Below are positions 1 to 64,000 of a stretch of 64,000 nt of DNA, piece after piece. The position numbers and the translations under genes were made by a program. Origin of the DNA: Bacteroidia bacterium (GTDB lineage Bacteria; Bacteroidota; Bacteroidia; Flavobacteriales; Flavobacteriaceae); contig JAUIMB010000005.1 of assembly GCA_030432635.1 (NCBI GenBank), forward strand, positions 124,001 to 188,000. The letters are read 5' to 3'. Numbering within the stretch: the first letter of the stretch is position 1; each line of letters opens with the position of its first letter. The notes beneath the pieces were generated by a model, which worked only from the letters and a program-made list of their open reading frames with translations, ran no database searches and was not told where the DNA came from.

Positions 1-731
1 TTATTTTCCAAATCCTCTGTTTTAGTCTGATCATCAAACTGCCAAGCGATTTCAGGCTGTAAACAAATATCACCACTCTTAAACTTTAAAACACCAATGG
101 CATTATCGGGAATTTGAAAAGATGACCCTGTAAATGTGGTCACACTACGAAGTGCTTTTCCATAAGTTCCATCGGTAATTTGGGTCCTTAAAAGGCGTTC
201 ATTCTCCTCAGAAAAAACATCTGGTTGACCATTTGGGATATTCAACTGTGCAAACCCGTCACAAAAATCAAAGCCAAAAGCTTGTGCCAAAGTATTCGTG
301 GCTCCTGCAAAAGGCATATGATCAGCAATGAGGAGCAATCGTCCTCCATTGGCAACCCATTGTTTTATTGAAGAAATTTCTGCTTTAGTGAAAGCATCAT
401 GGATGGGTTGTTGCCAATTTCCTAAATTTTTTGAAGCTATTGCATTAGATATGACCAAAACGTCAGTTTGTCCAAGATTGTCGAATGCTTTCAAAGGATG
501 GACTCGGTAGCCATCTTTTTGCAACAACATACCAAATGGTTGGTATCTACCACTCAACGTATGGAAGTTATTGTGAAGCTCATCGATGAAAACTTTTGGC
601 CCTTCTTCTTGCTTAAAATGAGGTGTTTTTATTTCAGGTATTTGAACTGTATCTGCCATTTGCTGTGCTGCAAGTGACCAACTACAACCCAGTACTGCAC
701 ATATAGTGATGACCCTTAAGATCCTTGGCAT
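1..731 (-). CDS. DUF4350-like exported protein, C-terminus cut by window edge
   Basis: The reading frame is open from an ATG at 731 down to base 1, so about 243 residues are seen and the stop lies outside the window. The N-terminus (MPRILRVITICAVLGCSWSLAAQ) is a signal peptide. It has either a signal peptidase I site near AAQ or a weak lipobox at Cys16. The following FIDELHNNFHTLSGRYQPF and the later stretch NGGRLLLIADHMPFAGA resemble the glutamine-amidotransferase-like fold of DUF4350 proteins, which often occur as exported proteins of unknown function in Flavobacteriia. No catalytic role can be assigned. It diverges from the DUF456 gene across a 124-base gap. Confidence 0.6.
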   Translation of the reverse strand, partial: MPRILRVITICAVLGCSWSLAAQQMADTVQIPEIKTPHFKQEEGPKVFIDELHNNFHTLSGRYQPFGMLLQKDGYRVHPLKAFDNLGQTDVLVISNAIASKNLGNWQQPIHDAFTKAEISSIKQWVANGGRLLLIADHMPFAGATNTLAQAFGFDFCDGFAQLNIPNGQPDVFSEENERLLRTQITDGTYGKALRSVTTFTGSSFQIPDNAIGVLKFKSGDICLQPEIAWQFDDQTKTEDLEN

Positions 732-855
732 TCTAGTTATGTTTTGATTTAACGTTTCAAATATAACTAAAATTTTAGTTTAAACTAAGTTTTTAGTTAT
801 AAATGTAACAAAGCAGGTTGTTTCACGTCTAATTGATAGCATTTAAATTGAATAC

Positions 856-1353
856 ATGGACCTATTTTTAGTTATTTTGGCCACCTTTTTTATGATTTTA
901 GGAATTATAGGCAGTTTTTTACCAGTACTCCCAGGACCCTTGACTAGTTGGGTAGGACTGCTCATTTTTCATTTGGCAGATGTTATACCCATGAATTGGG
1001 CATTCTTAATCATCACGCTTATAATTGCGCTCGTGATTTGGATATTAGACTATATCATTCCTGCAATGGGCACCAAAAGATTTGGAGGCACTAAAGCAGG
1101 CATGATTGGCACAACCGTTGGCCTAATTGTTGGTTTACTGTCGCCTATTCCAGGTGGCATTATCATTGGACCATTTATTGGTGCATTGATTGGAGAACTT
1201 ATTAATAAAAGTGAACTGGACAAAGCCATTAAAGCTGCTTTTGGATCCTTTCTAGGCTTCTTGGCTTCGACCCTTATTAAGTTTGTCGTTGCCATGATAT
1301 TCTTAGGTTTATTTATAGTGAAGTTTATCGAATATAAGCACGTAATATTCTAG
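856..1353 (+). CDS. DUF456 family inner-membrane protein
   Basis: 165 residues, almost entirely hydrophobic, with four to five predicted membrane segments. Glycine- and proline-rich turns (SFLPVLPGPLTSWVGLL near the N-terminus, GGTKAGMIGTTVGLIVGLL in the centre, PGGIIIGPFIGALIGEL after it) are typical of DUF456. The two central blocks look like an internal glycine-zipper duplication. The biochemical function of the family is not established. It stands alone, facing the response regulator gene convergently. Confidence 0.8.
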   Translation: MDLFLVILATFFMILGIIGSFLPVLPGPLTSWVGLLIFHLADVIPMNWAFLIITLIIALVIWILDYIIPAMGTKRFGGTKAGMIGTTVGLIVGLLSPIPGGIIIGPFIGALIGELINKSELDKAIKAAFGSFLGFLASTLIKFVVAMIFLGLFIVKFIEYKHVIF

Positions 1354-1377
1354 TCGAATAATCTCAATTTTACACAA

Positions 1378-1472
1378 AAGAAAAGCCTAACATATTGAGA
1401 AATGTTAGGCTCAGGTCTTTGCTATTAATTCAACAAATTACTTAGAGGGATTAACTAAATTATATTGTTGAT
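1378..1472 (-). ncRNA. Candidate small RNA under response-regulator control
   Basis: Inference from signals only. On the minus strand a perfect -7 element TATATTTG (1484-1477) lies 23 bases downstream of two tandem CGG-AAAAA-CCG repeats. The strong hairpin terminator at 1410-1385 follows. A start near 1472 would give an RNA of roughly 95 nt. The interval contains no ATG on that strand before the terminator stem, so no peptide is predicted. No TTG -33 element is visible, as expected for an activator-dependent promoter. The alternative is that this is simply the 3' UTR of the response regulator gene. Confidence 0.3.
1385..1410 (-). terminator. Rho-independent-like terminator
   Basis: GCCTAACAT (1385-1393) pairs perfectly with ATGTTAGGC (1402-1410) around an 8-base loop. 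On the minus strand the hairpin is followed by a U-rich tract (reverse complement of ACAAAAGAAAA, 1374-1384). It can end the response-regulator transcript and the short transcript proposed from about 1472. Confidence 0.7.
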
Positions 1473-1506
1473 TAATCAAATATATTTAATCAGATTTATT
1501 TTTTGC

Positions 1507-1543
1507 TGCGGAAAAACCGTAAACTTGATGCGGAAAAACCGTA
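1507..1543. promoter_or_regulatory. Tandem CGG-N5-CCG operator pair
   Basis: The 15-mer TGCGGAAAAACCGTA occurs twice, at 1507-1521 and 1529-1543. Start-to-start spacing is 22 bases, about two helical turns, so both copies lie on the same DNA face. Each copy is itself an inverted repeat (CGG-AAAAA-CCG). It lies just downstream of the LuxR-type response regulator gene and upstream of a minus-strand TATATTTG. It is most likely a binding site for that regulator, by position rather than proof. Confidence 0.55.
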
Positions 1544-1613
1544 GTTTTCAGCATTGACAAGGGTTTCAGAATGGTAATTCTGATTAAGAATTTGAATTGT
1601 TTATGAGGTTTTT

Positions 1614-2282
1614 CTATAAAAACCCCTTATTTCGAGCTTCTTGTATTAAGGTTTCATCCTTTCCATCTGCAATTGAAAACAGTATTTTCAATTGTTTTTT
1701 TCGCTTCTCTATAGCGCTCATAGACAGATTGATATATTCTGTGAGACTTCTGGTTTTTATACCCTTTGATAATAAATGAAGGATTTTGCGGTTGATCTCA
1801 TCGACATAAATATCATTGATTACCGATTTGTTCAGAAAATTACTTACTGTACTACTGTAATATGGAGGATCTACCAATATGTGCTGAAAGGCCTCAGCCA
1901 ATTCACTGGACGTAAGATCACTCTTTATCAAAAAGCCATCAGGATTAATTTCCTTTACAATGCTATGAATACGATACGATTCATTGAACATGGTCAAGAT
2001 AATCACCTTGGCATTAGGCAGAATAGTGCGCGAAATTTTGGCCAAGTCCTCACCTGAAGTAATCTGTCCGTCTTCCGAAGCTGGTAAGCTAATATCAAAA
2101 AAACAAACATCATATGGTCGCTCTTTAGATGCACGTTGCATAAGAATATTTGCGGCATCACAGGTATTTGCAGTATCGATGACCAAGGTTTGGTTTTCTT
2201 TTTTTGTAGCCATCAGTGTATTTTGATATCCTTCAATAATGATAGGATGATCGTCAACCATCAAAATATGGATGTTTTGCAT
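1614..2282 (-). CDS. LuxR/NarL-type response regulator
   Basis: 222 residues. The N-terminal receiver domain has the acidic pair Asp10-Asp11 and phospho-acceptor Asp63 (CFFDISL). The C-terminal part (about 160-222) is a divergent LuxR-type helix-turn-helix (KILHLLSKGIKTRSLTEYIN, then LSMSAIEKRKKQL). It follows the TPR histidine kinase gene by 5 bases, so the two are co-transcribed and should form a cognate pair. This divergent regulator class, paired with TPR kinases, is common in Flavobacteriia. The tandem repeat at 1507-1543 just downstream is a candidate target. Confidence 0.88.
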   Translation of the reverse strand: MQNIHILMVDDHPIIIEGYQNTLMATKKENQTLVIDTANTCDAANILMQRASKERPYDVCFFDISLPASEDGQITSGEDLAKISRTILPNAKVIILTMFNESYRIHSIVKEINPDGFLIKSDLTSSELAEAFQHILVDPPYYSSTVSNFLNKSVINDIYVDEINRKILHLLSKGIKTRSLTEYINLSMSAIEKRKKQLKILFSIADGKDETLIQEARNKGFL

Positions 2283-2287
2283 GAAGT

Positions 2288-4318
2288 CTAAATATTGTAC
2301 GGTATTTTAATAGCTACCGTTGTCCCTTTTTTTAGTGTGGAGTGAAACTCTGCTTTCCCTTGCACTTCACTCACTCTTGAATTAATATTTTTGAGCCCAA
2401 TTCCTTTTTTACTTTTATTGATATCGAACCCATCACCATCATCTGAAATGGATAAGCAAATTACATTATTTTTTAATTGAATGCTAATTTTTACAAGATT
2501 TGCATTGGCATGTTTATAAATATTTTGAAGTGATTCCTGTATGATTCTGTATATGTTGATCTTACATTTATTATTGATCGTTTCCCAATTGATCTCATCG
2601 GTATAATCAAATGAAGACTGCAGTTGGTATGCATTAGTTTGCTTTTCGATAAGCTCGGAAACAATATCCATAAACCCAGATCCTGAGACAAAGTCGGTGT
2701 TGAGATCATGGGAAATCTTCCGAATATCATTTTCAATGGTTTTGAGTTCGTTTATGTAGGTTGCCCTATTCTTTATGGCTTCTTGTCCATCAGAAAAATT
2801 GAGGCTGTCCAAACTCAAACGTGTTCCAAAAAGGCGCCCAAGAACACCATCGTGAAGTTCTTCTGAAATCCTTTTTTTCTCATTGGCTCTTGCTTCGTCA
2901 ACCTTATCTTGTTGGGAGAGCATTAAATTATAGATTTCCTCATTTGCCTTTTGTTGGTCTTTCTCAAACTGAAGCTCTTTATTTTTAGCACGTTGGGTTA
3001 TAATAATATAGACCAAAAGTATTGTAACTGCCAGCGCAGCTGAAATGGCAAGAAGCCATATTAACTGTTGGGACATACGTTCGTTTTGCTCTTCAATCTT
3101 GTCGGTTTCAAACTTGATGCGAGCGTACTTGTTTCTACCGTTGCGCTCAACATTCAACAAGCTATCGTTCAATCTAATGTATTCCTTGAGGTAAGCTCTG
3201 GTAACTTCTCCTTCATTTAAATCAGCTAGCAATTCCAACGCTTGTAATTTCAATTCATTGTTGGAAATTTCATTTGCAATACGATAACTTCTATTGGCAT
3301 AATAAAGTGCAGAATCCTTTTGCTCGATATCAAAGTAGAATTTTGAAAAATCAATCGAAACTCCAAGTTTAGCCAGCGGATCTTCCAAGGTATCACTGAT
3401 GCGCTCACCCAATCGGAAAATACGTTTTATCTCGTCAATATTTCTATCACTCTTGAAGGATTTTGTATAGGCTAAATTTCCAAGGGTAATAGCATAAAAG
3501 GAGGCATCGTAATATTCTAAACTATCTTCAGAAATCACACTTTCATACAACTCAATCGACGTATCAATCATACCTTTTTCCCTGTAAACAATAGCTTTGT
3601 TATTTATAGAATATAGATTGTTGTAATATCCAAATTCCATGTCATTGGCAATCGTCTGAGCTTCGTTATGATATTCGAGGGACTTATCATAATTATTCAG
3701 TTTAAGTGAAATGATTCCGATTAGATTATTCAGAATCCATAATTGCTCTTTGTTAGCCTCATTAGGCTCCAATGTGTTTAATAATCTTATGGCTCGAACA
3801 GCATTTTCTTCAGCACCTACATAATCCTTCTCTGTTTCTTGAATATCTGCTATATTAAGTAATATTCTAGCCTCTCCGATGATATCCTTTGACTGTGAAT
3901 ACAATTTCAATGCGCGAGAATAATAATAAAATGCGCTATCATTGAGTTCTTTACCATGAAAAAATGATCCAAGGTTAGAGTTGACTACTTTTAAGGAAGA
4001 CGAATCATTGATCCTACTTGCCAATCTTATATTTTCGTGATTTATTTTGAGATATAGACTGTCCTTATTGTTACGAAAATAAGCAAGTGACAGTATTCTA
4101 CCACTCTTAAGGATCACAGAATCTTGATTTAGTTCTCTTGACAGTTTAACGGCTTGTTCTGCAAACCTGATTTGATCATCAACAGAGTAACTTGTGTTTT
4201 GGGAAAGTTTTCTAAGGTTAGCTATACTGTCTAAAGTAACATTGGCTAATTTATTTTGTGAGAAGATTAAATTAGTTTGAACAACTAGAATAATGAATAA
4301 GCTAATTCTTAAATACAA
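2288..4318 (-). CDS. TPR-containing sensor histidine kinase (HisKA_3 type)
   Basis: 676 residues. A signal peptide (about 1-21, ending IFSQ) is followed by a periplasmic array of tetratricopeptide-like helices (about 90-400), one membrane helix (WLLAISAALAVTILLVYIII, about 420-440) and a cytoplasmic coiled coil. Then come an HisKA_3 dimerisation box with His489 (SEELHDGVLGRLFG) and an HATPase domain with an N-box (QESLQNIYKHAN) and a DDGDGFD G1 box. The only start that gives the signal peptide is TTG at 4318; no in-frame ATG is nearby. An 11-bp-arm palindrome lies 2 bases upstream of that start. The pair probably senses a periplasmic ligand. Confidence 0.88.
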   Translation of the reverse strand: MYLRISLFIILVVQTNLIFSQNKLANVTLDSIANLRKLSQNTSYSVDDQIRFAEQAVKLSRELNQDSVILKSGRILSLAYFRNNKDSLYLKINHENIRLASRINDSSSLKVVNSNLGSFFHGKELNDSAFYYYSRALKLYSQSKDIIGEARILLNIADIQETEKDYVGAEENAVRAIRLLNTLEPNEANKEQLWILNNLIGIISLKLNNYDKSLEYHNEAQTIANDMEFGYYNNLYSINNKAIVYREKGMIDTSIELYESVISEDSLEYYDASFYAITLGNLAYTKSFKSDRNIDEIKRIFRLGERISDTLEDPLAKLGVSIDFSKFYFDIEQKDSALYYANRSYRIANEISNNELKLQALELLADLNEGEVTRAYLKEYIRLNDSLLNVERNGRNKYARIKFETDKIEEQNERMSQQLIWLLAISAALAVTILLVYIIITQRAKNKELQFEKDQQKANEEIYNLMLSQQDKVDEARANEKKRISEELHDGVLGRLFGTRLSLDSLNFSDGQEAIKNRATYINELKTIENDIRKISHDLNTDFVSGSGFMDIVSELIEKQTNAYQLQSSFDYTDEINWETINNKCKINIYRIIQESLQNIYKHANANLVKISIQLKNNVICLSISDDGDGFDINKSKKGIGLKNINSRVSEVQGKAEFHSTLKKGTTVAIKIPYNI

Positions 4319-4320
4319 AA

Positions 4321-4345
4321 TTTGAGATAATTAAATTATCTCAAA
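4321..4345. promoter_or_regulatory. Perfect 11-bp-arm palindrome in the kinase 5' leader
   Basis: TTTGAGATAAT (4321-4331) and ATTATCTCAAA (4335-4345) are perfect inverted arms around TAA. The element ends 2 bases before the TTG start of the histidine kinase. In RNA it would form a stable hairpin directly over the translation initiation region. In DNA it is a possible operator. Confidence 0.5.
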
Positions 4346-4377
4346 TTTAGAATAATTTTGAACACTACGAACAAATT

Positions 4378-4410
4378 TAGCCTTTATATGCACGTTGCAC
4401 ACAAAGGCTA
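4378..4410. terminator. Terminator-like stem-loop
   Basis: TAGCCTTT (4378-4385) pairs with AAAGGCTA (4403-4410). The loop can form an inner TGCA/TGCA stem. It sits 22 bases after the stop of the small secreted peptide and is followed by a weak T tract on the minus strand and a better one (ATTATTTTT) on the plus strand. It probably separates the peptide gene from the kinase gene. Confidence 0.4.
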
Positions 4411-4432
4411 ATTATTTTTGCACTGCTAGGTG

Positions 4433-4606
4433 TTACCCTTGTTGTTGTAGCGCTTTCTTTTTCTTGTTTACAGCTAGTAGATCGTAATTTGAACTGCCTT
4501 GTTCATAAGTAGGTTTGTTATTTTCTACGAGTGTTTCACTACTCTGTCCTGATATGGTTAGTAATACAACGGCCAATAATAGAAAAGTAATTTTTAGGGT
4601 TTTCAT
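4433..4606 (-). CDS. Small secreted peptide, 57 residues
   Basis: The frame extends further upstream, but the ATG at 4606 is preferred because it begins a clear signal peptide (MKTLKITFLLLAVVLLTISG). The mature part is about 37 residues, polar, and ends in a lysine/glutamine-rich tail (VNKKKKALQQQG). No family is recognised. It lies directly upstream of the TPR kinase on the same strand. It could be a ligand or output of the two-component system, but only the position suggests this. Confidence 0.5.
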   Translation of the reverse strand: MKTLKITFLLLAVVLLTISGQSSETLVENNKPTYEQGSSNYDLLAVNKKKKALQQQG

Positions 4607-5499
4607 TTTAATCAATTTTAGGGATTTATAATTCAGTTTTAATAATGTTAATAACAACACAGCATTACATGCCACTTTGAGGGAAAATGGATTATTAACT
4701 TTTGGGCATAAAAAAGCCCTACTAAATTGAGGGAATAGCAAACACGTGTTAGGTGTTACACTGAAATGGATTAATTAAAATTCCTTTATAAGAGATATTC
4801 GGGGCTTATGAAGGACTTCAAACATACTACAAATTTGAAGAAAAACAAAAATAAATCCGATAAAACGCTATTTTACATCGATGAAGCGCATGTTTTCTTG
4901 GGATTTTTGTTCATTACTTGTTAATAAGTTGAGCTTCTATTGAATGCTTGTGTTGAAAGTCCAGCGCAGTTTAGAAAACTCATCTTATACATATTTTGCT
5001 GTCAGATATTATCATCTTTGCTTCATGCAAATAAAAATGCAATTGCTGCTAAAAAAAGGATATACTTAAATGCTTTCATGGTGTTCATATTTTTAAGAAC
5101 ATCGTTAAAAATGAAAAGTGTCATCAATACAATATACCTAAAAACAAAAAAGCATCCCAATTCACTCGTAAATGTTCATCTCGTCAAACTTCGATGAACC
5201 AAGGAAAAGGAAAGCCTTTCATTGGAATTCCCAATATTCTTGGGAACTTCTACAATTTGCCTCAACTATTTTAGAGGCAAACAACACAACATTTTATAAT
5301 TGCCAAACGCACATAAGTTGACGTTTCAATTTGCAATCTTTGCAGTTTTAGTGAGCTGTTACTACCAAACCGTTATATCACTTTAAACATTAGAATCCAC
5401 AACACTTGTGTAATCCAAAATCGGGAGCAAATGTATAAACACTAAAACTATTTTACAAACAATATATTAAATTTTGTTATCGCATTTAACTGCATCACC
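4607..5499. other. 893-base region without a convincing gene
   Basis: No ORF with coding character is seen; an 85-codon plus-strand frame at 4940-5197 lacks any recognisable feature. Visible structures are a 7-bp inverted repeat GTTCATC/GATGAAC (5174-5199) and a 7-bp stem TTGCCTC/GAGGCAA (about 5254-5277). There is also a minus-strand signal-peptide-like start at 5079 that soon stops (MKAFKYILFF). It may hold a decayed small secreted-peptide gene. Confidence 0.4.
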
Positions 5500-5913
5500 T
5501 TAATGTGGTAATTTATCCCTGAGCAAGCCATAGATATAAGTTCCAAGAAGTGCAGCCACTATAACAACCAACATTGGTAAAAATCCAGCGCCTATTAAGG
5601 TAAACATTGGTCCTGGACATGCACCTGCCAATGCCCAACCCAATCCAAAAAAGATTCCACCTATTAAATAACGAGCTACACTTTTGTTCTTTGGACAAAA
5701 AGAAATGTCTTCACCATAAAAGGATTTTACCCTAAGTCTTTTAATCCCTTGCACTACAATTATTCCCAACACGAGTGCTGAGCCAATGATACCATACATA
5801 TGAAAAGACTCAAACTTAAACATCTCATAAATACGGAACCATGATGCTGCTTCCGACTTGAACATTGTAATGCCAAAGACAATTCCTATAATTAAATATA
5901 CTAACGTTCTCAT
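5500..5913 (-). CDS. YeeE/YedE-type half transporter (DUF6691-like)
   Basis: 137 residues with four predicted membrane segments. The conserved cysteine of the YeeE/YedE family is in GWALAGACPGPMFTLIGAG (about 95-113). Full-length YeeE proteins take up thiosulfate through relayed cysteines. Here the function is split over two small proteins, this one and the gene 3 bases upstream. Such split pairs sit next to sulfide-detoxification genes in several bacteria. It is the second gene of an operon driven by the Crp/Fnr-type site at 6522-6535. Probable role: import or handling of thiosulfate or sulfane-sulfur species; the exact substrate is inferred. Confidence 0.8.
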   Translation of the reverse strand: MRTLVYLIIGIVFGITMFKSEAASWFRIYEMFKFESFHMYGIIGSALVLGIIVVQGIKRLRVKSFYGEDISFCPKNKSVARYLIGGIFFGLGWALAGACPGPMFTLIGAGFLPMLVVIVAALLGTYIYGLLRDKLPH

Positions 5914-5916
5914 ATA

Positions 5917-6474
5917 CTAAAAGATTAAAGGAAATATTAAATGAATCATTATTAATCCTCCAAGGAAAAATCCTACTACTGCTATTAATGACGGTAATTG
6001 CAGATCACTCAATCCCGAAATCGCATGTCCTGATGTACAGCCTCCAGCATACCTTGCCCCAAAACCGACCAAAAAGCCTCCAACGACCAAAACCAATAAT
6101 CCCTTTATATCTGAAAAAACAGCAAAATCAAAAAGTTCGGTTGGTAAATATGCCGAACCAGCACTCTCAAAGCCAAGTGATTTTAAATCTTCTACAGTAT
6201 TCGGATTGATGGCAACCATAGCATCATTGCTCAAGTAATTAGAAGCGATGAAACCACCAATAATTGCGCCTAAGACTACTACCAAATTCCATTTTTGGGA
6301 TTTCCAGTCAAATTTGAAAAACTCTGCCTTGTTTCCTGCGCCACAAATAGTGCACATCGTTCTTAGGTTGGATGACATCCCAAAGCTTTTTCCAACCATT
6401 ATCAACAAGAACATGATAAACGCAATCATTGGCCCAGAAACATACCAAGGCCAAGGTTCAAAAATCCAATCCAT
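5917..6474 (-). CDS. YeeE/YedE-type half transporter (DUF395)
   Basis: 185 residues with about five membrane helices. The family motif GFGARYAGGCTSGHAISGLS (about 139-158) carries the conserved cysteine. An additional CTICGAG near residue 41 supplies a second cysteine pair. It is the first gene of the two-gene half-transporter operon. The start codon lies about 13 bases after the predicted transcription start of the Crp/Fnr-controlled promoter. It is expected to work with the 137-residue partner as a thiosulfate or sulfur-compound channel in the inner membrane. Confidence 0.82.
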   Translation of the reverse strand: MDWIFEPWPWYVSGPMIAFIMFLLIMVGKSFGMSSNLRTMCTICGAGNKAEFFKFDWKSQKWNLVVVLGAIIGGFIASNYLSNDAMVAINPNTVEDLKSLGFESAGSAYLPTELFDFAVFSDIKGLLVLVVGGFLVGFGARYAGGCTSGHAISGLSDLQLPSLIAVVGFFLGGLIMIHLIFPLIF

Positions 6475-6490
6475 ATGTTATTATTTTGTA

Positions 6491-6535
6491 CAAAAATAAA
6501 ATTATTGTTTTTCTCAGGTCAGTAACTTAAGTTAC
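6491..6535 (-). promoter_or_regulatory. Crp/Fnr-type box and -7 element, YeeE operon
   Basis: A perfect palindrome GTAACTTAAGTTAC lies at 6522-6535. On the minus strand it is followed by TATTTTTG (6498-6491), an exact TAnnTTTG -7 element. The palindrome centre is 37.5 bases from the end of the -7 element, giving about -41 relative to the start. This is class II activator geometry. Confidence 0.75.
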
Positions 6536-6536
6536 A

Positions 6537-6992
6537 TTATCCTAATTTAGGAAAAAAGCGTCCTGTAATTGCTTTATAATCTTGATATTCTGGAAATTTA
6601 TACATTAGTTGCTGTTCTTCATAAGAGGACTTTAAACTAAACAACGCGCAAAGCAGGACAGAAATGCCAATTTTATAAGTCGAACTCGAATATAAACCGT
6701 ACCCAAAGGTCATGAGTATAATCCCTGAATATATGGGATGCCTCACATATCTATATACACCATTGATAATAAGCTTCGAGTTTGGTTTAGGGACTGGAAA
6801 AGGAGATAAATTTTTATTTAGCTGAAGGACAGAGATTACACTTATTGCAACTCCAAGAACGCAAAGTACTATGCCTAACATTGAAATCCATTTGAAGGTT
6901 TTAAAAGGAAGAATCTTAACATCAAACACATAGGCTATAAAAAGTAATATTTGTATGCTTACGTAGGATATGTCTTTGGTATTGATCTTCAT
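6537..6992 (-). CDS. ICMT-like membrane methyltransferase
   Basis: 151 residues with about four membrane helices. The C-terminal signature NGVYRYVRHPIYSGIILMTFG (about 81-101) is the SAM-binding RHPxY motif of the isoprenylcysteine carboxyl methyltransferase / phospholipid methyltransferase group. The ATG overlaps the upstream lipoprotein stop by 4 bases (ATGA), so the two are translationally coupled. Substrate is unknown. Some members of this superfamily (MddA) methylate methanethiol, which is notable in a sulfur locus, but no residue seen here decides this. Confidence 0.7.
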   Translation of the reverse strand: MKINTKDISYVSIQILLFIAYVFDVKILPFKTFKWISMLGIVLCVLGVAISVISVLQLNKNLSPFPVPKPNSKLIINGVYRYVRHPIYSGIILMTFGYGLYSSSTYKIGISVLLCALFSLKSSYEEQQLMYKFPEYQDYKAITGRFFPKLG

Positions 6993-7702
6993 TTCGGAAG
7001 ATAAAGTTGCATTCCGTCTTTAAAAACCACACTATCAAGGTGTCCCATTTTCTGGCGATCTTCTGTAATTAGATGCAGATGCATATTTGTATCGTGGTGG
7101 GTAAATACACCTTTATGATCTCTAGAATAGAATCCAATAACATCAACCATTTCATTTGCCAACATATAGTTCGTCTGTCCTACATGAGCCTCTTTAGGTG
7201 AGCTTACTTTTGTTCCACTAGGCAAGTTTTGTATATGTATATCTGCATTTTCGATCGTTCCTTTTAATTTGAAAACAAAAGGCATTGTTACTTCTTGAAC
7301 CTTGCTATTAATGTATGCTTCCATATCCTTTAGGGTTTTAATGGATTTTGGCAAGGTTTCTCTTGACCAATCGAGTACGTTTCCGTAGACAAAAAATGGT
7401 GCTTTAACCTGAAATGTTTCTTCAACCTTCATGGTCGAATCTGAAAGCACTCGGGAAGTGTAGGCTTTTCCATCAACAATGAGCAACTCACCCTTCAAAT
7501 ATTCAACAGGACCTAAACCATATAACCCTTCTTTATTCAAAGTATCCAGGAGTACTTTTCCTCCAAGCTCTCCTTTCCACATCACATCTTTCATCGCAGC
7601 AACACACACCACAGCATTTTGCGAATTGGCCTCTTGTTGTTTTTCCTTACAAGCAAATAAAAGCAGTATATTGATAATGATTATATATCTAAAATATTTC
7701 AT
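6989..7702 (-). CDS. Acetolactate-decarboxylase-like lipoprotein
   Basis: 237 residues. The lipobox LLFAC gives lipid-modified Cys18. The body matches the alpha-acetolactate decarboxylase (BudA) family: YGLGPVEYLKGELLIVDGKAY (about 61-81), and the zinc triad His208-x-His210-x10-His221 in MHLHLITEDRQKMGH with exact family spacing. The protein ends soon after, so the C-terminal glutamate region of true BudA seems shortened. Classical BudA is cytoplasmic; a lipoprotein form in a sulfide-oxidation locus is unexpected. It lies 64 bases downstream of the SQR gene and is coupled to the ICMT-like gene. Confidence 0.7.
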   Translation of the reverse strand: MKYFRYIIIINILLLFACKEKQQEANSQNAVVCVAAMKDVMWKGELGGKVLLDTLNKEGLYGLGPVEYLKGELLIVDGKAYTSRVLSDSTMKVEETFQVKAPFFVYGNVLDWSRETLPKSIKTLKDMEAYINSKVQEVTMPFVFKLKGTIENADIHIQNLPSGTKVSSPKEAHVGQTNYMLANEMVDVIGFYSRDHKGVFTHHDTNMHLHLITEDRQKMGHLDSVVFKDGMQLYLPK

Positions 7703-7723
7703 GGTACCTCATTTAAAAAAGAT

Positions 7724-7737
7724 GTAACCAAAATTAC
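7724..7737. promoter_or_regulatory. Imperfect Crp/Fnr-type box upstream of the lipoprotein gene
   Basis: GTAACCAAAATTAC matches the GTAAC-N4-GTTAC consensus with one mismatch and sits in a longer GATGTAA/TTACATC inverted repeat. It lies 22 bases upstream of the ATG at 7702. No -7 element is found at the spacing shared by the other boxes, so it may be a weak, repressing or unrelated site. Confidence 0.35.
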
Positions 7738-7766
7738 ATCATTTGTCATGAATCAAACTTAAAACA

Positions 7767-9074
7767 TTAAACATCTTGCCCTTTGAGCATTTTATTCCAA
7801 TACAGATACGGCAGCATGTATTTCTTGAGCATCCAAAGGCGCCAATGCTCTTTTGAGGAATCAGAAATGAACATACGCTTTAATTTTGGGTCTGGTATAA
7901 AATTCTTATCATAATCAAACTCGGCCAAAACCATTTTACCATAATCGGTTACTAATGGACAAGAAGAATATCCATTGTACGATTTACCACCAATTCTATC
8001 ATGCTTGATAAGTAACTGTAAGTTATCCACTACAATAGGGACTTGTTTACGAATGGCTGCGCCTGTTTTTGCAGTTGGCAAAGCGCATACGTCACCTAAA
8101 CCAAAAATATTCGGGTATTTGCTGTGTTGCATGGAGTGATGGTTTACATCTAGCCATTTGGCTTCATTTACCAAAGATGAATTCTGTACGAATTTCGGTG
8201 CAACAGATGGTGGTGCTGTATGTAGCATGTCAAAGTGAATTCCGAAGCGGTTTCCATCGATAGTCACCTTAACATCTTTGTAGTTGTACTGAAAATCCTT
8301 ATCAATAACTTCACTATCATCTTCTCCAGACATCACCACACAACCTCCAGCTGAAACATCTTTACCTAGTTCATACCAAGCGATTTGCATGTCTGCGTCA
8401 ATAGCAACTAATTTATGATGAAATCGTAAGTTAATGTCTTTTTTGTCTACTACTTCCATCAAGGTTTTGGCAACAGGTTTCACACCAAAAATAACGCTTC
8501 CAGCGGTAGCGAAAACCACATCTGTTTTTGCTCTAACGCCACTTTTGCTAAAATGACTTTCTGCCAAATACATGATTTTTTGAGGTGCACCTCCACATTT
8601 AATTGGTGTTGTTGGTTGCGTAAACAATGCTGTGCCACCTTTAAAGTTCTTTATCACATTCCATGTGTGTTCTGGATCAGTGTAATTACTGCAAACAACA
8701 CCTTTGTCAATGGCATCTCCCAATCCAGGCACCAACGAAAAATCATAGGTCAAACCAGGTGCCACAACTAAGTAATCGTAAGTTATATTACCACTGGATT
8801 TGGTCGAAACCGAATTACTTTCAGGGCTAAAACCTGAGGCATAATCCTTTATCCAACTCACTCCATTTGGCATAACATCTGCCATTGGCTTTGCCGTCTT
8901 ATCAAAATTATAGGTTCCTGCGCCTACCAAAGTCCATGCTGGTTGGTAGTAATGCGTTGTCGCAGGTTCAATTAAACCAATGTCAAGCGTTTTGTCTTGT
9001 TTCAAAAGTTGAGCAGCCGTCATGATACCTGCTGTTCCACCTCCAATTATTAAAATTTGATGATGTTTGCCCAT
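7767..9074 (-). CDS. sqr: Sulfide:quinone oxidoreductase, human SQOR-like (type II)
   Basis: 435 residues. The FAD-binding Rossmann motif is GGGTAG (11-16). Both redox cysteines of the SQOR type are present: Cys160 in TPIKCGGAPQKIMYLAE and Cys372 in GYSSCPLVTDYGKMVLAEFDY. These blocks are strikingly close to mitochondrial SQOR. The C-terminal MLPYLYWNKML is the usual amphipathic membrane anchor. The enzyme oxidises sulfide at the cytoplasmic face of the membrane, passes electrons to menaquinone and hands the sulfane sulfur to an acceptor. Its promoter carries a perfect GTAAC-N4-GTTAC box. It is the pathway entry enzyme, feeding the persulfide dioxygenases nearby. Confidence 0.9.
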   Translation of the reverse strand: MGKHHQILIIGGGTAGIMTAAQLLKQDKTLDIGLIEPATTHYYQPAWTLVGAGTYNFDKTAKPMADVMPNGVSWIKDYASGFSPESNSVSTKSSGNITYDYLVVAPGLTYDFSLVPGLGDAIDKGVVCSNYTDPEHTWNVIKNFKGGTALFTQPTTPIKCGGAPQKIMYLAESHFSKSGVRAKTDVVFATAGSVIFGVKPVAKTLMEVVDKKDINLRFHHKLVAIDADMQIAWYELGKDVSAGGCVVMSGEDDSEVIDKDFQYNYKDVKVTIDGNRFGIHFDMLHTAPPSVAPKFVQNSSLVNEAKWLDVNHHSMQHSKYPNIFGLGDVCALPTAKTGAAIRKQVPIVVDNLQLLIKHDRIGGKSYNGYSSCPLVTDYGKMVLAEFDYDKNFIPDPKLKRMFISDSSKEHWRLWMLKKYMLPYLYWNKMLKGQDV

Positions 9075-9097
9075 TGTTAGTTAGTTTTAAAATTTCT

Positions 9098-9141
9098 TAA
9101 ATGTAACAGTAACTTCGTTTCTCATCAGTAACATTTGTTAC
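9098..9141 (-). promoter_or_regulatory. Crp/Fnr-type box and -7 element, sqr
   Basis: The perfect palindrome GTAACATTTGTTAC is at 9128-9141. The -7 element TACATTTA (9105-9098, minus strand; 7 of 8 to TAnnTTTG counting fixed positions loosely) ends 36.5 bases from the box centre. A leader of about 20 bases to the ATG at 9074 follows. Extra GTAAC half-sites (TGTAACAGTAAC, 9102-9113) lie inside the promoter. Confidence 0.75.
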
Positions 9142-9338
9142 AAAAAGGCTTAACATCAAAGAGATACCAAGTCAAAGTGACACAATAAAGGTCTACAAAG
9201 CACATCGCCTGATGCTAACCTGTTTCCAGTTTTACAGACAGTGATTGCTTACCCAACTTGATGATTTTTTAAGTACTTTTAATGAGCCTTTTTAATCTTG
9301 TAACATTGGAATTTATCGAGGCAATTTTATAATTGGTT

Positions 9339-10226
9339 ATGAAAAGATATATAAATGCATTTGCTGACGCTTTTAATGGGACATTAGATTGGACGTGGAA
9401 GTCCATCATTTTTGAGGTCCCTTGGTATACGAATTATTTTTGGGGACTAATTGTCATATCCATCATAGTTTGGTTACTGGAAATCATTTTTCCGTGGCGA
9501 AAACAACAATCCGTGTTTAGAAAGGACTTTTGGTTAGACGGTTTTTATATGTTCTTTAATTTTTTCTTGTTCGCTATTGCCATTAGTGGTTTCTATAAAA
9601 TACTGCAGTTAGGTTTTGCAGACTTAGGAATTAACGATAATAGTTTGGCACTTATAAACCCTGAAACTTGGCCAACCTGGCTTCAACTGCTTGTGTTTTT
9701 TATACTGTTGGATTTTGTACAGTGGTTTACACATACCCTTCTTCACAAATATGCTTTCCTTTGGCAATTTCATAAAGTACATCACAGTGTCAAGGAAATG
9801 GGCTTTGCCGCACACTTGCGCTATCATTGGATGGAAAACATTTTATACAAACCGCTTAAGACCTTTGCTGTCATGGTCTTGTTCGGTTTTGAGCCAGAGC
9901 AGGCTTACATTGTGCATTTTATGGCGATAACCATTGGACATCTTAACCACGCCAATATTAAGATTACTTGGGGACCATTAAAGTATATTTTCAACAATCC
10001 CGTGATGCACTTATACCATCATGCTTACGACCTTCCGGAAGGTAAATATGGTGTGAATTTTGGAATTAGCTTAAGTCTTTGGGATTATATTTTTAAAACA
10101 AATTATATTCCTGAAGACAGTGGTACCATAGAAATTGGGTTTCCGGGAGATGATAATTTTCCAAAAGATTTTGTTGGGCAAAACACCTACGGGTTTAAAA
10201 AAGCTGTGTCAAGAAAAGGTCGTTAG
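9339..10226 (+). CDS. Sterol desaturase / fatty acid hydroxylase family protein
   Basis: 295 residues from the ATG at 9339; an in-frame TTG 6 bases earlier is less likely. Three to four N-terminal membrane helices are followed by the di-iron histidine clusters HTLLH, HKVHH and HLYHH, plus an intervening HLNH, characteristic of the fatty acid hydroxylase superfamily. The substrate is a lipid but is not identifiable. It is the only plus-strand gene inside the sulfur island and ends with a 4-base convergent overlap with the TPMT-family gene. A half-site GTAACATTGG lies at 9299-9308 upstream, too incomplete to call. Confidence 0.82.
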   Translation: MKRYINAFADAFNGTLDWTWKSIIFEVPWYTNYFWGLIVISIIVWLLEIIFPWRKQQSVFRKDFWLDGFYMFFNFFLFAIAISGFYKILQLGFADLGINDNSLALINPETWPTWLQLLVFFILLDFVQWFTHTLLHKYAFLWQFHKVHHSVKEMGFAAHLRYHWMENILYKPLKTFAVMVLFGFEPEQAYIVHFMAITIGHLNHANIKITWGPLKYIFNNPVMHLYHHAYDLPEGKYGVNFGISLSLWDYIFKTNYIPEDSGTIEIGFPGDDNFPKDFVGQNTYGFKKAVSRKGR

Positions 10227-10804
10227 GTTTTCAGTAATTTGACAAAAAGTTCTTTTCCTGTTCTACTTTCCTCAGAATTATAAGCTGGCTCCATGATCTC
10301 AATATTGAACAATGGCTGAAAATATTCCAAATACTCATCCTTATGCCCTCCAAATGGAGGACGATCCTTATATAAAGGCGCATTAAACAAAAGACCTACA
10401 ATTTTTCCATTGGCATTCAACAACTGGTGAGCTTGCTCAACATATTTTGGTCGTAAAGAGGGATCAATGGCACAAAAAAAGGTTTGTTCAATGATAAGAT
10501 CAAACCTCATGTTCAACTCAAAAAAATTATTGTGAATCACATGTGATACAGGAAAAGAAGGAACCCTTGTTTTGAAATTGGATAGTGCCTTTTCAGAAAC
10601 ATCTACCACAAACACATTAATGAAACCTAGCTCATGTAAGTACTCTGCTTCATGTGCGTTTCCACCACCTGGAATTAATATACGTTGCTCTTTGTTGTTT
10701 AATTGATCAAAATATTTTTTTAGAGGTGTTGAGATCACACCTAAATCCCAACCCGTATCCTTATTGAGATAACGGTCATTCCAAAACGTTTCGGATATAT
10801 CCAT
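10223..10804 (-). CDS. TPMT-family SAM-dependent methyltransferase
   Basis: 193 residues. The N-terminal FWNDRYLNKDTGWDLGVISTPL (about 7-28) and SAM-binding LIPGGGNAHEAEYLHELGF (about 43-61) are hallmarks of the TPMT family (PF05724 type). A later VVDVSEKAL, EQTFFCAIDPSLRPKYVEQ and PPFGGHKDEYLEYFQP agree. Family members methylate thiols, and plant relatives methylate halides, bisulfide and thiocyanate. In this locus a small sulfur nucleophile such as sulfide or a thiol is the likeliest substrate (inference). The ATG overlaps the thioredoxin stop (TAATG). Confidence 0.85.
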   Translation of the reverse strand: MDISETFWNDRYLNKDTGWDLGVISTPLKKYFDQLNNKEQRILIPGGGNAHEAEYLHELGFINVFVVDVSEKALSNFKTRVPSFPVSHVIHNNFFELNMRFDLIIEQTFFCAIDPSLRPKYVEQAHQLLNANGKIVGLLFNAPLYKDRPPFGGHKDEYLEYFQPLFNIEIMEPAYNSEESRTGKELFVKLLKT

Positions 10805-11100
10805 TATCTAAATTCCTTAATTTTTGATACAATAGCCTCTGTTGAAAGCACACCAGACTGTCTCCACACAATAGCTCCCTTTTTATAAATGATCAACGTG
10901 GGTACGCCTCGCACATTTAGCTTTGAGGCTAGTGTCTGATTTTTATCCACGTCTATTTTTAAAATTATGGCCTCTTCCTTCATGATATCCTTTACCTCTT
11001 CCAAAATAGGCACCAAAACCTTACATGGTCCACACCATGTAGCAAAAAAGTCAACCAAAACAGGTTTGTCCTGTGTTATTATTTCTGAAAACTTGCCCAT
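10804..11100 (-). CDS. Thioredoxin-fold protein
   Basis: 98 residues, a compact thioredoxin with active site WCGPC (Cys23, Cys26) and the cis-proline in VRGVPTLIIY. No signal peptide, so cytoplasmic. It is one gene in a tightly packed sulfur operon: HMA protein 2 bases upstream, methyltransferase overlapping downstream. It is distinct from the general thioredoxin at 18882. Probable role: reducing persulfides formed on rhodanese or SQR acceptor proteins. Confidence 0.88.
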   Translation of the reverse strand: MGKFSEIITQDKPVLVDFFATWCGPCKVLVPILEEVKDIMKEEAIILKIDVDKNQTLASKLNVRGVPTLIIYKKGAIVWRQSGVLSTEAIVSKIKEFR

Positions 11101-11102
11101 GA

Positions 11103-11372
11103 TTAATTAGTCAATTTTCCTGAGGCACAGCTTACAAAGGATTTTGCCTTAGTCATGAAAGAATTGGAATCACCTTCAACAGGATAACCAAGTGAAAGGA
11201 GTTCAGCCTTAACCAGCTGCATGTCCTCTTTTGAACGGTATTCCACTGTTACAGATGATGTCTCAGCATCCACTTCAACCTCACTTATTGTTTTTAGTGC
11301 CTTGAGTTTGGTTGTAATACTATGAGCACAACCTCCACATTTTAAATTCTGAATGATAACTGTTGTTTTCAT
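11103..11372 (-). CDS. Heavy-metal-associated (HMA) domain protein
   Basis: 89 residues. A ferredoxin-like HMA fold with the metal- or sulfur-binding loop LKCGGCAHS (Cys12, Cys15) in a copper-chaperone-like sequence. A third cysteine (VSCAS) is near the C-terminus. No metal-transport ATPase is nearby, and it is embedded between a rhodanese and a thioredoxin. The CxxC could therefore carry sulfane sulfur rather than copper; this is inference. Confidence 0.82.
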   Translation of the reverse strand: MKTTVIIQNLKCGGCAHSITTKLKALKTISEVEVDAETSSVTVEYRSKEDMQLVKAELLSLGYPVEGDSNSFMTKAKSFVSCASGKLTN

Positions 11373-11384
11373 TTCTGTTCAATT

Positions 11385-11732
11385 TTATTGTCGCTTCCAG
11401 GCTATCATTCCGCCTTTTAAATCATAAATCGCCTTAAACCCCAAATGATTTAAAAGCTTTGACGCCTTACCACTTCTATTTCCACTTCTGCAGTACAAGT
11501 AAATAGGTTTGTCTTTATCCAAGGATAATAATTGCGCTTTAAAATCATTGGCATAAAAATCTATAAGCTTGGCATTTTTTATATGACCTTGTTGATATTC
11601 GTTAGGTGTTCGCACATCCAAAAGTTGTACATGAGGATTTTGAATACCATCATTAAATGCCTTTGGATCTAATTTCTTGATATTGTCACTGCGTTTAGAT
11701 TTATGACCAAGCAGCCATCTGAATGAGAACAT
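11385..11732 (-). CDS. Single-domain rhodanese
   Basis: 115 residues. One rhodanese domain with the active-site loop YLYCRSGNRSGKAS (catalytic Cys near 84) and the preceding LLDVRTPNEYQQGHI signature. The N-terminal LGHKSKR segment is basic and no signal peptide is evident. It transfers sulfane sulfur between persulfide, thiosulfate and thiol acceptors. It heads the block rhodanese-HMA-thioredoxin-methyltransferase and is separated from the upstream rhodanese by a hairpin-containing 93-base gap. Confidence 0.88.
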   Translation of the reverse strand: MFSFRWLLGHKSKRSDNIKKLDPKAFNDGIQNPHVQLLDVRTPNEYQQGHIKNAKLIDFYANDFKAQLLSLDKDKPIYLYCRSGNRSGKASKLLNHLGFKAIYDLKGGMIAWKRQ

Positions 11733-11769
11733 ATTTTTGTCTGTTTTTATGTTGTTTTTTTCTAAAGTA

Positions 11770-11800
11770 AAAAGGAAATATTAAAACAATACTTCCTTTT
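11770..11800 (-). terminator. Intra-operon hairpin, possible attenuator
   Basis: On the minus strand AAAAGGAA pairs with TTCCTTTT and the stem extends inward through TATT/AATA with one bulge on each side. It is followed by a T-rich stretch. It lies between two rhodanese genes and may reduce read-through from the persulfide dioxygenase operon into the distal genes. Confidence 0.4.
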
Positions 11801-11825
11801 CACCACTAACCAACCAAAAAAAACA

Positions 11826-12143
11826 TCAATTAGGAAATACTGTTTCGCCTTGCCAATCCAGCATTCCTCCTAAAAGATTGTATGTTATATCTAAACCTAA
11901 TCGTTCCAACTCTTCACAAGCCTTGAGACTTCTAACACCACTTCTGCAATAGACATAATAATTCTTATTGGGATTTAGTTGACAGGCTTGTTGTTGAAAT
12001 GTGCCAAGGTCCATGATGTTCATCATCAACGCATTTTCCTGAATACCCTCAACCCATTCATCTGGTCTCCTAGCATCAATGACAATTGCGTTTTCATCTT
12101 CTTTTAGTTGAGCAATCCATTGTTCTTGCGTTAAATTTGTCAT
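11826..12143 (-). CDS. Single-domain rhodanese
   Basis: 105 residues. It contains VIDARRPDEWVEGIQEN and the active-site loop YVYCRSGVRSLKACEEL (catalytic Cys near 75). It follows the 469-residue persulfide dioxygenase gene by 12 bases and should be co-transcribed from the Crp/Fnr-controlled promoter at 13586-13629. Likely role: using persulfide and sulfite made by its neighbour to form thiosulfate. It is a paralogue of the rhodanese at 11385, with low sequence similarity outside the active loop. Confidence 0.88.
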   Translation of the reverse strand: MTNLTQEQWIAQLKEDENAIVIDARRPDEWVEGIQENALMMNIMDLGTFQQQACQLNPNKNYYVYCRSGVRSLKACEELERLGLDITYNLLGGMLDWQGETVFPN

Positions 12144-12155
12144 ACTAATCCTGTT

Positions 12156-13565
12156 TTAGAGTGTTGTTGGACAAACGTAATCGGACACCCTTATTCCTGC
12201 GTCTTTAATCGCCTTAAATCCGCCTTGAACATCTATAAGGTTATGAATGCCTCTACTTTTGAGAATCGATGCCGCAATGACACTTCTATAACCTCCAGCA
12301 CAGTGTACATAAAATGTTTCATCATCTGGAAACTCTGAGAGGTAATTGTTGATATAATCCAGAGGTGTATGGTGTGCATTAATGACATGTTCTGATAGGA
12401 ATTCACCGTCCTTTCTTACATCAAATACAGGCACATCATTTTTATCTAACGCATCTTTGAAGTTAGATGCTGGAACCGAACTAACAGTATCGTATTCTTT
12501 TGCAGCTTTTTTCCAAGCCTCAAATCCACCTTCAAGATATCCCAAGGTATTATCAAAACCAACACGCGACAAACGTTTAATGGTCTCTTCTTCTCTACCT
12601 TCAGGTGTTACAAGTAGAATAGGCTGTTGTACATCTGCAATCAATGCACCAACCCAAGGCGCAAAACTACCATCCAAACCAATAAAGATAGAACGCGGTA
12701 TGTGACCCTTTACGAAATCGGATTGATGACGAACATCCAATACTACAGCTTCAGTTTCGTTCGCAGCAGCTTCAAATGCGTCAGGTGACAATGCAATGGC
12801 ACTGCGTTTCAGCACCTCTTGAAAATCTTCATAACCTTCCTTATTCAGTTTTACATTCAAAGGAAAATATTCTGGTGGAGGCAACAAACCTTCAGTAACC
12901 TCTTTAATGAATTCCGCTCTACTCATGTCTGCACGAAGTGCATAATTGGTTTTTTTCTGGTTTCCCAAGGTATCCACAGTTTCCTTACTCAAGTTTTTTC
13001 CACATGCTGAACCTGCACCATGAGCTGGATACACAATGACATCGTCTGCCAATGGCATGATTTTATTTCGCAAACTATCGAACAAATAACTTGCAAGATC
13101 TTCTTCTGTGATTTCTCCTGCTTTTTGTGCCAAATCTGGACGACCTACATCACCAAGAAACAAGGTGTCACCACTAAAAATCGCGTGATCCTTTCCGTTT
13201 TCATCTTTTAACAAGTATACCGTACTTTCCATGGTGTGACCAGGAGTATGCAATGCTAGAATAGTAATATCACCTAATTTGAATTCTTGTCCATCTTTGG
13301 CAATTATGGCATCAAAGCTAGGGTTTGCTAATGGTCCGTATATGATTGGCGCACCTGTTTTTTTAGATAGAGTAACGTGACCACTCACAAAATCGGCATG
13401 AAAATGGGTTTCAAAAATATATTTGATTTTGGCATTGTTATTTATAGCCTTGTCCAAGTATGGCTGTACTTCCCTTAATGGGTCTATTATGGCAACCTCA
13501 CCTTTACTTTCGATGTAATAAGCGCCTTGAGCTAGGCAACCAGTATATATTTGTTCTATTATCAT
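12156..13565 (-). CDS. Persulfide dioxygenase-rhodanese fusion, CstB-like
   Basis: 469 residues in three domains. Residues 1-250 form a metallo-beta-lactamase fold of the ETHE1 type with iron ligands in ETHFHADFVSGH (His54, His56), PGHTME (His110) and SGDTLFLGD (Asp133), and a GAGSACGK loop. Residues 260-355 form a rhodanese-like domain whose catalytic cysteine is missing (ILLVTPEGREEE). Residues 365-469 are an active rhodanese with Cys422 (HCAGGYRS). This order matches staphylococcal CstB, which oxidises persulfide to sulfite and makes thiosulfate. A conserved DYVCPTT tail ends the protein. It is preceded by its own Crp/Fnr-type box. Confidence 0.92.
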   Translation of the reverse strand: MIIEQIYTGCLAQGAYYIESKGEVAIIDPLREVQPYLDKAINNNAKIKYIFETHFHADFVSGHVTLSKKTGAPIIYGPLANPSFDAIIAKDGQEFKLGDITILALHTPGHTMESTVYLLKDENGKDHAIFSGDTLFLGDVGRPDLAQKAGEITEEDLASYLFDSLRNKIMPLADDVIVYPAHGAGSACGKNLSKETVDTLGNQKKTNYALRADMSRAEFIKEVTEGLLPPPEYFPLNVKLNKEGYEDFQEVLKRSAIALSPDAFEAAANETEAVVLDVRHQSDFVKGHIPRSIFIGLDGSFAPWVGALIADVQQPILLVTPEGREEETIKRLSRVGFDNTLGYLEGGFEAWKKAAKEYDTVSSVPASNFKDALDKNDVPVFDVRKDGEFLSEHVINAHHTPLDYINNYLSEFPDDETFYVHCAGGYRSVIAASILKSRGIHNLIDVQGGFKAIKDAGIRVSDYVCPTTL

Positions 13566-13585
13566 AATTTACATTTTACAATGTT

Positions 13586-13629
13586 CAAAATTAAAATATA
13601 ATTCTATAATATACAGTAACATATGTTAC
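13586..13629 (-). promoter_or_regulatory. Crp/Fnr-type box and -7 element, first CstB-like operon
   Basis: The perfect palindrome GTAACATATGTTAC is at 13616-13629. The -7 element TAATTTTG (13593-13586, minus strand) is an exact TAnnTTTG. Centre-to-end distance is 36.5 bases. A leader of about 17 bases to the ATG follows. Confidence 0.8.
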
Positions 13630-13686
13630 ACTATTTTTTAACGAAGTATGAGTCGTTGATTTATAACAAGAATTACTTTACAATAC

Positions 13687-13721
13687 AAAAAGCCTTGTAT
13701 TTTTCGAGAACAAGGCTTTTT
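13687..13721 (-). terminator. Rho-independent terminator
   Basis: AAAAAGCCTTG (13687-13697) pairs perfectly with CAAGGCTTTTT (13711-13721). It lies 18 bases after the stop of the second CstB-like gene and precedes the promoter of the next operon, isolating the two units. Confidence 0.85.
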
Positions 13722-13738
13722 CTTGAGAGCGCTCAGAT

Positions 13739-15154
13739 TTACAGCATCGTCGTGGGACAAACATAATCTGTTTTTGCCACTGAAGTCTTTTCGGTTATCT
13801 CCTTGAATCCACCACTAACATCTACAAAATCAACCCAACCCCTTTGCTTTAATATGGAAGCAGCAATCATACTTCGATAACCACCAGCACAATGAACCAC
13901 GAAGGGTTTGTCTTTTGGTATTTCAGAAAGGTGATGATTGATTTCATTCAAAGGAATGTTCATGGCATCAATGACATGCTCTGAATCAAATTCGCTTTTT
14001 TTCCGAACGTCAATAACCAAAGGATTATCTGAATTGTACATGTGCTCAAACGTCTCAACTGAAATCCTATTGACACTTTCAGTATCCCTTTTTGCGTTTT
14101 GCCAAGACTCAAAACCTCCCTTTAGATAACCAATGGTATTATCGTAACCCACTCTAGCAAGTCTGGTGATTGCTTCTTCTACTTTATCTTGGTATGTCAC
14201 AAGCAGGATTTCCTGCCTTACACTAGGAATCATCTCTCCAACCCATTGGGCGAAATTCCCTGACAATCCGATATTGATGCTATTTGGGATAAATCCTTTT
14301 GCAAAATCCTCAGGATCTCTAGTGTCCAGAACCAAAGCACCTGTCTCATTTGCCACAGTTTCAAAGGTATCCACATCAAGTGCTTGTGTTCCTCGATCCA
14401 TTATGGTGTCTAAACTTTCATATCCTTTAATATTCATTAGTACATTTTGTGGAAAATAACCTGGAGGTGTTGTTAAACCTGTAAGAAGTGCGTCTACAAA
14501 TTCATCTTCGGTCATGTTCTGTAAGGCATAGTTTACCTTTTTTTGATTCCCAAGGGTATCTGTGGTTTCCTTACTCATCATTTTTCCGCAGGCTGAACCT
14601 GCACCATGATTTGGGTACACAATTAAATCATCAGCAAGTGGCATGATCTTTTTGCGCAATGAGTGGTATAAGTGTCGGGCCAACTTATCTTCAGTTAAAT
14701 CAGAAATGACATGTTGCGCCAAATCAGGACGACCAACATCACCAATAAATAAGGTATCACCAGTAATGATGCCATGCTCTTTTCCTTGTTCATCAATGAG
14801 CAAATAAGTGGTACTTTCCATAGTGTGTCCAGGTGTATGGATAACTTTAACCTTATAGTTTCCAATGTCAAATATCTGATGGTCCTCTGCAACAATAGCC
14901 TCATATCCAGGCTTAGCATTAGGCCCAAATACGATTTCTGCACCTGTTTTGTTTTTTAAATCGAGATGACCACTTACAAAATCGGCATGGAAATGCGTCT
15001 CAAACACATATTTAATCTCAGCTTTATCAGCTTGAGCTCTTTCAATATAGGGCTGTACTTCCCTTAAAGGATCAAAAACAGCTGCTTCACCATTACTTTC
15101 AATATAATATGCGGCATGTGCCAAACATCCTGTATAAATTTGTTCTACTTTCAT
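13739..15154 (-). CDS. Persulfide dioxygenase-rhodanese fusion, second CstB-like paralogue
   Basis: 471 residues, co-linear with the 469-residue neighbour. It has an ETHE1-type domain with ETHFHADFVSGH, HTPGHTMEST and GDTLFIGDVGRPD. A central rhodanese-like domain lacks cysteine at the active loop (ILLVTYQDKVEE). A C-terminal active rhodanese has VVHCAGGYRS, and the end is DYVCPTTML. The two proteins are clearly homologous end to end but substantially diverged, so this is an old duplication. It has its own promoter with a one-mismatch Crp/Fnr box and its own terminator. Having two copies may separate acceptor preference or expression level. Confidence 0.92.
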   Translation of the reverse strand: MKVEQIYTGCLAHAAYYIESNGEAAVFDPLREVQPYIERAQADKAEIKYVFETHFHADFVSGHLDLKNKTGAEIVFGPNAKPGYEAIVAEDHQIFDIGNYKVKVIHTPGHTMESTTYLLIDEQGKEHGIITGDTLFIGDVGRPDLAQHVISDLTEDKLARHLYHSLRKKIMPLADDLIVYPNHGAGSACGKMMSKETTDTLGNQKKVNYALQNMTEDEFVDALLTGLTTPPGYFPQNVLMNIKGYESLDTIMDRGTQALDVDTFETVANETGALVLDTRDPEDFAKGFIPNSINIGLSGNFAQWVGEMIPSVRQEILLVTYQDKVEEAITRLARVGYDNTIGYLKGGFESWQNAKRDTESVNRISVETFEHMYNSDNPLVIDVRKKSEFDSEHVIDAMNIPLNEINHHLSEIPKDKPFVVHCAGGYRSMIAASILKQRGWVDFVDVSGGFKEITEKTSVAKTDYVCPTTML

Positions 15155-15183
15155 TTTTAAAAAGTTTTTAATATTAAACAGAC

Positions 15184-15227
15184 TAAAAGTAGCACTTAAG
15201 AAGCTTTTGTTTAGTGACTTAGGTTAC
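15184..15227 (-). promoter_or_regulatory. Crp/Fnr-type box and -7 element, second CstB-like gene
   Basis: GTGACTTAGGTTAC (15214-15227) has one mismatch to GTAAC-N4-GTTAC. The -7 element TACTTTTA (15191-15184, minus strand) ends exactly 36.5 bases from the box centre. The predicted leader is about 26 bases. Confidence 0.7.
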
Positions 15228-15283
15228 ACAAAAGAACATAATTAACAAACAATGATATTTGTCATAAATCTAATTTATTCCAT

Positions 15284-15311
15284 AAAAAATGGTCTCGATA
15301 AAAGAGACCAT
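15284..15311 (-). terminator. Rho-independent terminator after tauE-like gene
   Basis: ATGGTCTC (15289-15296) and GAGACCAT (15304-15311) form an 8-bp stem with a 7-base loop. On the minus strand six T residues (15289-15284) follow. Confidence 0.8.
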
Positions 15312-15334
15312 AATAAAACCCTAGAATGACCTTA

Positions 15335-16141
15335 TTATTGGTTCACGACAAACTCCATATAGAATATAAAAATCGCCATGACAAAGATAAAATAGCCAAA
15401 GCCTTTTTTGAGTTTCTTCCCGTTGATGAAATTCCCTAAATAACTTCCAATAAAAATTCCAACTAATGAAAACGACGTAAAAACAGCCAAAAATTTCCAG
15501 TCGATTGACATGGTAAAAGCATCACCAAGAAAGAATCCCAGCAAGGATTTAAATGCGATAATTATCAGAGACGTTGCCACTGCAACTTTCATTTCAACAT
15601 TAGCCAATATCACCAAGGCTGGAATAATTAGAAATCCACCTCCAGCACCTATCAATCCAGTAACTGCTCCAACCAATAAGCCTTCAATAAGTATTAAAGG
15701 GTAATTATACCTAACGTCTCCTTCAATCTTTTTTTCCTTACGCGTTTTGAGCATGGAAAATGCTGCTGGAAACATCAAAGCTGCAAACAAACCAAACATG
15801 GCCATGCGTCTTGTAAATTCAAAATTCCCAATATTGAACAATACATCAGGCAAAGCAGGAACAACATAATGTCTCACTACCGAAACACCAATTATGGCAG
15901 GCATACCAAAAACCACAGCTGTTCGCCAATCTACCAAACCTTTAAAATGTTGTTTGAGACCTCCGACCAAGGCACTGGCTCCAACAATAAAAAGTGAATA
16001 TGCTGTAGCCAATTTCTCATTGACCGAAAACAAATATGCCAAAACAGGCACTGCTAATATCGAACCTCCACCACCAATAAGGCCAAGAGAGATTCCAATA
16101 ATCAATGCACATGCGTAACCCAATATTTCGACTACTTCCAT
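15335..16141 (-). CDS. TauE/SafE family sulfite/sulfur-anion exporter
   Basis: 268 residues with about eight membrane helices and the duplicated glycine-rich signatures GISLGLIGGGGSILAVPVLAYL (about 19-40) and AVTGLIGAGGGFLIIPALVIL (about 158-178), which define the family. It probably exports sulfite or a related sulfonate, relieving the toxicity of the sulfite made by the two persulfide dioxygenases. It is monocistronic, with its own Crp/Fnr box and an exact -7 element, and a terminator downstream. Confidence 0.88.
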   Translation of the reverse strand: MEVVEILGYACALIIGISLGLIGGGGSILAVPVLAYLFSVNEKLATAYSLFIVGASALVGGLKQHFKGLVDWRTAVVFGMPAIIGVSVVRHYVVPALPDVLFNIGNFEFTRRMAMFGLFAALMFPAAFSMLKTRKEKKIEGDVRYNYPLILIEGLLVGAVTGLIGAGGGFLIIPALVILANVEMKVAVATSLIIIAFKSLLGFFLGDAFTMSIDWKFLAVFTSFSLVGIFIGSYLGNFINGKKLKKGFGYFIFVMAIFIFYMEFVVNQ

Positions 16142-16160
16142 AAGGTGATCTTTAAAGCAA

Positions 16161-16204
16161 CAAATGTAAAATGTGTAGAATTCATTGGCAGTAACATTGG
16201 TTAC
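16161..16204 (-). promoter_or_regulatory. Crp/Fnr-type box and -7 element, tauE-like gene
   Basis: The perfect half-sites GTAAC-ATTG-GTTAC are at 16191-16204. The -7 element TACATTTG (16168-16161, minus strand) is an exact match. The distance is 36.5 bases. The box overlaps the intergenic spacer just after the regulator gene, so the exporter has a promoter separate from its regulator. Confidence 0.8.
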
Positions 16205-16213
16205 AGATTTGGT

Positions 16214-16846
16214 TTATATATCCTTTAAAATTATAGAATTTCTGTGGAGTTCAATCTTTCCGAGGGTTTCCAGTTTTTTTAACAATCTGGAAACAACCAC
16301 TCTAGAGGTGTGAAGCTCGTAAGCTATTTGTTGGTGTGTATTATGAATGGTTTTATCGTTTGATATCCTTGATTTTTCCAAAAGATATTTCAAAAGCCGC
16401 TCATCCATTTTCAAAAAGGCAATACTATCAATGGTCTCTAGCATTTCATTGAGCCTATTGTGATAGCTTTCGAACACAAAACTTCTCCAGCTTTTATATT
16501 TTTCGGACCATTCTTCCATTTTTTCAATTGGAATCATAATCAACTTGGCATCGGTTTCAGCAATCGCTCTAATTTCGCTTTTTGTCTGACCCAAACAGCA
16601 GGTCAATGTCATGGCACAGGTATCTCCTTTTTCTAAAAAATAAAGCAATAGCTCATCACCATCACCATCTTCCCTCAAAATCTTTATTGCTCCAGAAACC
16701 AACAAGGGCATTGCTCGAACATATTGTCCGATTTCCATCATTTTAAATCCTTCTGGAATTTCCTTAAAGGTGCCAACTTGGTTGATTTCATTAAGTAGAC
16801 CTTCTTCAAAAAGATGTCCATAGTTGTCTTTAAGTTCTTGAATCAT
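16214..16846 (-). CDS. Crp/Fnr-family transcriptional regulator of the sulfur island
   Basis: 210 residues. The N-terminal cyclic-nucleotide-binding-like beta-roll (about 25-110) lacks an obvious cAMP pocket and has no Fnr N-terminal cysteine cluster. Instead three cysteines lie in the roll: Cys77, Cys83 and Cys84 (DTCAMTLTCCLG). A long dimerisation helix leads to a winged HTH (about 150-210) with the recognition segment HTSRVVVSRLLKKLE. Its own promoter and the promoters of five adjacent sulfur operons carry GTAAC-N4-GTTAC boxes at activator position. It is therefore inferred to be an autoregulated activator responding to sulfide or persulfide. Confidence 0.85.
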   Translation of the reverse strand: MIQELKDNYGHLFEEGLLNEINQVGTFKEIPEGFKMMEIGQYVRAMPLLVSGAIKILREDGDGDELLLYFLEKGDTCAMTLTCCLGQTKSEIRAIAETDAKLIMIPIEKMEEWSEKYKSWRSFVFESYHNRLNEMLETIDSIAFLKMDERLLKYLLEKSRISNDKTIHNTHQQIAYELHTSRVVVSRLLKKLETLGKIELHRNSIILKDI

Positions 16847-16854
16847 ATGCCAAT

Positions 16855-16940
16855 TTATGGTTTTTCGAGCGCTTTTGCGATTAACATATTAAATACTAAC
16901 AAAAGAATAGGTGAACAATGTACTGTAAATCCCAACGCAT
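16855..16940 (-). promoter_or_regulatory. Long leader of the regulator gene with two mini-ORFs
   Basis: The predicted start near 16946 leaves about 100 bases before the ATG at 16846, against 13-26 bases for the other regulon promoters. It holds two small frames on the minus strand. One has 14 codons at 16940-16896, begins MRWDLQY and ends in FFC. The other has 10 codons at 16887-16855 (MLIAKALEKP). Whether either is translated is unknown. Confidence 0.3.
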
Positions 16941-16949
16941 CAATTTTTG

Positions 16950-16993
16950 TAAAAGTATTATCCTTTTTACGCAATCACAGTAACAAAGGTTAC
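16950..16993 (-). promoter_or_regulatory. Crp/Fnr-type box and -7 element, autoregulatory
   Basis: GTAAC-AAAG-GTTAC is at 16980-16993, upstream of the regulator gene. The -7 element TACTTTTA (16957-16950, minus strand) is identical to that of the second CstB-like gene. The centre-to-end distance is again 36.5 bases, indicating positive autoregulation. Confidence 0.75.
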
Positions 16994-17077
16994 AAAAACG
17001 AAGCAACAATATGATTGAAGCTGTAACAAATGTACAATACAATCGAATAGTGGATTCCATAAAAAGACAAACAAAAA

Positions 17078-17099
17078 AAGCATCTCAATAGAGATGCTT
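17078..17099 (-). terminator. Terminator of the tRNA-Asp transcript
   Basis: AAGCATCTC and GAGATGCTT form a 9-bp perfect stem with an AATA loop, flanked by an A tract and a T tract. It lies a few bases after the tRNA 3' end and works in either direction. Confidence 0.85.
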
Positions 17100-17104
17100 T
17101 TTTG

Positions 17105-17178
17105 CGGTCTGGACGGGACTCGAACCCGCGACCTTCGCCGTGACAGGGCGACATTCTAACCAACTGAACTACCAGACC
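17105..17178 (-). tRNA. tRNA-Asp (anticodon GTC)
   Basis: The reverse complement folds as a 74-base tRNA. The acceptor stem is GGTCTGG/CCAGACC with G discriminator. The D-arm contains AGTTCAGTTGGTTAGAA. The anticodon loop is CCTGTCACG with GTC, and the T-arm is GCGGGTTCGAGTCCCGT. CCA is not encoded. The minus-strand frame overlapping it is not a gene. Confidence 0.95.
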
Positions 17179-17254
17179 GTAGCTTAATTGCGAGGGCAAA
17201 TATACATTCGATTTTTTATATCACAAATAATTTCAGATAATTTTTCTGCAAAAA

Positions 17255-18190
17255 TCAAACAAATTTTTGTCGTTCTACCATGTAGGTCGTCAAGATTTTA
17301 TCAAAGGGTTGATTGATATCGGCTTCGACATACTTAATTTGATATTGTCCACATTTTAAACGTATACTTTTAAAGTAGTCCTCAACCGCAGTTTCATAAC
17401 CTTCCTTTATGGTATCGGGATATAAATTGATGTACTCATTGGTTTCGACATCAATAAATCGTTTTGGCGTATTATCAAAGTCAAACTTAAGCTCTTTATG
17501 CTTGTCAATGACATGAAATAATACCACCTCGTGTTTATTGTATTTCAAATGACGTAGGGCCTCAAATAATTTCACATCATCTGTCGATGTTTGAAACATA
17601 TCGGTAAAAAAGAATATCAGTGAACGCCTATGTATGTTCTCAGCAATTTGGTGCAAATAAGTATAGGTCTCCGTTTGTTTATTAAGCTGTTTTGAAACCA
17701 CCATATTACTCAATTCACTCAATAACATATGATGGTGACGCTCACTACCTTTTTCTGGAGCATAATAATCATAAGTATCACTATAAATACTCAAACCAAC
17801 CGCATCGCGCTGTTTTTTTAGGATATGCATCAATGCTGCCGAAGCCAATGCTGAAAACGCAATTTTATTCAGGTTTGTAATGCTAAAATCCTTCATTTCA
17901 GGATAGTGCATTGAGCTACTATTATCTATAATGAGGTGACAACGCAAATTGGTCTCATCGTCATAACGCTTGGTGTACAGTTTATCAGTCTTAGCATAGA
18001 GTTTCCAATCGATATGACGGGTGCTCTCTCCTTGATTATAAATCTTATGTTCAGCAAACTCTGCAGAAAAACCGTGAAACGGACTCTTGTGCATACCAGC
18101 TATAAAGCCTTCCACGACCTGTTTGGCTAGAAGCTCTAGGTTTTTAAAACCGCCTGCTTTATTAAGTTCTGCCTGTAAATTCATATTCAT
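17255..18190 (-). CDS. DUF58 domain protein (VWA-like)
   Basis: 311 residues. The signature EHKIYNQGESTRHIDWKLYAKTDKLYTKRYDDETN (about 47-81) followed by a MIDAS-like DNSSSM is typical of DUF58 proteins. These are usually encoded with MoxR AAA ATPases and VWA membrane proteins of the BatABCD/aerotolerance type. No MoxR gene is adjacent here. Two in-frame ATG codons (18190 and 18184) are equally plausible starts. It sits between tRNA-Asp and clpP. Confidence 0.85.
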   Translation of the reverse strand: MNMNLQAELNKAGGFKNLELLAKQVVEGFIAGMHKSPFHGFSAEFAEHKIYNQGESTRHIDWKLYAKTDKLYTKRYDDETNLRCHLIIDNSSSMHYPEMKDFSITNLNKIAFSALASAALMHILKKQRDAVGLSIYSDTYDYYAPEKGSERHHHMLLSELSNMVVSKQLNKQTETYTYLHQIAENIHRRSLIFFFTDMFQTSTDDVKLFEALRHLKYNKHEVVLFHVIDKHKELKFDFDNTPKRFIDVETNEYINLYPDTIKEGYETAVEDYFKSIRLKCGQYQIKYVEADINQPFDKILTTYMVERQKFV

Positions 18191-18248
18191 TTTCCGTACA
18201 AATGGAAATCTTGCAACTTAAGTTTCTAAGTATAGTGATATTAAAGAT

Positions 18249-18794
18249 TTATTCCAAAACCGCATCTACTATACCATAGGTGACAGATTCTTCAGCTCCC
18301 ATCCAATGATCACGATTGAAGTCCTTCATCACCTTATCAACATCCTGTCCGCAATTTTCTGCCAATATTTGAGCACTTAGCTCCTTGGTTTTCAATATTT
18401 CCTGCGCTGTAATTTCAATATCACTTGCTTGTCCGCGAGCACCACCACTCGGCTGATGGATCATTACCCTTGCATGTGGTTGGATAAAACGTTTTCCTTT
18501 GGTTCCAACAGACAACAATATAGATCCCATCGAAGCCGCCAATCCTGTACAAATCGTAGACACATCACTATTTAAGGATTTAATACAATCGTACATCGCA
18601 AATCCAGAAGTCACATAACCGCCTGGACTATTAATGTATAGGTGAATGTCCTTAGTTTCGAGTGAGTCAAGGTACATAAGCCTATCAATAACATGTTTTG
18701 CCGATTCGTCATCTACCATTCCCCAAAGAAATACTTTGCGCTCTTCCAATAATTTACTATCTATTACGTCTTGGGTTTTTGATTTTTTTGTCAT
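18249..18794 (-). CDS. clpP: ClpP-type serine protease subunit
   Basis: 181 residues. The catalytic triad is Ser88 (GLAASMGS), His113 (MIHQP) and Asp162, with spacing 25 and 49 identical to E. coli ClpP. The structural motif YINSPGGYVTSG is present. It is shorter at the N-terminus than most ClpP, with no propeptide. No clpX or trigger-factor gene is beside it, so it may be a secondary ClpP. It forms the proteolytic chamber with a Clp ATPase partner encoded elsewhere. Confidence 0.9.
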   Translation of the reverse strand: MTKKSKTQDVIDSKLLEERKVFLWGMVDDESAKHVIDRLMYLDSLETKDIHLYINSPGGYVTSGFAMYDCIKSLNSDVSTICTGLAASMGSILLSVGTKGKRFIQPHARVMIHQPSGGARGQASDIEITAQEILKTKELSAQILAENCGQDVDKVMKDFNRDHWMGAEESVTYGIVDAVLE

Positions 18795-18881
18795 TATTAT
18801 TTTGTTTGCTTAAAAATAAAAAAAGGTTCACCATAAAGGCAAACCTTTTATCATTTCTTTTAGATTATCTACAAATGAAGT

Positions 18882-19199
18882 CTACAATAAAGAATCGATT
18901 GCATCTGTATACGCATTTTTAGGAGCTACACCTACTTGACGACCTACAACTTCCCCATTTTGGAATACCAATACTGTAGGGATGTTACGCACACCGTATT
19001 TAGCTGCAAATTCCTGATTAGCATCTACATCAACCTTACCAACAACGGCTTTCCCATCATATTCCGAACTAATCTCATCAATGATCGGTCCGACCATTCG
19101 ACAAGGTCCACACCAAGCTGCCCAAAAATCTACCATTACAGGTTTGTCGCTCTTTAATACTGTTTCTTCAAATGTTGCATCTGTTATTTCTAATGCCAT
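18882..19199 (-). CDS. trxA: Thioredoxin
   Basis: 105 residues, a canonical cytoplasmic thioredoxin. The active site is WCGPC (Cys30, Cys33) in MVDFWAAWCGPCR, the buried Asp is in KVDVDANQ and the cis-Pro is in VRNIPTVLVF. It is monocistronic, 87 bases upstream of clpP. Its promoter overlaps a 9-bp inverted repeat at 19249-19273, which suggests specific control. Confidence 0.95.
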   Translation of the reverse strand: MALEITDATFEETVLKSDKPVMVDFWAAWCGPCRMVGPIIDEISSEYDGKAVVGKVDVDANQEFAAKYGVRNIPTVLVFQNGEVVGRQVGVAPKNAYTDAIDSLL

Positions 19200-19248
19200 A
19201 ATTTTTTCCTCTATATGTTTAACTTTATTTTCGTTATAAGTCTATGTC

Positions 19249-19273
19249 TTGACTAATACACAAAATTAGTCAA
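19249..19273. promoter_or_regulatory. Inverted repeat overlapping the trxA promoter
   Basis: TTGACTAAT (19249-19257) and ATTAGTCAA (19265-19273) are perfect inverted arms with a 7-base spacer. On the minus strand the -7-like element TAATTTTG (19268-19261) lies inside it, so a bound protein would block or remodel trxA transcription. Confidence 0.5.
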
Positions 19274-19363
19274 AAATTTTGCCAAACCTTACAATAGCAG
19301 TATTTGTTTTGATTATGTACGCATAGGGTGTATGTATAGTATTATTATGGCGCATCCCTTAAC

Positions 19364-19470
19364 TCCTACAAGGTTAAAAAAAACCTTGCAGGAAAAGGGT
19401 CAGGCTTTCCGCTTTATCTTTTTTCTTGAAAAAAAGGATGCCGCTGCAATCCTTTGCGCAGGCTGTTCTG
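19364..19470 (+). repeat. Flavobacterial intergenic repeat (GGGTCAGGCTTTC type)
   Basis: It starts with an imperfect 12-bp inverted repeat, TCCTACAAGGTT/AACCTTGCAGGA (19364-19393). AGGGTCAGGCTTTC (19396-19409) and GGATGCCGCTGCAATCC follow. The 14-base core recurs on the other strand at 33401-33414 in another intergenic region. It is non-coding and likely dispersed in the genome. Confidence 0.5.
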
Positions 19471-19472
19471 CT

Positions 19473-19504
19473 TTAATTACGCAACCAATAAGTTGCGTAA
19501 TTAA
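19473..19504. promoter_or_regulatory. Operator-like inverted repeat upstream of SRPBCC/ArsR genes
   Basis: TTAATTACGCAAC (19473-19485) and GTTGCGTAATTAA (19492-19504) are perfect 13-base arms with a 6-base spacer. A partial second copy, GCAACCAACAAGTTG, follows about 36 bases later near 19522-19536, next to a TATATTCA -7-like element. This is a candidate site for the ArsR-type regulator encoded downstream. Confidence 0.5.
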
Positions 19505-19562
19505 AATTATTGCCTTATTTTTAGCAACCAACAAGTTGTATATTCATTCAAATTATAATATT

Positions 19563-19988
19563 ATGAAAGATAAGATCACAAAGGAAAAAGTATTCAAACA
19601 CCCAATCGATAAGGTCTGGAACGCCATTACCAAAGCCAACGAAATTTCGACCTGGTTTCTGGATGCAGATTTTAAAGCAGAAGTTGGTTATCAATATACC
19701 TTCAACTCCAAAGGCGAAGACTGCTCTCAAATACAAGGCGAGGTTAAATCTGCTTCCCCTTATGTCTTAATCTACACATGGATTGTCAAAGACACACCAG
19801 GCGAAACGACGGTCACCTGGAAACTTGAGACCGTTCCTGGAGGCACAAAACTATACTTGGAACATTCTGGAATAACAAATTATACTGGAGAGACAGCCGT
19901 TGCCATGTTCGAAAGCTTTGATGGTGGTTGGGACAATTGCATGAACGGACTCTTTAATTATTTAAGACAAGAGGTCGATGCAGGATAG
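19563..19988 (+). CDS. SRPBCC (AHSA1-like) domain protein
   Basis: 141 residues from ATG 19563; the open frame extends upstream but that part is a repeat element, not protein. The START/Bet v1-like fold of the AHSA1 type is recognised from VFKHPIDKVWNAITKANEISTWF near the N-terminus and GGWDNCMNGLFNYL at the end. It overlaps the ArsR-type regulator by 11 bases, a very common pairing in which the SRPBCC protein is thought to bind a small hydrophobic ligand. The ligand is unknown. Confidence 0.88.
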   Translation: MKDKITKEKVFKHPIDKVWNAITKANEISTWFLDADFKAEVGYQYTFNSKGEDCSQIQGEVKSASPYVLIYTWIVKDTPGETTVTWKLETVPGGTKLYLEHSGITNYTGETAVAMFESFDGGWDNCMNGLFNYLRQEVDAG

Positions 19989-20304
19989 AATCACACAACT
20001 TTTTAAAGCTATTGCAGATCCAACAAGGCGTGAGATCTTTCATGCCTTGGTGATTGCCAGTTCGGCATTGTCTATCACGCAAATTTCAAATCAGTTTGAG
20101 ATCAGCAGGCAAGGTGTTACCAAGCATATAAAAACCCTTGAGGATGCTGGACTTATCCATTTAAACAAAAAAGGTCGTGAGCAATTTTGCAGTGCCAACG
20201 CAAAACCATTAAAGGAAATTAATAGTTGGGTACAGTTTTATGAGCAGTTCTGGGATGATTCCCTGGACCATTTGGACAATTACCTAAATCATAAAACATC
20301 CTAG
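19978..20304 (+). CDS. ArsR-family transcriptional regulator
   Basis: 108 residues. A winged HTH with FKAIADPTRREIFHAL at the N-terminus and the recognition segment QFEISRQGVTKHIKTLEDAGLI. No metal-binding cysteine motif is present, so this is the non-metal ArsR type found with SRPBCC proteins. It overlaps the preceding gene and probably represses the pair through the inverted repeat at 19473-19504. Its stop codon overlaps the stop of the convergent small membrane protein. Confidence 0.88.
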   Translation: MQDRITQLFKAIADPTRREIFHALVIASSALSITQISNQFEISRQGVTKHIKTLEDAGLIHLNKKGREQFCSANAKPLKEINSWVQFYEQFWDDSLDHLDNYLNHKTS

Positions 20305-20474
20305 CGCTTGGACGTATCGGTTTTGTGGATTGTAAAGTAACCGTAAATCAAACACAATGCACAAACTATAGTCAATAATTGATCTTTAAAAGCATCGCCA
20401 TTAACCAATCCAAAAAAGGCAGCCGATAAACCTGTTACACCAATAATTAAAAGCATGTTTCGAGTTGCTTTCAT
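20301..20474 (-). CDS. Small two-helix membrane protein, 57 residues
   Basis: An ATG at 20474 opens a 57-codon frame ending TAG at 20301, convergent with the ArsR gene by 4 bases. The sequence has two hydrophobic helices: NMLLIIGVTGLSAAFFGL and LLTIVCALCLIYGYF. They are joined by a short polar loop (VNGDAFKDQ), with a charged tail (HKTDTSKR). No family is recognised. The coding-like composition and exact packing between two genes support it as real. Confidence 0.6.
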   Translation of the reverse strand: MKATRNMLLIIGVTGLSAAFFGLVNGDAFKDQLLTIVCALCLIYGYFTIHKTDTSKR

Positions 20475-20529
20475 ATCTGAAATATTTTTAATTTACAGAT
20501 GTGTAGCTAGTTGAAACGAAATGTTACAT

Positions 20530-23500
20530 TCAATTCAGTTTAAACTTAACATCATTATAGGCTAGGCCATCCAAAAGCTCTTGTGAAATTTTAACCTTCT
20601 GTTTGCGACTTGGCATGTTCAGTTTTATCTTTTCATCATTATCATAGACAATGAAATTAAGCGCTTTTTCCCCTTGATGCATTTTGAGCAAATCTTGTAA
20701 AACTGTAATACGTTTCGCCTGAAGATCCTTAATATTGAGCTGTATGGATAGCTTCTTGGCATAGGTATCCATCACATCGTGCAATAATTGAAAATTATTA
20801 AACTGAATTCTAGGGTCACTCTTTTTGCCAGTATCTCGATTTACCCATCCTTCACGAATGAAGGCCCTCACATAGACAAAGCTATTCTTCACCAAAAAAT
20901 GACGAAACTTTAAATACTCCTCACCAAAGATTCTAAACTCAAAACTGTCTGTGTAATCCTCTACTGTAAACGCAGCCCAACCTTTTCCCTGTTTACTTAC
21001 ACGATGCTGGATATCGGTAACTACGCCTCCAAAGGTGAGCTCCCTATTCACATAATTTTCCAGCTCGTTGAACAAGGCAATATTAGCGTTACAAAACGTT
21101 TGCATTTCCACTTTAAAATCATCCAATGGATGACCAGAAATATAAACGCCTACCACTTCCTTTTCCTGAGCGAGCTTTTCCATGGTTCCCCATTCTTCAC
21201 ATGGTGGCACCACAGGTTCAGCAATCTGCACTTCACTTGAAGCACCAAACAAACTCACTTGAGCAGAGTTTTCATTCTCTTGATGCTTAGCACCATACTT
21301 AATGGCTTTTTCCAAAAATGTTATACCATCACCTTCATCATGAAAATATTGGGCACGATGGGTATCGCCAAAGCCATCAAAACCACCAGCCAATGCTAAA
21401 TTCTCAAAGGCTTTCTTATTGGCAGCACGTAGGTCGATGCGCTTTGCCAAATCAAAAATAGATTTATAAGGACCATCCTCCTTTCGGTTTTTAACAATGG
21501 TTTTAACAGCACCATGACCCACACCTTTTATAGCTCCCATTCCAAAACGTACGGCTCCATCCTGGTTTACTGAAAACTTATAGTAGGATTCATTGACATC
21601 AGGTCCCAGAACGTCCAAACGCATGCGCTTACATTCTTCCATAAAAAAGGTCACCTGCTTAATGTCATTCATATTATTTGACAATACTGCAGCCATATAT
21701 TCTGCAGGATAATGCGCCTTTAAATATGCCGTTTGATAGGCAATCCAAGCATAGCATGTCGAGTGCGATTTGTTAAAGGCATAACTTGCAAAGGCTTCCC
21801 AGTCTTTCCATACTTTTTCCAAGACTTTGGCATCATGGCCATTGGCTTCAGCTTGCGCGATGAATTTTGGTTTCATCTTATCCAAAACCGCAATTTGCTT
21901 CTTACCCATAGCCTTACGTAAGACATCGGCTTCACCTTTTGTAAAGTCGGCCAATTTTTGAGACAATAACATTACTTGCTCTTGGTAAACGGTAATTCCG
22001 TAGGTCTCCTTGAGGTATTCTTCCATTGCAGGAAGATCATATTCAATGTCTTCATCACCATGTTTCCGTCTGGTAAAACTTGGAATATATTCCATTGGTC
22101 CTGGACGATATAAGGCATTCATTGCTATCAAGTCCTCAAATACCGTTGGTTTTAGTTCCCTCAGGTGTTTTTGCATACCAGGAGATTCATACTGGAACAC
22201 ACCAACTGTTTCGCCTCTTTGGAACAATTCGTAGGTCTTTTCATCATCCAAAGGAAAACTTTCGGGATCTAGTTGAATTCCATGTTTTGCCTTAACAATT
22301 TTAACCGTATCCTTAATTAGGGTTAAGGTTTTCAATCCAAGAAAATCCATTTTCAGTAAACCTGCATCCTCAACAACAGAATTGTCAAATTGGGTCACGT
22401 ATAAATCAGAATCCTTTGCAGTTGCCACTGGAACAAACTTGGTAATATCGTCAGGTGTAATAATTACTCCACAGGCATGAATTCCCGTATTACGCACTGA
22501 GCCTTCCAAGGTTCGCGCCAAATTTACGGTCTCTGATTCAAGATCGTCTCCATCGGCAATATTGAGCAATTGATTGACTTTTTCGAGATCCTCAGCACGA
22601 AACTTTTTGCTTAACTCCTTTTCATCTAAACCAAAAATCTTATTGAGTTTAGACATGGTTGGAATCAGTTTGGCGATACGATCGGCATCAAAAAGTGGCA
22701 AGTCCAAGACCCTTGCGGTATCACGTATCGAGGATTTGGCAGCCATGGTTCCGTAGGTAATGATTTGTGCCACCTGATTGGCTCCATACTTTTCGATAAC
22801 ATAATCCATGACACGGCTTCGACCTTCATCATCAAAATCAATATCGATATCTGGCATGCTAATACGATCAGGATTTAGAAAACGCTCAAAAAGCAGATCG
22901 TATTTGAGAGGATCTATATTGGTAATCCACAGGCAATATGCAACCACAGATCCAGCTGCCGAACCACGACCTGGACCTACCGAAACGTCCATGTTTCGGG
23001 CTTCACGAATAAAGTCCTCAACAATTAAAAAATATCCAGGATAACCTGTATTCTCAATGACACTTAATTCAAAATCCAATCGTTCCTTAACCTCATCGGT
23101 CAAATCCTTTCCATAACGCTTTTTAGCACCTTCATAAGTCAAGTGTCTCAAATAGGCATTTTCGCCACGCTTTCCACCATCGGCTATATCGGCACCATCC
23201 TTAAACTCCTCAGGTATATCAAATGCAGGAAGCAATACATCGCGTGCCAATTGATATGCTTCTACCTTATCAACTACCTCTTGGATATTGGTAATGGCCT
23301 CTGGAATATCACGAAATAGTGCCTTCATTTCTTCGGAAGACTTAAAATAATATTCCTGGTTTGGCAAACCATAACGATACCCTCTACCTCTTCCAATAGG
23401 AGTGGCTTGTTTTTCGCCATCTTTCACACATAGTAAAATGTCATGTGCATTGGCATCCTCTTGTTTACAGTAATAGGTATTGTTTGTGGCAATAGTTTTA

Positions 23501-24918
23501 ACATCATGCTTTTTTGCCAAATTGATAAGCACTGGATTGACGCGATTTTCATCTTCCTGATGGTGTCGCATGAGTTCGACATATAAGTCGTCACCAAAAG
23601 TATCTTTCCACCATACCAAAGCTTCTTCTGCTTGGTTCTCACCAACGTTTAGCACTTTACTTGGCACTTCACCGTAGAGATTACCTGTTAGACAAATTAA
23701 ATGTTCTTTATATTGTGCGATAAGTTGTTTATCAATTCTTGGCAGATAATAAAACCCATCTACAAAGGCATGTGAAGACAACTTTGCAAGATTGTGATAC
23801 CCTTGTTTGTTCTTGGCAATGAGCACAATTTGATAGCCATTATCCTTTCGGGTTTTATCCTTATGATCTTCACAAACAAAGAATTCGCATCCAATAATTG
23901 GCTTAATTTCCTTAAGATCAGTAGGTGTTCCCTTTTCTTTTGCTTCGGAAATTTTCGACTTTATTGCTTTGTTATGATTATTAACGGCTTTTACAAAGTG
24001 AAAGGCACCCATCATATTGGCATGATCGGTTAAGGCTACCGCAGGCATTTTGTGTTCAGCTGCAGCAGACACCAAATCAGCTACACTTATGGTAGATTGC
24101 AATACTGAAAACTGTGAGTGATTATGCAGGTGTACAAAATCGACATCAGCCAAATCAGACATATTGACTTTGATTTCTGCCTCTGAGATCTCATCGGTCT
24201 GAAGTTTTTGTAGTCTTTCATTAATCTTGGCACTTTCCCGTTTAAGATTAATGTGCTTTAAGCCAATTAATTGGATGGTTTGCGGATTCGCCTCATTGAA
24301 TCTTTCAAAATAATCTGGTTGAACGTCGAGTTCTTCCTTGGTATATTCTCCCAAACGCACAAGCTCAAAAAAGCAACGTGTGGTAGCTTCAACATCTGCT
24401 GTTGCATTGTGAGCTTCGGCAAAAGGTGTATCAAACAAATGCTGATGCAACTCGGTCAATGTTGGAAGTTTAAACTTTCCGCCACGTCCACCAGGAATTT
24501 TGCACAATTCGGCAGTATGCTCGGTACAGGTATCTAAAACGGGTAGGTTTTGAAGCTGATTGGCTATATCTGTCCTAACAAATTCAGCTCCCATGATATT
24601 GAGGTCAAATCCAACATTTTGACCAACAACAAACTTGGTTTTTGAAAGTGCCACATTGAATTTTTTCAAAACGTCTTCTAACGCAACTCCTTTTTCCTCT
24701 GCTAACTCGGTCGAAATACCATGGATTTTCTCAGCATCATAAGGAATATTAAATCCGTCAGGCTTGACCAAATAATCCTGATGGTCAATACATTTGCCCA
24801 TATCGTCATGTAATTGCCAAGCAATTTGGATACATCGAGGCCAATTATCAACATCGGTAATTGGTGCATCCCATCGTTTTGGCAATCCTGTAGTTTCGGT
24901 ATCAAAAATTAAGTACAT
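20530..24918 (-). CDS. dnaE: DNA polymerase III alpha subunit with fused N-terminal exonuclease
   Basis: 1462 residues. Residues 1-190 are a DnaQ-like 3'-5' exonuclease of the DEDDh type (FDTETTG at 5-11, HNATADVEAT with His170 and Asp175). A linker is followed by the PHP domain (HLHNHSQFSVL, about 263). Next comes the family C polymerase with catalytic PDIDIDFDDEGR, then tandem HhH and OB-fold regions near the C-terminus. This is the main replicative polymerase. The fused proofreading domain is typical of this lineage, replacing a separate epsilon subunit. Monocistronic. Confidence 0.95.
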   Translation of the reverse strand: MYLIFDTETTGLPKRWDAPITDVDNWPRCIQIAWQLHDDMGKCIDHQDYLVKPDGFNIPYDAEKIHGISTELAEEKGVALEDVLKKFNVALSKTKFVVGQNVGFDLNIMGAEFVRTDIANQLQNLPVLDTCTEHTAELCKIPGGRGGKFKLPTLTELHQHLFDTPFAEAHNATADVEATTRCFFELVRLGEYTKEELDVQPDYFERFNEANPQTIQLIGLKHINLKRESAKINERLQKLQTDEISEAEIKVNMSDLADVDFVHLHNHSQFSVLQSTISVADLVSAAAEHKMPAVALTDHANMMGAFHFVKAVNNHNKAIKSKISEAKEKGTPTDLKEIKPIIGCEFFVCEDHKDKTRKDNGYQIVLIAKNKQGYHNLAKLSSHAFVDGFYYLPRIDKQLIAQYKEHLICLTGNLYGEVPSKVLNVGENQAEEALVWWKDTFGDDLYVELMRHHQEDENRVNPVLINLAKKHDVKTIATNNTYYCKQEDANAHDILLCVKDGEKQATPIGRGRGYRYGLPNQEYYFKSSEEMKALFRDIPEAITNIQEVVDKVEAYQLARDVLLPAFDIPEEFKDGADIADGGKRGENAYLRHLTYEGAKKRYGKDLTDEVKERLDFELSVIENTGYPGYFLIVEDFIREARNMDVSVGPGRGSAAGSVVAYCLWITNIDPLKYDLLFERFLNPDRISMPDIDIDFDDEGRSRVMDYVIEKYGANQVAQIITYGTMAAKSSIRDTARVLDLPLFDADRIAKLIPTMSKLNKIFGLDEKELSKKFRAEDLEKVNQLLNIADGDDLESETVNLARTLEGSVRNTGIHACGVIITPDDITKFVPVATAKDSDLYVTQFDNSVVEDAGLLKMDFLGLKTLTLIKDTVKIVKAKHGIQLDPESFPLDDEKTYELFQRGETVGVFQYESPGMQKHLRELKPTVFEDLIAMNALYRPGPMEYIPSFTRRKHGDEDIEYDLPAMEEYLKETYGITVYQEQVMLLSQKLADFTKGEADVLRKAMGKKQIAVLDKMKPKFIAQAEANGHDAKVLEKVWKDWEAFASYAFNKSHSTCYAWIAYQTAYLKAHYPAEYMAAVLSNNMNDIKQVTFFMEECKRMRLDVLGPDVNESYYKFSVNQDGAVRFGMGAIKGVGHGAVKTIVKNRKEDGPYKSIFDLAKRIDLRAANKKAFENLALAGGFDGFGDTHRAQYFHDEGDGITFLEKAIKYGAKHQENENSAQVSLFGASSEVQIAEPVVPPCEEWGTMEKLAQEKEVVGVYISGHPLDDFKVEMQTFCNANIALFNELENYVNRELTFGGVVTDIQHRVSKQGKGWAAFTVEDYTDSFEFRIFGEEYLKFRHFLVKNSFVYVRAFIREGWVNRDTGKKSDPRIQFNNFQLLHDVMDTYAKKLSIQLNIKDLQAKRITVLQDLLKMHQGEKALNFIVYDNDEKIKLNMPSRKQKVKISQELLDGLAYNDVKFKLN

Positions 24919-25042
24919 AAATCAAGTTACGTTGTTGTTGATTTGCAGTAATACTTGCACAAACCCATTCTATAAAAACTAGTTTATAAAACTACGAAGA
25001 AACTCCTCTTTTGTAAAGTGAAGTTATGAACAATTGTAAACA

Positions 25043-25072
25043 AAAAAGTCAGCTTTTTTAAGCTGACTTTTT
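25043..25072. terminator. Strong bidirectional-type terminator
   Basis: A 13-bp perfect stem (AAAAAGTCAGCTT / AAGCTGACTTTTT) with a TTTT loop lies 16 bases after the stop of the minus-strand DUF2383 gene, which it terminates before the dnaE promoter. Confidence 0.9.
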
Positions 25073-25088
25073 ATAGTTGATCTCTCGA

Positions 25089-25538
25089 TTAGGAAACGAG
25101 TTCTTCTTGAACCTTTTCTGTATTGATAGCTGACTGTATGGCATTTTTATGCTTCAGTAAGAGCTTGTCGATACTTGGCGGCATATTCGGTTCTGTAATG
25201 AGTTGATTATAGTCTTCCAGGCTCGCTTTTTCGCCTCTGATAGCTTCCTCTAGTATGGCCTCTTCATTATTTGAACTGAACACAGATTTTAAGGTCATCC
25301 AATTACGATGCAAAGTTCCTTTTAGGCTTCCTGAGTCTTCAGGAATCTCACCATATTGTAAGATTTCGGTTCTTAACTCTTTTGCAAACTCGCTACGCTC
25401 TGACGCTCTCTTTTTGAAAAACATCTTTAGTCGGTCACTATCAATATTATCGATGGCGTTCAAGTAGCCCTTTTCGGCATCGTAGTTTTTGACCAACAAT
25501 TCATTTAACTTATTTGAAATTTCTTCTGAATACTTCAT
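25089..25538 (-). CDS. PA2169-type four-helix-bundle protein (DUF2383)
   Basis: 149 residues, all helical and highly charged. The pattern NELLVKNYDAEKGYLNAIDNI then DRLKMFFKKRASERSEFAKEL and later GSLKGTLHRNWMTLKS matches the DUF2383 ferritin-like bundle. These are often stress-induced in gammaproteobacteria and Bacteroidota, with no defined biochemical role. Single gene with a strong terminator. Confidence 0.85.
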   Translation of the reverse strand: MKYSEEISNKLNELLVKNYDAEKGYLNAIDNIDSDRLKMFFKKRASERSEFAKELRTEILQYGEIPEDSGSLKGTLHRNWMTLKSVFSSNNEEAILEEAIRGEKASLEDYNQLITEPNMPPSIDKLLLKHKNAIQSAINTEKVQEELVS

Positions 25539-25675
25539 TTTTTCTCTTACATTTTAATTTCAATACTTTTTTTTGAGATGCGTATTGTTTCACATCGCTT
25601 ATAAAACCTAAGAAAAAACCTAGGGAAAATCAATCAAATTAACAGGTTTAACATAGATTTAAAGTTTATTAACAA

Positions 25676-25706
25676 AAAAAGCCCAGACATATGGTCTAGG
25701 CTTTTT
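25676..25706 (-). terminator. Terminator after lipoprotein gene
   Basis: AAAAAGCC-c-AGAC pairs with GTCT-a-GGCTTTTT (one mismatch). It is located 19 bases beyond the stop of the lipoprotein gene at 25725. Confidence 0.75.
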
Positions 25707-25724
25707 ACTTTCTAATTTTCGTTT

Positions 25725-26930
25725 TTACATATCATCTAAATAATCTGGTGTACCATCACCATCGGTATCCAGGGCATCATCTGGATTTCCATCCATATTT
25801 GGATCTGCATCCTCATTCGACGTAGAAATACCGTCACCATCATCATCATCATCTAAATAATCAACTTCACCATCACCATCGGTGTCGGTAGGATTCCCTT
25901 CATTATCCGTAGTTTCAAAAATGGTCAAAACACCATCGCCATCATCATCATCATCCAAGTAATTTGGAATGGTATCTCCATCAGTATCATCATTGTCCAA
26001 ATTCATATCTCCATCAAAATCCTCAAAAATATTTGGAATACCGTCATTGTCATCATCTCCACAATCAAGATCGTCCAAAATTGCCTGTATACTTCCATCT
26101 TCATCACCACAGGCGGTAATTTGCTCTTGGAGATATGCGGCATAGGCATCACAAGTATCTGCATAATTCCCAATGGTAGCTGCTTCATATGCCACTTGTG
26201 CTGTGGCCGAATTTTGTTCAGCATACGCACAAGGAAACACACAATTGTTTAAATCATCAATGAGCATTTGTATACTGCCATCAGGATCGTCACAAATGTT
26301 CATTTGAATTTCCAACGCACTAACATAATTGTTACATGCCGTCACAAAAGCCTGGCTGTCGATATATTCCAATTGAGTTGAAAAGGTTGCTTCATATGCC
26401 ATTTGTGCAGTTTCTGCGCCTTCTTGTGCCTCTTCACAAGTTGGTTCACCGTTTGGAATGCTACCTGAGACTAAAGGCACTCTAAAAAACACGCCTTCAT
26501 TATAACCGATGGAATTGAGACCAGCCTCATCAAAGGCAAGAAACTGAAATGATCCAGTAAAAGTGCCATTGACGATTTCATCTATTTCAACAAAACCTAA
26601 TTCTGGATATACGGAAACGCTTTCGTCAGGTTCATTATTCGTAGAGTAAACGGTTCCTTCAGCATCTATGTAACGTGCTTCTCGAGAATTCACATTTCCA
26701 AGGATATATCTACCAACTGCTACAGTAGGAATTATCAATTCAACGGTTTCGACATTATTGCTTCCAACAATAGTCAAAACTCCATTATTGTTTATCGAGG
26801 CGTTGGTATACTCGGCAATCCAGAGTCCATATTCCCTGTTTCCTTGAAATGCAGGAGTATTATACTCCAGTTCATCACCACAACTAAAAACGGTTATTAC
26901 GGTTATGAGTAGTATTATTAATCTTTTCAT
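25725..26930 (-). CDS. Lipoprotein with DUF6252-like domain, Cys repeats and Ca-binding tail
   Basis: 401 residues. The lipobox gives lipidated Cys17 (VFSCG). Residues 20-155 resemble the DUF6252 family of Flavobacteriia (TPAFQG...GLWIAEY). Two tandem repeats follow, Cys165-Cys230 and Cys234-Cys290. Each carries AxxAQxAYEA, an internal cysteine pair and DGSIQxxxDDL before the last Cys. The C-terminus (291-401) is a run of thrombospondin-type-3-like calcium-binding repeats (DxDxDGxxDxxD). It is probably displayed on the outer membrane and rigidified by calcium. No enzyme signature is seen. Confidence 0.75.
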   Translation of the reverse strand: MKRLIILLITVITVFSCGDELEYNTPAFQGNREYGLWIAEYTNASINNNGVLTIVGSNNVETVELIIPTVAVGRYILGNVNSREARYIDAEGTVYSTNNEPDESVSVYPELGFVEIDEIVNGTFTGSFQFLAFDEAGLNSIGYNEGVFFRVPLVSGSIPNGEPTCEEAQEGAETAQMAYEATFSTQLEYIDSQAFVTACNNYVSALEIQMNICDDPDGSIQMLIDDLNNCVFPCAYAEQNSATAQVAYEAATIGNYADTCDAYAAYLQEQITACGDEDGSIQAILDDLDCGDDDNDGIPNIFEDFDGDMNLDNDDTDGDTIPNYLDDDDDGDGVLTIFETTDNEGNPTDTDGDGEVDYLDDDDDGDGISTSNEDADPNMDGNPDDALDTDGDGTPDYLDDM

Positions 26931-27043
26931 TAGTATGGTTTTTCTTCTTCTTTAACAATCAAAAATTGAAAGATTCTATATAACGTATTAGGACTCCCAA
27001 AAGTATAATAAAATTTCAATATACTTAAATTTCAAATAAAATG

Positions 27044-27072
27044 TTGAGAATTAAATTAATGTAGTATCTTTG
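27044..27072 (+). promoter_or_regulatory. Promoter of rpsP
   Basis: A textbook Bacteroidota promoter: TTG at 27044-27046 and TATCTTTG at 27065-27072, with 18 bases between. The start is predicted near 27077. The leader of about 78 bases contains GGCCTTATTAATAATCGAGGTCGAG before the ATG. Confidence 0.8.
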
Positions 27073-27154
27073 CGCCCGCCTATTAGAGATAAATGAAATA
27101 TCGGATAGGCCTTATTAATAATCGAGGTCGAGCACCTCACAAATTAATTATAAT

Positions 27155-27673
27155 ATGCCTGTAAAAATTAGATTACAAAGACACGGTAAAAAAGGAAAAC
27201 CTTATTATTGGATCGTTGCAGCTGATGCACGAGCAAAGAGAGATGGTAAATACCTAGAAAAATTGGGTGCTTACAATCCAAACACAAATCCAGCAACTGT
27301 AGAATTAGATGTTGATGGAGCGGTAAAATGGTTGCAAAATGGTGCACAACCAACTGATACAGCAAGAGCCTTGTTGTCGTACAAAGGTGCATTACTTAAA
27401 AATCATTTAGCTGGTGGTGTTAAAAAAGGTGCACTTACTGAAGAACAAGCGCAAGCCAAGTTTGATGCATGGTTAGAAGAAAAAGGTGCAAAAATCCAAG
27501 CTAAAGCTGATGGATTAACTGAAGCCAAAGCTAAAGCCAAAGCGGAAGCCTTAGCGGCTGAAAAAGCTGTTAATGATGCTAGAATTGCTGCTGCAGCTCC
27601 TGTTGAAGAGGAAGCACCAGAAGCAGAAGCACAAGTTGAAGATGAAGTGACTGCTTCAAACGAAGAAGAATAA
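27155..27673 (+). CDS. rpsP: 30S ribosomal protein S16 with extended C-terminus
   Basis: 172 residues. The first 80 or so are canonical S16 (MPVKIRLQRHGKKGKPYYWI, DARAKRDGKYLEKLGAYNP). The remainder is an Ala/Lys/Glu-rich helical tail (AKAKAEALAAEKAVNDARIAA, then an acidic end) about as long as the core. Such tails are usual in this phylum. It is followed by a terminator and then rimM, as in many bacteria where S16 and RimM are neighbours. Confidence 0.95.
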   Translation: MPVKIRLQRHGKKGKPYYWIVAADARAKRDGKYLEKLGAYNPNTNPATVELDVDGAVKWLQNGAQPTDTARALLSYKGALLKNHLAGGVKKGALTEEQAQAKFDAWLEEKGAKIQAKADGLTEAKAKAKAEALAAEKAVNDARIAAAAPVEEEAPEAEAQVEDEVTASNEEE

Positions 27674-27695
27674 AAATTAATTTTTTATACTTTTA

Positions 27696-27728
27696 AACTC
27701 CGATACCATGTGTCGGAGTTTTTTTATT
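27696..27728 (+). terminator. Terminator of rpsP
   Basis: AACTCCGA pairs with TCGGAGTT around a short loop, followed by TTTTTTT. It separates rpsP from rimM. Confidence 0.85.
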
Positions 27729-27731
27729 CTT

Positions 27732-27780
27732 AAGTGTCGCATCGAGCGCAGTCGAGATGTAATTAACCGACCTGACACTT
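27732..27780. repeat. Intergenic repeat with GAGCGCAGTCGAG core
   Basis: The outer arms AAGTGTC (27732-27738) and GACACTT (27774-27780) are inverted. The interior CATCGAGCGCAGTCGAGATG is an imperfect inverted repeat. The GAGCGCAGTCGAG core is a motif seen widely between genes in Flavobacteriaceae (from memory). Only one clear copy is in the window. Confidence 0.45.
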
Positions 27781-27815
27781 TAGTAATAATTATCGACTGC
27801 ATTTGAATAGACAAT

Positions 27816-28346
27816 ATGAAAAAAGAAGACTGTTTTTTTCTTGGTAAAATTGTAAAAAAGTACAGCTACAAAGGTGAACTATTGGTAAAACTTGATACCG
27901 ATGAACCTGAACTTTATGAAAATATGGCATCAGTTTTTGTAGAAGTTCGAAATAATTTGGTGCCTTTTTTTATTGAATCCTCTCAACTTCATAAGTCAGA
28001 ATTGTTACGTATCAAATTTGAGGATGTTGACACTGAAGGAGATGCCGAAGCACTATTAAAATGTGATTTGTACTTACCCTTGGAATTCTTACCGAAATTG
28101 GATGACGACAAGTTCTATTTCCATGAAATCATCGGCTTTCAAATTGATGATAAGAATTTTGGACCTGTTGGAATTATCAAAGCGGTTAACGACTTAACAG
28201 CACAGTCACTTTTTGAAATTGATCGTAATGGCATAGAAATTTTAATCCCAATGAACGACGAGTTCATTGTAAAGGTCGATAAGCCCAACAGAACCATTAT
28301 AGTTGAAACACCTGAAGGCCTTATTGACTTGTATTTGAATGAGTGA
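27816..28346 (+). CDS. rimM: Ribosome maturation factor RimM
   Basis: 176 residues. N-terminal RimM beta-barrel (FFLGKIVKKYSYKGELLVKLDTDEPE) and C-terminal PRC-barrel (FYFHEIIGFQIDD...GPVGIIKAVNDLTAQSLFEI, then IPMNDEFIVKVD). It binds S19 and assists assembly of the 30S head. Its placement after rpsP is the classical S16-RimM-TrmD order, but here trmD does not follow. Confidence 0.95.
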   Translation: MKKEDCFFLGKIVKKYSYKGELLVKLDTDEPELYENMASVFVEVRNNLVPFFIESSQLHKSELLRIKFEDVDTEGDAEALLKCDLYLPLEFLPKLDDDKFYFHEIIGFQIDDKNFGPVGIIKAVNDLTAQSLFEIDRNGIEILIPMNDEFIVKVDKPNRTIIVETPEGLIDLYLNE

Positions 28347-28421
28347 TGTCACTCCTAACAAAATAATGCGTCTAAAAATGAGATTGCCACAATCATCACC
28401 TTCGCAATACTAAGACTTAGT

Positions 28422-29135
28422 ATGAATAAGCCTTTTCAATTCAAACAGTTTACAGTTAGTCAAGACCAATGCGCCATGAAAATTGGTACAGATGGTGTGC
28501 TTTTGGGTGCTTGGGCTTCCATAAATCAGCATCCATTTTCTATTTTGGATATTGGAGCGGGCACAGGAGTTTTGTCGCTTATGTTAGCCCAACGTAGTCA
28601 TGCTGAAGTCATTGAAGCCATAGAGATTGATGCTCAGGCATACGAACAATGTGTGGATAACTTTGAGCACTCACCATGGAATGACCGATTGTTTTGCTAC
28701 CATGCCTCTCTTCAAGAATTTGTTCAGGAGATTGAAGACACCTACGATTTGATTGTATGCAATCCTCCTTTTTATACCGAAGATTTTAAAACACAAAACA
28801 AACAACGGGATTTGGCAAGATTTGAAGATGCTATGCCCTTTGAGCATTTGATTTATGCAGTTTCCAAATTATTATCTGAAAACGGTATATTTTCTTTGAT
28901 TTTACCTTTTTCAGAGGAGCAACAGTTTATCGCTCTATCTTCTGAAATCGGGTTATTTCCAAAACGAATCACACGTATCAAAGGCACACCTTTAGCAACT
29001 ATTAAACGAAGCTTGATGGAATTCTCATTTCAAAAAACCGAAGTAAGCACTTCAGATTTAGTCATAGAAACTGCTCGCCATCAACACACTCAAGATTATA
29101 TGCAATTAACGAAGGATTTTTACCTGAAAATGTAG
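28422..29135 (+). CDS. trmN6: tRNA1(Val) (adenine37-N6)-methyltransferase
   Basis: 237 residues. A Rossmann methyltransferase with motif I ILDIGAGTGVLSLMLAQ and the N6-adenine catalytic motif NPPFY (DLIVCNPPFY). The N-terminal FKQFTVSQDQCAMKIGTDGVLLGAWA is diagnostic of the YfiC/TrmN6 family. It modifies A37 of tRNA-Val. It lies 75 bases after rimM on the same strand. Confidence 0.92.
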   Translation: MNKPFQFKQFTVSQDQCAMKIGTDGVLLGAWASINQHPFSILDIGAGTGVLSLMLAQRSHAEVIEAIEIDAQAYEQCVDNFEHSPWNDRLFCYHASLQEFVQEIEDTYDLIVCNPPFYTEDFKTQNKQRDLARFEDAMPFEHLIYAVSKLLSENGIFSLILPFSEEQQFIALSSEIGLFPKRITRIKGTPLATIKRSLMEFSFQKTEVSTSDLVIETARHQHTQDYMQLTKDFYLKM

Positions 29136-29143
29136 CTTTAAAA

Positions 29144-29174
29144 TTGTTATCTGAAAACGTTTTCGTTACTTTTG
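29144..29174 (+). promoter_or_regulatory. Promoter of the acyl-CoA dehydrogenase gene
   Basis: TTG at 29144-29146 and an exact TACTTTTG at 29167-29174, with 20 bases between. An AACGTTTT-type palindrome (GAAAACGTTTTC, 29153-29164) lies inside the spacer and may be an operator. Confidence 0.65.
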
Positions 29175-29248
29175 ACCCGCAATGTTGTTTTAATAAAACA
29201 CCATTACCTAATACTGTGTTTTAACAAACTTTTCAAAACGATTTTATC

Positions 29249-30427
29249 ATGAAGCCAGATTTATTCGAAGCGCCTGATTATTATAACTTAGACGAATTAT
29301 TATCCGAAGAACATAAATTAGTTCGTGATGCTGCCCGAGAATGGGTTAAACGTGATGTATCACCAATCATAGAAGAATATGCGCAAAAAGCTGAATTTCC
29401 AGACCAAATTATAAGTGGTTTAGCTGAGATTGGAGCCTTCGGACCTTATATTCCTGAAGAATATGGAGGTGCTGGTTTAGATCAAATCTCATATGGACTC
29501 ATCATGCAGGAAATAGAGCGTGGTGACTCAGGTGTTAGAAGTACAGCGTCTGTGCAGTCCTCTTTAGTCATGTACCCAATTTGGAAGTATGGCACCGAAG
29601 AACAGCGCCTAAAATACTTACCGAAATTAGCTTCGGGCGAATGGATGGGTTCTTTTGGTCTGACCGAACCTGATCATGGATCAAATCCTGGAGGCATGAC
29701 CACCAATTTTAAAGATATGGGTGACCATTATTTACTAAATGGAGCGAAAATGTGGATTTCAAACGCACCGTTTTGTCAAGTTGCTGTAGTTTGGGCAAAG
29801 AATGAAGAAGGTCGTATTCACGGTTTAATTGTTGAGCGAGGCATGGAAGGCTTCTCAACTCCTGAAACACATAATAAATGGTCGCTTCGTGCAAGCGCTA
29901 CTGGCGAATTGATTTTTGACAATGTAAAGGTACCAAAAGACAACTTACTGCCTAACAAATCGGGTCTTGGTGCACCATTAGGATGCCTAGACTCTGCTCG
30001 ATATGGTATTGCTTGGGGAGCAATTGGTGCTGCTATGGATTGCTACGACACTGCGCTTCGCTACAGTAAAGAACGCATTCAATTTGGAAAGCCTATTGGC
30101 CAATTCCAACTGCAACAAAAGAAATTGGCTGAAATGATCACCGAAATCACCAAAGCCCAAATGCTGACATGGCGATTAGGTGTATTACGCAATGAAGGCA
30201 AGGCGACGTCTGCACAAATTTCAATGGCAAAACGAAATAATGTTGAAATGGCCATTAATATAGCTCGTGAAGCTAGACAGATGTTGGGTGGCATGGGAAT
30301 TACAGGTGAATACAGTATTATGCGTCATTCAATGAACCTAGAAAGTGTGATCACTTATGAAGGCACACACGACATACACCTACTGATCACTGGATTGGAT
30401 GTTACTGGACTCAATGCGTTCAAGTAA
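29249..30427 (+). CDS. Acyl-CoA dehydrogenase, glutaryl-CoA dehydrogenase-like
   Basis: 392 residues. The acyl-CoA dehydrogenase fold has FGLTEPDHGSNPGGM for flavin binding and catalytic Glu371 in ITYEGTHDIHLLI, the position and context of glutaryl-CoA dehydrogenase. The RQMLGGMGITGEYSIMRH block is also GCDH-like. It oxidises and probably decarboxylates glutaryl-CoA in lysine degradation. The saccharopine dehydrogenase gene at 56880 suggests lysine catabolism is present, but the two are far apart. Confidence 0.85.
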   Translation: MKPDLFEAPDYYNLDELLSEEHKLVRDAAREWVKRDVSPIIEEYAQKAEFPDQIISGLAEIGAFGPYIPEEYGGAGLDQISYGLIMQEIERGDSGVRSTASVQSSLVMYPIWKYGTEEQRLKYLPKLASGEWMGSFGLTEPDHGSNPGGMTTNFKDMGDHYLLNGAKMWISNAPFCQVAVVWAKNEEGRIHGLIVERGMEGFSTPETHNKWSLRASATGELIFDNVKVPKDNLLPNKSGLGAPLGCLDSARYGIAWGAIGAAMDCYDTALRYSKERIQFGKPIGQFQLQQKKLAEMITEITKAQMLTWRLGVLRNEGKATSAQISMAKRNNVEMAINIAREARQMLGGMGITGEYSIMRHSMNLESVITYEGTHDIHLLITGLDVTGLNAFK

Positions 30428-30464
30428 ATAATCCCAAGAAAGTCAACAAATAAAACACCATATT

Positions 30465-30492
30465 AAAATGCTTCTCATTTGAGGAGCATTTT
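30465..30492 (+). terminator. Terminator of acyl-CoA dehydrogenase gene
   Basis: AAAATGCTTCTC pairs with GAGGAGCATTTT (one wobble) around ATTT, followed by more T residues. Confidence 0.85.
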
Positions 30493-30509
30493 TTAATTAC
30501 ATTTACTAA

Positions 30510-31412
30510 ATGTTTTCAGCACGAAAAAGATTAGACAAAGCTTATAAAGAGGCTAAAGTTGTTCCTTTTAACAACAGCAGCAAATTTATTCTGTTTAGTG
30601 ATTGCCATCGTGGTGATAATAGTTTTGCAGATGATTTTGCCAATAATCGAAACATCTATTTTCACGCATTAAAGCATTATTATGCTGAAGGATTTAGCTA
30701 TTGTGAATTGGGAGATGGTGATGAACTATGGGAAAATCTTTCGTTTGAGTCCGTTTTTAATGCGCATAAAAACGTGTACATGCTTATGAAATTATTTCAT
30801 GAGCAGAATCGTTTGCACATGATTTGGGGAAATCATGATATGGTATATCGAGACCCGAGTTATGTTGAAAAACACCTATCGACTTATTTCGACCCAAAAA
30901 CAGGTGAGGACATAGAGCTCTTTTGCGACATTACCTACAATGAAGCTGTGGTTCTAAAGCATTCTGAAACTGGACAGGAGTTATTTTTAACCCATGGACA
31001 TCAAGCCGATTGGTGGAATTATCTCTTTTGGAAATGGAGTCGATTTATGGTGCGTATTTTATGGAAACCACTGAATGTAATGGGTATTGCTGATCCAACA
31101 AGTCCTGCAAAAAATTACAAGGAACTCATAAAGGTTGAACGACGTACCAAAAAATGGATTGCAGAAAACGACAATCTTATCACTATTGCTGGTCATACCC
31201 ATCGACCTCGTTTTCCTGAACCAGGCGACATTGCATTCTTTAATGATGGAAGCTGTGTACATCCTCGAAGTATCACGGGATTGGAGATTGAAAATGGTGC
31301 CATTTCCTTAATCAAATGGCAGATTGCCACAACCGACGATGGTACCTTAAAAATAGTTAGGGTGTTGTTGGAAGGCCCAAGAAAATTGATTGATTATAAA
31401 ACAAGCGGTTGA
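30510..31412 (+). CDS. Metallophosphoesterase family protein
   Basis: 300 residues. Calcineurin-like phosphoesterase motifs appear in order: FSDCHRG (DxH), GDGDELWENL (GDxxD), IWGNHDM (GNHD), THGHQAD (GHxx) and AGHTHRPRFP (GHTH). These give the full two-metal site. The overall type is like LpxH or YfcE relatives, but the substrate is undetermined. Its start follows the preceding terminator by 17 bases. Confidence 0.88.
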   Translation: MFSARKRLDKAYKEAKVVPFNNSSKFILFSDCHRGDNSFADDFANNRNIYFHALKHYYAEGFSYCELGDGDELWENLSFESVFNAHKNVYMLMKLFHEQNRLHMIWGNHDMVYRDPSYVEKHLSTYFDPKTGEDIELFCDITYNEAVVLKHSETGQELFLTHGHQADWWNYLFWKWSRFMVRILWKPLNVMGIADPTSPAKNYKELIKVERRTKKWIAENDNLITIAGHTHRPRFPEPGDIAFFNDGSCVHPRSITGLEIENGAISLIKWQIATTDDGTLKIVRVLLEGPRKLIDYKTSG

Positions 31413-31414
31413 TA

Positions 31415-31741
31415 CTAAGTCTTTTTTAATTTTGCCCTACGAGCATTTGCTTTCATATGTGAAATTTTATGTAGCACTGTTATTTTATCTGTATAGGTTT
31501 CACTTCGCCCCAATATATCATTACTATTTGGCTCCATAAATTCGTAACACCAACTACCACAACTTAAATTTTTAATGTGATAGAATAGATCGTTATGACA
31601 TATACGTCGCATTAGACGAATCATTCGAAGGCATTCGACTCTAGAGTTAAAAGACTTACTAACAAATTCGATCTTATCATCACATTTAAATAGAATTCTA
31701 TGATGATTGGGCTTTAATGTGTATACTACAAAAACTGCCAT
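31415..31741 (-). CDS. DUF1508/YegP-like protein
   Basis: 108 residues from ATG 31741; an in-frame TTG 9 bases earlier is less likely. The second half, WCYEFMEPNSNDILGRSETYTDKITVLHKI, resembles the DUF1508 repeat (YxF-x3-N-x3-I-x-x-SExY). The first half (VYTLKPNHHRILFKCDDKIEFVSKSF) looks like a degenerate first copy. Function unknown. It is convergent with the phosphoesterase gene, 2 bases apart. Confidence 0.55.
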   Translation of the reverse strand: MAVFVVYTLKPNHHRILFKCDDKIEFVSKSFNSRVECLRMIRLMRRICHNDLFYHIKNLSCGSWCYEFMEPNSNDILGRSETYTDKITVLHKISHMKANARRAKLKKT

Positions 31742-31800
31742 AATAAACAATTGCTTATGGCAATACCTACGGAAATAAGATTAGATTGGTTTTAAAACAA

Positions 31801-32133
31801 CTAACTTTCTGGTGCTAATTCCACTTCCAAACCTTCAAGTTCAGGTGTAATTTGAATTTGACAACCTAAGCGAGAATTATCCTCAACATAGAATGCCTCA
31901 CTCAACATGGCTTCCTCATCGTCTTGCATCTCTGGAAGTTCATGGTCTGAGATCACATAACATTGACATGATGCACACATGGCCATTCCTCCACAAATAC
32001 CGATGGTTCCTTCTGGAGCTAATTCGTAAGAACGCACTACTTCCATCAGGTTCATAGCCATGTCTGTTGGTGCCAAAACCTCATGGGTGATACCTTCTCT
32101 ATCGGTGATTTTGATCTGAATATCTTGTTCCAT
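31801..32133 (-). CDS. 2Fe-2S ferredoxin (adrenodoxin-like)
   Basis: 110 residues. Cluster ligands are in GICGGMAMCASCQC (C-x5-C-x2-C) and LGCQI (fourth Cys), the adrenodoxin/ISC-ferredoxin spacing. The ATG overlaps the stop of the upstream ferredoxin reductase gene (TAATG), so it is very likely the reductase's electron acceptor. Confidence 0.92.
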   Translation of the reverse strand: MEQDIQIKITDREGITHEVLAPTDMAMNLMEVVRSYELAPEGTIGICGGMAMCASCQCYVISDHELPEMQDDEEAMLSEAFYVEDNSRLGCQIQITPELEGLEVELAPES

Positions 32134-33185
32134 TACTCTATTTTCTTAACCACAGCCTTTGGAGCTTCTTTTCGCGTGCCATCAAAGCCATCAACACCTG
32201 CAACTGTTGTGTACTTCATGACATAGCGTTTCCCTGGGTTAATAATTTGGTATGCAGACTGACACATCAAGGTCGCTTCATGAAAACCGCAAAGGATTAA
32301 TTTTAATTTTCCGGGATAGGTGTTAACATCTCCAATGGCAAAAATCCCAGGAATATTAGTTTGATAATCCAAAGCATTATTCACCTTAATGGCGTTTTTT
32401 TCGATTTCCAATCCCCAATTTGCAATTGGACCAAGCTTAGGTGAGAGTCCGAAGAGTGGCACAAAATGATCACATTCCTTTTTAAAGGTATTGGCGCCAT
32501 GTTTAACAACAACAGCTTCCACTTTCCCATTACCTTCTACACCAATGACTTCCGCAGGTGTAATTAAGTTAATTTTGCCTTGATCTTTTAGTTCTTGAAC
32601 TTTCTCTACCGAATCTAGATGCCCTCTAAATTCATTTCGTCGATGTATTAACGTGACCTCTTTTGCGATAGCACTTAAGTAAATACTCCAATCTAATGCC
32701 GAATCACCTCCACCAGCTATTACCACCGTTTTATCAGTGTAGAATTCAGGGTTTTTAATGATATATTCCACACCCTTGTCCTCATAATCACCTAAATTAT
32801 CAATGAGAGGTTTTCGTGGTTCAAAGCTGCCCAAGCCACCAGCAATAGCCACTACAGGAGCCTGATGCTTAGTACCTTTATTAGTGGTGACAATAAACGT
32901 GCCATCCTCTTGCTTTTCGATGGTGTCAGCACGCTCACCAAGGGTAAATCCTGGTTCGAATTGTTTGCACTGTTCCAATAATTTATCGGTAAGGTCACCT
33001 GCTAAGATTTCGGGATAGGCAGGAATATCATAGATTGGTTTTTTGGGATAAATTTCAGAACATTGCCCGCCAGGCTGTGGCAAGGCATCTATTAAATGAC
33101 ATTTTAATTTTAGTAATCCAGCCTCGAAGACCGTAAATAATCCTGTTGGTCCAGCACCTATGATGAGTATATCCGTTTTTATCAT
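32133..33185 (-). CDS. Ferredoxin--NADP(+) reductase, thioredoxin-reductase-like type
   Basis: 350 residues. An FAD-binding GAGPTGLF and a second dinucleotide site (VVIAGGGDSALDWSI) are present, and there is no redox CxxC between them. This distinguishes TrxR-like ferredoxin reductases from thioredoxin reductase. The FAD loop PQPGGQCSEIYPKKPIYDIPAYP is diagnostic. It is coupled to the 2Fe-2S ferredoxin and lies downstream of nfu and mrp, so it may supply electrons for Fe-S assembly. Confidence 0.9.
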   Translation of the reverse strand: MIKTDILIIGAGPTGLFTVFEAGLLKLKCHLIDALPQPGGQCSEIYPKKPIYDIPAYPEILAGDLTDKLLEQCKQFEPGFTLGERADTIEKQEDGTFIVTTNKGTKHQAPVVAIAGGLGSFEPRKPLIDNLGDYEDKGVEYIIKNPEFYTDKTVVIAGGGDSALDWSIYLSAIAKEVTLIHRRNEFRGHLDSVEKVQELKDQGKINLITPAEVIGVEGNGKVEAVVVKHGANTFKKECDHFVPLFGLSPKLGPIANWGLEIEKNAIKVNNALDYQTNIPGIFAIGDVNTYPGKLKLILCGFHEATLMCQSAYQIINPGKRYVMKYTTVAGVDGFDGTRKEAPKAVVKKIE

Positions 33186-33360
33186 AATATGTTCTACAAT
33201 AGTGGAGCTTTTTTAGTTCGACTTTGACTACACAAAGGTCTTATTAAAAATATTAGCTTTAAATGATATTTATCAGTTTGAATGAAGGATTACTCATCCA
33301 TTTTATTTTAATAAATCTGAAATCGTGATTACTTAGCAATTGAACGGTTTGTTTGAGTTC

Positions 33361-33425
33361 TCTTCCTTAGACGCTTTGAGCTCTGGAGGAAGCGAATAGT
33401 GAAAGCCTGACCCTTGCGGTTACGC
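33361..33425 (-). repeat. Intergenic repeat, second copy of the GGGTCAGGCTTTC element
   Basis: On the minus strand CGTAACCGCAAGGGTCAGGC continues into TTTCACTATTCGCTTCC. It shares AGGGTCAGGCTTTC (33414-33401) with the copy at 19396-19409. It occupies most of the 244-base gap between the reductase and nfu genes. No ORF is convincing there. Confidence 0.5.
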
Positions 33426-33429
33426 CCAA

Positions 33430-33672
33430 TTATGCCTCAATATTAATGACTTTTTCGATTTGAGGCGCATATTTTTTGATGGTCATCTCGACACCCGATT
33501 TAAGTGTCATTTGGTTCACGCTACATCCTACGCAAGCGCCTTGCAACTGTACTTTGACCAACTTATCGTCTTCAATGGCAAGCAGCGAAATATCACCTCC
33601 ATCACTTTGAAGGAAGGGACGAATTTCGTCAAGGGCTTTTTCGACATTGTCTCTAATTTCTTCTGTACTCAT
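33430..33672 (-). CDS. NifU-like Fe-S scaffold domain protein
   Basis: 80 residues, a stand-alone C-terminal NifU domain with cluster-binding GACVGCSV (CxxC) and FLQSDGGDISLL. It receives or transfers 4Fe-4S clusters. It is directly adjacent to mrp (0-base gap), an Fe-S carrier ATPase, and the two should cooperate. Confidence 0.93.
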   Translation of the reverse strand: MSTEEIRDNVEKALDEIRPFLQSDGGDISLLAIEDDKLVKVQLQGACVGCSVNQMTLKSGVEMTIKKYAPQIEKVINIEA

Positions 33673-34812
33673 TTATTTTTTATTTACTGCTGAACAACCA
33701 GCCATAGTGGTTATTTTTATCGCTTCGGTCGGTGGCAAATTATCGTTGCGTCTTACCACTTCCTGAACCACATTTTGCGTAAGTGTTTCAAAAGCAAGTT
33801 CTAAAGGAGTCGCTGTTTGCAACGCTGCAGGACGACCTACATCACCTGCTTCTCGAATACTTTGCACCAAAGGCAGCTGTCCTAAAAACATTACATCTAG
33901 GTCTTCAGCAAGATGTTTTGCACCTTCCTTGCCAAAAATATAGTATTTGTTTTCTGGCAATTCGGCTGGTGTAAAGTAAGCCATATTTTCGATAATACCT
34001 AACACTGGCACATTGATGCTATCCTGTTGGAACATCGCCACTCCTTTTTTGGCATCGGCTAAGGCTACATTTTGTGGTGTACTTACGACAACTGCTCCAG
34101 TAATTGGCAACGATTGCATAATGCTCAAGTGAATATCGCCTGTTCCTGGAGGCAAATCCAACAACAGAAAATCGAGCTCTCCCCAAGCAGCATCAAAGAT
34201 CATTTGGTTTAATGCCTTGGCTGCCATAGGACCTCTCCAAACTACGGCTTGATCAGGTTTTGTGAAAAAACCGATAGACAGCATTTTTACTCCATAATTC
34301 TCGACAGGACGCATCTTGGATTTACCTTCAATAGTTACGGCAATCGGTCGCTCCAATTCCACATCGAACATGATAGGCATCGAAGGACCATAAATATCAG
34401 CATCCAAAACACCCACTTTAAATCCCATTTTAGCTAGAGTCACTGCAATATTTGCAGTAACCGTAGACTTCCCAACGCCTCCTTTTCCAGAAGCAACGGC
34501 TATGATATTTTGGATACCAGGAATCGGTTTACCCTTGATGGTATTGGTTTTTGGTGTTGCTGGTGCATCGACTTTTACGTTAACCTTAATCTTGGCCTTT
34601 TCATAAACCTTTTCGTGAATGGTTTTAAGAATATCGACCTCTGTCCGTTTTTTCGCTTGTAAACTCGGATTTTTAATCGTGATATCGACAATCACCTCAT
34701 CGGAAAAAGTAACGACATTGGTGACTGCTCCACTCTCAACCATATTTTGTCCTTCGCCAGGCACAGTTATGGTTTCTAAGGCTTTAAGTATATCTTGTTT
34801 GTTTAATTTCAT
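33673..34812 (-). CDS. Mrp/NBP35-family Fe-S carrier ATPase
   Basis: 379 residues. The N-terminal MIP18/DUF59 domain (about 1-85) is followed by a deviant Walker A GKGGVGKST in IIAVASGKGGVGKSTVTANIA, and Walker B-like LLLDLPPGTGDIHLSI. The usual C-terminal CxxC is not obvious; only MAGCSAVNKK is seen near the end. It carries Fe-S clusters to apo-targets. It is the first gene of mrp-nfu. Confidence 0.92.
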   Translation of the reverse strand: MKLNKQDILKALETITVPGEGQNMVESGAVTNVVTFSDEVIVDITIKNPSLQAKKRTEVDILKTIHEKVYEKAKIKVNVKVDAPATPKTNTIKGKPIPGIQNIIAVASGKGGVGKSTVTANIAVTLAKMGFKVGVLDADIYGPSMPIMFDVELERPIAVTIEGKSKMRPVENYGVKMLSIGFFTKPDQAVVWRGPMAAKALNQMIFDAAWGELDFLLLDLPPGTGDIHLSIMQSLPITGAVVVSTPQNVALADAKKGVAMFQQDSINVPVLGIIENMAYFTPAELPENKYYIFGKEGAKHLAEDLDVMFLGQLPLVQSIREAGDVGRPAALQTATPLELAFETLTQNVVQEVVRRNDNLPPTEAIKITTMAGCSAVNKK

Positions 34813-35217
34813 AAATTCAACTAGTAAACAATTTTGAAAACCAAAGAGGTTTCGACTTACTATGTAAGCTATCTTCGTTTAAAATTTGTTTTAAACTCGA
34901 TAATGCTCAACCTGACAAGGTCTTCTATTCAGAATCATTCTAAATGCAAAGGTACATATTAAAGCTTGAAGATGGAAGTTTGCTAGATAGATGTTTCTTA
35001 TGGTAGCATTGACAGTTATATCTATGTAAACTTCGTAGAAATTCACTTCGACTATTTAATGATGGTCGATGACTTAAACATGCTAAATTGAAGCTCTATT
35101 TGATCCTATTTCTTTTCGACAAAAGACAAAAAAACTGGATAAAAACAACAATTTCAACAACTTACCCTATCGTCTATGTACTCAAAATCAGTTATCTTTA
35201 GACAAAACTAACCAACC
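34813..35217. other. 405-base intergenic region
   Basis: This divergent region lies between mrp and the first LRR protein gene. No ORF with coding character is seen. A degenerate CTCGATAATGCTCAACCTGA resembles the Flavobacteriaceae CTCGACTGCGCTC-type motif. A weak -7-like TATCTTTA lies just upstream of the LRR gene near 35195. Nothing else is recognisable. Confidence 0.4.
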
Positions 35218-37650
35218 ATGAAGCATATTTACCTATTCTGTTTTCTCTTTTTGACCATTACCACAAGCCTGAATGCTCAAATTATTGATATTCCTGATTC
35301 TGCGTTTAAATCTAGACTTGTAAACACTAATAACACTGTCGATAATGATGGTGATGGGCTGCTGAATAATAATGCAGACACAAATGATGATGGGGAAATT
35401 GACCTTAATGAAGCTTTAGCAGTTACAATGATGGACGTGGGTGTTCCTTATGGTGCTTCTTGGGCCGAGATTAATACTGTTGAAGGACTACAATACTTTA
35501 CCAATCTTGAGTATCTAAACTGTCAAAATAACAATATTGCTTCATTGGATTTAAGTCCGTTCAGTGCTTTGGAAACCTTAATTTGCTATAATAATCAATT
35601 CACGTCATTAGATTTGTCAAATTCATCTACACTTCAAACATTACTTTGCGCTGGTAATAATTTGGGCTCTATTGATCTCAGTGCTTTAAGCAATCTCATT
35701 GATTTAAATGTTGGCAGTTGTGGTTTAAATAGTTTGGACGTATCCAATAATGGAAATCTGGAAAAACTACAATACTACTTCAACACGATTCAAAGTATTA
35801 ATTTTGAAAATCTATCAAATCTTAAAGAGTTAAACTGTAGAGGTAATCAAATAAGTACTTTAGACTTAAGTGATTTGCCAAATTTGGAGATTTTTAATTG
35901 TAGTCAAAATGAATTGACCTCTTTGGATTTTTCTCAAAATTTGAATCTAGAAAATATAAACTGTAGTTTAAATCAACTTACCGAACTAAATATAAATCAG
36001 TTATCAGAGCTAAATGAACTATCTTTTAGCAATAATTTTCTGACCACGTTTGATTCTAACGGTACAAGTTTATATTTTATTGAAGCCCAAAACAACGCTT
36101 TGGAAACGGTTAATCTAAAAGATGGCATTAGTGGTGACTACATAAGCTATTTTTTGGAATACCACATAATTTATTATTTTTCAAATAACCCTATAGAAGT
36201 TATGTGTGTTGATGATTTCGGACTTGAAGCCAGTTATTTAAGTGCATATAACACCACGACTTATTGCACCTTTGTTCCTGGTGGCGAATACAATACTATA
36301 AGCGGACAAACATTTTTTGACAATAATGATGATGGCTGTGATGCTACAGATTATGTCATACCAAATTTAGTTTATTCTATATCGGATAGTTCTTCAGATG
36401 GTAATGTCGTATCCAATAATTCTGGAGTCTATAATTTTTATGTTGGTGAAGACACTTATTCCTTTTCACCAATTATAGAAAACCCGTCGTATTTCAATGT
36501 TTCTCCTGAAAATCAGACCGTATCATTTCCGTCTGACACCAGTCATTTCGAACAAGACTTTTGCATCACTCCTAATGGCATTTTTAATGATTTAGAAATC
36601 ACTTTGATTCCTATGGACCAAGCGCGTCCTGGTTTTGATGCTGACTATAAACTCCTATATAAAAACAAAGGGTCAACAACATTATCAGGAAGTGTTTCGA
36701 TGACCTTTCAGGATGCACTTATGGATTTAGTGTCCACTGTGCCAGTGGAAGACGCTCAAACTGGAAATACGCTCGAGTGGAACTTCAGCAATCTGAATCC
36801 GTTTGAAATTGGAGAAATTGAATTCACCATGAGCATCAATACACCTATGGACACACCACCTGTCAATGGTGATGACATCTTGGTGTTTGAGGCGTCGATT
36901 GTGTCCTCTGAAACCGATGAAACACCTTCAGACAATGTGTTCTCCTTAAACCAAACCGTTGTCAACTCCTTTGATCCAAACGACAAGACCTGTCTGGAAG
37001 GCGATACCATCTCTCCTGAACAGGTTGGTGAGTATCTCCACTACAGAATCCGTTTTGAGAATACCGGAACAGCAAATGCCATTAACATTGTGGTAAAGGA
37101 CAATATCGATAGAAATACGTTGGATCTTTCGACGCTTGTTCCATTGGATTCGAGTCATGACTTTTTTACCAGAACCGTAGACGATGGCTCAGACTATTAT
37201 GTCGAGTTCATTTTTGAAAACATCAACCTGCCTTATGACGATGCCAATAATGATGGCTATGTGGTGTTCAAGATCAAAACTTTGGATACACTTGCATTGG
37301 ACGACCTCATTGAGAACGAAGCTGAAATCTATTTCGACTTTAACTTCCCGATTATTACCAATGTGGCGGAAACTACTGTAGCAACATTAAGTACCAATGA
37401 GGTGCAATTGGTAGAATCTAGCATTGTGGTATTTCCTAATCCTACAAGTCAGTCTTTATTTGTAAAGTCAAATTACAGCATAGATCAAGTAGCTATTTAT
37501 GATATCTCAGGAAGATTGATAGAAGACATTAAAAATGAAGACTCACAAGACACCTTGGAAATTGACACTGAAAGGCTCTCTGCTGGAACCTATTTTCTGA
37601 ATATTATAACTGATAACAACGTAACTATTAAAACCTTTATAAAAGAATAA
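35218..37650 (+). CDS. T9SS-secreted leucine-rich-repeat protein (first paralogue)
   Basis: 810 residues. A signal peptide (1-21, ending LNAQ) is followed by IIDIPDSAFKSRLV, then about ten short LRR units of 21-22 residues (consensus LxxLNCxxNxLTSLDLS, about 95-310). A carboxypeptidase-like or SdrD-like beta region follows. Next is a repeat domain with NSFDPNDKTCLEG and VFKIKTLDTLALDDLIENEAEIYFDFNFP (about 575-725). The C-terminal type IX sorting domain (about 740-810) has VVFPNPTSQSLFV and YDISGRLI. It is a cell-surface or secreted adhesion-type protein, 7 bases upstream of a close paralogue. Confidence 0.9.
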   Translation: MKHIYLFCFLFLTITTSLNAQIIDIPDSAFKSRLVNTNNTVDNDGDGLLNNNADTNDDGEIDLNEALAVTMMDVGVPYGASWAEINTVEGLQYFTNLEYLNCQNNNIASLDLSPFSALETLICYNNQFTSLDLSNSSTLQTLLCAGNNLGSIDLSALSNLIDLNVGSCGLNSLDVSNNGNLEKLQYYFNTIQSINFENLSNLKELNCRGNQISTLDLSDLPNLEIFNCSQNELTSLDFSQNLNLENINCSLNQLTELNINQLSELNELSFSNNFLTTFDSNGTSLYFIEAQNNALETVNLKDGISGDYISYFLEYHIIYYFSNNPIEVMCVDDFGLEASYLSAYNTTTYCTFVPGGEYNTISGQTFFDNNDDGCDATDYVIPNLVYSISDSSSDGNVVSNNSGVYNFYVGEDTYSFSPIIENPSYFNVSPENQTVSFPSDTSHFEQDFCITPNGIFNDLEITLIPMDQARPGFDADYKLLYKNKGSTTLSGSVSMTFQDALMDLVSTVPVEDAQTGNTLEWNFSNLNPFEIGEIEFTMSINTPMDTPPVNGDDILVFEASIVSSETDETPSDNVFSLNQTVVNSFDPNDKTCLEGDTISPEQVGEYLHYRIRFENTGTANAINIVVKDNIDRNTLDLSTLVPLDSSHDFFTRTVDDGSDYYVEFIFENINLPYDDANNDGYVVFKIKTLDTLALDDLIENEAEIYFDFNFPIITNVAETTVATLSTNEVQLVESSIVVFPNPTSQSLFVKSNYSIDQVAIYDISGRLIEDIKNEDSQDTLEIDTERLSAGTYFLNIITDNNVTIKTFIKE

Positions 37651-37657
37651 AAGCACT

Positions 37658-40045
37658 ATGAAACAGTTTTACACATTACTCATTATTGCCACTGTAGGTT
37701 TAACCTGCAATGCACAAATTATTGATATTCCAGATGCGAATTTTAAGAATGCTTTGGTAAACACGAATTGTGTTGACACTGACGGTGTTAATTATGGCGA
37801 TTCAGATGCTGACACCAATAATGATGGAGAGATTAGTGTCTCAGAAGCAGAAGCAGTTGTTGAAGGGCTATATATTAGTAGCAATTCTATATCGTCTTTA
37901 GATGGCATTGAATTTTTTACCAATCTCACCGAATTATGGTGCGGTAATAATTCATTAACCAACATTAACAACAACATCAGCTCATTAAGCAATCTAAGAG
38001 TTCTTTATTGCAATGATAATCAATTAACCAACCTAGAAATAAGTAATATACCAAATCTAGAACTCTTATGTTGCTACAACAATCAAATGGAAAGTTTAAA
38101 TGTAAACAGTTCTGGTGATCTAACTTTGATTTGTAGAGATAATCAATTGACTACGATCAATACGGATAATTTGCCTAATTTACGAAGTTTATCTTGTAGA
38201 AATAATTTAATTACATCACTTAACTTTGAAAATAATCCATTACTAGTAAATTTAAGTTGCAATGATAATTTGATTGGCGCTTTGGATTTAACAAACCAGA
38301 CTCAACTTGAAAGCGTAAATTGTCAGAACAATCAAATTACTGAATTGACCTTCGGAACAATTCCTGGAAATGTTGGTTTAGGAACTGTTTTCACTTTAAA
38401 TTGCTCAAACAATTTACTTTCTGAACTTGATTTGAGTAGTGTATACATGACACAACACGGTATTAATGTTAGCAATAATCAACTTACTACTTTAATTTTA
38501 AAAAATGGTGTTCCAAATATTTATGACTACCCAGAATTGTTTGGACAAGTCGTATTAACAAATAATCCTGATTTGGGTTTCATATGTGTTGATCCTTTCG
38601 AACAATCCTATATTGAAGGTTCAGCATCGAGCATTCCGGATTGTGTTGTAAATTCTTATTGTAATTATTTCCCAGGTGGTGAATATTTCCTTCTCGAAGG
38701 AAACATACAGTTAGATTTGAATAACAATGGTTGTGATGATAGTGATGATGTCATTTCTAATCTGAACATTGCTGTGTCCAGTGGATCGGTAGATGGTAAC
38801 TTTGTCTCTAATAGTTCTGGCGATTATTTCATTCCTGTTCAAGATGGTAACCATACCATCACACCAATATTTGAAAACCCAGAGTATTATTCAATATCGC
38901 CTTCTAGCTTTAGCATTGAATTTCCTGAAGATGGTAATTCGAACATGCAAGATTTTTGTGTCTCACCAAATGGCATATACAATGATCTAGAAATAACAAT
39001 CATTCCAATCGATGATGCGCGTCCTGGGTTCGATGCTTATTATAAACTCATTTATAAAAATAAAGGGACAACGGCTTTATCTGGCAGTGTCGATTTGACC
39101 TTTCAGGATGACCTTATGGATTTGGTATCTACTAATCCTAATGAAGATTCGCAATCTGGAAATACACTCACTTGGAATTTTGCAGACTTAAATCCTTTTG
39201 AAAATCGTGAGATTCTGTTCACCATGAACATTAACTCTCCAATGGACACGCCTCCTGTTAATGATGGTGACCTCTTGGTCTTTGAGGCTACTGTGAGTTC
39301 TTCAGAAACTGATGAAACGCCAGTTGATAATACTTTTACATTAAACCAAACCGTTGTCAACTCCTTTGATCCAAACGACAAGACCTGTCTGGAAGGCGAG
39401 ACCATCTCTCCTGAACAGCTTGGTGAGTATCTCCACTACAGAATCCGTTTTGAGAATACCGGAACAGCAAATGCCGTTAACATTGTGGTAAAGGACAATA
39501 TCGATAGAAACACGTTGGATCTTTCGACACTTGTTGTTGTTGATGCAAGTCATGAGGTTTTTATCCGATCTAGAGATTTTTTTTCCGACTACTATGTAGA
39601 GTTCATTTTTGAAAACATCAACCTGCCTTTTGACGATGCCAATAATGATGGCTATGTGGTGTTCAAGATCAAGACTTTGGATACACTTGCATTGGACGAC
39701 CTCATTGAGAACGAGGCTGAAATCTATTTCGACTTTAACTTCCCGATCATTACCAATGTGGCGGAAACTACGGTTGCGACGCTTAGCACTGAGGATGTTG
39801 AAATTGCTGATAACGGAATCGTTTTGTTTCCGAATCCAACGCTCAATACACTGTTTGTAAAGTCAGAACATGCTATTGAAGCCATTAGCATCTATGATAT
39901 CTCAGGAAGGTTGATTCAGGAACTTTCAGGAACAGGTCCTGAAAATACAATTGAAATACATACGAATGACCTTGCTTCGGGCACTTATTTCTTGAACATC
40001 AAAACAAACGATAACTCTACAGTAAAATCATTTATAAAAGCTTAG
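37658..40045 (+). CDS. T9SS-secreted leucine-rich-repeat protein (second paralogue)
   Basis: 795 residues with the same architecture: signal peptide ending CNAQ, IIDIPDANFKNALV, LRR units (LxxLxCxxNxLT type, about 70-285), beta region, NSFDPNDKTCLEG domain and type IX sorting tail (VLFPNPTLNTLFV, YDISGRLIQEL). The LRR part is strongly diverged from the upstream copy. Two blocks of the C-terminal domain are about 97 percent identical in DNA (39341-39535 and 39593-39771). It ends one base before the convergent ATL gene. Confidence 0.9.
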   Translation: MKQFYTLLIIATVGLTCNAQIIDIPDANFKNALVNTNCVDTDGVNYGDSDADTNNDGEISVSEAEAVVEGLYISSNSISSLDGIEFFTNLTELWCGNNSLTNINNNISSLSNLRVLYCNDNQLTNLEISNIPNLELLCCYNNQMESLNVNSSGDLTLICRDNQLTTINTDNLPNLRSLSCRNNLITSLNFENNPLLVNLSCNDNLIGALDLTNQTQLESVNCQNNQITELTFGTIPGNVGLGTVFTLNCSNNLLSELDLSSVYMTQHGINVSNNQLTTLILKNGVPNIYDYPELFGQVVLTNNPDLGFICVDPFEQSYIEGSASSIPDCVVNSYCNYFPGGEYFLLEGNIQLDLNNNGCDDSDDVISNLNIAVSSGSVDGNFVSNSSGDYFIPVQDGNHTITPIFENPEYYSISPSSFSIEFPEDGNSNMQDFCVSPNGIYNDLEITIIPIDDARPGFDAYYKLIYKNKGTTALSGSVDLTFQDDLMDLVSTNPNEDSQSGNTLTWNFADLNPFENREILFTMNINSPMDTPPVNDGDLLVFEATVSSSETDETPVDNTFTLNQTVVNSFDPNDKTCLEGETISPEQLGEYLHYRIRFENTGTANAVNIVVKDNIDRNTLDLSTLVVVDASHEVFIRSRDFFSDYYVEFIFENINLPFDDANNDGYVVFKIKTLDTLALDDLIENEAEIYFDFNFPIITNVAETTVATLSTEDVEIADNGIVLFPNPTLNTLFVKSEHAIEAISIYDISGRLIQELSGTGPENTIEIHTNDLASGTYFLNIKTNDNSTVKSFIKA

Positions 40046-40046
40046 C

Positions 40047-40379
40047 TTACTGAAGTTCTTTCGCTGGATCCCAATATACAGCTTCCAAATTCTGTATTTG
40101 GTTATTCTCAATAGTAATGCCTTCACTTTCGAGAAGTTGTTGCATTAAGTTTGTACCATCAAAATGATGTTTTCCTGTTAGTAATCCTTTTCGGTTCACC
40201 ACACGATGTGCAGGCACATCCTTTCCTGAAGAGCCATTCATGGCATAACCAACCATTCTGGCACTTCGCTTGGCTCCAAGGTAATTGGCAATAGCACCAT
40301 AACTGGTTACCCTTCCATAAGGGATCAACCTTGCAACCTCATAAACACGCTCGAAAAAATTAAGTGTTTCTGGTTTCAT
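40047..40379 (-). CDS. Alkyltransferase-like (ATL) DNA-repair protein
   Basis: 110 residues, the DNA-binding domain of O6-alkylguanine transferases: IPYGRVTSYGAIA, the helix SARMVGYAMNG, then PAHRVVNRKG. The acceptor cysteine of the PCHR motif is replaced by Ala57, the defining change of ATL proteins. ATLs bind alkylated guanine without transferring the alkyl group and hand lesions to nucleotide excision repair. The start overlaps the LysE stop. Confidence 0.9.
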   Translation of the reverse strand: MKPETLNFFERVYEVARLIPYGRVTSYGAIANYLGAKRSARMVGYAMNGSSGKDVPAHRVVNRKGLLTGKHHFDGTNLMQQLLESEGITIENNQIQNLEAVYWDPAKELQ

Positions 40380-41017
40380 TACAGGTCTTTCAAAATATTG
40401 ATCAAGGTAAACACAGAAACAATCCCAGTTATAATACCAATGCTATAGTTCATGTTTTTTTGTGAAGTGAATTTCTTGTCCTTAATCTTGTCGAAGAAGA
40501 AAATGTATACATATAGCATCACAAAAGTTCCAGTTGCTGCACCCGAACAATAGGTAAGCATGCTGATTTTTTCAAAGTCAAACCATCCGAACGTTGCAAT
40601 GGTTATGGTCATATAGGCTTGATACGGAATCGGAAATACATTAATGGCAGAGAGAAACATCCCTTGAAAAAAACGACTGTACGGACTTCTAATTCCGTTT
40701 TCCTCATTCTCGATTTTGGGTTTTGGTGCGGACTTTGCCAAGACCAAAAAATAAATGGTTATCAGCACAAAAATGACAAAGGCGACGCGCTGTAAGATTT
40801 CAACAACATCCCTATGGTTATTGAGATAACGTGCGAACATTGCTGCAATGTAGGTTTGCAGGAAGACAACCCAACACACACCAATGGAAAATGCGATTCC
40901 TCGTCCATGTCCATCTTTCAAGCTAATTTTGGCAGCTGTCATATTGAGCAAACCTGGTGGAACCACACCCACAAGTGCAATCACCAATCCAAGTAAAAAA
41001 ATGACAGTAATGCTCAC
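40379..41017 (-). CDS. LysE-family translocator
   Basis: 212 residues with about six membrane helices. The N-terminal LVIALVGVVPPGLLNMTAAK is the family signature (PPGP-like). GTG at 41017 is the start; the nearer ATG is out of frame. It follows trmB by one base. It likely exports amino acids or small metabolites; substrate unknown. Confidence 0.82.
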   Translation of the reverse strand: MSITVIFLLGLVIALVGVVPPGLLNMTAAKISLKDGHGRGIAFSIGVCWVVFLQTYIAAMFARYLNNHRDVVEILQRVAFVIFVLITIYFLVLAKSAPKPKIENEENGIRSPYSRFFQGMFLSAINVFPIPYQAYMTITIATFGWFDFEKISMLTYCSGAATGTFVMLYVYIFFFDKIKDKKFTSQKNMNYSIGIITGIVSVFTLINILKDL

Positions 41018-41018
41018 A

Positions 41019-41693
41019 TTATCTTAATTTAAACCTAATATACGTAATTGGTTTGTTATGTTCTAGATATTGGGATTCATAATAGGTTTGGATGTTTGTG
41101 ACATCTTCGGGACTTCCTTCTTGGTGATATACATTATGGTTTGCATAAAGTACCTCATGACCAGCTCCATGAAGCAAGCCAAGGGTATAGCCATGCATAA
41201 ACTCACTATCGGTTTTCAAATTGACGATACTTTCAGGTTTTAATATCGCCTTGTATCGCTTTAAAAAATTAGAATTGGTCATACGATGCTTAGTACGCTT
41301 GTATTTTATCTGAGGATCTGGAAAGGTAATCCATATTTCATCCACCTCATTCTCAGCAAAGGCATAATCGATTAACTCAATTTGAGTGCGCAGAAAAGCG
41401 ACATTTGAAAGCTTGTCTTCGATAGCCGTCTTCGCGCCTCTCCAAAAGCGTGCACCTTTGATATCGACACCTATAAAGTTTTTATTTGGATACTTCCGAG
41501 CCATTTCAACCGAGTACTCGCCTCGACCACAACCCAGTTCCAATACAATTGGATTTTCGTTTTTGAAAACCTGTTCATTCCATTTGCCTTTGAGCGCAAA
41601 TTGCGATTGTATTAGTTCATCCCGTTTTGGTTGATACACATTACTGAAGGTCTCGTTTTCCTTAAATCGCTTGAGTTTGTTTTTACTTCCCAC
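41019..41693 (-). CDS. trmB: tRNA (guanine46-N7)-methyltransferase
   Basis: 224 residues. SAM motif LELGCGRGEYSVEMARKYP, and the signatures VDIKGARFWRGAK, WITFPDPQIKYKRTKHRMT and ITYIRFKLR at the end. GTG is the start codon (MGSKNKLKRFKEN, as in relatives). It forms an apparent operon with the LysE-family and ATL genes. Confidence 0.95.
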   Translation of the reverse strand: MGSKNKLKRFKENETFSNVYQPKRDELIQSQFALKGKWNEQVFKNENPIVLELGCGRGEYSVEMARKYPNKNFIGVDIKGARFWRGAKTAIEDKLSNVAFLRTQIELIDYAFAENEVDEIWITFPDPQIKYKRTKHRMTNSNFLKRYKAILKPESIVNLKTDSEFMHGYTLGLLHGAGHEVLYANHNVYHQEGSPEDVTNIQTYYESQYLEHNKPITYIRFKLR

Positions 41694-41796
41694 TGTAAAG
41701 AATTTAACAATTTCTTATCTTTCAATTTTCGGTGGTAAAATTAAGGAAACATTTTAAGCTTTAACTTTGTTTTTCCTGAAATGCAGATTGCAATGT

Positions 41797-42858
41797 ATGA
41801 CAACGATTCAGCAAAAGAAACGAATTTTAGTGGCACCTTTAAATTGGGGCTTGGGTCATGCCACACGATGTATCCCAATTATAAATGCACTACTTAGGCA
41901 TAATTTTGAACCCATTATTGCAAGTGATGGTATAGCCTTGCAGCTATTGAAAAAGGAATTTCCACAGATAATCTCATTTGAGTTGCCATCATATCAAATC
42001 ACTTATCCTAAAAAAGGAAAGCATTTTAAGTTGAAGCTACTTCAGAATTCCCCTAAACTAATTGCTGCCATCAAAGCGGAAAAGCAAGCTATAGCATCAA
42101 TCATTGCTAGGCACCACATTGATGGTATCATATCTGACAATCGATTGGGAATCTACCATAAAGGGTTGCCCTGTGTATTTATAACACATCAGCTTGAGGT
42201 TTTAAGCGGAAACACGACTTGGTTGAGTTCTAAATTGCATCAAAAAGTGATGCGTCGTTTCCAAGAATGTTGGGTTCCCGATAGTGCTGGAGCGACAAAT
42301 TTAAGTGGAAGATTAGGACATCAGGAACTTCCTGATATATCCCTAAAGTATATTGGTCCACTGAGCCGTTTTTCCAAACAAAAACGACCAATCATCAATG
42401 ATGTACTTGTTCTGCTTTCAGGACCAGAACCACAACGCACACTCCTAGAAGAAAAGCTCTTATCCGAATTCAAAGCTTACGATGGCAAGGTGGTTTTTGT
42501 AAAAGGAAAGATTGAAGAAGAACAACACATTTCCGAAGAAGGTCAAATGACCATCTACAACTTTATGACTAGTGAGCAATTGCAAGATACCATCAATGAA
42601 AGCACCTTAATAGTTTCGAGGTCTGGTTATACAACGATTATGGATTTGGCAAAGCTGGGAAAAAAAGCCTTTTTTATTCCTACACCAGGACAGTTTGAGC
42701 AAGAATATCTTGCGCAACATTTGCAAAACCTAAATTACACACCAAGTTGCAAACAGGATGCGTTTAACATTGCATACCTTTCGGAAGTTAACAACTATAA
42801 GGGTCTAACCGTAACAAGTGATGAACCTGACTGGAATGAACTATTTAGCCTTTTCTAA
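41797..42858 (+). CDS. MurG-like glycosyltransferase family protein
   Basis: 353 residues from ATG 41797; an in-frame TTG 30 bases earlier is weaker. A GT-B fold is inferred from the N-terminal ILVAPLNWGLGHATRCIPII glycine loop and the C-terminal STLIVSRSGYTTIMDLAKLGKKAFFIPTPGQFEQEYLA, resembling the nucleotide-sugar binding segment of MurG-like enzymes. Acceptor and sugar are unknown. The 3' end overlaps the convergent sensor kinase by 18 bases. Confidence 0.8.
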   Translation: MTTIQQKKRILVAPLNWGLGHATRCIPIINALLRHNFEPIIASDGIALQLLKKEFPQIISFELPSYQITYPKKGKHFKLKLLQNSPKLIAAIKAEKQAIASIIARHHIDGIISDNRLGIYHKGLPCVFITHQLEVLSGNTTWLSSKLHQKVMRRFQECWVPDSAGATNLSGRLGHQELPDISLKYIGPLSRFSKQKRPIINDVLVLLSGPEPQRTLLEEKLLSEFKAYDGKVVFVKGKIEEEQHISEEGQMTIYNFMTSEQLQDTINESTLIVSRSGYTTIMDLAKLGKKAFFIPTPGQFEQEYLAQHLQNLNYTPSCKQDAFNIAYLSEVNNYKGLTVTSDEPDWNELFSLF

Positions 42859-43884
42859 GGTGAATGAAAATTCACTTCCGACGTTAAGTTCACTTTCGAC
42901 ATAAATCTTCTCATCATGTGCCTCAATAATATGCTTGACGATGGACAACCCAAGTCCGGAACCACCTTCTTTTCTAGATCCACTTTTATCCACTCTAAAG
43001 AAGCGTTCGAACAAACGTGGTAAATTGGCTTCAGAAATTCCTTCGCCATTATCGGTTACTCGAACAATCACTTTGTTTTTTATCAAGTTTTCAATACTGA
43101 CTTCGGTCGTTCCTTTTTCTTCACCATATTTGATGGAGTTTACGATAAGGTTGGTCAATACTTGTTGAATGCGTTCTTTATCTGCTTGTACCATAATGGG
43201 CTGATCGTATTCCATATCGAACATCAGTGAGATTTTCTTTTTGGACGCTTTCATTTCGAGCAGGTCAAACACGTTTTGAACCAGTTCGACGATATTGAAA
43301 GTCTCAATGTTAAGGCGTAAATCGCCAACCTCAAGCTTAGTGATCATATCGAGATCCTTAACAATATATATTAAGCGCTCTAAACCTTTATTGGCACGAT
43401 TAAGGTACTTTTCGCTTACTTTCTTATCATCAATTGCGCCATCCAACAAGGTCAACAAATACCCTTGAACCGTGAATAAAGGTGTTTTTAGCTCATGCGA
43501 TACATTACCAAGAAATTCCTTTCGGTATTCCTCTCTTACTTTGAGGGTTTCAATTTCAAGTTTTTTGTTTTTGGCATACTTATCAATTTCTTCTGTAAGC
43601 GTTGCCATATCGGTTGTAAAAGGCTGTTTTCGTAAAGATGTAGACTCTAAAAGTGTAAGGTCGTCGTAGATTTGCTTCACTCTTCTGTAAATAAAACGCT
43701 CTACACGATATTGAATCACAATAAATGATAGTACGTAGGTACTGATGGCGAAGGCCACGATATACAAAATGTCCACGGAATGCAATAGATACAAAAAAAC
43801 ACTCGATAAGAGCGTTAAAAAAATAGTGATGTACAGAGACGTTCTGAAAGCGAACCTATACGTTTTTTTTAATTTGTTTTGCAT
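42841..43884 (-). CDS. Sensor histidine kinase, PhoR-like
   Basis: 347 residues from ATG 43884. Two membrane helices (about 15-34 and 40-58) have almost no periplasmic loop. They are followed by HisKA with His130 (FLGNVSHELKTPLFT) and HATPase_c (NLIVNSIKYGEE, VTDNGEGIS, GSGLGLSIVKHI). The start overlaps the response regulator stop by one base (TGATG). The minimal sensor suggests that signals come through membrane partners, as PhoR does with the Pst system. Confidence 0.9.
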   Translation of the reverse strand: MQNKLKKTYRFAFRTSLYITIFLTLLSSVFLYLLHSVDILYIVAFAISTYVLSFIVIQYRVERFIYRRVKQIYDDLTLLESTSLRKQPFTTDMATLTEEIDKYAKNKKLEIETLKVREEYRKEFLGNVSHELKTPLFTVQGYLLTLLDGAIDDKKVSEKYLNRANKGLERLIYIVKDLDMITKLEVGDLRLNIETFNIVELVQNVFDLLEMKASKKKISLMFDMEYDQPIMVQADKERIQQVLTNLIVNSIKYGEEKGTTEVSIENLIKNKVIVRVTDNGEGISEANLPRLFERFFRVDKSGSRKEGGSGLGLSIVKHIIEAHDEKIYVESELNVGSEFSFTLEKAK

Positions 43885-44567
43885 CAATCTACAAACTTAT
43901 ACCCAACGCCTTTAATGGTTTTAAACTTCTTGTCACCAATCTTTTCACGTAGTTTTCTAATATGGACATCTATAGTTCGACCACCGACTACAACTTCATT
44001 TCCCCAAACTTTATCAAGGATTTCTTCACGTTTAAACACCTTATTGGGTTTTGTTGCTAGCAAAGATAACAATTCAAACTCTTTTCTTGGTAGGACGAGC
44101 TCTTTCCCTTTGATATTAATTTTATATTCTTCCCTATTGATGGTTAGGTTACCGATTTTCAGGATTTCATCAGTTTTTTCATCATCCTTTAGTCGTCTTA
44201 ACAATGCTTTGACCTTACTTACCAAAACCTTTGGTTTTATAGGTTTGGTAATGTAGTCATCAGCACCAGCTTCAAAACCAGCCATTTGAGAGTAATCTTC
44301 ACCTCTAGCGGTCAAGAATGTGATGATGGTTTCACTCAATTCCGGAACTTTTCTTATCTGTTCACAAGCTTCAATACCGTCCATTTCTGGCATCATGACA
44401 TCTAGAATTATCAGTTGCGGTTTTTCTTTCTTTGCTTTTTTTACACCTTCAACACCATTTTCCGCGGTAATTATCTGATACCCTTGAGACGATAAATTGT
44501 AGCCTACAATTTCCAGAATATCAGGTTCGTCATCAACCAGCAAAATTTTAATATCCCTTTTTTTCAT
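43884..44567 (-). CDS. Response regulator, PhoB/OmpR type
   Basis: 227 residues. The receiver domain has Asp12-Asp13 and phospho-acceptor Asp56 (LIILDVMMPEMDG). The C-terminal winged helix is recognised from LPRKEFELLSLLATKPNKVFKREEIL and VGGRTIDVHIRKLREKIG. Coupled with the kinase downstream, it is likely a phosphate or envelope-stress regulator. No Pho-regulated transporter is nearby. Confidence 0.92.
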   Translation of the reverse strand: MKKRDIKILLVDDEPDILEIVGYNLSSQGYQIITAENGVEGVKKAKKEKPQLIILDVMMPEMDGIEACEQIRKVPELSETIITFLTARGEDYSQMAGFEAGADDYITKPIKPKVLVSKVKALLRRLKDDEKTDEILKIGNLTINREEYKINIKGKELVLPRKEFELLSLLATKPNKVFKREEILDKVWGNEVVVGGRTIDVHIRKLREKIGDKKFKTIKGVGYKFVD

Positions 44568-44765
44568 TAGATTAAGTTATTACCATTTTGAGTCGTAAAG
44601 ATACCATTAATAACAAAATGTTATACCAAGCTTAAGATTCATAACATTAAGTTAACCTAACAAATCGATTCATTCTATTTTCTTACATTTCCAATACACT
44701 ATGTTATTTTAATGTAAAATACCGATTTAGTCTCCAAAAGATTACCCAAAACTGCAAAAACTAAG

Positions 44766-44773
44766 TATATTTG
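44766..44773 (+). promoter_or_regulatory. -7 element of the lamin-tail T9SS gene
   Basis: TATATTTG is an exact TAnnTTTG, 39 bases before the ATG at 44813. No good -33 TTG is visible at the right distance. Confidence 0.45.
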
Positions 44774-44812
44774 TATGTTAATTTTTATAATACAATCTAA
44801 TTCTAAATAATT

Positions 44813-46759
44813 ATGAAAAAACTTTACTTTTTATGTGCAACCCTATTAATGGCAGCATTGTCAACTGCTCAAACCACAGACTTATTGATCAGTAAGTATG
44901 GTGAGGGAAGTGCAGACAATAAATTTCTTGAAATATACAACGGCACAGGTGCTGATGTCGATTTAAGTGGATATTCATTATCCTCTTGTTCGAATGGCTG
45001 TAATGTAATTGGAGAATTTGATTTCCCTGATAATGTTACGTTTGAAGCAGGTACTATTTTAGCCGATGGTGATGTTTATGTTATAGCACATCCAGATGCT
45101 GACCCTACAATTCTTGCAAATGCCGATACAACTTTCCAATTTTTGAGTAATGGAGATGATGCCTTCGCATTAACACTTGTTGGTGCAACCGCTGACACTT
45201 ATACGATTATTGACTTAATGGGAGATTTAGGTGAAGACCCAGGTTCAGGATGGGCTGTTGCAGGTGTGACTAATGGTACACAAAATGCAACATTAACAAG
45301 AAAAACATCGGTATGCAGTCCTAACCCAACACCTCTAGGGTCTTTTGGTACTGATGCCGCAACTTCAGAATGGAATATTGGTGCCTCAAACTCCGGATGG
45401 GATACGTTAGGATCTTTTGTAGGTTGTTCTACAACGCCTGTAGTTTCTATTTCATCACCTGCTGACTCTTCAGAGTTACCTGCAGGCACAACAACTGTGG
45501 ATGTTATGTTTTCAACTGAAAATGCTCCTGGTGGATCAACAGTCGATGTTACTGTAATCACGAATGGTGGAACTCCTGTAGTCACTAATGATGTAACAAG
45601 CCCTTTTACTATTGATCCAACGGCAGATGGCGATATGTTTGTCGTTATTGTCGAATTGGTAGATGGTGGTGTTTTGGCATCTGATACCACAAGTTTTAGT
45701 ATTTCTTACCCTTGTGACATCCAAGTTGGAGAAATCATTTCTACTTGTGATACTGAAACCAATATGACAGATGACACCTATACAACTACACTTGCTTTTA
45801 CAGGTGGCGGAACCACAACCTATACTATTGATACTGGTGGAGTTGGTGTTGTAGGAGGTGACGACCCATCTTCTGTTGCTGAAGGTACTATCGAAATTAC
45901 TGGTGTTACTGAAGGTACGAACTTTACTGTTACATTTACAGGTAATCCTGCAAATAGTAGCTGTGATTTCACAAGAGACATTACCAGTCCGGTTTGTATT
46001 GGTACAATCACTTGTCCAAATGTTGGTGATGTCATCATCACTGAAATCATGAAAAATCCGAATGCTGTTAACGATGGTGACGGAGAATACTTTGAAGTTT
46101 ATAACACCACGGCTTCTGCCATCGATATGCAAGGTTGGGTGATTTCAGATCTTGATGGAGACATGCACACGATTGCGGCTTCTGTCTCAGTTCCTGCAAT
46201 GGGATATGCTGTATTTGGCATCAATGCCGATTCTGGATCAAATGGTGGTATTACCGTAGACTATGAATATAGTGGAGTGAACCTATCTAATGGTGCAGAT
46301 GAAGTTCAAATCGTCTGTAGTGGTACTATAATCGACGAAGTGCAATACAATGATGCAGATTTCCCAGACACTGCTGGTGTGGCTATGGAATTAGCGGTTT
46401 CTGAATTTGATAGTGTGAGCAATGACGATGGTATGAATTGGGGAGATGCAACTAACGATATCGGAACAGGGGATTTAGGAACTCCAGGAGACACTAATAG
46501 TTTCTCATTATCTGTTGACAGTTTTACTACAAACAACTTCTCTGTATATCCAAATCCTACCACAACTGGATTTGTTAACATCACAAGTGCCAATAGCAAC
46601 GCTATTTCTGTTGTAGTATATGATATCTTAGGAAAACAAGTTATCAGTGAAACATTAAGCAATGATCGTTTAGATGTCTCAACATTAAACGCTGGTGTTT
46701 ATGTGTTAAAGATTACCCAAAGCGATGCTTCTATCACTAAAAAGTTGGTGATTAAATAA
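44813..46759 (+). CDS. T9SS-secreted protein with two lamin-tail-like domains
   Basis: 648 residues. Signal peptide 1-19 (ending STAQ). The first lamin-tail domain begins DLLISKYGEGSADNKFLEIYN (about 22-200). A middle region has Ig-like Asp/Thr-rich strands (about 215-400). The second lamin-tail domain begins GDVIITEIMKNPNAVNDGDGEYFEVYN (about 405-560). The type IX sorting tail is at 575-648 (FSVYPNPTTTGF, VYDILGKQVI). It is probably an exported surface protein, in some relatives linked to secreted nucleases, but no nuclease domain is present. Confidence 0.88.
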   Translation: MKKLYFLCATLLMAALSTAQTTDLLISKYGEGSADNKFLEIYNGTGADVDLSGYSLSSCSNGCNVIGEFDFPDNVTFEAGTILADGDVYVIAHPDADPTILANADTTFQFLSNGDDAFALTLVGATADTYTIIDLMGDLGEDPGSGWAVAGVTNGTQNATLTRKTSVCSPNPTPLGSFGTDAATSEWNIGASNSGWDTLGSFVGCSTTPVVSISSPADSSELPAGTTTVDVMFSTENAPGGSTVDVTVITNGGTPVVTNDVTSPFTIDPTADGDMFVVIVELVDGGVLASDTTSFSISYPCDIQVGEIISTCDTETNMTDDTYTTTLAFTGGGTTTYTIDTGGVGVVGGDDPSSVAEGTIEITGVTEGTNFTVTFTGNPANSSCDFTRDITSPVCIGTITCPNVGDVIITEIMKNPNAVNDGDGEYFEVYNTTASAIDMQGWVISDLDGDMHTIAASVSVPAMGYAVFGINADSGSNGGITVDYEYSGVNLSNGADEVQIVCSGTIIDEVQYNDADFPDTAGVAMELAVSEFDSVSNDDGMNWGDATNDIGTGDLGTPGDTNSFSLSVDSFTTNNFSVYPNPTTTGFVNITSANSNAISVVVYDILGKQVISETLSNDRLDVSTLNAGVYVLKITQSDASITKKLVIK

Positions 46760-46781
46760 AATCGCATTAGAATAGCATTTG

Positions 46782-46808
46782 AAAGCGTTGTCTCTAAGGC
46801 AACGCTTT
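46782..46808 (+). terminator. Terminator overlapping the next promoter
   Basis: AAAGCGTTG pairs with CAACGCTTT around a 9-base loop, followed by TTTTATTTTT. The TTG at 46788-46790 in the stem and TATTTTTG at 46811-46818 form a plausible promoter for the next gene. Confidence 0.75.
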
Positions 46809-46823
46809 TTTATTTTTGCATTT

Positions 46824-47804
46824 ATGATACACAAGGAAGCTATTTTTTCAATAACTTCAGAAACTGCGTTTGAAGCGTTGTGCTTGGACGTATTCAAATT
46901 TCAGTTTGAACACAATACGGTCTATCGCTCTTTTTGTGATTTATTGTATAAGCATCCCAGTGATATCAATACCGTAGAACAAATTCCGTTTTTACCCATT
47001 CAGTTTTTTAAAACCCACTCTGTTGTAAGTTCCAACGAGAAGGTACAAACAACATTTTCAAGTAGTGGAACCACAGGAGCGATGACCAGCAAGCATCATG
47101 TTACCGATTTGTCATTATACGAACAGAGTTTTGTTTTAGGATTTGAGCAAGCCTATGGAAACATTCATGATTATGTCATTCTAGCGCTTTTACCAAATTA
47201 TCTAGAACGAAAAGGGTCTTCATTGGTTTACATGGTGAACGATTTGATTTCCAAATCAAGGCATTCTGAAAGCGGGTTCTACCTCGACGATCTAGACACC
47301 TTACAACTCAAACTGCGCACTCTGGATGCCAAGGGAGAAAAAGTACTGCTTTTAGGCGTTTCCTTTGCCTTATTGGATGTCATTGAAACATATCAATTTC
47401 AACTCCAAAATACCATTGTTATGGAGACAGGTGGCATGAAAGGCCGTAGAAAGGAACTGGTCCGTGAAGAGTTGCATGCCAAACTGAAAAATGGCTTTGG
47501 AGTTACGCACATTCATAGTGAATATGGAATGACAGAACTATTAAGTCAGGCCTATTCCAAGGGTAGCGGCATTTTTGGATGTCCGCCTTGGATGAAAGTC
47601 ATCACTCGCCATCCAGAAGACCCATTAAGTCTTCAAGAGCAAGGAAAAACAGGAGGCTTAAATATCATTGATTTAGCAAACATAAATTCGTGTTCTTTTA
47701 TTGCTACACAAGACCTAGGTCGCGTAAATCTCGATGGAAGTTTTGAGATTATAGGTCGATTCGATTCGAGTGATATTAGAGGTTGCAATTTGATGGTTTT
47801 ATAA
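46824..47804 (+). CDS. LuxE/PaaK-like acyl-protein synthetase
   Basis: 326 residues from ATG 46824; upstream in-frame codons fall within the terminator. An adenylate-forming fold with the P-loop TFSSSGTTGAMTSKHHV (about 88-104), ETGGMKGRRKEL, HSEYGMTELLSQAY and DLGRVNLDGSFEIIGRFDSSDIRGCN. This resembles the LuxE acyl-protein synthetase subgroup. It probably activates a carboxylic acid; the substrate is not known. Possible leaderless transcript (see findings). Confidence 0.82.
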   Translation: MIHKEAIFSITSETAFEALCLDVFKFQFEHNTVYRSFCDLLYKHPSDINTVEQIPFLPIQFFKTHSVVSSNEKVQTTFSSSGTTGAMTSKHHVTDLSLYEQSFVLGFEQAYGNIHDYVILALLPNYLERKGSSLVYMVNDLISKSRHSESGFYLDDLDTLQLKLRTLDAKGEKVLLLGVSFALLDVIETYQFQLQNTIVMETGGMKGRRKELVREELHAKLKNGFGVTHIHSEYGMTELLSQAYSKGSGIFGCPPWMKVITRHPEDPLSLQEQGKTGGLNIIDLANINSCSFIATQDLGRVNLDGSFEIIGRFDSSDIRGCNLMVL

Positions 47805-48114
47805 TCAAAAGTCTGTAAGGTTACCAAAAACAATTCGACCAAATAATTGAAGTACGACGTTATAGAATGAAAATTCAATGAAAAAGAAAAACGGTTACTT
47901 CGAATAGTTGATTGGTTAATGTTAAGCGTCCTGTCTCTCGATGGGACGCTTTTCTTTTTAGAGATACACAACCACTTTTTGATACAGTGTTTATATTGGA
48001 CTTTACTAAAAAAAGGTAGTCTTTTCAAAATACACGACTTAGGCCAAAGCAAAAAACAGCTTATTCCTTATGAAGAAAGGCAGAATGCGTGGTGCTTTTA
48101 ACAAATCATATCTT
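47805..48114. other. 310-base gap with one terminator
   Basis: No gene is supported. A hairpin AAGCGTCC/GGACGCTT (47924-47951) followed by TTTCTTTTT is a plus-strand terminator about 120 bases after the LuxE-like stop. The segment before it contains only a 9-codon frame (MKKKNGYFE). Confidence 0.5.
47924..47951 (+). terminator. Terminator downstream of LuxE-like gene
   Basis: An 8-bp perfect stem AAGCGTCC/GGACGCTT with a 12-base loop and a T-rich tail. It leaves an unusually long 3' region of about 120 bases after the CDS. Confidence 0.75.
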
Positions 48115-49407
48115 TTAGTTTACCTTGATGATATAGGTATTCTTCTTTCCTTTATTTAATATGATGTAGGTATCATTGATTAAATCGTCAGTCGTTAATT
48201 TATAATCTTCCTTGACTTTTTCCTTGTTTACTGCAATCGCATTTTCCTTGAGTGCACGACGTGCTTCACCATTTGATGCTAAAAAGTTTGTCTTGGCAGA
48301 CAAAGCGCCAATCATATCTATTTCAGAGAGTTCTTCTCTAGAAATCTCGGCTTGCGGCACACCTTCAAACACATCTAAGAAGGTTTTTTCATCCAAGGTC
48401 TTAATATCATCCTTAAATGTTTTACTGAATAGGATATTAGAAGCTTTCTCAGCATTTTTAAAATCCATTTCCGAATGTACCAATGTCGTTATCTCTTTGG
48501 CCAAACGTTTCTGTAATTCCCTTAAATGTGGAGCCTCTTGATGCGACTTGACAATGTTGTCAATCTCATCTTGAGTTAAAAACGTGAATATCTTGATGTA
48601 TTTTTCGGCATCCTCATCACTGGAATTCAACCAATATTGATAGAATTTGTATGGTGACGTTCGATTGGCATCCAACCACACATTTCCACCTTCAGATTTA
48701 CCAAATTTTGAACCGTCGCTTTTGGTAATCAACGGACAAGTAATCGCATAACCTTTTCCTTGGGCAATACGTCTAATGAGTTCAGTTCCAGTGGTGATAT
48801 TTCCCCATTGATCACTTCCTCCCATTTGAATCGTACAATTGTTTACTTTATAAAGGTGTAAAAAATCATACCCTTGAACCAATTGATACGTAAACTCTGT
48901 AAAAGACATGCCATCAGTGGATTCGGACGAAATTCTATTTTTAACCGAATCTTTGGCCATCATATAGTTGACGGTAATGTGTTTACCTACATCACGTATG
49001 AACCCTAAAAACGAAAACGTCTTCATCCAATCATAGTTATTCACTAAAACCGCTGCATTAGGCGCATCACTTTCAAAATCCAAAAAATGGGCCAATTGCT
49101 TTTTTATAGCTTCTTGATTATGACGCAATGTGGTCTCATCCAGCAAATTACGCTCACTTGATTTTCCTGAAGGGTCACCGATCATACCTGTTGCACCACC
49201 TACCAAAGCAAAAGGCTTATGGCCACAACGCTGATAATGCGCCAATAACATAATAGGGACTAAATTTCCGATATGCAAAGAATCTGCAGTAGGATCAAAG
49301 CCAACATAGGCAGAGCGCATGGCTTCCATTAAGTGCTCTTCGGCTCCAGGCATTGTGTCGTGAACCATGCCTCTCCATTGTAATTCCTCTACGAAATTCT
49401 TAATCAT
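48115..49407 (-). CDS. tyrS: Tyrosyl-tRNA synthetase
   Basis: 430 residues. Class I synthetase with HIGH-like HIGN ([12 protein letters not shown]), tyrosine-pocket [22 protein letters not shown] in place of KMSKS, and a C-terminal S4 RNA-binding domain ([15 protein letters not shown]). Length and motifs are normal for bacterial TyrRS. Confidence 0.97.
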
Positions 49408-49492
49408 AACTCTGTTTTTTTAAATCTTAGGCAAAGATAGATTTATAGCGGAAAAGACAAAAGACAATCATAAAAAAGGCTACATTTACACT

Positions 49493-50509
49493 ATGATATT
49501 GGTCACTGGTGGTACTGGATTAGTTGGATCGCACTTATTATTCGAACTTGTGAGTAATAATAGGCCTGTTAGGGCAATTTATAGAAGAGCCCATAAGTTG
49601 GAAATGGTTAAAAAGGTTTTCGGCTATTATACGGATGCTGTTGACGAATTCTATAATCGTATTGAGTGGGTTGAAGCTAATATCAATGACATTCCTGCTT
49701 TGGAAGTTGCTTTTACTAACGTTTCTTATGTTTATCACTGTGCGGCATTTATAAGCTTTGAACCCGACAAATACTATCAACTTCGGAAGGTAAACATCAA
49801 GGGGACTGCAAATATTGTCAACCTTTGTATTTCACATCATGTAAAGAAATTATGTTATGTGAGTTCTATTGCTGCAATTGGCAATGCACAACATCCAGAC
49901 ACATTAATCACTGAACAAACCGAATGGAATCCTGAAGCAGACAACAGTGTTTATGCCATTACAAAGTATGGCGCAGAATTGGAAGTTTGGCGTGGCACTC
50001 AGGAAGGTGTAGATGCGGTTATTGTGAATCCTGGAATAATTTTAGGTCCTGGATTTTGGAAAGGTGGTGGAAGTGGCAGTTTATTTAAGCGAATTCACAA
50101 AGGGTTAAAACATTATCCAAAAGGTTCAACCGCTTATGTTGATGTTTGGGATGTGGTCGATGCTATGTTACAATTGATGTCTAGCGACATTATAAATGAA
50201 CGTTATATTGTCATTGCCGAAAATTTATCGTTTAAGTCCTTTAACGATAAAGTCACAACAGCTTTTAGTTTGCCTCCTATTCGTAAAGAGGCAACTCCAT
50301 TGTTATTAGCTATAGCTTGGCGATTGGATTGGCTTAACCATAAACTCTTCGGAAAACGCAGGAAGCTTTCAAAACAACTGGTCAAGTCTATTTTGACAAA
50401 AACCGTTTATGACAATTCTAAAATTAAAAAGGCCTTAGACTTTAGGTTTAAGTCAATTGACCATTCGATTTCTGAAGTGGTTGATTATTATTTAAGGGAT
50501 TCAAAATGA
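49493..50509 (+). CDS. NAD(P)-dependent epimerase/reductase (extended SDR)
   Basis: 338 residues. Nucleotide-binding TGGTGLVGSHL (5-15), YHCAAFISF, SSIAAIG and the active-site YxxxK in YAITKYGAE. This fits the extended short-chain dehydrogenase group of dihydroflavonol-reductase or 3-beta-hydroxysteroid dehydrogenase type. Substrate unknown. It is divergent from tyrS by 85 bases. Confidence 0.85.
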   Translation: MILVTGGTGLVGSHLLFELVSNNRPVRAIYRRAHKLEMVKKVFGYYTDAVDEFYNRIEWVEANINDIPALEVAFTNVSYVYHCAAFISFEPDKYYQLRKVNIKGTANIVNLCISHHVKKLCYVSSIAAIGNAQHPDTLITEQTEWNPEADNSVYAITKYGAELEVWRGTQEGVDAVIVNPGIILGPGFWKGGGSGSLFKRIHKGLKHYPKGSTAYVDVWDVVDAMLQLMSSDIINERYIVIAENLSFKSFNDKVTTAFSLPPIRKEATPLLLAIAWRLDWLNHKLFGKRRKLSKQLVKSILTKTVYDNSKIKKALDFRFKSIDHSISEVVDYYLRDSK

Positions 50510-50518
50510 ACCTTGGGA

Positions 50519-50974
50519 TTAATTTTGTTCCTTTTTTTCAGTTTGTTTCAATTGTGGTACGCCTTTAATTTTAATAGTGTCGTTGAGCTTTCTAAGCGAA
50601 TCTTTCTCTCGCAATCTGCGCTTATCTTCCTCATCAACTAACTTTTGATAGTGTTTCATATCATTGTCAATCCGCGTCTTTATATCGGCAATTATCATTT
50701 CATAATCGTCGACATAAAACCCATAATAGGCATTACTTTCAGCAAACTGTAAACTATCAATACCATATTTTTCAAACACATAATTCTCTGGATAAATACC
50801 ATGATCCTCCAAAATCATCTTATTCGATCCTTTTGCAGCATTTAAAACAAAGACATCGTATAAGATATCTACCATCTTTTCCTTTGGAATAAGATTCTCT
50901 GGTTTTTCGGGTGCTCCCGAAGAATGGCAACCCAAAAGCGATATCATAATGAGGCTTAAAATGATTCTTCTCAT
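50519..50974 (-). CDS. DUF4296 lipoprotein
   Basis: 151 residues. Lipobox ISLLGCH (Cys16). The domain PKEKMVDILYDVFVLNAAKG...YGIDSLQFAESNAYYGFYVDDYEMI is DUF4296, a Bacteroidota family of outer-membrane lipoproteins without known function. A charged C-terminal coiled coil follows. Its ATG overlaps the pyrC stop by 4 bases. Confidence 0.88.
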   Translation of the reverse strand: MRRIILSLIMISLLGCHSSGAPEKPENLIPKEKMVDILYDVFVLNAAKGSNKMILEDHGIYPENYVFEKYGIDSLQFAESNAYYGFYVDDYEMIIADIKTRIDNDMKHYQKLVDEEDKRRLREKDSLRKLNDTIKIKGVPQLKQTEKKEQN

Positions 50975-52317
50975 CGATCAAATGTTAGTCGTTTCGCGGC
51001 TTTTACATCCAAAACCTTAAAATTGTTGTATACCAAGCTTCCATTTAGGAAAGTGTGCGTTATTCTCGACTTGAAGGTCGTGCCCTCAAAAGGTGACCAA
51101 GCACATTTGTACAAGATATTGTCTTTGTTTACTGTCCACGGACTATTTAAATCAACGATTGCCAAATCTGCATAGTATCCTTTTTTGATATAACCGCGTT
51201 TTTCCACCTGAAATAAAATGGACGGATTATGCGCCATTTTTTCTGCAATCTTTGGTAGTGAAATTTTTTCACGATGGTACATTTCGCACATGGCAACCAA
51301 GGCATGTTGTACCAAAGGGCCTCCCGAAGGAGCTTTGGTGTATGGATTGTTCTTTTCCGCTATTGTATGTGGCGCATGATCGGTAGCAATCACATCTATA
51401 CGATCATCTAATAGTGCTTCCCATAATTGCGCTCTGTCTTTTGCCGTTTTTACAGCAGGATTCCATTTGATATGTGTTCCTTTTCTTGCGTAGTCCTCAT
51501 CACTAAACCAAAGGTGGTGAATACAAACTTCTGCTGTGATTTTTTTATCCCTTAAAGGAATTTTATTGGTGAATAATTTGGTTTCCTTTCCTGTAGATAA
51601 GTGAAAGACATGTAAACGTGCTCCTGTTTTCTTGGCGAGTTCAATAGCTTTGGAAGAAGATAAGTAGCAGGCTTCTTCACTACGTATGATAGGATGTTTT
51701 TCAATAGGAATATTCTCTCCAAACTCGTCAATATGCGCTTGAAGGTTTGTCCTAATGGTCGCTTCGTCTTCGCAGTGGACTGAAATCACCATGTCTGTAC
51801 TACTGAATATCTTTTCTAAAACTTGCGGATTATCGACCAGCATATTTCCGGTAGAAGAGCCTAGGAACAGTTTCAATCCAGCAACAGTTTTAGTATCCAC
51901 CTTCAGGATTTCATCCAAATTATCGTTAGTTCCACCAAACATGAACGAGTAATTAGCGTAAGAGGATTTTGAAGCGATATCAAATTTTTCCTCTAGCTTT
52001 TCAACCGTAGTTGTTTGCGGATTTGTATTTGGCATTTCAATAAATGAGGTGATACCTCCAGCCAAAGCCGCACGGGATTCTGTTTCGATGTTAGCCTTAT
52101 GTGTCAAACCAGGCTCCCTAAAATGCACCTGATCATCAATACAACCAGGAAATACATGTTTTCCTTCGGCATCAATTATGGTTACATCAGCAGATTTAGC
52201 ACTAATGGAACTTGCAACCTCTTTGATTAATTCGCCTTCAATGAGAATATCGCCTTCTACGACTTTACCCTCATTTACAATGTTGGCATTCTTGATAAGT
52301 GTGATCTTATTGCTCAT
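50971..52317 (-). CDS. pyrC: Dihydroorotase
   Basis: 448 residues from ATG 52317, one base after the upstream stop; a TTG 12 bases earlier would overlap that gene. The amidohydrolase metal site begins PGCIDDQVHFREPGL, followed by EMPNTNP and the later DVIATDHAPHTIAEK. It catalyses ring closure of carbamoyl-aspartate in pyrimidine synthesis. The length suggests the type I-like (PyrC/AllB) group. It lies in the operon GT2-pyrC-DUF4296. Confidence 0.93.
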   Translation of the reverse strand: MSNKITLIKNANIVNEGKVVEGDILIEGELIKEVASSISAKSADVTIIDAEGKHVFPGCIDDQVHFREPGLTHKANIETESRAALAGGITSFIEMPNTNPQTTTVEKLEEKFDIASKSSYANYSFMFGGTNDNLDEILKVDTKTVAGLKLFLGSSTGNMLVDNPQVLEKIFSSTDMVISVHCEDEATIRTNLQAHIDEFGENIPIEKHPIIRSEEACYLSSSKAIELAKKTGARLHVFHLSTGKETKLFTNKIPLRDKKITAEVCIHHLWFSDEDYARKGTHIKWNPAVKTAKDRAQLWEALLDDRIDVIATDHAPHTIAEKNNPYTKAPSGGPLVQHALVAMCEMYHREKISLPKIAEKMAHNPSILFQVEKRGYIKKGYYADLAIVDLNSPWTVNKDNILYKCAWSPFEGTTFKSRITHTFLNGSLVYNNFKVLDVKAAKRLTFDR

Positions 52318-52318
52318 T

Positions 52319-53041
52319 TTATTTGCCAAAAATACTTTTAAGTTTCATTTTAACAACTCCAAAAATGGCTTCAGAAATAATGCTTCCGCTCATTTTGGAT
52401 TTTCCTTTGGTTCTATCTGTAAAAATCACAGGCACCTCCACAATGTTGAACTTTTTGAGGTAGGCCTTAAATTTCATTTCAATTTGAAAGGCATAACCTA
52501 CGAATTTGATGTGATCCAAATCTATAGCTTCCAATACCTTTCGATGGTAACAAACAAATCCTGCTGTGGTATCGCAAATGTTCATACGTGTAATAAGTCT
52601 CACATACTTTGATGCACCATACGATAATAACACGCGACTCATAGGCCAATTTACAACATTGACGCCATTAACATATCTCGAGCCAATCGACATATCTGCA
52701 CCTTCATTGGCACAAGCATTATACAAGTAAATCAGGTCATCTGGATTGTGTGAAAAATCGGCATCCATTTCAAAAACATAGTCATAATGACGCTCTAAAC
52801 ACCATTTAAATCCGGCAATATATGCCGTTCCCAAACCCGTTTTACTCGTTCTCGACAGCAGGTGCAAGCGATCTCCAAATTTGTCTTGCATTGACTTGAC
52901 CTTGCTTCCTGTTCCATCTGGAGAACTATCATCAACAACCAAAATGTCAAATTGTTTGTACTGTGAAAGTACCGCATTGACTATAGCTTCGATATTTTCG
53001 ATTTCATTGTATGTTGGTATGATAACGATGGCATCTCGCAT
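52319..53041 (-). CDS. Polyprenol-phosphate mannosyltransferase-like GT2
   Basis: 240 residues. A GT2 catalytic core: VIIPTYNEIENIEAIV, DDSSPDGTG and the DxD-like EMDADFSHNP, with VIFTDRTKGKSKMSGSI near the end. This is the single-domain dolichol-phosphate mannose synthase type without membrane anchors. It probably loads a sugar on polyprenyl phosphate for extracytoplasmic glycosylation. A minus-strand TACTTTTG (53083-53076) upstream may be its -7 element. Confidence 0.9.
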   Translation of the reverse strand: MRDAIVIIPTYNEIENIEAIVNAVLSQYKQFDILVVDDSSPDGTGSKVKSMQDKFGDRLHLLSRTSKTGLGTAYIAGFKWCLERHYDYVFEMDADFSHNPDDLIYLYNACANEGADMSIGSRYVNGVNVVNWPMSRVLLSYGASKYVRLITRMNICDTTAGFVCYHRKVLEAIDLDHIKFVGYAFQIEMKFKAYLKKFNIVEVPVIFTDRTKGKSKMSGSIISEAIFGVVKMKLKSIFGK

Positions 53042-53200
53042 TAATGCAGTAATGGCTATGATGATTAGATGTCAACAAAAGTAAGTTTTTAAAATCTAAC
53101 ATTTCAGTCTTTAAATCATAAACAATGTTAATTTCAAAATGTGTGTATTATTGGCAAAAATTGACATAAAATGCTAAGAAATTCTTCATAGTTTTGTATT

Positions 53201-53854
53201 ATGTTAAGAGATGTCATTTCGAACGATTGGTTCACCTTTTTCATTGTCTTAGGGTTGGCTTGCCTTACCATATCCAAATATATGTTTTCGCATCGGTTTA
53301 AGGATTTTGTAGCAGTCATCGGAAACTCTAAGTATTTGAAGATTTATGCACGAGACCAAAAATTCATTGATGGCTTTGATGCTTTACTCTTTGGAAACCT
53401 GATCATATCGGTATCGGTATTTGCCTATGTTGTCTATTCGACATTTGTAAGTGCTGCGGAGTTTAATCCCAATCAATTTTTCAAGTTACTTTTTGGAGTA
53501 GGTGTATTATTTTTGATAAAAATTCTACTGGAACGATTGATAGGCAGCATTTTTGAAATAGATGAACTTATTGATTCTTACCTCTTTCAGAAAACAACCT
53601 TCAAAAATTACACAGGACTGATATTACTTCCTATAAATTGCATTTTAATTTATACCTTAGAGCCTTCTAAATCAATCATTTTTATAATGTTAGCCCTATT
53701 GATTGTGGTAAATCTTGTGGGATTTATTTCTACATTCAAAACGCATCAAAAACAACTTTTAAACAACATATTCTATTTTATTTTGTATCTTTGCGCTCTT
53801 GAAATCGGACCCTATCTGATTTTATATAAGTTAATTAAAGATTTCAACGCTTAA
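53201..53854 (+). CDS. DUF4271 membrane protein
   Basis: 217 residues with six to seven membrane helices (for example WFTFFIVLGLACLTISKYMF, TGLILLPINCILIYTL, YFILYLCALEIGPYLILYKL). Family DUF4271 is restricted to Bacteroidota and is regularly found directly before hemD, as here (16 bases). Function unknown. Confidence 0.87.
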   Translation: MLRDVISNDWFTFFIVLGLACLTISKYMFSHRFKDFVAVIGNSKYLKIYARDQKFIDGFDALLFGNLIISVSVFAYVVYSTFVSAAEFNPNQFFKLLFGVGVLFLIKILLERLIGSIFEIDELIDSYLFQKTTFKNYTGLILLPINCILIYTLEPSKSIIFIMLALLIVVNLVGFISTFKTHQKQLLNNIFYFILYLCALEIGPYLILYKLIKDFNA

Positions 53855-53870
53855 AACCGCTTAAAGGAAT

Positions 53871-54623
53871 ATGACGAAAGTGAAAACCATTTTAGTGTCC
53901 CAACCAGAACCTAAAATTGAAAACTCACCTTACTTTGATCTTCAGGAGAAGCAAAAAGTAAAAATCGATTTCAGACCGTTTATCCATGTCGAAGGAGTTG
54001 AGGCTAAGGAAATCAGACAGCAAAAAGTCGATCTTTCCAATTATACTGCTATTATTTTAACCAGTAGAAATTCTGTGGACCATTTCTTTAGAGTGGCCGA
54101 TGAAATGCGCTTCAAGGTGCCTGATACGATGAAATATTTTTGCCAGTCGGAAGCTGTAGCGTATTACCTTCAAAAGTATGTGGTTTACAGAAAGCGTAAG
54201 ATTTATGTTGGAAAACGAACGTTTGCAGATTTAGTACCTTTATTCAAGAAGTACAAAGATGAAAGTTTTCTATTACCTACAACAGACAAATTGAAGCCTC
54301 AGGTTCCTGAGATACTTGACGACTTGAATGTGAAATGGAAACAAGCTGTATTCTACAAAACAGTTATCAGTGATTTATCTGATCTTGCAAATGTGTATTA
54401 TGATATCTTGGTATTCTTCAGTCCGTCAGGAATTGAATCTTTATTTCACAACTTCCCTGAGTTCAAACAAAATGATACGCGTATTGCAGTGTTTGGCAAT
54501 ACAACCATTAAAGCTGTGGAATCCCATGGCCTGAGAGTGGACATTGCAGCACCAACACCTGAAACACCATCTATGACAATGGCATTACAAAAATATATTG
54601 ATAAGGTAAACAAAGGAAAGTAA
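53871..54623 (+). CDS. hemD: Uroporphyrinogen-III synthase
   Basis: 250 residues. Two-lobed HemD fold with AIILTSRNSVDHFFRVAD and DILVFFSPSGIESLFHNFPEF, plus the C-terminal AVFGNTTIKAVESHGLRVDIAAPTPETPSM. It closes hydroxymethylbilane with ring D inversion in haem synthesis. It follows the DUF4271 gene, and a strong terminator follows. Confidence 0.9.
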   Translation: MTKVKTILVSQPEPKIENSPYFDLQEKQKVKIDFRPFIHVEGVEAKEIRQQKVDLSNYTAIILTSRNSVDHFFRVADEMRFKVPDTMKYFCQSEAVAYYLQKYVVYRKRKIYVGKRTFADLVPLFKKYKDESFLLPTTDKLKPQVPEILDDLNVKWKQAVFYKTVISDLSDLANVYYDILVFFSPSGIESLFHNFPEFKQNDTRIAVFGNTTIKAVESHGLRVDIAAPTPETPSMTMALQKYIDKVNKGK

Positions 54624-54647
54624 TTTGCTTGGACCTTACATCTATTC

Positions 54648-54684
54648 AAAAAAAAGCGATTTCAAATGAAATCGCTTTTTTTTT
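54648..54684. terminator. Bidirectional terminator between hemD and pckA
   Basis: GCGATTTC/GAAATCGC with an AAAT loop, flanked by runs of eight or more A and T. It serves both convergent genes. Confidence 0.9.
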
Positions 54685-54701
54685 GATAATTCCTTCAAGG
54701 C

Positions 54702-56318
54702 TTAAAAAGCATAACGCTGAGGACCACCTCTTCTAATTTCTTCGCTCGCATAATCTTCAAATTTCTTGAAGTTTTCACGAAACGCATTAGCGAGTTTAAA
54801 TGCTGTTTTATAATAAGCTTCGTCGTTGTTCCATGTTGTTCGCGGACTCAACACTTCCTTAGGTACACCAGGACAAGTTCTTGGCTGTGCCACACCAAAC
54901 ACAGAATGGATATGGTAATCGTCATAATTATACAATCCTAGATCGCCATTAAGCACTGCGCTAATCATTGCTCGAGTATATTTCAATTTCATTCTAGTAC
55001 CAACACCGTAAGAACCTCCTGTCCAACCTGTGTTCACCAACCAAACATTGACTCCAGCTTCTTTCATTTTATGGCTTAGCATTTCAGCATATTTGGTAGG
55101 ATGCAAAGGCATAAATGGAGCACCAAAACAAGCTGAGAAACTTGGTACAGGCTCATCGATTCCTGCTTCGGTACCTGCAACTTTTGCCGTATATCCAGAG
55201 ATAAAATGATATGCCGCTTGACTAGGAGTTAATTTTGAAATTGGAGGCAAAACACCAAATGCATCTGCAGTAAGGAAAAATATATTTTTTGGATTGGTAC
55301 CAATAGACGGTTTTTTAATATTATCGATGTGATAAATAGGATAACTTACTCTTGTATTTTGGGTGATACTAGTATCAGCAAAGTCGACTTCACCTTTGTC
55401 ATTGATTATGACATTTTCTAGAATGGCTCCAGGTTTAATCGCATCATAAATTTCAGGTTCTTGTTCTTTTGATAAGTTTATCACTTTCGCATAACAACCA
55501 CCTTCAAAATTAAACACCGTATTTTCATTAGTCCAACCATGTTCGTCATCACCAATCAAACTGCGATCTGGATCTGTTGACAAAGTTGTTTTACCTGTTC
55601 CAGATAGGCCAAAGAAAATTGCGGTATCACCTTCTTTTCCAACATTGGCACTACAGTGCATTGGTAATGTGTTTTTGAATACAGGAAGAATAAAGTTCAA
55701 TGCAGAGAATATACCCTTTTTTATTTCACCAGTGTAGCCTGTTCCTCCAATGATCGCCTTTTTCCTTGTAAAATCGAGTATGGCAAAATTATGTTGACGT
55801 GTGCCATCTACTTCTGGGTTAGCCATGAATCCTGGCGCATTAACCACAGTCCATTCTGGTGTGAAATTTTTCAATTCTTCTTCCGAAGGACGCAAGAACA
55901 TATTGTAGGCAAACATATTGCTCCAAGGGTATTCATTGATAACACGAATATTCAATCGATAATTATCATCGGCACAAGCATAGCTATCTCTAACAAAAAC
56001 TTCTTTTCCAGATAAATACGCCGTGATTTTCTCGTACAATTTCTGAAATTTTTCAGAATCAAACGGTTTATTAATATTTCCCCACCAAACGCGATCCTCT
56101 GTAATATCATCTTTCACTATAAATCGATCCTGAGGAGATCGTCCTGTAAATTCTCCTGTATTTACAGCTAAGGTATTATTGGAAGTTTCGACACCTTGTC
56201 CCTTTTCGACAGCAATTTCCTGGAGTTGCTCAGGAGATAGTTGGTATCTAACCGTTGCATCTTTTATACCGTATGTATCTAACGAAATCGTTTTCGTAAC
56301 TTGTGTATGGTTTACCAT
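54702..56318 (-). CDS. pckA: Phosphoenolpyruvate carboxykinase (ATP)
   Basis: 538 residues. Kinase loop GLSGTGKTTLSTDPDR, metal site FEGGCYAKVINLSKEQEPEIYDAI, and substrate-binding TGRSPQDRFIV near the N-terminus. This is the ATP-dependent form used for gluconeogenesis from oxaloacetate. Length is normal. Monocistronic. Confidence 0.97.
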   Translation of the reverse strand: MVNHTQVTKTISLDTYGIKDATVRYQLSPEQLQEIAVEKGQGVETSNNTLAVNTGEFTGRSPQDRFIVKDDITEDRVWWGNINKPFDSEKFQKLYEKITAYLSGKEVFVRDSYACADDNYRLNIRVINEYPWSNMFAYNMFLRPSEEELKNFTPEWTVVNAPGFMANPEVDGTRQHNFAILDFTRKKAIIGGTGYTGEIKKGIFSALNFILPVFKNTLPMHCSANVGKEGDTAIFFGLSGTGKTTLSTDPDRSLIGDDEHGWTNENTVFNFEGGCYAKVINLSKEQEPEIYDAIKPGAILENVIINDKGEVDFADTSITQNTRVSYPIYHIDNIKKPSIGTNPKNIFFLTADAFGVLPPISKLTPSQAAYHFISGYTAKVAGTEAGIDEPVPSFSACFGAPFMPLHPTKYAEMLSHKMKEAGVNVWLVNTGWTGGSYGVGTRMKLKYTRAMISAVLNGDLGLYNYDDYHIHSVFGVAQPRTCPGVPKEVLSPRTTWNNDEAYYKTAFKLANAFRENFKKFEDYASEEIRRGGPQRYAF

Positions 56319-56379
56319 AATTTTCTTTGTGTTGTTTACAATGCAAAATTACACATTATTTTAAAGTAGCTTTACTATT

Positions 56380-56775
56380 TTAGGATTTATCGGACTTGAT
56401 TTTCAAAAAGTTTATCAACATGACCAACCATGCCATTATTAGTAGTAATCCGCCTATTGGAGTGACAAAACCTATTCGTCTAAAATCGATTGGAGAAAGC
56501 TCATTTGTAGCTAATCCATAGATCGACCCAGAAAAAAACACAACACCAACCACCACAAGATAAAATATCGTGTTCCTTGTCGTATTTTTTAGAAATGAAT
56601 TGGTTCCTAGGAACAATAGAAACAAAGCATGATACATTTGATATTTTACGCCTGTTTCAAAGGTTTGAAGCCCTTCATGGGAAATCTTAGGTTTTAATCC
56701 ATGAGCTCCAAAAGCTCCTAGAATTATTGCAATCACTCCTAGTAAGCATCCGGCAACAAGAATTTTTTTGTTCAT
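56380..56775 (-). CDS. DUF423 membrane protein
   Basis: 131 residues, four membrane helices. AGCLLGVIAIILGAFGAHGLK at the N-terminus, YHALFLLFLG, and IGFVTPIGGLLLIMAWLVM at the C-terminus are the YgdD/DUF423 signature. No known function. Confidence 0.88.
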   Translation of the reverse strand: MNKKILVAGCLLGVIAIILGAFGAHGLKPKISHEGLQTFETGVKYQMYHALFLLFLGTNSFLKNTTRNTIFYLVVVGVVFFSGSIYGLATNELSPIDFRRIGFVTPIGGLLLIMAWLVMLINFLKIKSDKS

Positions 56776-56879
56776 ATATAAATGAGATTTTGGTTTTTAG
56801 AACCCTTAGTATTTAGTAATTTCGTTTTGAAATTTTCAATTTGAAGATTCTTTAACAAAATTACTCAACTCGACCCATT

Positions 56880-58244
56880 ATGCGAAAAATTTTAATCGTT
56901 GGTGCTGGAAAATCTGCCTCATATCTCATTAAGTATTTGTTAGATAAATCTACTGAAGAAGATCTGCACCTTATTGTAGGTGATATTAATATAAGAAATG
57001 CCAAAAAACTCATTGGAGATCATGAAAACGCCAATGCTATTTCATTGGATGTATTTGATAAGGTCTCTAGACAAGCTGCCATTCAAAGTGCCGACATTGT
57101 AGTTTCCATGCTTCCTGCAAGATTCCATCTAGAAGTTGCCATAGATTGTGTAACCTACAGAAAAAATTTAGTCACAGCTTCTTATGTGAGTGAAGGCATG
57201 CAAAATTTACACAATGCTGTCAAGGAAAAGGGACTCATTTTCATGAATGAAATTGGTGTTGACCCAGGAATTGACCATATGAGTGCAATGCAAGTCATTG
57301 ATGAGATTCGTGCGAAAGGTGGAAAGATGATTTTGTTTGAGTCTTTTACTGGTGGACTTGTAGCTCCCGAAAGCGATGACAATCTTTGGAACTACAAATT
57401 CACATGGAATCCTAGAAATGTCGTCGTTGCAGGACAAGGTAGCGCTGCAAAATTTCTTCAGGAGAATTCCTATAAATACATCCCTTACAATCGATTGTTC
57501 AGACGAACAGAGTTTTTGGAAATTGAAGGCTTCGGACGATTTGAAGCATATGCCAATCGCGATTCGCTAAAATACCAATCGGTTTATGGATTGAACGATG
57601 TCAGAACCTTGTATCGTGGAACCATGCGTCGTGTAGGTTTTAGTCGTGCTTGGAACATGTTTGTACAACTTGGATTAACCGATGACAGTTACACTATAGA
57701 TGACAGTGAAAACATGACATATCGCGACTTTGTTAATGCATTCCTGCCTTACAGCCATACCGATTCTGTCGAATTAAAGTTTAGACATGCTCTTAAAATC
57801 GACCAAGATGATATTGTTTGGGATAAATTGGAAGAACTTGACATTTTTAGTGCGACAAAGATGGTCGGACTCAAAAAGGCGACTCCAGCGCAAATCCTTC
57901 AAAAAATATTAATGGACAGTTGGACACTTGCGGAAAATGATAAAGACATGATTGTCATGTATCATAAGTTTGGTTATGAACTCAATGGAAAACGCTATCA
58001 AATTGACTCCAATATGGTAGTTACAGGAGAGGACCAAACTTATACTGCTATGGCGAAAACGGTTGGATTACCTCTTGCGATGGCAACATTGGCCATTCTT
58101 AATGAAAAAATCACAACTCCAGGTGTTCAAATTCCAATCGCTAAGGACGTGTATGAGCCTATTTTGAAGGAACTTCAGGATTATGGTATCGTATTTACTG
58201 AAAAAGACGTACCGTATTTAGGCTATAATCCTTTGAATGTATAG
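56880..58244 (+). CDS. Saccharopine dehydrogenase family protein
   Basis: 454 residues. N-terminal Rossmann motif GAGKSASYLIKYL, the ATASYVSEGM-type segment TASYVSEGMQNL, then NEIGVDPGIDHMSAM and SFTGGLVAPESDDNLWNYKFTWNPRNVV. This is the LYS9-like saccharopine reductase/dehydrogenase layout. It probably acts in lysine breakdown to aminoadipate semialdehyde. It is followed after 2 bases by an Lrp regulator gene, a natural local controller. Confidence 0.9.
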   Translation: MRKILIVGAGKSASYLIKYLLDKSTEEDLHLIVGDINIRNAKKLIGDHENANAISLDVFDKVSRQAAIQSADIVVSMLPARFHLEVAIDCVTYRKNLVTASYVSEGMQNLHNAVKEKGLIFMNEIGVDPGIDHMSAMQVIDEIRAKGGKMILFESFTGGLVAPESDDNLWNYKFTWNPRNVVVAGQGSAAKFLQENSYKYIPYNRLFRRTEFLEIEGFGRFEAYANRDSLKYQSVYGLNDVRTLYRGTMRRVGFSRAWNMFVQLGLTDDSYTIDDSENMTYRDFVNAFLPYSHTDSVELKFRHALKIDQDDIVWDKLEELDIFSATKMVGLKKATPAQILQKILMDSWTLAENDKDMIVMYHKFGYELNGKRYQIDSNMVVTGEDQTYTAMAKTVGLPLAMATLAILNEKITTPGVQIPIAKDVYEPILKELQDYGIVFTEKDVPYLGYNPLNV

Positions 58245-58246
58245 TC

Positions 58247-58717
58247 ATGAAAATAGTCAATCAAAACATACAAATTGATGGTATCGATAAAAAGATCTTA
58301 CGAGCCTTAATGGCAGATGCTCGAACTCCAATTCTTGAAATTGCGCGAATGGTTGGAATTTCTGGTGCTGCCATTCATCAACGCCTACGGAAACTCGAAA
58401 AATCCGGATTGATTTCGGGTTCAAAATTTGTAATCAACCCTAAGGTTTTGGGCTATACCACTATGGCTTATATTGGTATTTTCTTAGATAAAGCCATGAG
58501 CAATCCTGAAGCGGTTAAACAGCTAAAAAAAATTCCTGAAGTGCTCGAATGTCACTACACCACAGGAAACTGGAGCATATTTATCAAGGTCTTATGCAAG
58601 GACAATGAGCATCTTATGCATGTGTTGAATCGCGATATCCAATCCATTACTGGTGTTTCGAGAACCGAAACTTTTATTTCCTTAGATCAGCAAATCGAAC
58701 GTCAAATTAAGATTTGA
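58247..58717 (+). CDS. Lrp/AsnC-family transcriptional regulator
   Basis: 156 residues. HTH segment DKKILRALMADARTPILEIARMVGISGAAIHQRLRKLEKSG and a C-terminal RAM amino-acid-sensing domain (HYTTGNWSIFIKVLCKDNEHL). Lying 2 bases after the saccharopine dehydrogenase gene, it probably responds to lysine or another amino acid and regulates this operon. Confidence 0.93.
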   Translation: MKIVNQNIQIDGIDKKILRALMADARTPILEIARMVGISGAAIHQRLRKLEKSGLISGSKFVINPKVLGYTTMAYIGIFLDKAMSNPEAVKQLKKIPEVLECHYTTGNWSIFIKVLCKDNEHLMHVLNRDIQSITGVSRTETFISLDQQIERQIKI

Positions 58718-58722
58718 AAAAC

Positions 58723-59448
58723 CTAATCCCTAGACAAAAATATACTCAAAACATACCAAAACAAAAGCATAAGTGAGGCGAATAGACCTAATGATGCTGG
58801 AATGTATTCATCTTCTGAATATTTATGAATCAAGTTAGAAGTTTGATACAATATCGATCCTCCTGCCAAAAGGCACATTGCAACTGAAAACCAAAGTCCT
58901 AGATTAAATCCGAACAATGATCCAGCGATAATCAGTCCTATAGCTATAAAAAAGCCAATCGTTAAACCTGATCTCATAAAGGAGAAGTCCTTTTTGGTAA
59001 CAAATACCACTGCAGATAAACCAGTAAATAATGCTAGGGTAACAATGGCAGCTTGATTAAGGATCTCTGGTCCAGATTCCATGTAATAAGCTGCAATATA
59101 AATGAGTGGCACAAAAATAAAGGCCTCAGCCAAAATATAAAGACCATAAGCAAGATACTGCATGTTTTTGTCCTTGGTTCTCAATGCCATACCTTCCGCA
59201 TAGTTAGTAATGAACATAAATCCACCAAGCATGATCAACCATCGCCAACCTTGCGTCATGGACAAGGCAAATTCAACTATGGTATCACTCTGCAATAATA
59301 ACCACTCAAAAAGAATAAATACCAAAACACCACCAGCAACATGTGCATAGGTCTTTTTATAAAAGGCGACGCGTTCTGCATCATTGAGCCTACTGACTAC
59401 CAATTTACCATCGAAGTTTTCGAATGGACTCATATTAGAGTTTTCCAT
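58723..59448 (-). CDS. Bax inhibitor-1/YccA family membrane protein
   Basis: 241 residues with seven membrane helices after a 30-residue cytoplasmic N-terminus. The last helix region SEDEYIPASLGLFASLMLLFWYVL and the overall length match the BI-1 family. Family members leak protons or calcium and interact with FtsH in bacteria. The role here is unknown. Confidence 0.87.
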   Translation of the reverse strand: MENSNMSPFENFDGKLVVSRLNDAERVAFYKKTYAHVAGGVLVFILFEWLLLQSDTIVEFALSMTQGWRWLIMLGGFMFITNYAEGMALRTKDKNMQYLAYGLYILAEAFIFVPLIYIAAYYMESGPEILNQAAIVTLALFTGLSAVVFVTKKDFSFMRSGLTIGFFIAIGLIIAGSLFGFNLGLWFSVAMCLLAGGSILYQTSNLIHKYSEDEYIPASLGLFASLMLLFWYVLSIFLSRD

Positions 59449-59488
59449 AATACGGTTTTAAAATTAATAACATGAAGGTAGTAAAAGA

Positions 59489-59522
59489 AAACCGAACCAC
59501 ACAATTATTGTACGTTCGGTTT
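59489..59522. terminator. Terminator-like stem between BI-1 and peptidase genes
   Basis: AAACCGAAC and GTTCGGTTT form a 9-bp perfect stem with a long AT-rich loop, 23 bases after the peptidase stop (minus strand) and followed there by TCTTTTAC. Confidence 0.55.
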
Positions 59523-59544
59523 CATATGAATATGTTTCGAGTGT

Positions 59545-60249
59545 CTAATCTCTGCTACCAAACACCTGCATCGCCCAATATAACAAAGATGCCAGAGCTC
59601 CAATAGCAGCCACCAAATAGGTTCTTGCTGCCCATTTCAAGGCATCTTCAGATCCCTTGTACTCCTCTGGCGTGACCATATTTTTGTTCTTTAGCCAAGC
59701 TAAGGCACGATTGCTGGCATCGTACTCTACTGGCAAGGTAATAAAGCTGAATAATGTCGCAAATCCCATAAACGCGAGTCCAGCGATTGCTACCCAAAAT
59801 CCTAAGCCTACACCTGCTGCTGCACCTAGCACCAATCCGCCAATCACGAGCCATTGTGACATTCCTGAAGTCACGCTAACAATTGGCACCAATGCCGAAC
59901 GCATACCTAAGGCACTGTATGCTTGTGCATGTTGAATGGCATGACCTACCTCATGGGCTGACACTGCAGCTGCTGCAGCATTTCTTTGATTATACACAGC
60001 CTCACTGAGGTTTACGGTTTTATTTTTTGGGTTATAATGGTCAGTAAGCTGTCCGCTTACAGAGATAACCTCAACATCTGAAATGCCGTGATCTGCCAAC
60101 ATACGCTCAGCTATCTCACGTCCACTCATACCATTTCGCAATTGTACTCTAGAGTATTGCGCAAATTTTCGTTTCAGCTGATTGCTCACCAACCAACTGA
60201 CTAGTGCTATGGCACCAATTAATATATAATATCCTGTTAATCCAGTCAT
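59545..60249 (-). CDS. YugP-type membrane zinc metallopeptidase
   Basis: 234 residues. An N-terminal membrane helix is followed by the zinc site HEVGHAIQHAQ (HExxH) and two or three more helices. The C-terminal LPVEYDASNRALAWL provides the conserved E/D third ligand region. Family: neutral zinc metallopeptidase DUF2227/YugP type. Substrate unknown. Confidence 0.87.
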   Translation of the reverse strand: MTGLTGYYILIGAIALVSWLVSNQLKRKFAQYSRVQLRNGMSGREIAERMLADHGISDVEVISVSGQLTDHYNPKNKTVNLSEAVYNQRNAAAAAVSAHEVGHAIQHAQAYSALGMRSALVPIVSVTSGMSQWLVIGGLVLGAAAGVGLGFWVAIAGLAFMGFATLFSFITLPVEYDASNRALAWLKNKNMVTPEEYKGSEDALKWAARTYLVAAIGALASLLYWAMQVFGSRD

Positions 60250-60387
60250 TTTTTTTAAATTTTAGGTTAGAAGTTTCTAATCCAATTGCAAAAAATGCGC
60301 CAATGTTGCAATAGGAAATTTTGTCAGTAATTACCTCGTGATCGTTATACCATTTATCACTAGGATTTACCGTAATAACAAATCGTA

Positions 60388-60729
60388 TTAGTCTTTGGAA
60401 TGAATAATTTTAGTGACTACTGAATTATCGAAAAGAATGATAAGTCGCTCATCATTAGATTCAAAAAAACTTGGTGCTTTCCCTAAAGAGTACATCAAAT
60501 GTTCTTTTCCTTCCAAGTTGGAAACTTCAGGTTCGCCTAAGAGTTGAATGATCTCATCTTTACGTTTGCCGATGAAACGTTCATTTTCAATAATATCCTT
60601 AGACATTTTGTAGCGCAAGGTAGGTTCATTATTCCAATCTGTAGGATCAAATTCCCGTTCATTAAGTGATATCAAAAATACACTGATGACAATGGCAATG
60701 AGAAGTACTCCAACAACTTTTTTTAACAT
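60388..60729 (-). CDS. Small anchored protein, BamE/SmpA-like
   Basis: 113 residues. One N-terminal membrane helix (VVGVLLIAIVISVFLISL), then a soluble part with FIGKRKDEIIQLLGEPEVSN and MYSLG, reminiscent of the BamE/OmlA fold (helix-turn with LGxP). It has no lipobox, unlike BamE. It lies directly downstream of leuS (1 base) on the same strand. Function not known. Confidence 0.55.
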   Translation of the reverse strand: MLKKVVGVLLIAIVISVFLISLNEREFDPTDWNNEPTLRYKMSKDIIENERFIGKRKDEIIQLLGEPEVSNLEGKEHLMYSLGKAPSFFESNDERLIILFDNSVVTKIIHSKD

Positions 60730-60730
60730 C

Positions 60731-63577
60731 TTAGCCTACAATATTGACAATTTTTCCAGGAACCACAATCACTTTCTTAGGTGTACGACCATCCAATTGC
60801 GCCATGGTTTTTTCATGAGCCATCACTGTTTTTTCAATGTCCTCTTTACTCATATCTAAAGGTAGCTCAAGTGTAAAACGCATTTTTCCATTAAAGGAAA
60901 TCGGATAATTCTTGCTGCTTTCTACCAAGTGTTTTTCTTCAAACTTCGGAAAAGCTGCTGTGGAAATCGACCTGTCATGACCTAATTGACTCCAAAGTTC
61001 CTCAGCAATATGAGGTGCATACGGTGAAATTAAAATCAATAATGGCTCTAGGATTTGCTTGCTGGTACACTTTTGAGCGGTCAACTCATTAACTGCAATC
61101 ATAAAGGTTGATACTGACGTATTGAAGGAAAAGTTTTCGATATCCTCTTCTACCTTCTTGATGGTTTTGTGAAGGGTTTTTAGGTTATCTTTAGAAGGCT
61201 CAGTATCCTTAACATTTAAGCCATCTTGACCAACATAGAGTTTCCAAAGCTTTTTCAGGAAGCCATGTACACCAGTGATACCAGCTGTATTCCAAGGTTT
61301 TGCTTGCTCCAATGGCCCAAGGAACATTTCGTATAAACGCAAACTATCGGCTCCATACTGCTCGCAAATATTGTCTGGGTTGACGACGTTAAACCATCTC
61401 TTTGACATTTTTTCCACCTCACGGCCTACGATATAATTGCCTTCTTCTTGTATAAATTTGGCATCTTTAAACTGTGGTTGCCATTGTTGAAGCTTTTCTA
61501 TATCAATTTCATCAGATGCGTTAACTAAATTAACATCAACCCTAATTTCTTCAACTTGATAATTATCTTTCAGCCCTTTGGAAACATATTGATTCGTTCC
61601 AGCAACGCGATAAACAATTGCACTCGTTCCCAAAATCATCCCTTGGTTGATCAACTTTTTAAAGGGCTCATCAACACCAACAAAGCCTCTATCGTTTAAA
61701 AACTTCACCCAAAAACGTGCGTATAACAAATGACCCGTTGCATGCTCACTTCCACCAATATATAAGTCTACGTTTTCCCAATACTTCAAGGCGTCTTCCG
61801 TTGCAAAAGCTTCGCTTCTGTTGGCTTGTTCTTCCATATATCTAAAGAAATACCAGGAACTTCCTGCCCATCCTGGCATGGTGTTCAATTCTAATGGAAA
61901 AACCGTTTTATTATCAATCTTATCATTAGAAACAACGGTATTGGTTTCCGTATCCCAAGCCCAAACATCAGCACGACCTAAAGGTGGCTCTCCTTCTTCG
62001 GTAGGTAAGTATTTTTCAACATCTGGTAACGTAAGTGGCAAATGTTCAGTAGCAATCATTTGTGGCATGCCATTGACATAGTACACTGGAAACGGTTCGC
62101 CCCAATACCGTTGTCGCGAAAACACAGCATCACGCAATCTGTAATTGGTTTTGCCCTTACCTTGTCCCAGTTGTTCCAACTCAAAAATGGCACGTTTGGT
62201 CGCTTTCTTGTAGTTCATGCCATTCAGAAAATCACTATTGGCAATGGTGACATTATCTTTTGAGGTATAAGCTTCTTCAGAAATATCAACACCTTCAAAA
62301 ATATTAGGAATTGGAATATTGAAATACTTTGCAAAATCGTAATCACGTTGATCTCCACAAGGCACAGCCATAACTGCTCCTGTGCCATAACTCGCCAAGA
62401 CATAATCGCCAATCCATATCGGAATCGGCTCTTTTGAAAACGGATGTTCGGCATAAGCACCTGTAAACACACCTGATATGGTTTTAACATCAGCCATACG
62501 ATCACGTTCACTTCGTTTGGCTGTGGCTTCAATATAGGCTTCAACTTCGGCCTTTTGAGCGTCTGTCGTGATTTTTGAGACCAAGTCGTGTTCTGGAGCC
62601 AAGGTCATGAAAGAGACTCCGAAAATGGTATCAGGTCGTGTCGTGAAGACTTCGATTTGAGACTTCTCGACTGCACTCGACATGACATTTTCATCATTAA
62701 TCACATTGAAGGTTACTGCAGCACCAACCGATTTACCTATCCAATTGCGTTGGCTTTCCTTAAGGGAATCGGTCCAATCAATGGTTTCCAAACCTTGAAG
62801 CAGTCGTTCAGCATAAGCGGAAATACGCATGCTCCATTGTGTCATTTTTTTACGGATCACTGGATGACCACCACGTTCTGACACACCATTGACGATTTCA
62901 TCATTTGCTAGGACTGTTCCGAGTGCAGGACACCAGTTGACTTCAGTTTCAGCCAAGTAGGTGAGTCTATATTTTAAAAGGACTTTTTGTTGTGTTTCCG
63001 ATGAAAAACTATTCCATTCTTCAGCAGAAAACAAGGTAACATCTTCGTCGCAAGCAGCATTTATTGAAGCATTTCCTTCAGCTTCAAACACCGAAATCAA
63101 ATCTGAAATCGGTTTGGCTTTATCTGAATCCTTACAATAATACGAGTCGAACAATTGAATGAATATCCATTGTGTCCACTTGTAATACTGCGGATCACTA
63201 GTGCGCACTTCGCGAGACCAATCGAAGGAGAATCCGATTTGATCCAATTGACGACGATAGGTTTTGATATTGGTTTCTGTAGTAATCGCAGGATGCTGAC
63301 CCGTTTGAATGGCATATTGTTCAGCAGGCAGTCCAAAGCTATCATACCCTTGAGGATGCAATACATTAAAGCCTTTATGTCGTTTGTATCTGGCATAAAT
63401 ATCACTAGCGATATACCCTAATGGATGGCCTACGTGCAATCCTGCTCCACTTGGATAAGGAAACATATCCAGCACATAATACTTGGGTTTATCACTTTGG
63501 TTTTCAGCTTTAAATGTTTGGTGTTCTGACCAATATTTTTGCCACTTTTTTTCTATATCATTAAAATTATATCTCAT
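60731..63577 (-). CDS. leuS: Leucyl-tRNA synthetase
   Basis: 948 residues. HIGH motif LHVGHPLGY, CP1 editing domain (TTRPDTIFGVSFM, then YGTGAVMAVPCGDQRDYDFA), KMSKR motif (EKMSKRWFNVVNPD) and a C-terminal anticodon domain ending KVIVVPGKIVNIVG. The insert at about 150-180 (SDLISVFEAEGNASINAACDE) is longer than in E. coli, as in other Bacteroidota. Confidence 0.97.
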   Translation of the reverse strand: MRYNFNDIEKKWQKYWSEHQTFKAENQSDKPKYYVLDMFPYPSGAGLHVGHPLGYIASDIYARYKRHKGFNVLHPQGYDSFGLPAEQYAIQTGQHPAITTETNIKTYRRQLDQIGFSFDWSREVRTSDPQYYKWTQWIFIQLFDSYYCKDSDKAKPISDLISVFEAEGNASINAACDEDVTLFSAEEWNSFSSETQQKVLLKYRLTYLAETEVNWCPALGTVLANDEIVNGVSERGGHPVIRKKMTQWSMRISAYAERLLQGLETIDWTDSLKESQRNWIGKSVGAAVTFNVINDENVMSSAVEKSQIEVFTTRPDTIFGVSFMTLAPEHDLVSKITTDAQKAEVEAYIEATAKRSERDRMADVKTISGVFTGAYAEHPFSKEPIPIWIGDYVLASYGTGAVMAVPCGDQRDYDFAKYFNIPIPNIFEGVDISEEAYTSKDNVTIANSDFLNGMNYKKATKRAIFELEQLGQGKGKTNYRLRDAVFSRQRYWGEPFPVYYVNGMPQMIATEHLPLTLPDVEKYLPTEEGEPPLGRADVWAWDTETNTVVSNDKIDNKTVFPLELNTMPGWAGSSWYFFRYMEEQANRSEAFATEDALKYWENVDLYIGGSEHATGHLLYARFWVKFLNDRGFVGVDEPFKKLINQGMILGTSAIVYRVAGTNQYVSKGLKDNYQVEEIRVDVNLVNASDEIDIEKLQQWQPQFKDAKFIQEEGNYIVGREVEKMSKRWFNVVNPDNICEQYGADSLRLYEMFLGPLEQAKPWNTAGITGVHGFLKKLWKLYVGQDGLNVKDTEPSKDNLKTLHKTIKKVEEDIENFSFNTSVSTFMIAVNELTAQKCTSKQILEPLLILISPYAPHIAEELWSQLGHDRSISTAAFPKFEEKHLVESSKNYPISFNGKMRFTLELPLDMSKEDIEKTVMAHEKTMAQLDGRTPKKVIVVPGKIVNIVG

Positions 63578-63755
63578 AACCTTTCTTGTCGGACCTAATT
63601 TATCGTTTGATTCGATCTATTCATTTTTGTCTTGACTCAAAACGAATCAAAAAAGGCAAATTTAAAGGTATTACAACACAATTGAAAGTTTATGCGTTGT
63701 AAACCTTATACAAACAAATTCTTTTATATTTTTACTGCACAAATTGCAACTATAC

Positions 63756-64000
63756 ATGAGTACATCCTTTGACCAATATCAAAAACGAAAACTAATCTCT
63801 TCTTATTTTTCTGTGGTAATTAGTATAGCTTTAGTCTTATTTTTATTGGGATGTCTCGGACTCTTACTTTTGAATGCCAAAAAAGTTGCAGATCATTTTA
63901 GGGAACAGGTTGTTGTGACCATTTATTTGAATGATTCTGCTAAGGATGTCGAAATTAATCAGCTCAAGAAAAGTCTTGCTATGGCAGAGTATACTAAGGA
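63756..64000 (+). CDS. ftsX: Cell division protein FtsX, N-terminal part
   Basis: The first 81 codons are visible; the rest lies beyond the window. A cytoplasmic stretch (MSTSFDQYQKRKLISSYFS) is followed by the first membrane helix (VVISIALVLFLLGCLGLLLL) and the start of the periplasmic domain (VVVTIYLNDSAKDVEINQL), as in bacterial FtsX permeases. FtsX works with FtsE to activate peptidoglycan hydrolases at the septum. It is divergent from leuS by 178 bases. Confidence 0.85.
   Translation, partial: MSTSFDQYQKRKLISSYFSVVISIALVLFLLGCLGLLLLNAKKVADHFREQVVVTIYLNDSAKDVEINQLKKSLAMAEYTK

Follow-up and report, generated by a model that had tools for sequence, protein, structure and literature searches.

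The Crp/Fnr protein encoded in a cluster of sulfur genes in this Flavobacteriaceae genome is very probably a class II activator of a sulfide-oxidation regulon, as judged by comparative analysis of genes and promoters. The window referred to here is the whole stretch of DNA that was analysed, 64,000 nucleotides in length. A sequence-only reading of the window had proposed that Crp/Fnr-type boxes of the form GTAAC-N4-GTTAC define a sulfur regulon, and this proposal is supported by the conservation of the boxes, by their co-occurrence with the regulator and by the sulfur genes among the targets. In the mechanism put forward, the boxes would be operators of the 210-residue Crp/Fnr protein, which would bind as a dimer centred at −41.5 and activate, in class II fashion, sigma-A promoters in which a −7 box is present and a −33 TTG is absent. 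The regulator would turn on sulfide/persulfide oxidation (sqr, two CstB-like proteins, rhodaneses and thioredoxin), and also its own gene, sulfur-compound transport (tauE, yeeE) and a remote DUF983 gene, with reactive sulfur as the candidate inducer, sensed at Cys77/83/84.

The boxes lie upstream of yeeE, sqr, both metallo-beta-lactamase (MBL)–rhodanese genes, tauE and the Crp/Fnr gene; five are exact and one (15214) has one mismatch, and their coordinates were correctly given in the sequence-only reading. The features are as follows.

5500..6474, − strand: yeeE/yedE-type sulfur transporter, two half genes (5917-6474, 5500-5913); Pfam Sulf_transp
6491..6498, − strand: −7 element of yeeE, TATTTTTG; N23 from box
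6522..6535, − strand: box of yeeE, GTAACTTAAGTTAC; exact match
7767..9074, − strand: sqr, sulfide:quinone oxidoreductase-like; type III SQR model, score under cut-off
9098..9105, − strand: −7 element of sqr, TACATTTA; N22 from box
9128..9141, − strand: box of sqr, GTAACAAATGTTAC; exact match
12156..13565, − strand: cstB1, domain order as in cstB2; Pfam
13586..13593, − strand: −7 element of cstB1, TAATTTTG; N22 from box
13616..13629, − strand: box of cstB1, GTAACATATGTTAC; exact match
13739..15154, − strand: cstB2, metallo-beta-lactamase and two rhodanese stretches; Pfam Lactamase_B, Rhodanese
15184..15191, − strand: −7 element of cstB2, TACTTTTA; N22 from box
15214..15227, − strand: box of cstB2, one mismatch, GTAACCTAAGTCAC; pattern scan
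15335..16141, − strand: tauE-like sulfite/sulfur exporter gene; Pfam TauE
16161..16168, − strand: −7 element of tauE, TACATTTG; N22 from box
16191..16204, − strand: box of tauE, GTAACCAATGTTAC; exact match
16214..16846, − strand: Crp/Fnr regulator gene, 210 aa product; Pfam HTH_Crp_2 and cNMP_binding
16950..16957, − strand: −7 element of the regulator gene, TACTTTTA; N22 from box
16980..16993, − strand: box of the regulator's own gene (autoregulation), GTAACCTTTGTTAC; exact match

The spacer between box and TAnnTTT is exactly 22 bases in five promoters and 23 in yeeE; counted from the box centre to the last base of TAnnTTT(G/A), the distance is the claimed 36.5 in sqr, cstB1, cstB2, tauE and crp, and 37.5 in yeeE. 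Judged by its domain order, the cstB2 product is a CstB-like persulfide dioxygenase/sulfurtransferase, and cstB1 seems to be the first gene of a run that continues (10223-12143; Pfam) with two rhodanese genes and with HMA, thioredoxin and TPMT-like genes. A seventh match with one mismatch, at 7724, was dropped as a site, being without an in-register −7 element. Within the sqr operon, 6989-7702 encodes a small acetolactate-decarboxylase-like protein (Pfam AAL_decarboxy), and at 9333-10226 there is an FA_hydroxylase gene divergent from sqr; the box precedes such a gene in some relatives (11 placements).

Within the window, seven matches with at most one mismatch were found against 1.09 expected from shuffles (largest 4). 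In the whole genome (3,508,160 bases), the exact palindrome occurs six times, and five of these fall inside a 10.5-kb cluster. The reversed palindrome, used as a control, has 18 exact occurrences, so that the bare count of six is unremarkable and it is the clustering of five in 10.5 kb that counts; post hoc arithmetic puts the chance of placing five of six in one such stretch at ~1e-12. The sixth exact palindrome, rejected as a regulatory site, is intragenic, in an ORF recognised by eye as presumably atpC-like. The genome-wide scan for box plus −7 element, a check that the sequence-only reading had suggested, returned four matches of the exact box with TAnnTTT at N22, all of them in the cluster. 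At up to one mismatch there are seven, six in the cluster and one at C13:316463, and the reversed control with the same geometry also yields six, so the one-mismatch count alone is not significant. This last site (G000; in L011:1501-1964) reads GTGACTTTTGTTAC, N22, TATTTTTG and stands ahead of a DUF983 gene outside the window; because the one-mismatch count matches the control, it rests on its −7 element and on conservation in relatives, where an exact N22 box precedes a DUF983 gene in 20/123 loci. The two DUF983 proteins compared are 51% identical, and the remote gene is a probable seventh member of the regulon.

Conservation was followed in two sets of Flavobacteriaceae loci. The first comprised 60 loci, one per genus, with regulators 54-87% identical, and held 160 exact boxes spread over 56/60 loci; the reversed box occurred once, and the other 59 permuted half-site palindromes averaged 1.03 (maximum 10). 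TAnnTTT followed the box at N22 in 120 cases, at N21 in 7, at N23 in 5 and at any other spacing in no more than 3, while the reversed −7 element gave a mean of 2.3 and its highest count, 18, at N26, a spacing at which it shares bases with the real one. Among the 160 placements upstream of genes 117 had N22, and only 9 were upstream of crp (autoregulatory). The four loci without an exact box include L070, in which cstB1 and yeeE genes are present and the regulator is 84% identical. The second set, of 63 loci without overlap with the first, was drawn from Tamlana, Polaribacter, Lutibacter, Dokdonia, Cellulophaga, Aquimarina, Kordia, Maribacter and others, 17 of the 80 named loci having been left out before counting as they overlapped earlier loci. 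It held 178 boxes in 63/63 loci, 143 of them at N22 (in 62 loci), with four reversed boxes. Thus the boxes, whose absence from orthologous promoters was to have spoken against the regulon, recur in 56/60 and 63/63 loci, and the claim that the shared spacing exceeds chance is borne out by clustering and by conservation in relatives. In a logo of the boxes, the upstream half is preceded by T in 80% of cases, and TG follows the downstream half in roughly 50%. The yeeE promoters of the first 60 loci carry TAnnTTT at N22 in 0/9 cases and TTnnTTTG at N22 in 8/9, and four in the wider set carry TAnnTTT at N22; because relatives keep N22 in this way, the yeeE promoter is best read as having a variant −7 box, not a different arrangement.

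A start-site map of F. psychrophilum places the TAnnTTTG −7 box at −12..−5 (PMC9723704, as far as its text was available), and therefore the box centre would fall at −41.5 (−42.5 for yeeE), a class II position. The earlier placing of the site near −41 is thereby upheld as to class, with the exact centre corrected to these values. The reported lack of a −33 TTG likewise held: at 120 N22 sites in relatives, TTG was found once at spacer 17, once at 18 and never at 19, and at longer spacers the box itself covers the −33 position. Class II geometry is thus supported by the fixed N22 peak and by a centre taken from the start-site map of another genus, and fixed N22 spacing at −41.5 would suit activation better than repression.

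The regulator and its predicted sites were found to occur together. Matches to the regulator at E 1e-20 or better are present in 212/249 family genomes, and the exact full-geometry site in 181/249 (the reversed pattern in 10); the site is found in 177/212 genomes with the regulator vs 4/37 without it (Fisher 6e-18). By strength of match, it is present in 136/144 genomes with a regulator at E <1e-73 and in 41/68 with weaker matches. Within the genus, all five genomes whose ortholog is at least 57% identical have exact full-geometry sites, as does one of the six others. Of 35 regulator-positive, site-negative genomes the regulator sequence was read in 30, where residue 183 is Val in 26, Thr in 1 and Glu in 3, and several of the 30 have near-miss boxes beside the gene. 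Across the phylum (296 genomes), 34 genomes carry the site and 104 the regulator; within the class the site was found in 29 genomes vs 2 for the control. Beyond the class the counts were equal to the control (5 genomes each); in two of these five (G351 and G441) the site adjoins a 37%-identical regulator.

A further tie between regulator and box is provided by the recognition helix. The HTH of the regulator is TSRVVVSRLLKKLE and its recognition helix reads SRVVVSR, with Arg182 conserved in 62/62 regulators, Val183 in 61/62 and Arg187 in 62/62; in PDB alignments Val183 aligns with Glu181 of CRP and with Val of NtcA chains. In E. coli CRP, the change Glu181Val shifts recognition at the corresponding base from G to A. 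Residues 180 and 181 are described as correlating with site bases, the R180/E181 code (PMC1274295, in the part available). Scoring N22 sites of the form GT(A/G)A(C/T)-N4-(A/G)T(T/C)AC, with 37 Glu-type loci and with L284, L288 and L295 left out (no or mixed assignment), Glu183-type loci had 21 sites containing G, of which 7 were symmetric and 14 mixed, and none symmetric for A; in Val183-type loci the corresponding numbers were 15 and 128 (Fisher 3e-17, for sites that are not independent in loci that differ in length). Val183 thus appears to go with GTAAC and Glu183 with G-containing sites at equal spacing, as the code predicts, which would tie regulator to box. An example of the Glu type is GTGATAATTATCAC upstream of cstB1 in L256, and residue 183 changes at least five times on the tree. 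Of the loci whose Val regulators carry a His motif, 0/9 contain an exact N22 site, so that Val183 alone is insufficient. L252 and L255, which belong to other families, have Val-type regulators with one Cys and the His motif next to cstB/tauE/yeeE genes, and no GTAAC box with −7 spacing was found near the regulator. In one genus, only 2/17 genomes (13 with Glu-type regulators) showed the GTGA(C/T) pattern in symmetric form, and one of the Glu-type genomes (G394) has an exact GTAAC site remote from its regulator. Three Glu-type loci of one genus (L257, L260 and L267) have in common an asymmetric site, GTAACATTAGTCAC, at N22.

The genes at 244 N22 sites with an ORF (123 loci) were cstB1 (63), tauE (38), sqr (26), DUF983 (20), SulP (19), crp (14), rhodanese (13), cstB2 (11), one-Cys peroxiredoxin (10), outer-membrane efflux (8), cytochrome bd (3) and others. 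Targets in relatives beyond the genes of the window include Tll0287/cytochrome c, molybdopterin oxidoreductase, NrfD/Fe-S protein, DsrE and ferritin-like genes, and the cytochrome bd target is subunit I; cytochrome bd resists sulfide. By gene content, the predicted target set is one of sulfide resistance and oxidation.

Other explanations of the boxes were weighed against this evidence. That they are chance palindromes of AT-rich promoters could draw on the bare genome count, which is below that of the reversed control, and is refuted by clustering and by conservation across relatives, leaving it a negligible probability. It is very improbable that they are the known HcpR2 regulon (NO stress, hcp), even with an identical consensus, GTAACnnnnGTTAC, described in 2005 upstream of hcp and reported for Bacteroides too (PMC1274295, in part): hcp (PF03063) was found neither in this genome nor in 10 others of the genus (11/11 searched), the targets here are sulfur genes, and HcpR2 has Pro at the Glu181 position where the regulator here has Val (61/62). 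Somewhat less remote, but still improbable, is that another Crp/Fnr paralogue binds the boxes, or that they serve as a repressor site, the cluster regulator being a bystander; a first look gave several Crp/Fnr paralogue candidates per genome in the family, whereas the box precedes the regulator gene, the sites co-occur with the regulator, residue 183 covaries with base 3 of the box and the fixed N22 at −41.5 fits activation better. Binding of the boxes by the cluster regulator is strongly suggested by the autoregulatory box, the co-occurrence and the residue-183/base-3 correlation, and we infer from the geometry that binding activates transcription.

As for the signal, membership of the Crp/Fnr superfamily is indicated by cNMP-type sensor and HTH_Crp Pfam models, both above cut-off. 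Narrower assignments were rejected for cAMP-CRP (52.4 bits vs the CRP equivalog cut-off of 266), for NtcA (39 bits vs the NtcA_cyano equivalog cut-off of 244.95) and for the Fe-S protein FNR, the N-terminal cysteine cluster being missing. The only cysteines are Cys77, Cys83 and Cys84, which are conserved in 62, 60 and 59 of 62 regulators and fall, by alignment, in the sensor domain. In CRP the phosphate of cAMP is bound by Glu72 and Arg82; these align with Met79 and Lys89 of the regulator and the phosphate ligands are thus missing, making cAMP an unlikely ligand. The sulfur clade combines Val183 with Cys83-Cys84 in 84/92 tips. The same regulon might instead be governed through haem (redox, NO or CO), as in PgRsp, P. 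gingivalis HcpR or CooA, with the sulfide genes as part of a redox programme, and this we regard as fairly unlikely. The Cys77/Met79 spacing matches Cys76/Met78 of haem-binding PgRsp (by spacing only; PMC6955866, in part), a sister set has C-x-M and then His nine residues on, and cytochrome bd and c-type cytochromes are among the targets in some relatives; yet the sulfur clade has a Cys-Cys pair in place of the His, the targets are mainly sulfur genes, and single changes of Cys76, Met78 or His85 left the haem spectra of PgRsp unaltered in the results available (PMC6955866). Reactive sulfur (persulfide) sensed through Cys77/83/84 is favoured over haem, as a plausible inducer.

Marine Flavobacteriaceae, an abundant group, encounter sulfide on particles and in sediments. 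Box, spacing and regulator together form a testable regulon across many genera, in which box and spacing could predict sulfide-response genes (DUF983, SulP, cytochrome bd), and they offer a rule for locating class II promoters where, as in this phylum, the −7/−33 promoter is unusual; specificity mutants of CRP have a natural counterpart in the Val/Glu correlation. Tentatively, and with the balance tipped a little against it, the protein may be the first Crp/Fnr-type reactive-sulfur sensor: class-wide in Bacteroidota, with a Cys77/Cys83-Cys84 centre in place of the cyclic-nucleotide pocket, and in control of detoxification, of transport and of a cytochrome bd branch that tolerates sulfide. Natural changes at the residue aligned with CRP Glu181 would then have fixed its operator class (GTAAC with Val, GTGAC with Glu), promoter geometry staying the same as specificity switched.

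E. coli CRP has its class II sites near −41.5, and its promoters resemble those described here in the like fold of the activator and in the dimeric palindrome, but the half site is TGTGA. At cyanobacterial NtcA class II promoters GTA-N8-TAC lies at −41.5 with a −10 box TAN3T, the distance between them being 22 bases in one case (PMC3898017, in part). NtcA has Val at the Glu181 position, as does the regulator here; it is, however, a distant relative (phmmer E 8.9e-9 to the best NtcA chain) that exerts nitrogen control by 2-oxoglutarate at a sigma-70-type −10 box vs TAnnTTTG. HcpR2 of Clostridium, Bacteroides and Thermotogales belongs to the same superfamily, shares the consensus and is also changed from Glu at residue 181, but controls hcp, and the parts of its description available do not state an N22/−7 geometry (PMC1274295). 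The sequence-only reading had known of no described Bacteroidota regulon of this form; this stands for the sulfur genes, as no Bacteroidota regulator of the Crp/Fnr family that governs sulfide oxidation was found in the open-licence literature as far as its text was available, but not for the consensus, known since 2005 (PMC1274295), so that the box sequence is already known and its use for sulfur genes was not found described. PgRsp of P. gingivalis is another Bacteroidota Crp/Fnr protein in which the Cys76/Met78 spacing is probably cognate, but it has His85 where the regulator here has Cys-Cys, and the available part of its account reports no sulfur regulon (PMC6955866). A persulfidated Crp-like protein of unknown function has been described in Acinetobacter (PMC7315123, in part). 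The sulfide-responsive regulators named in the literature consulted are of CsoR, ArsR and sigma-54 types, from other phyla: FisR, CstR and SqrR/BigR act through cysteines and govern sqr together with persulfide dioxygenase genes (PMC9774590, in part), but belong to other families (sigma-54 activator, CsoR and ArsR, respectively) than the Crp/Fnr protein here.
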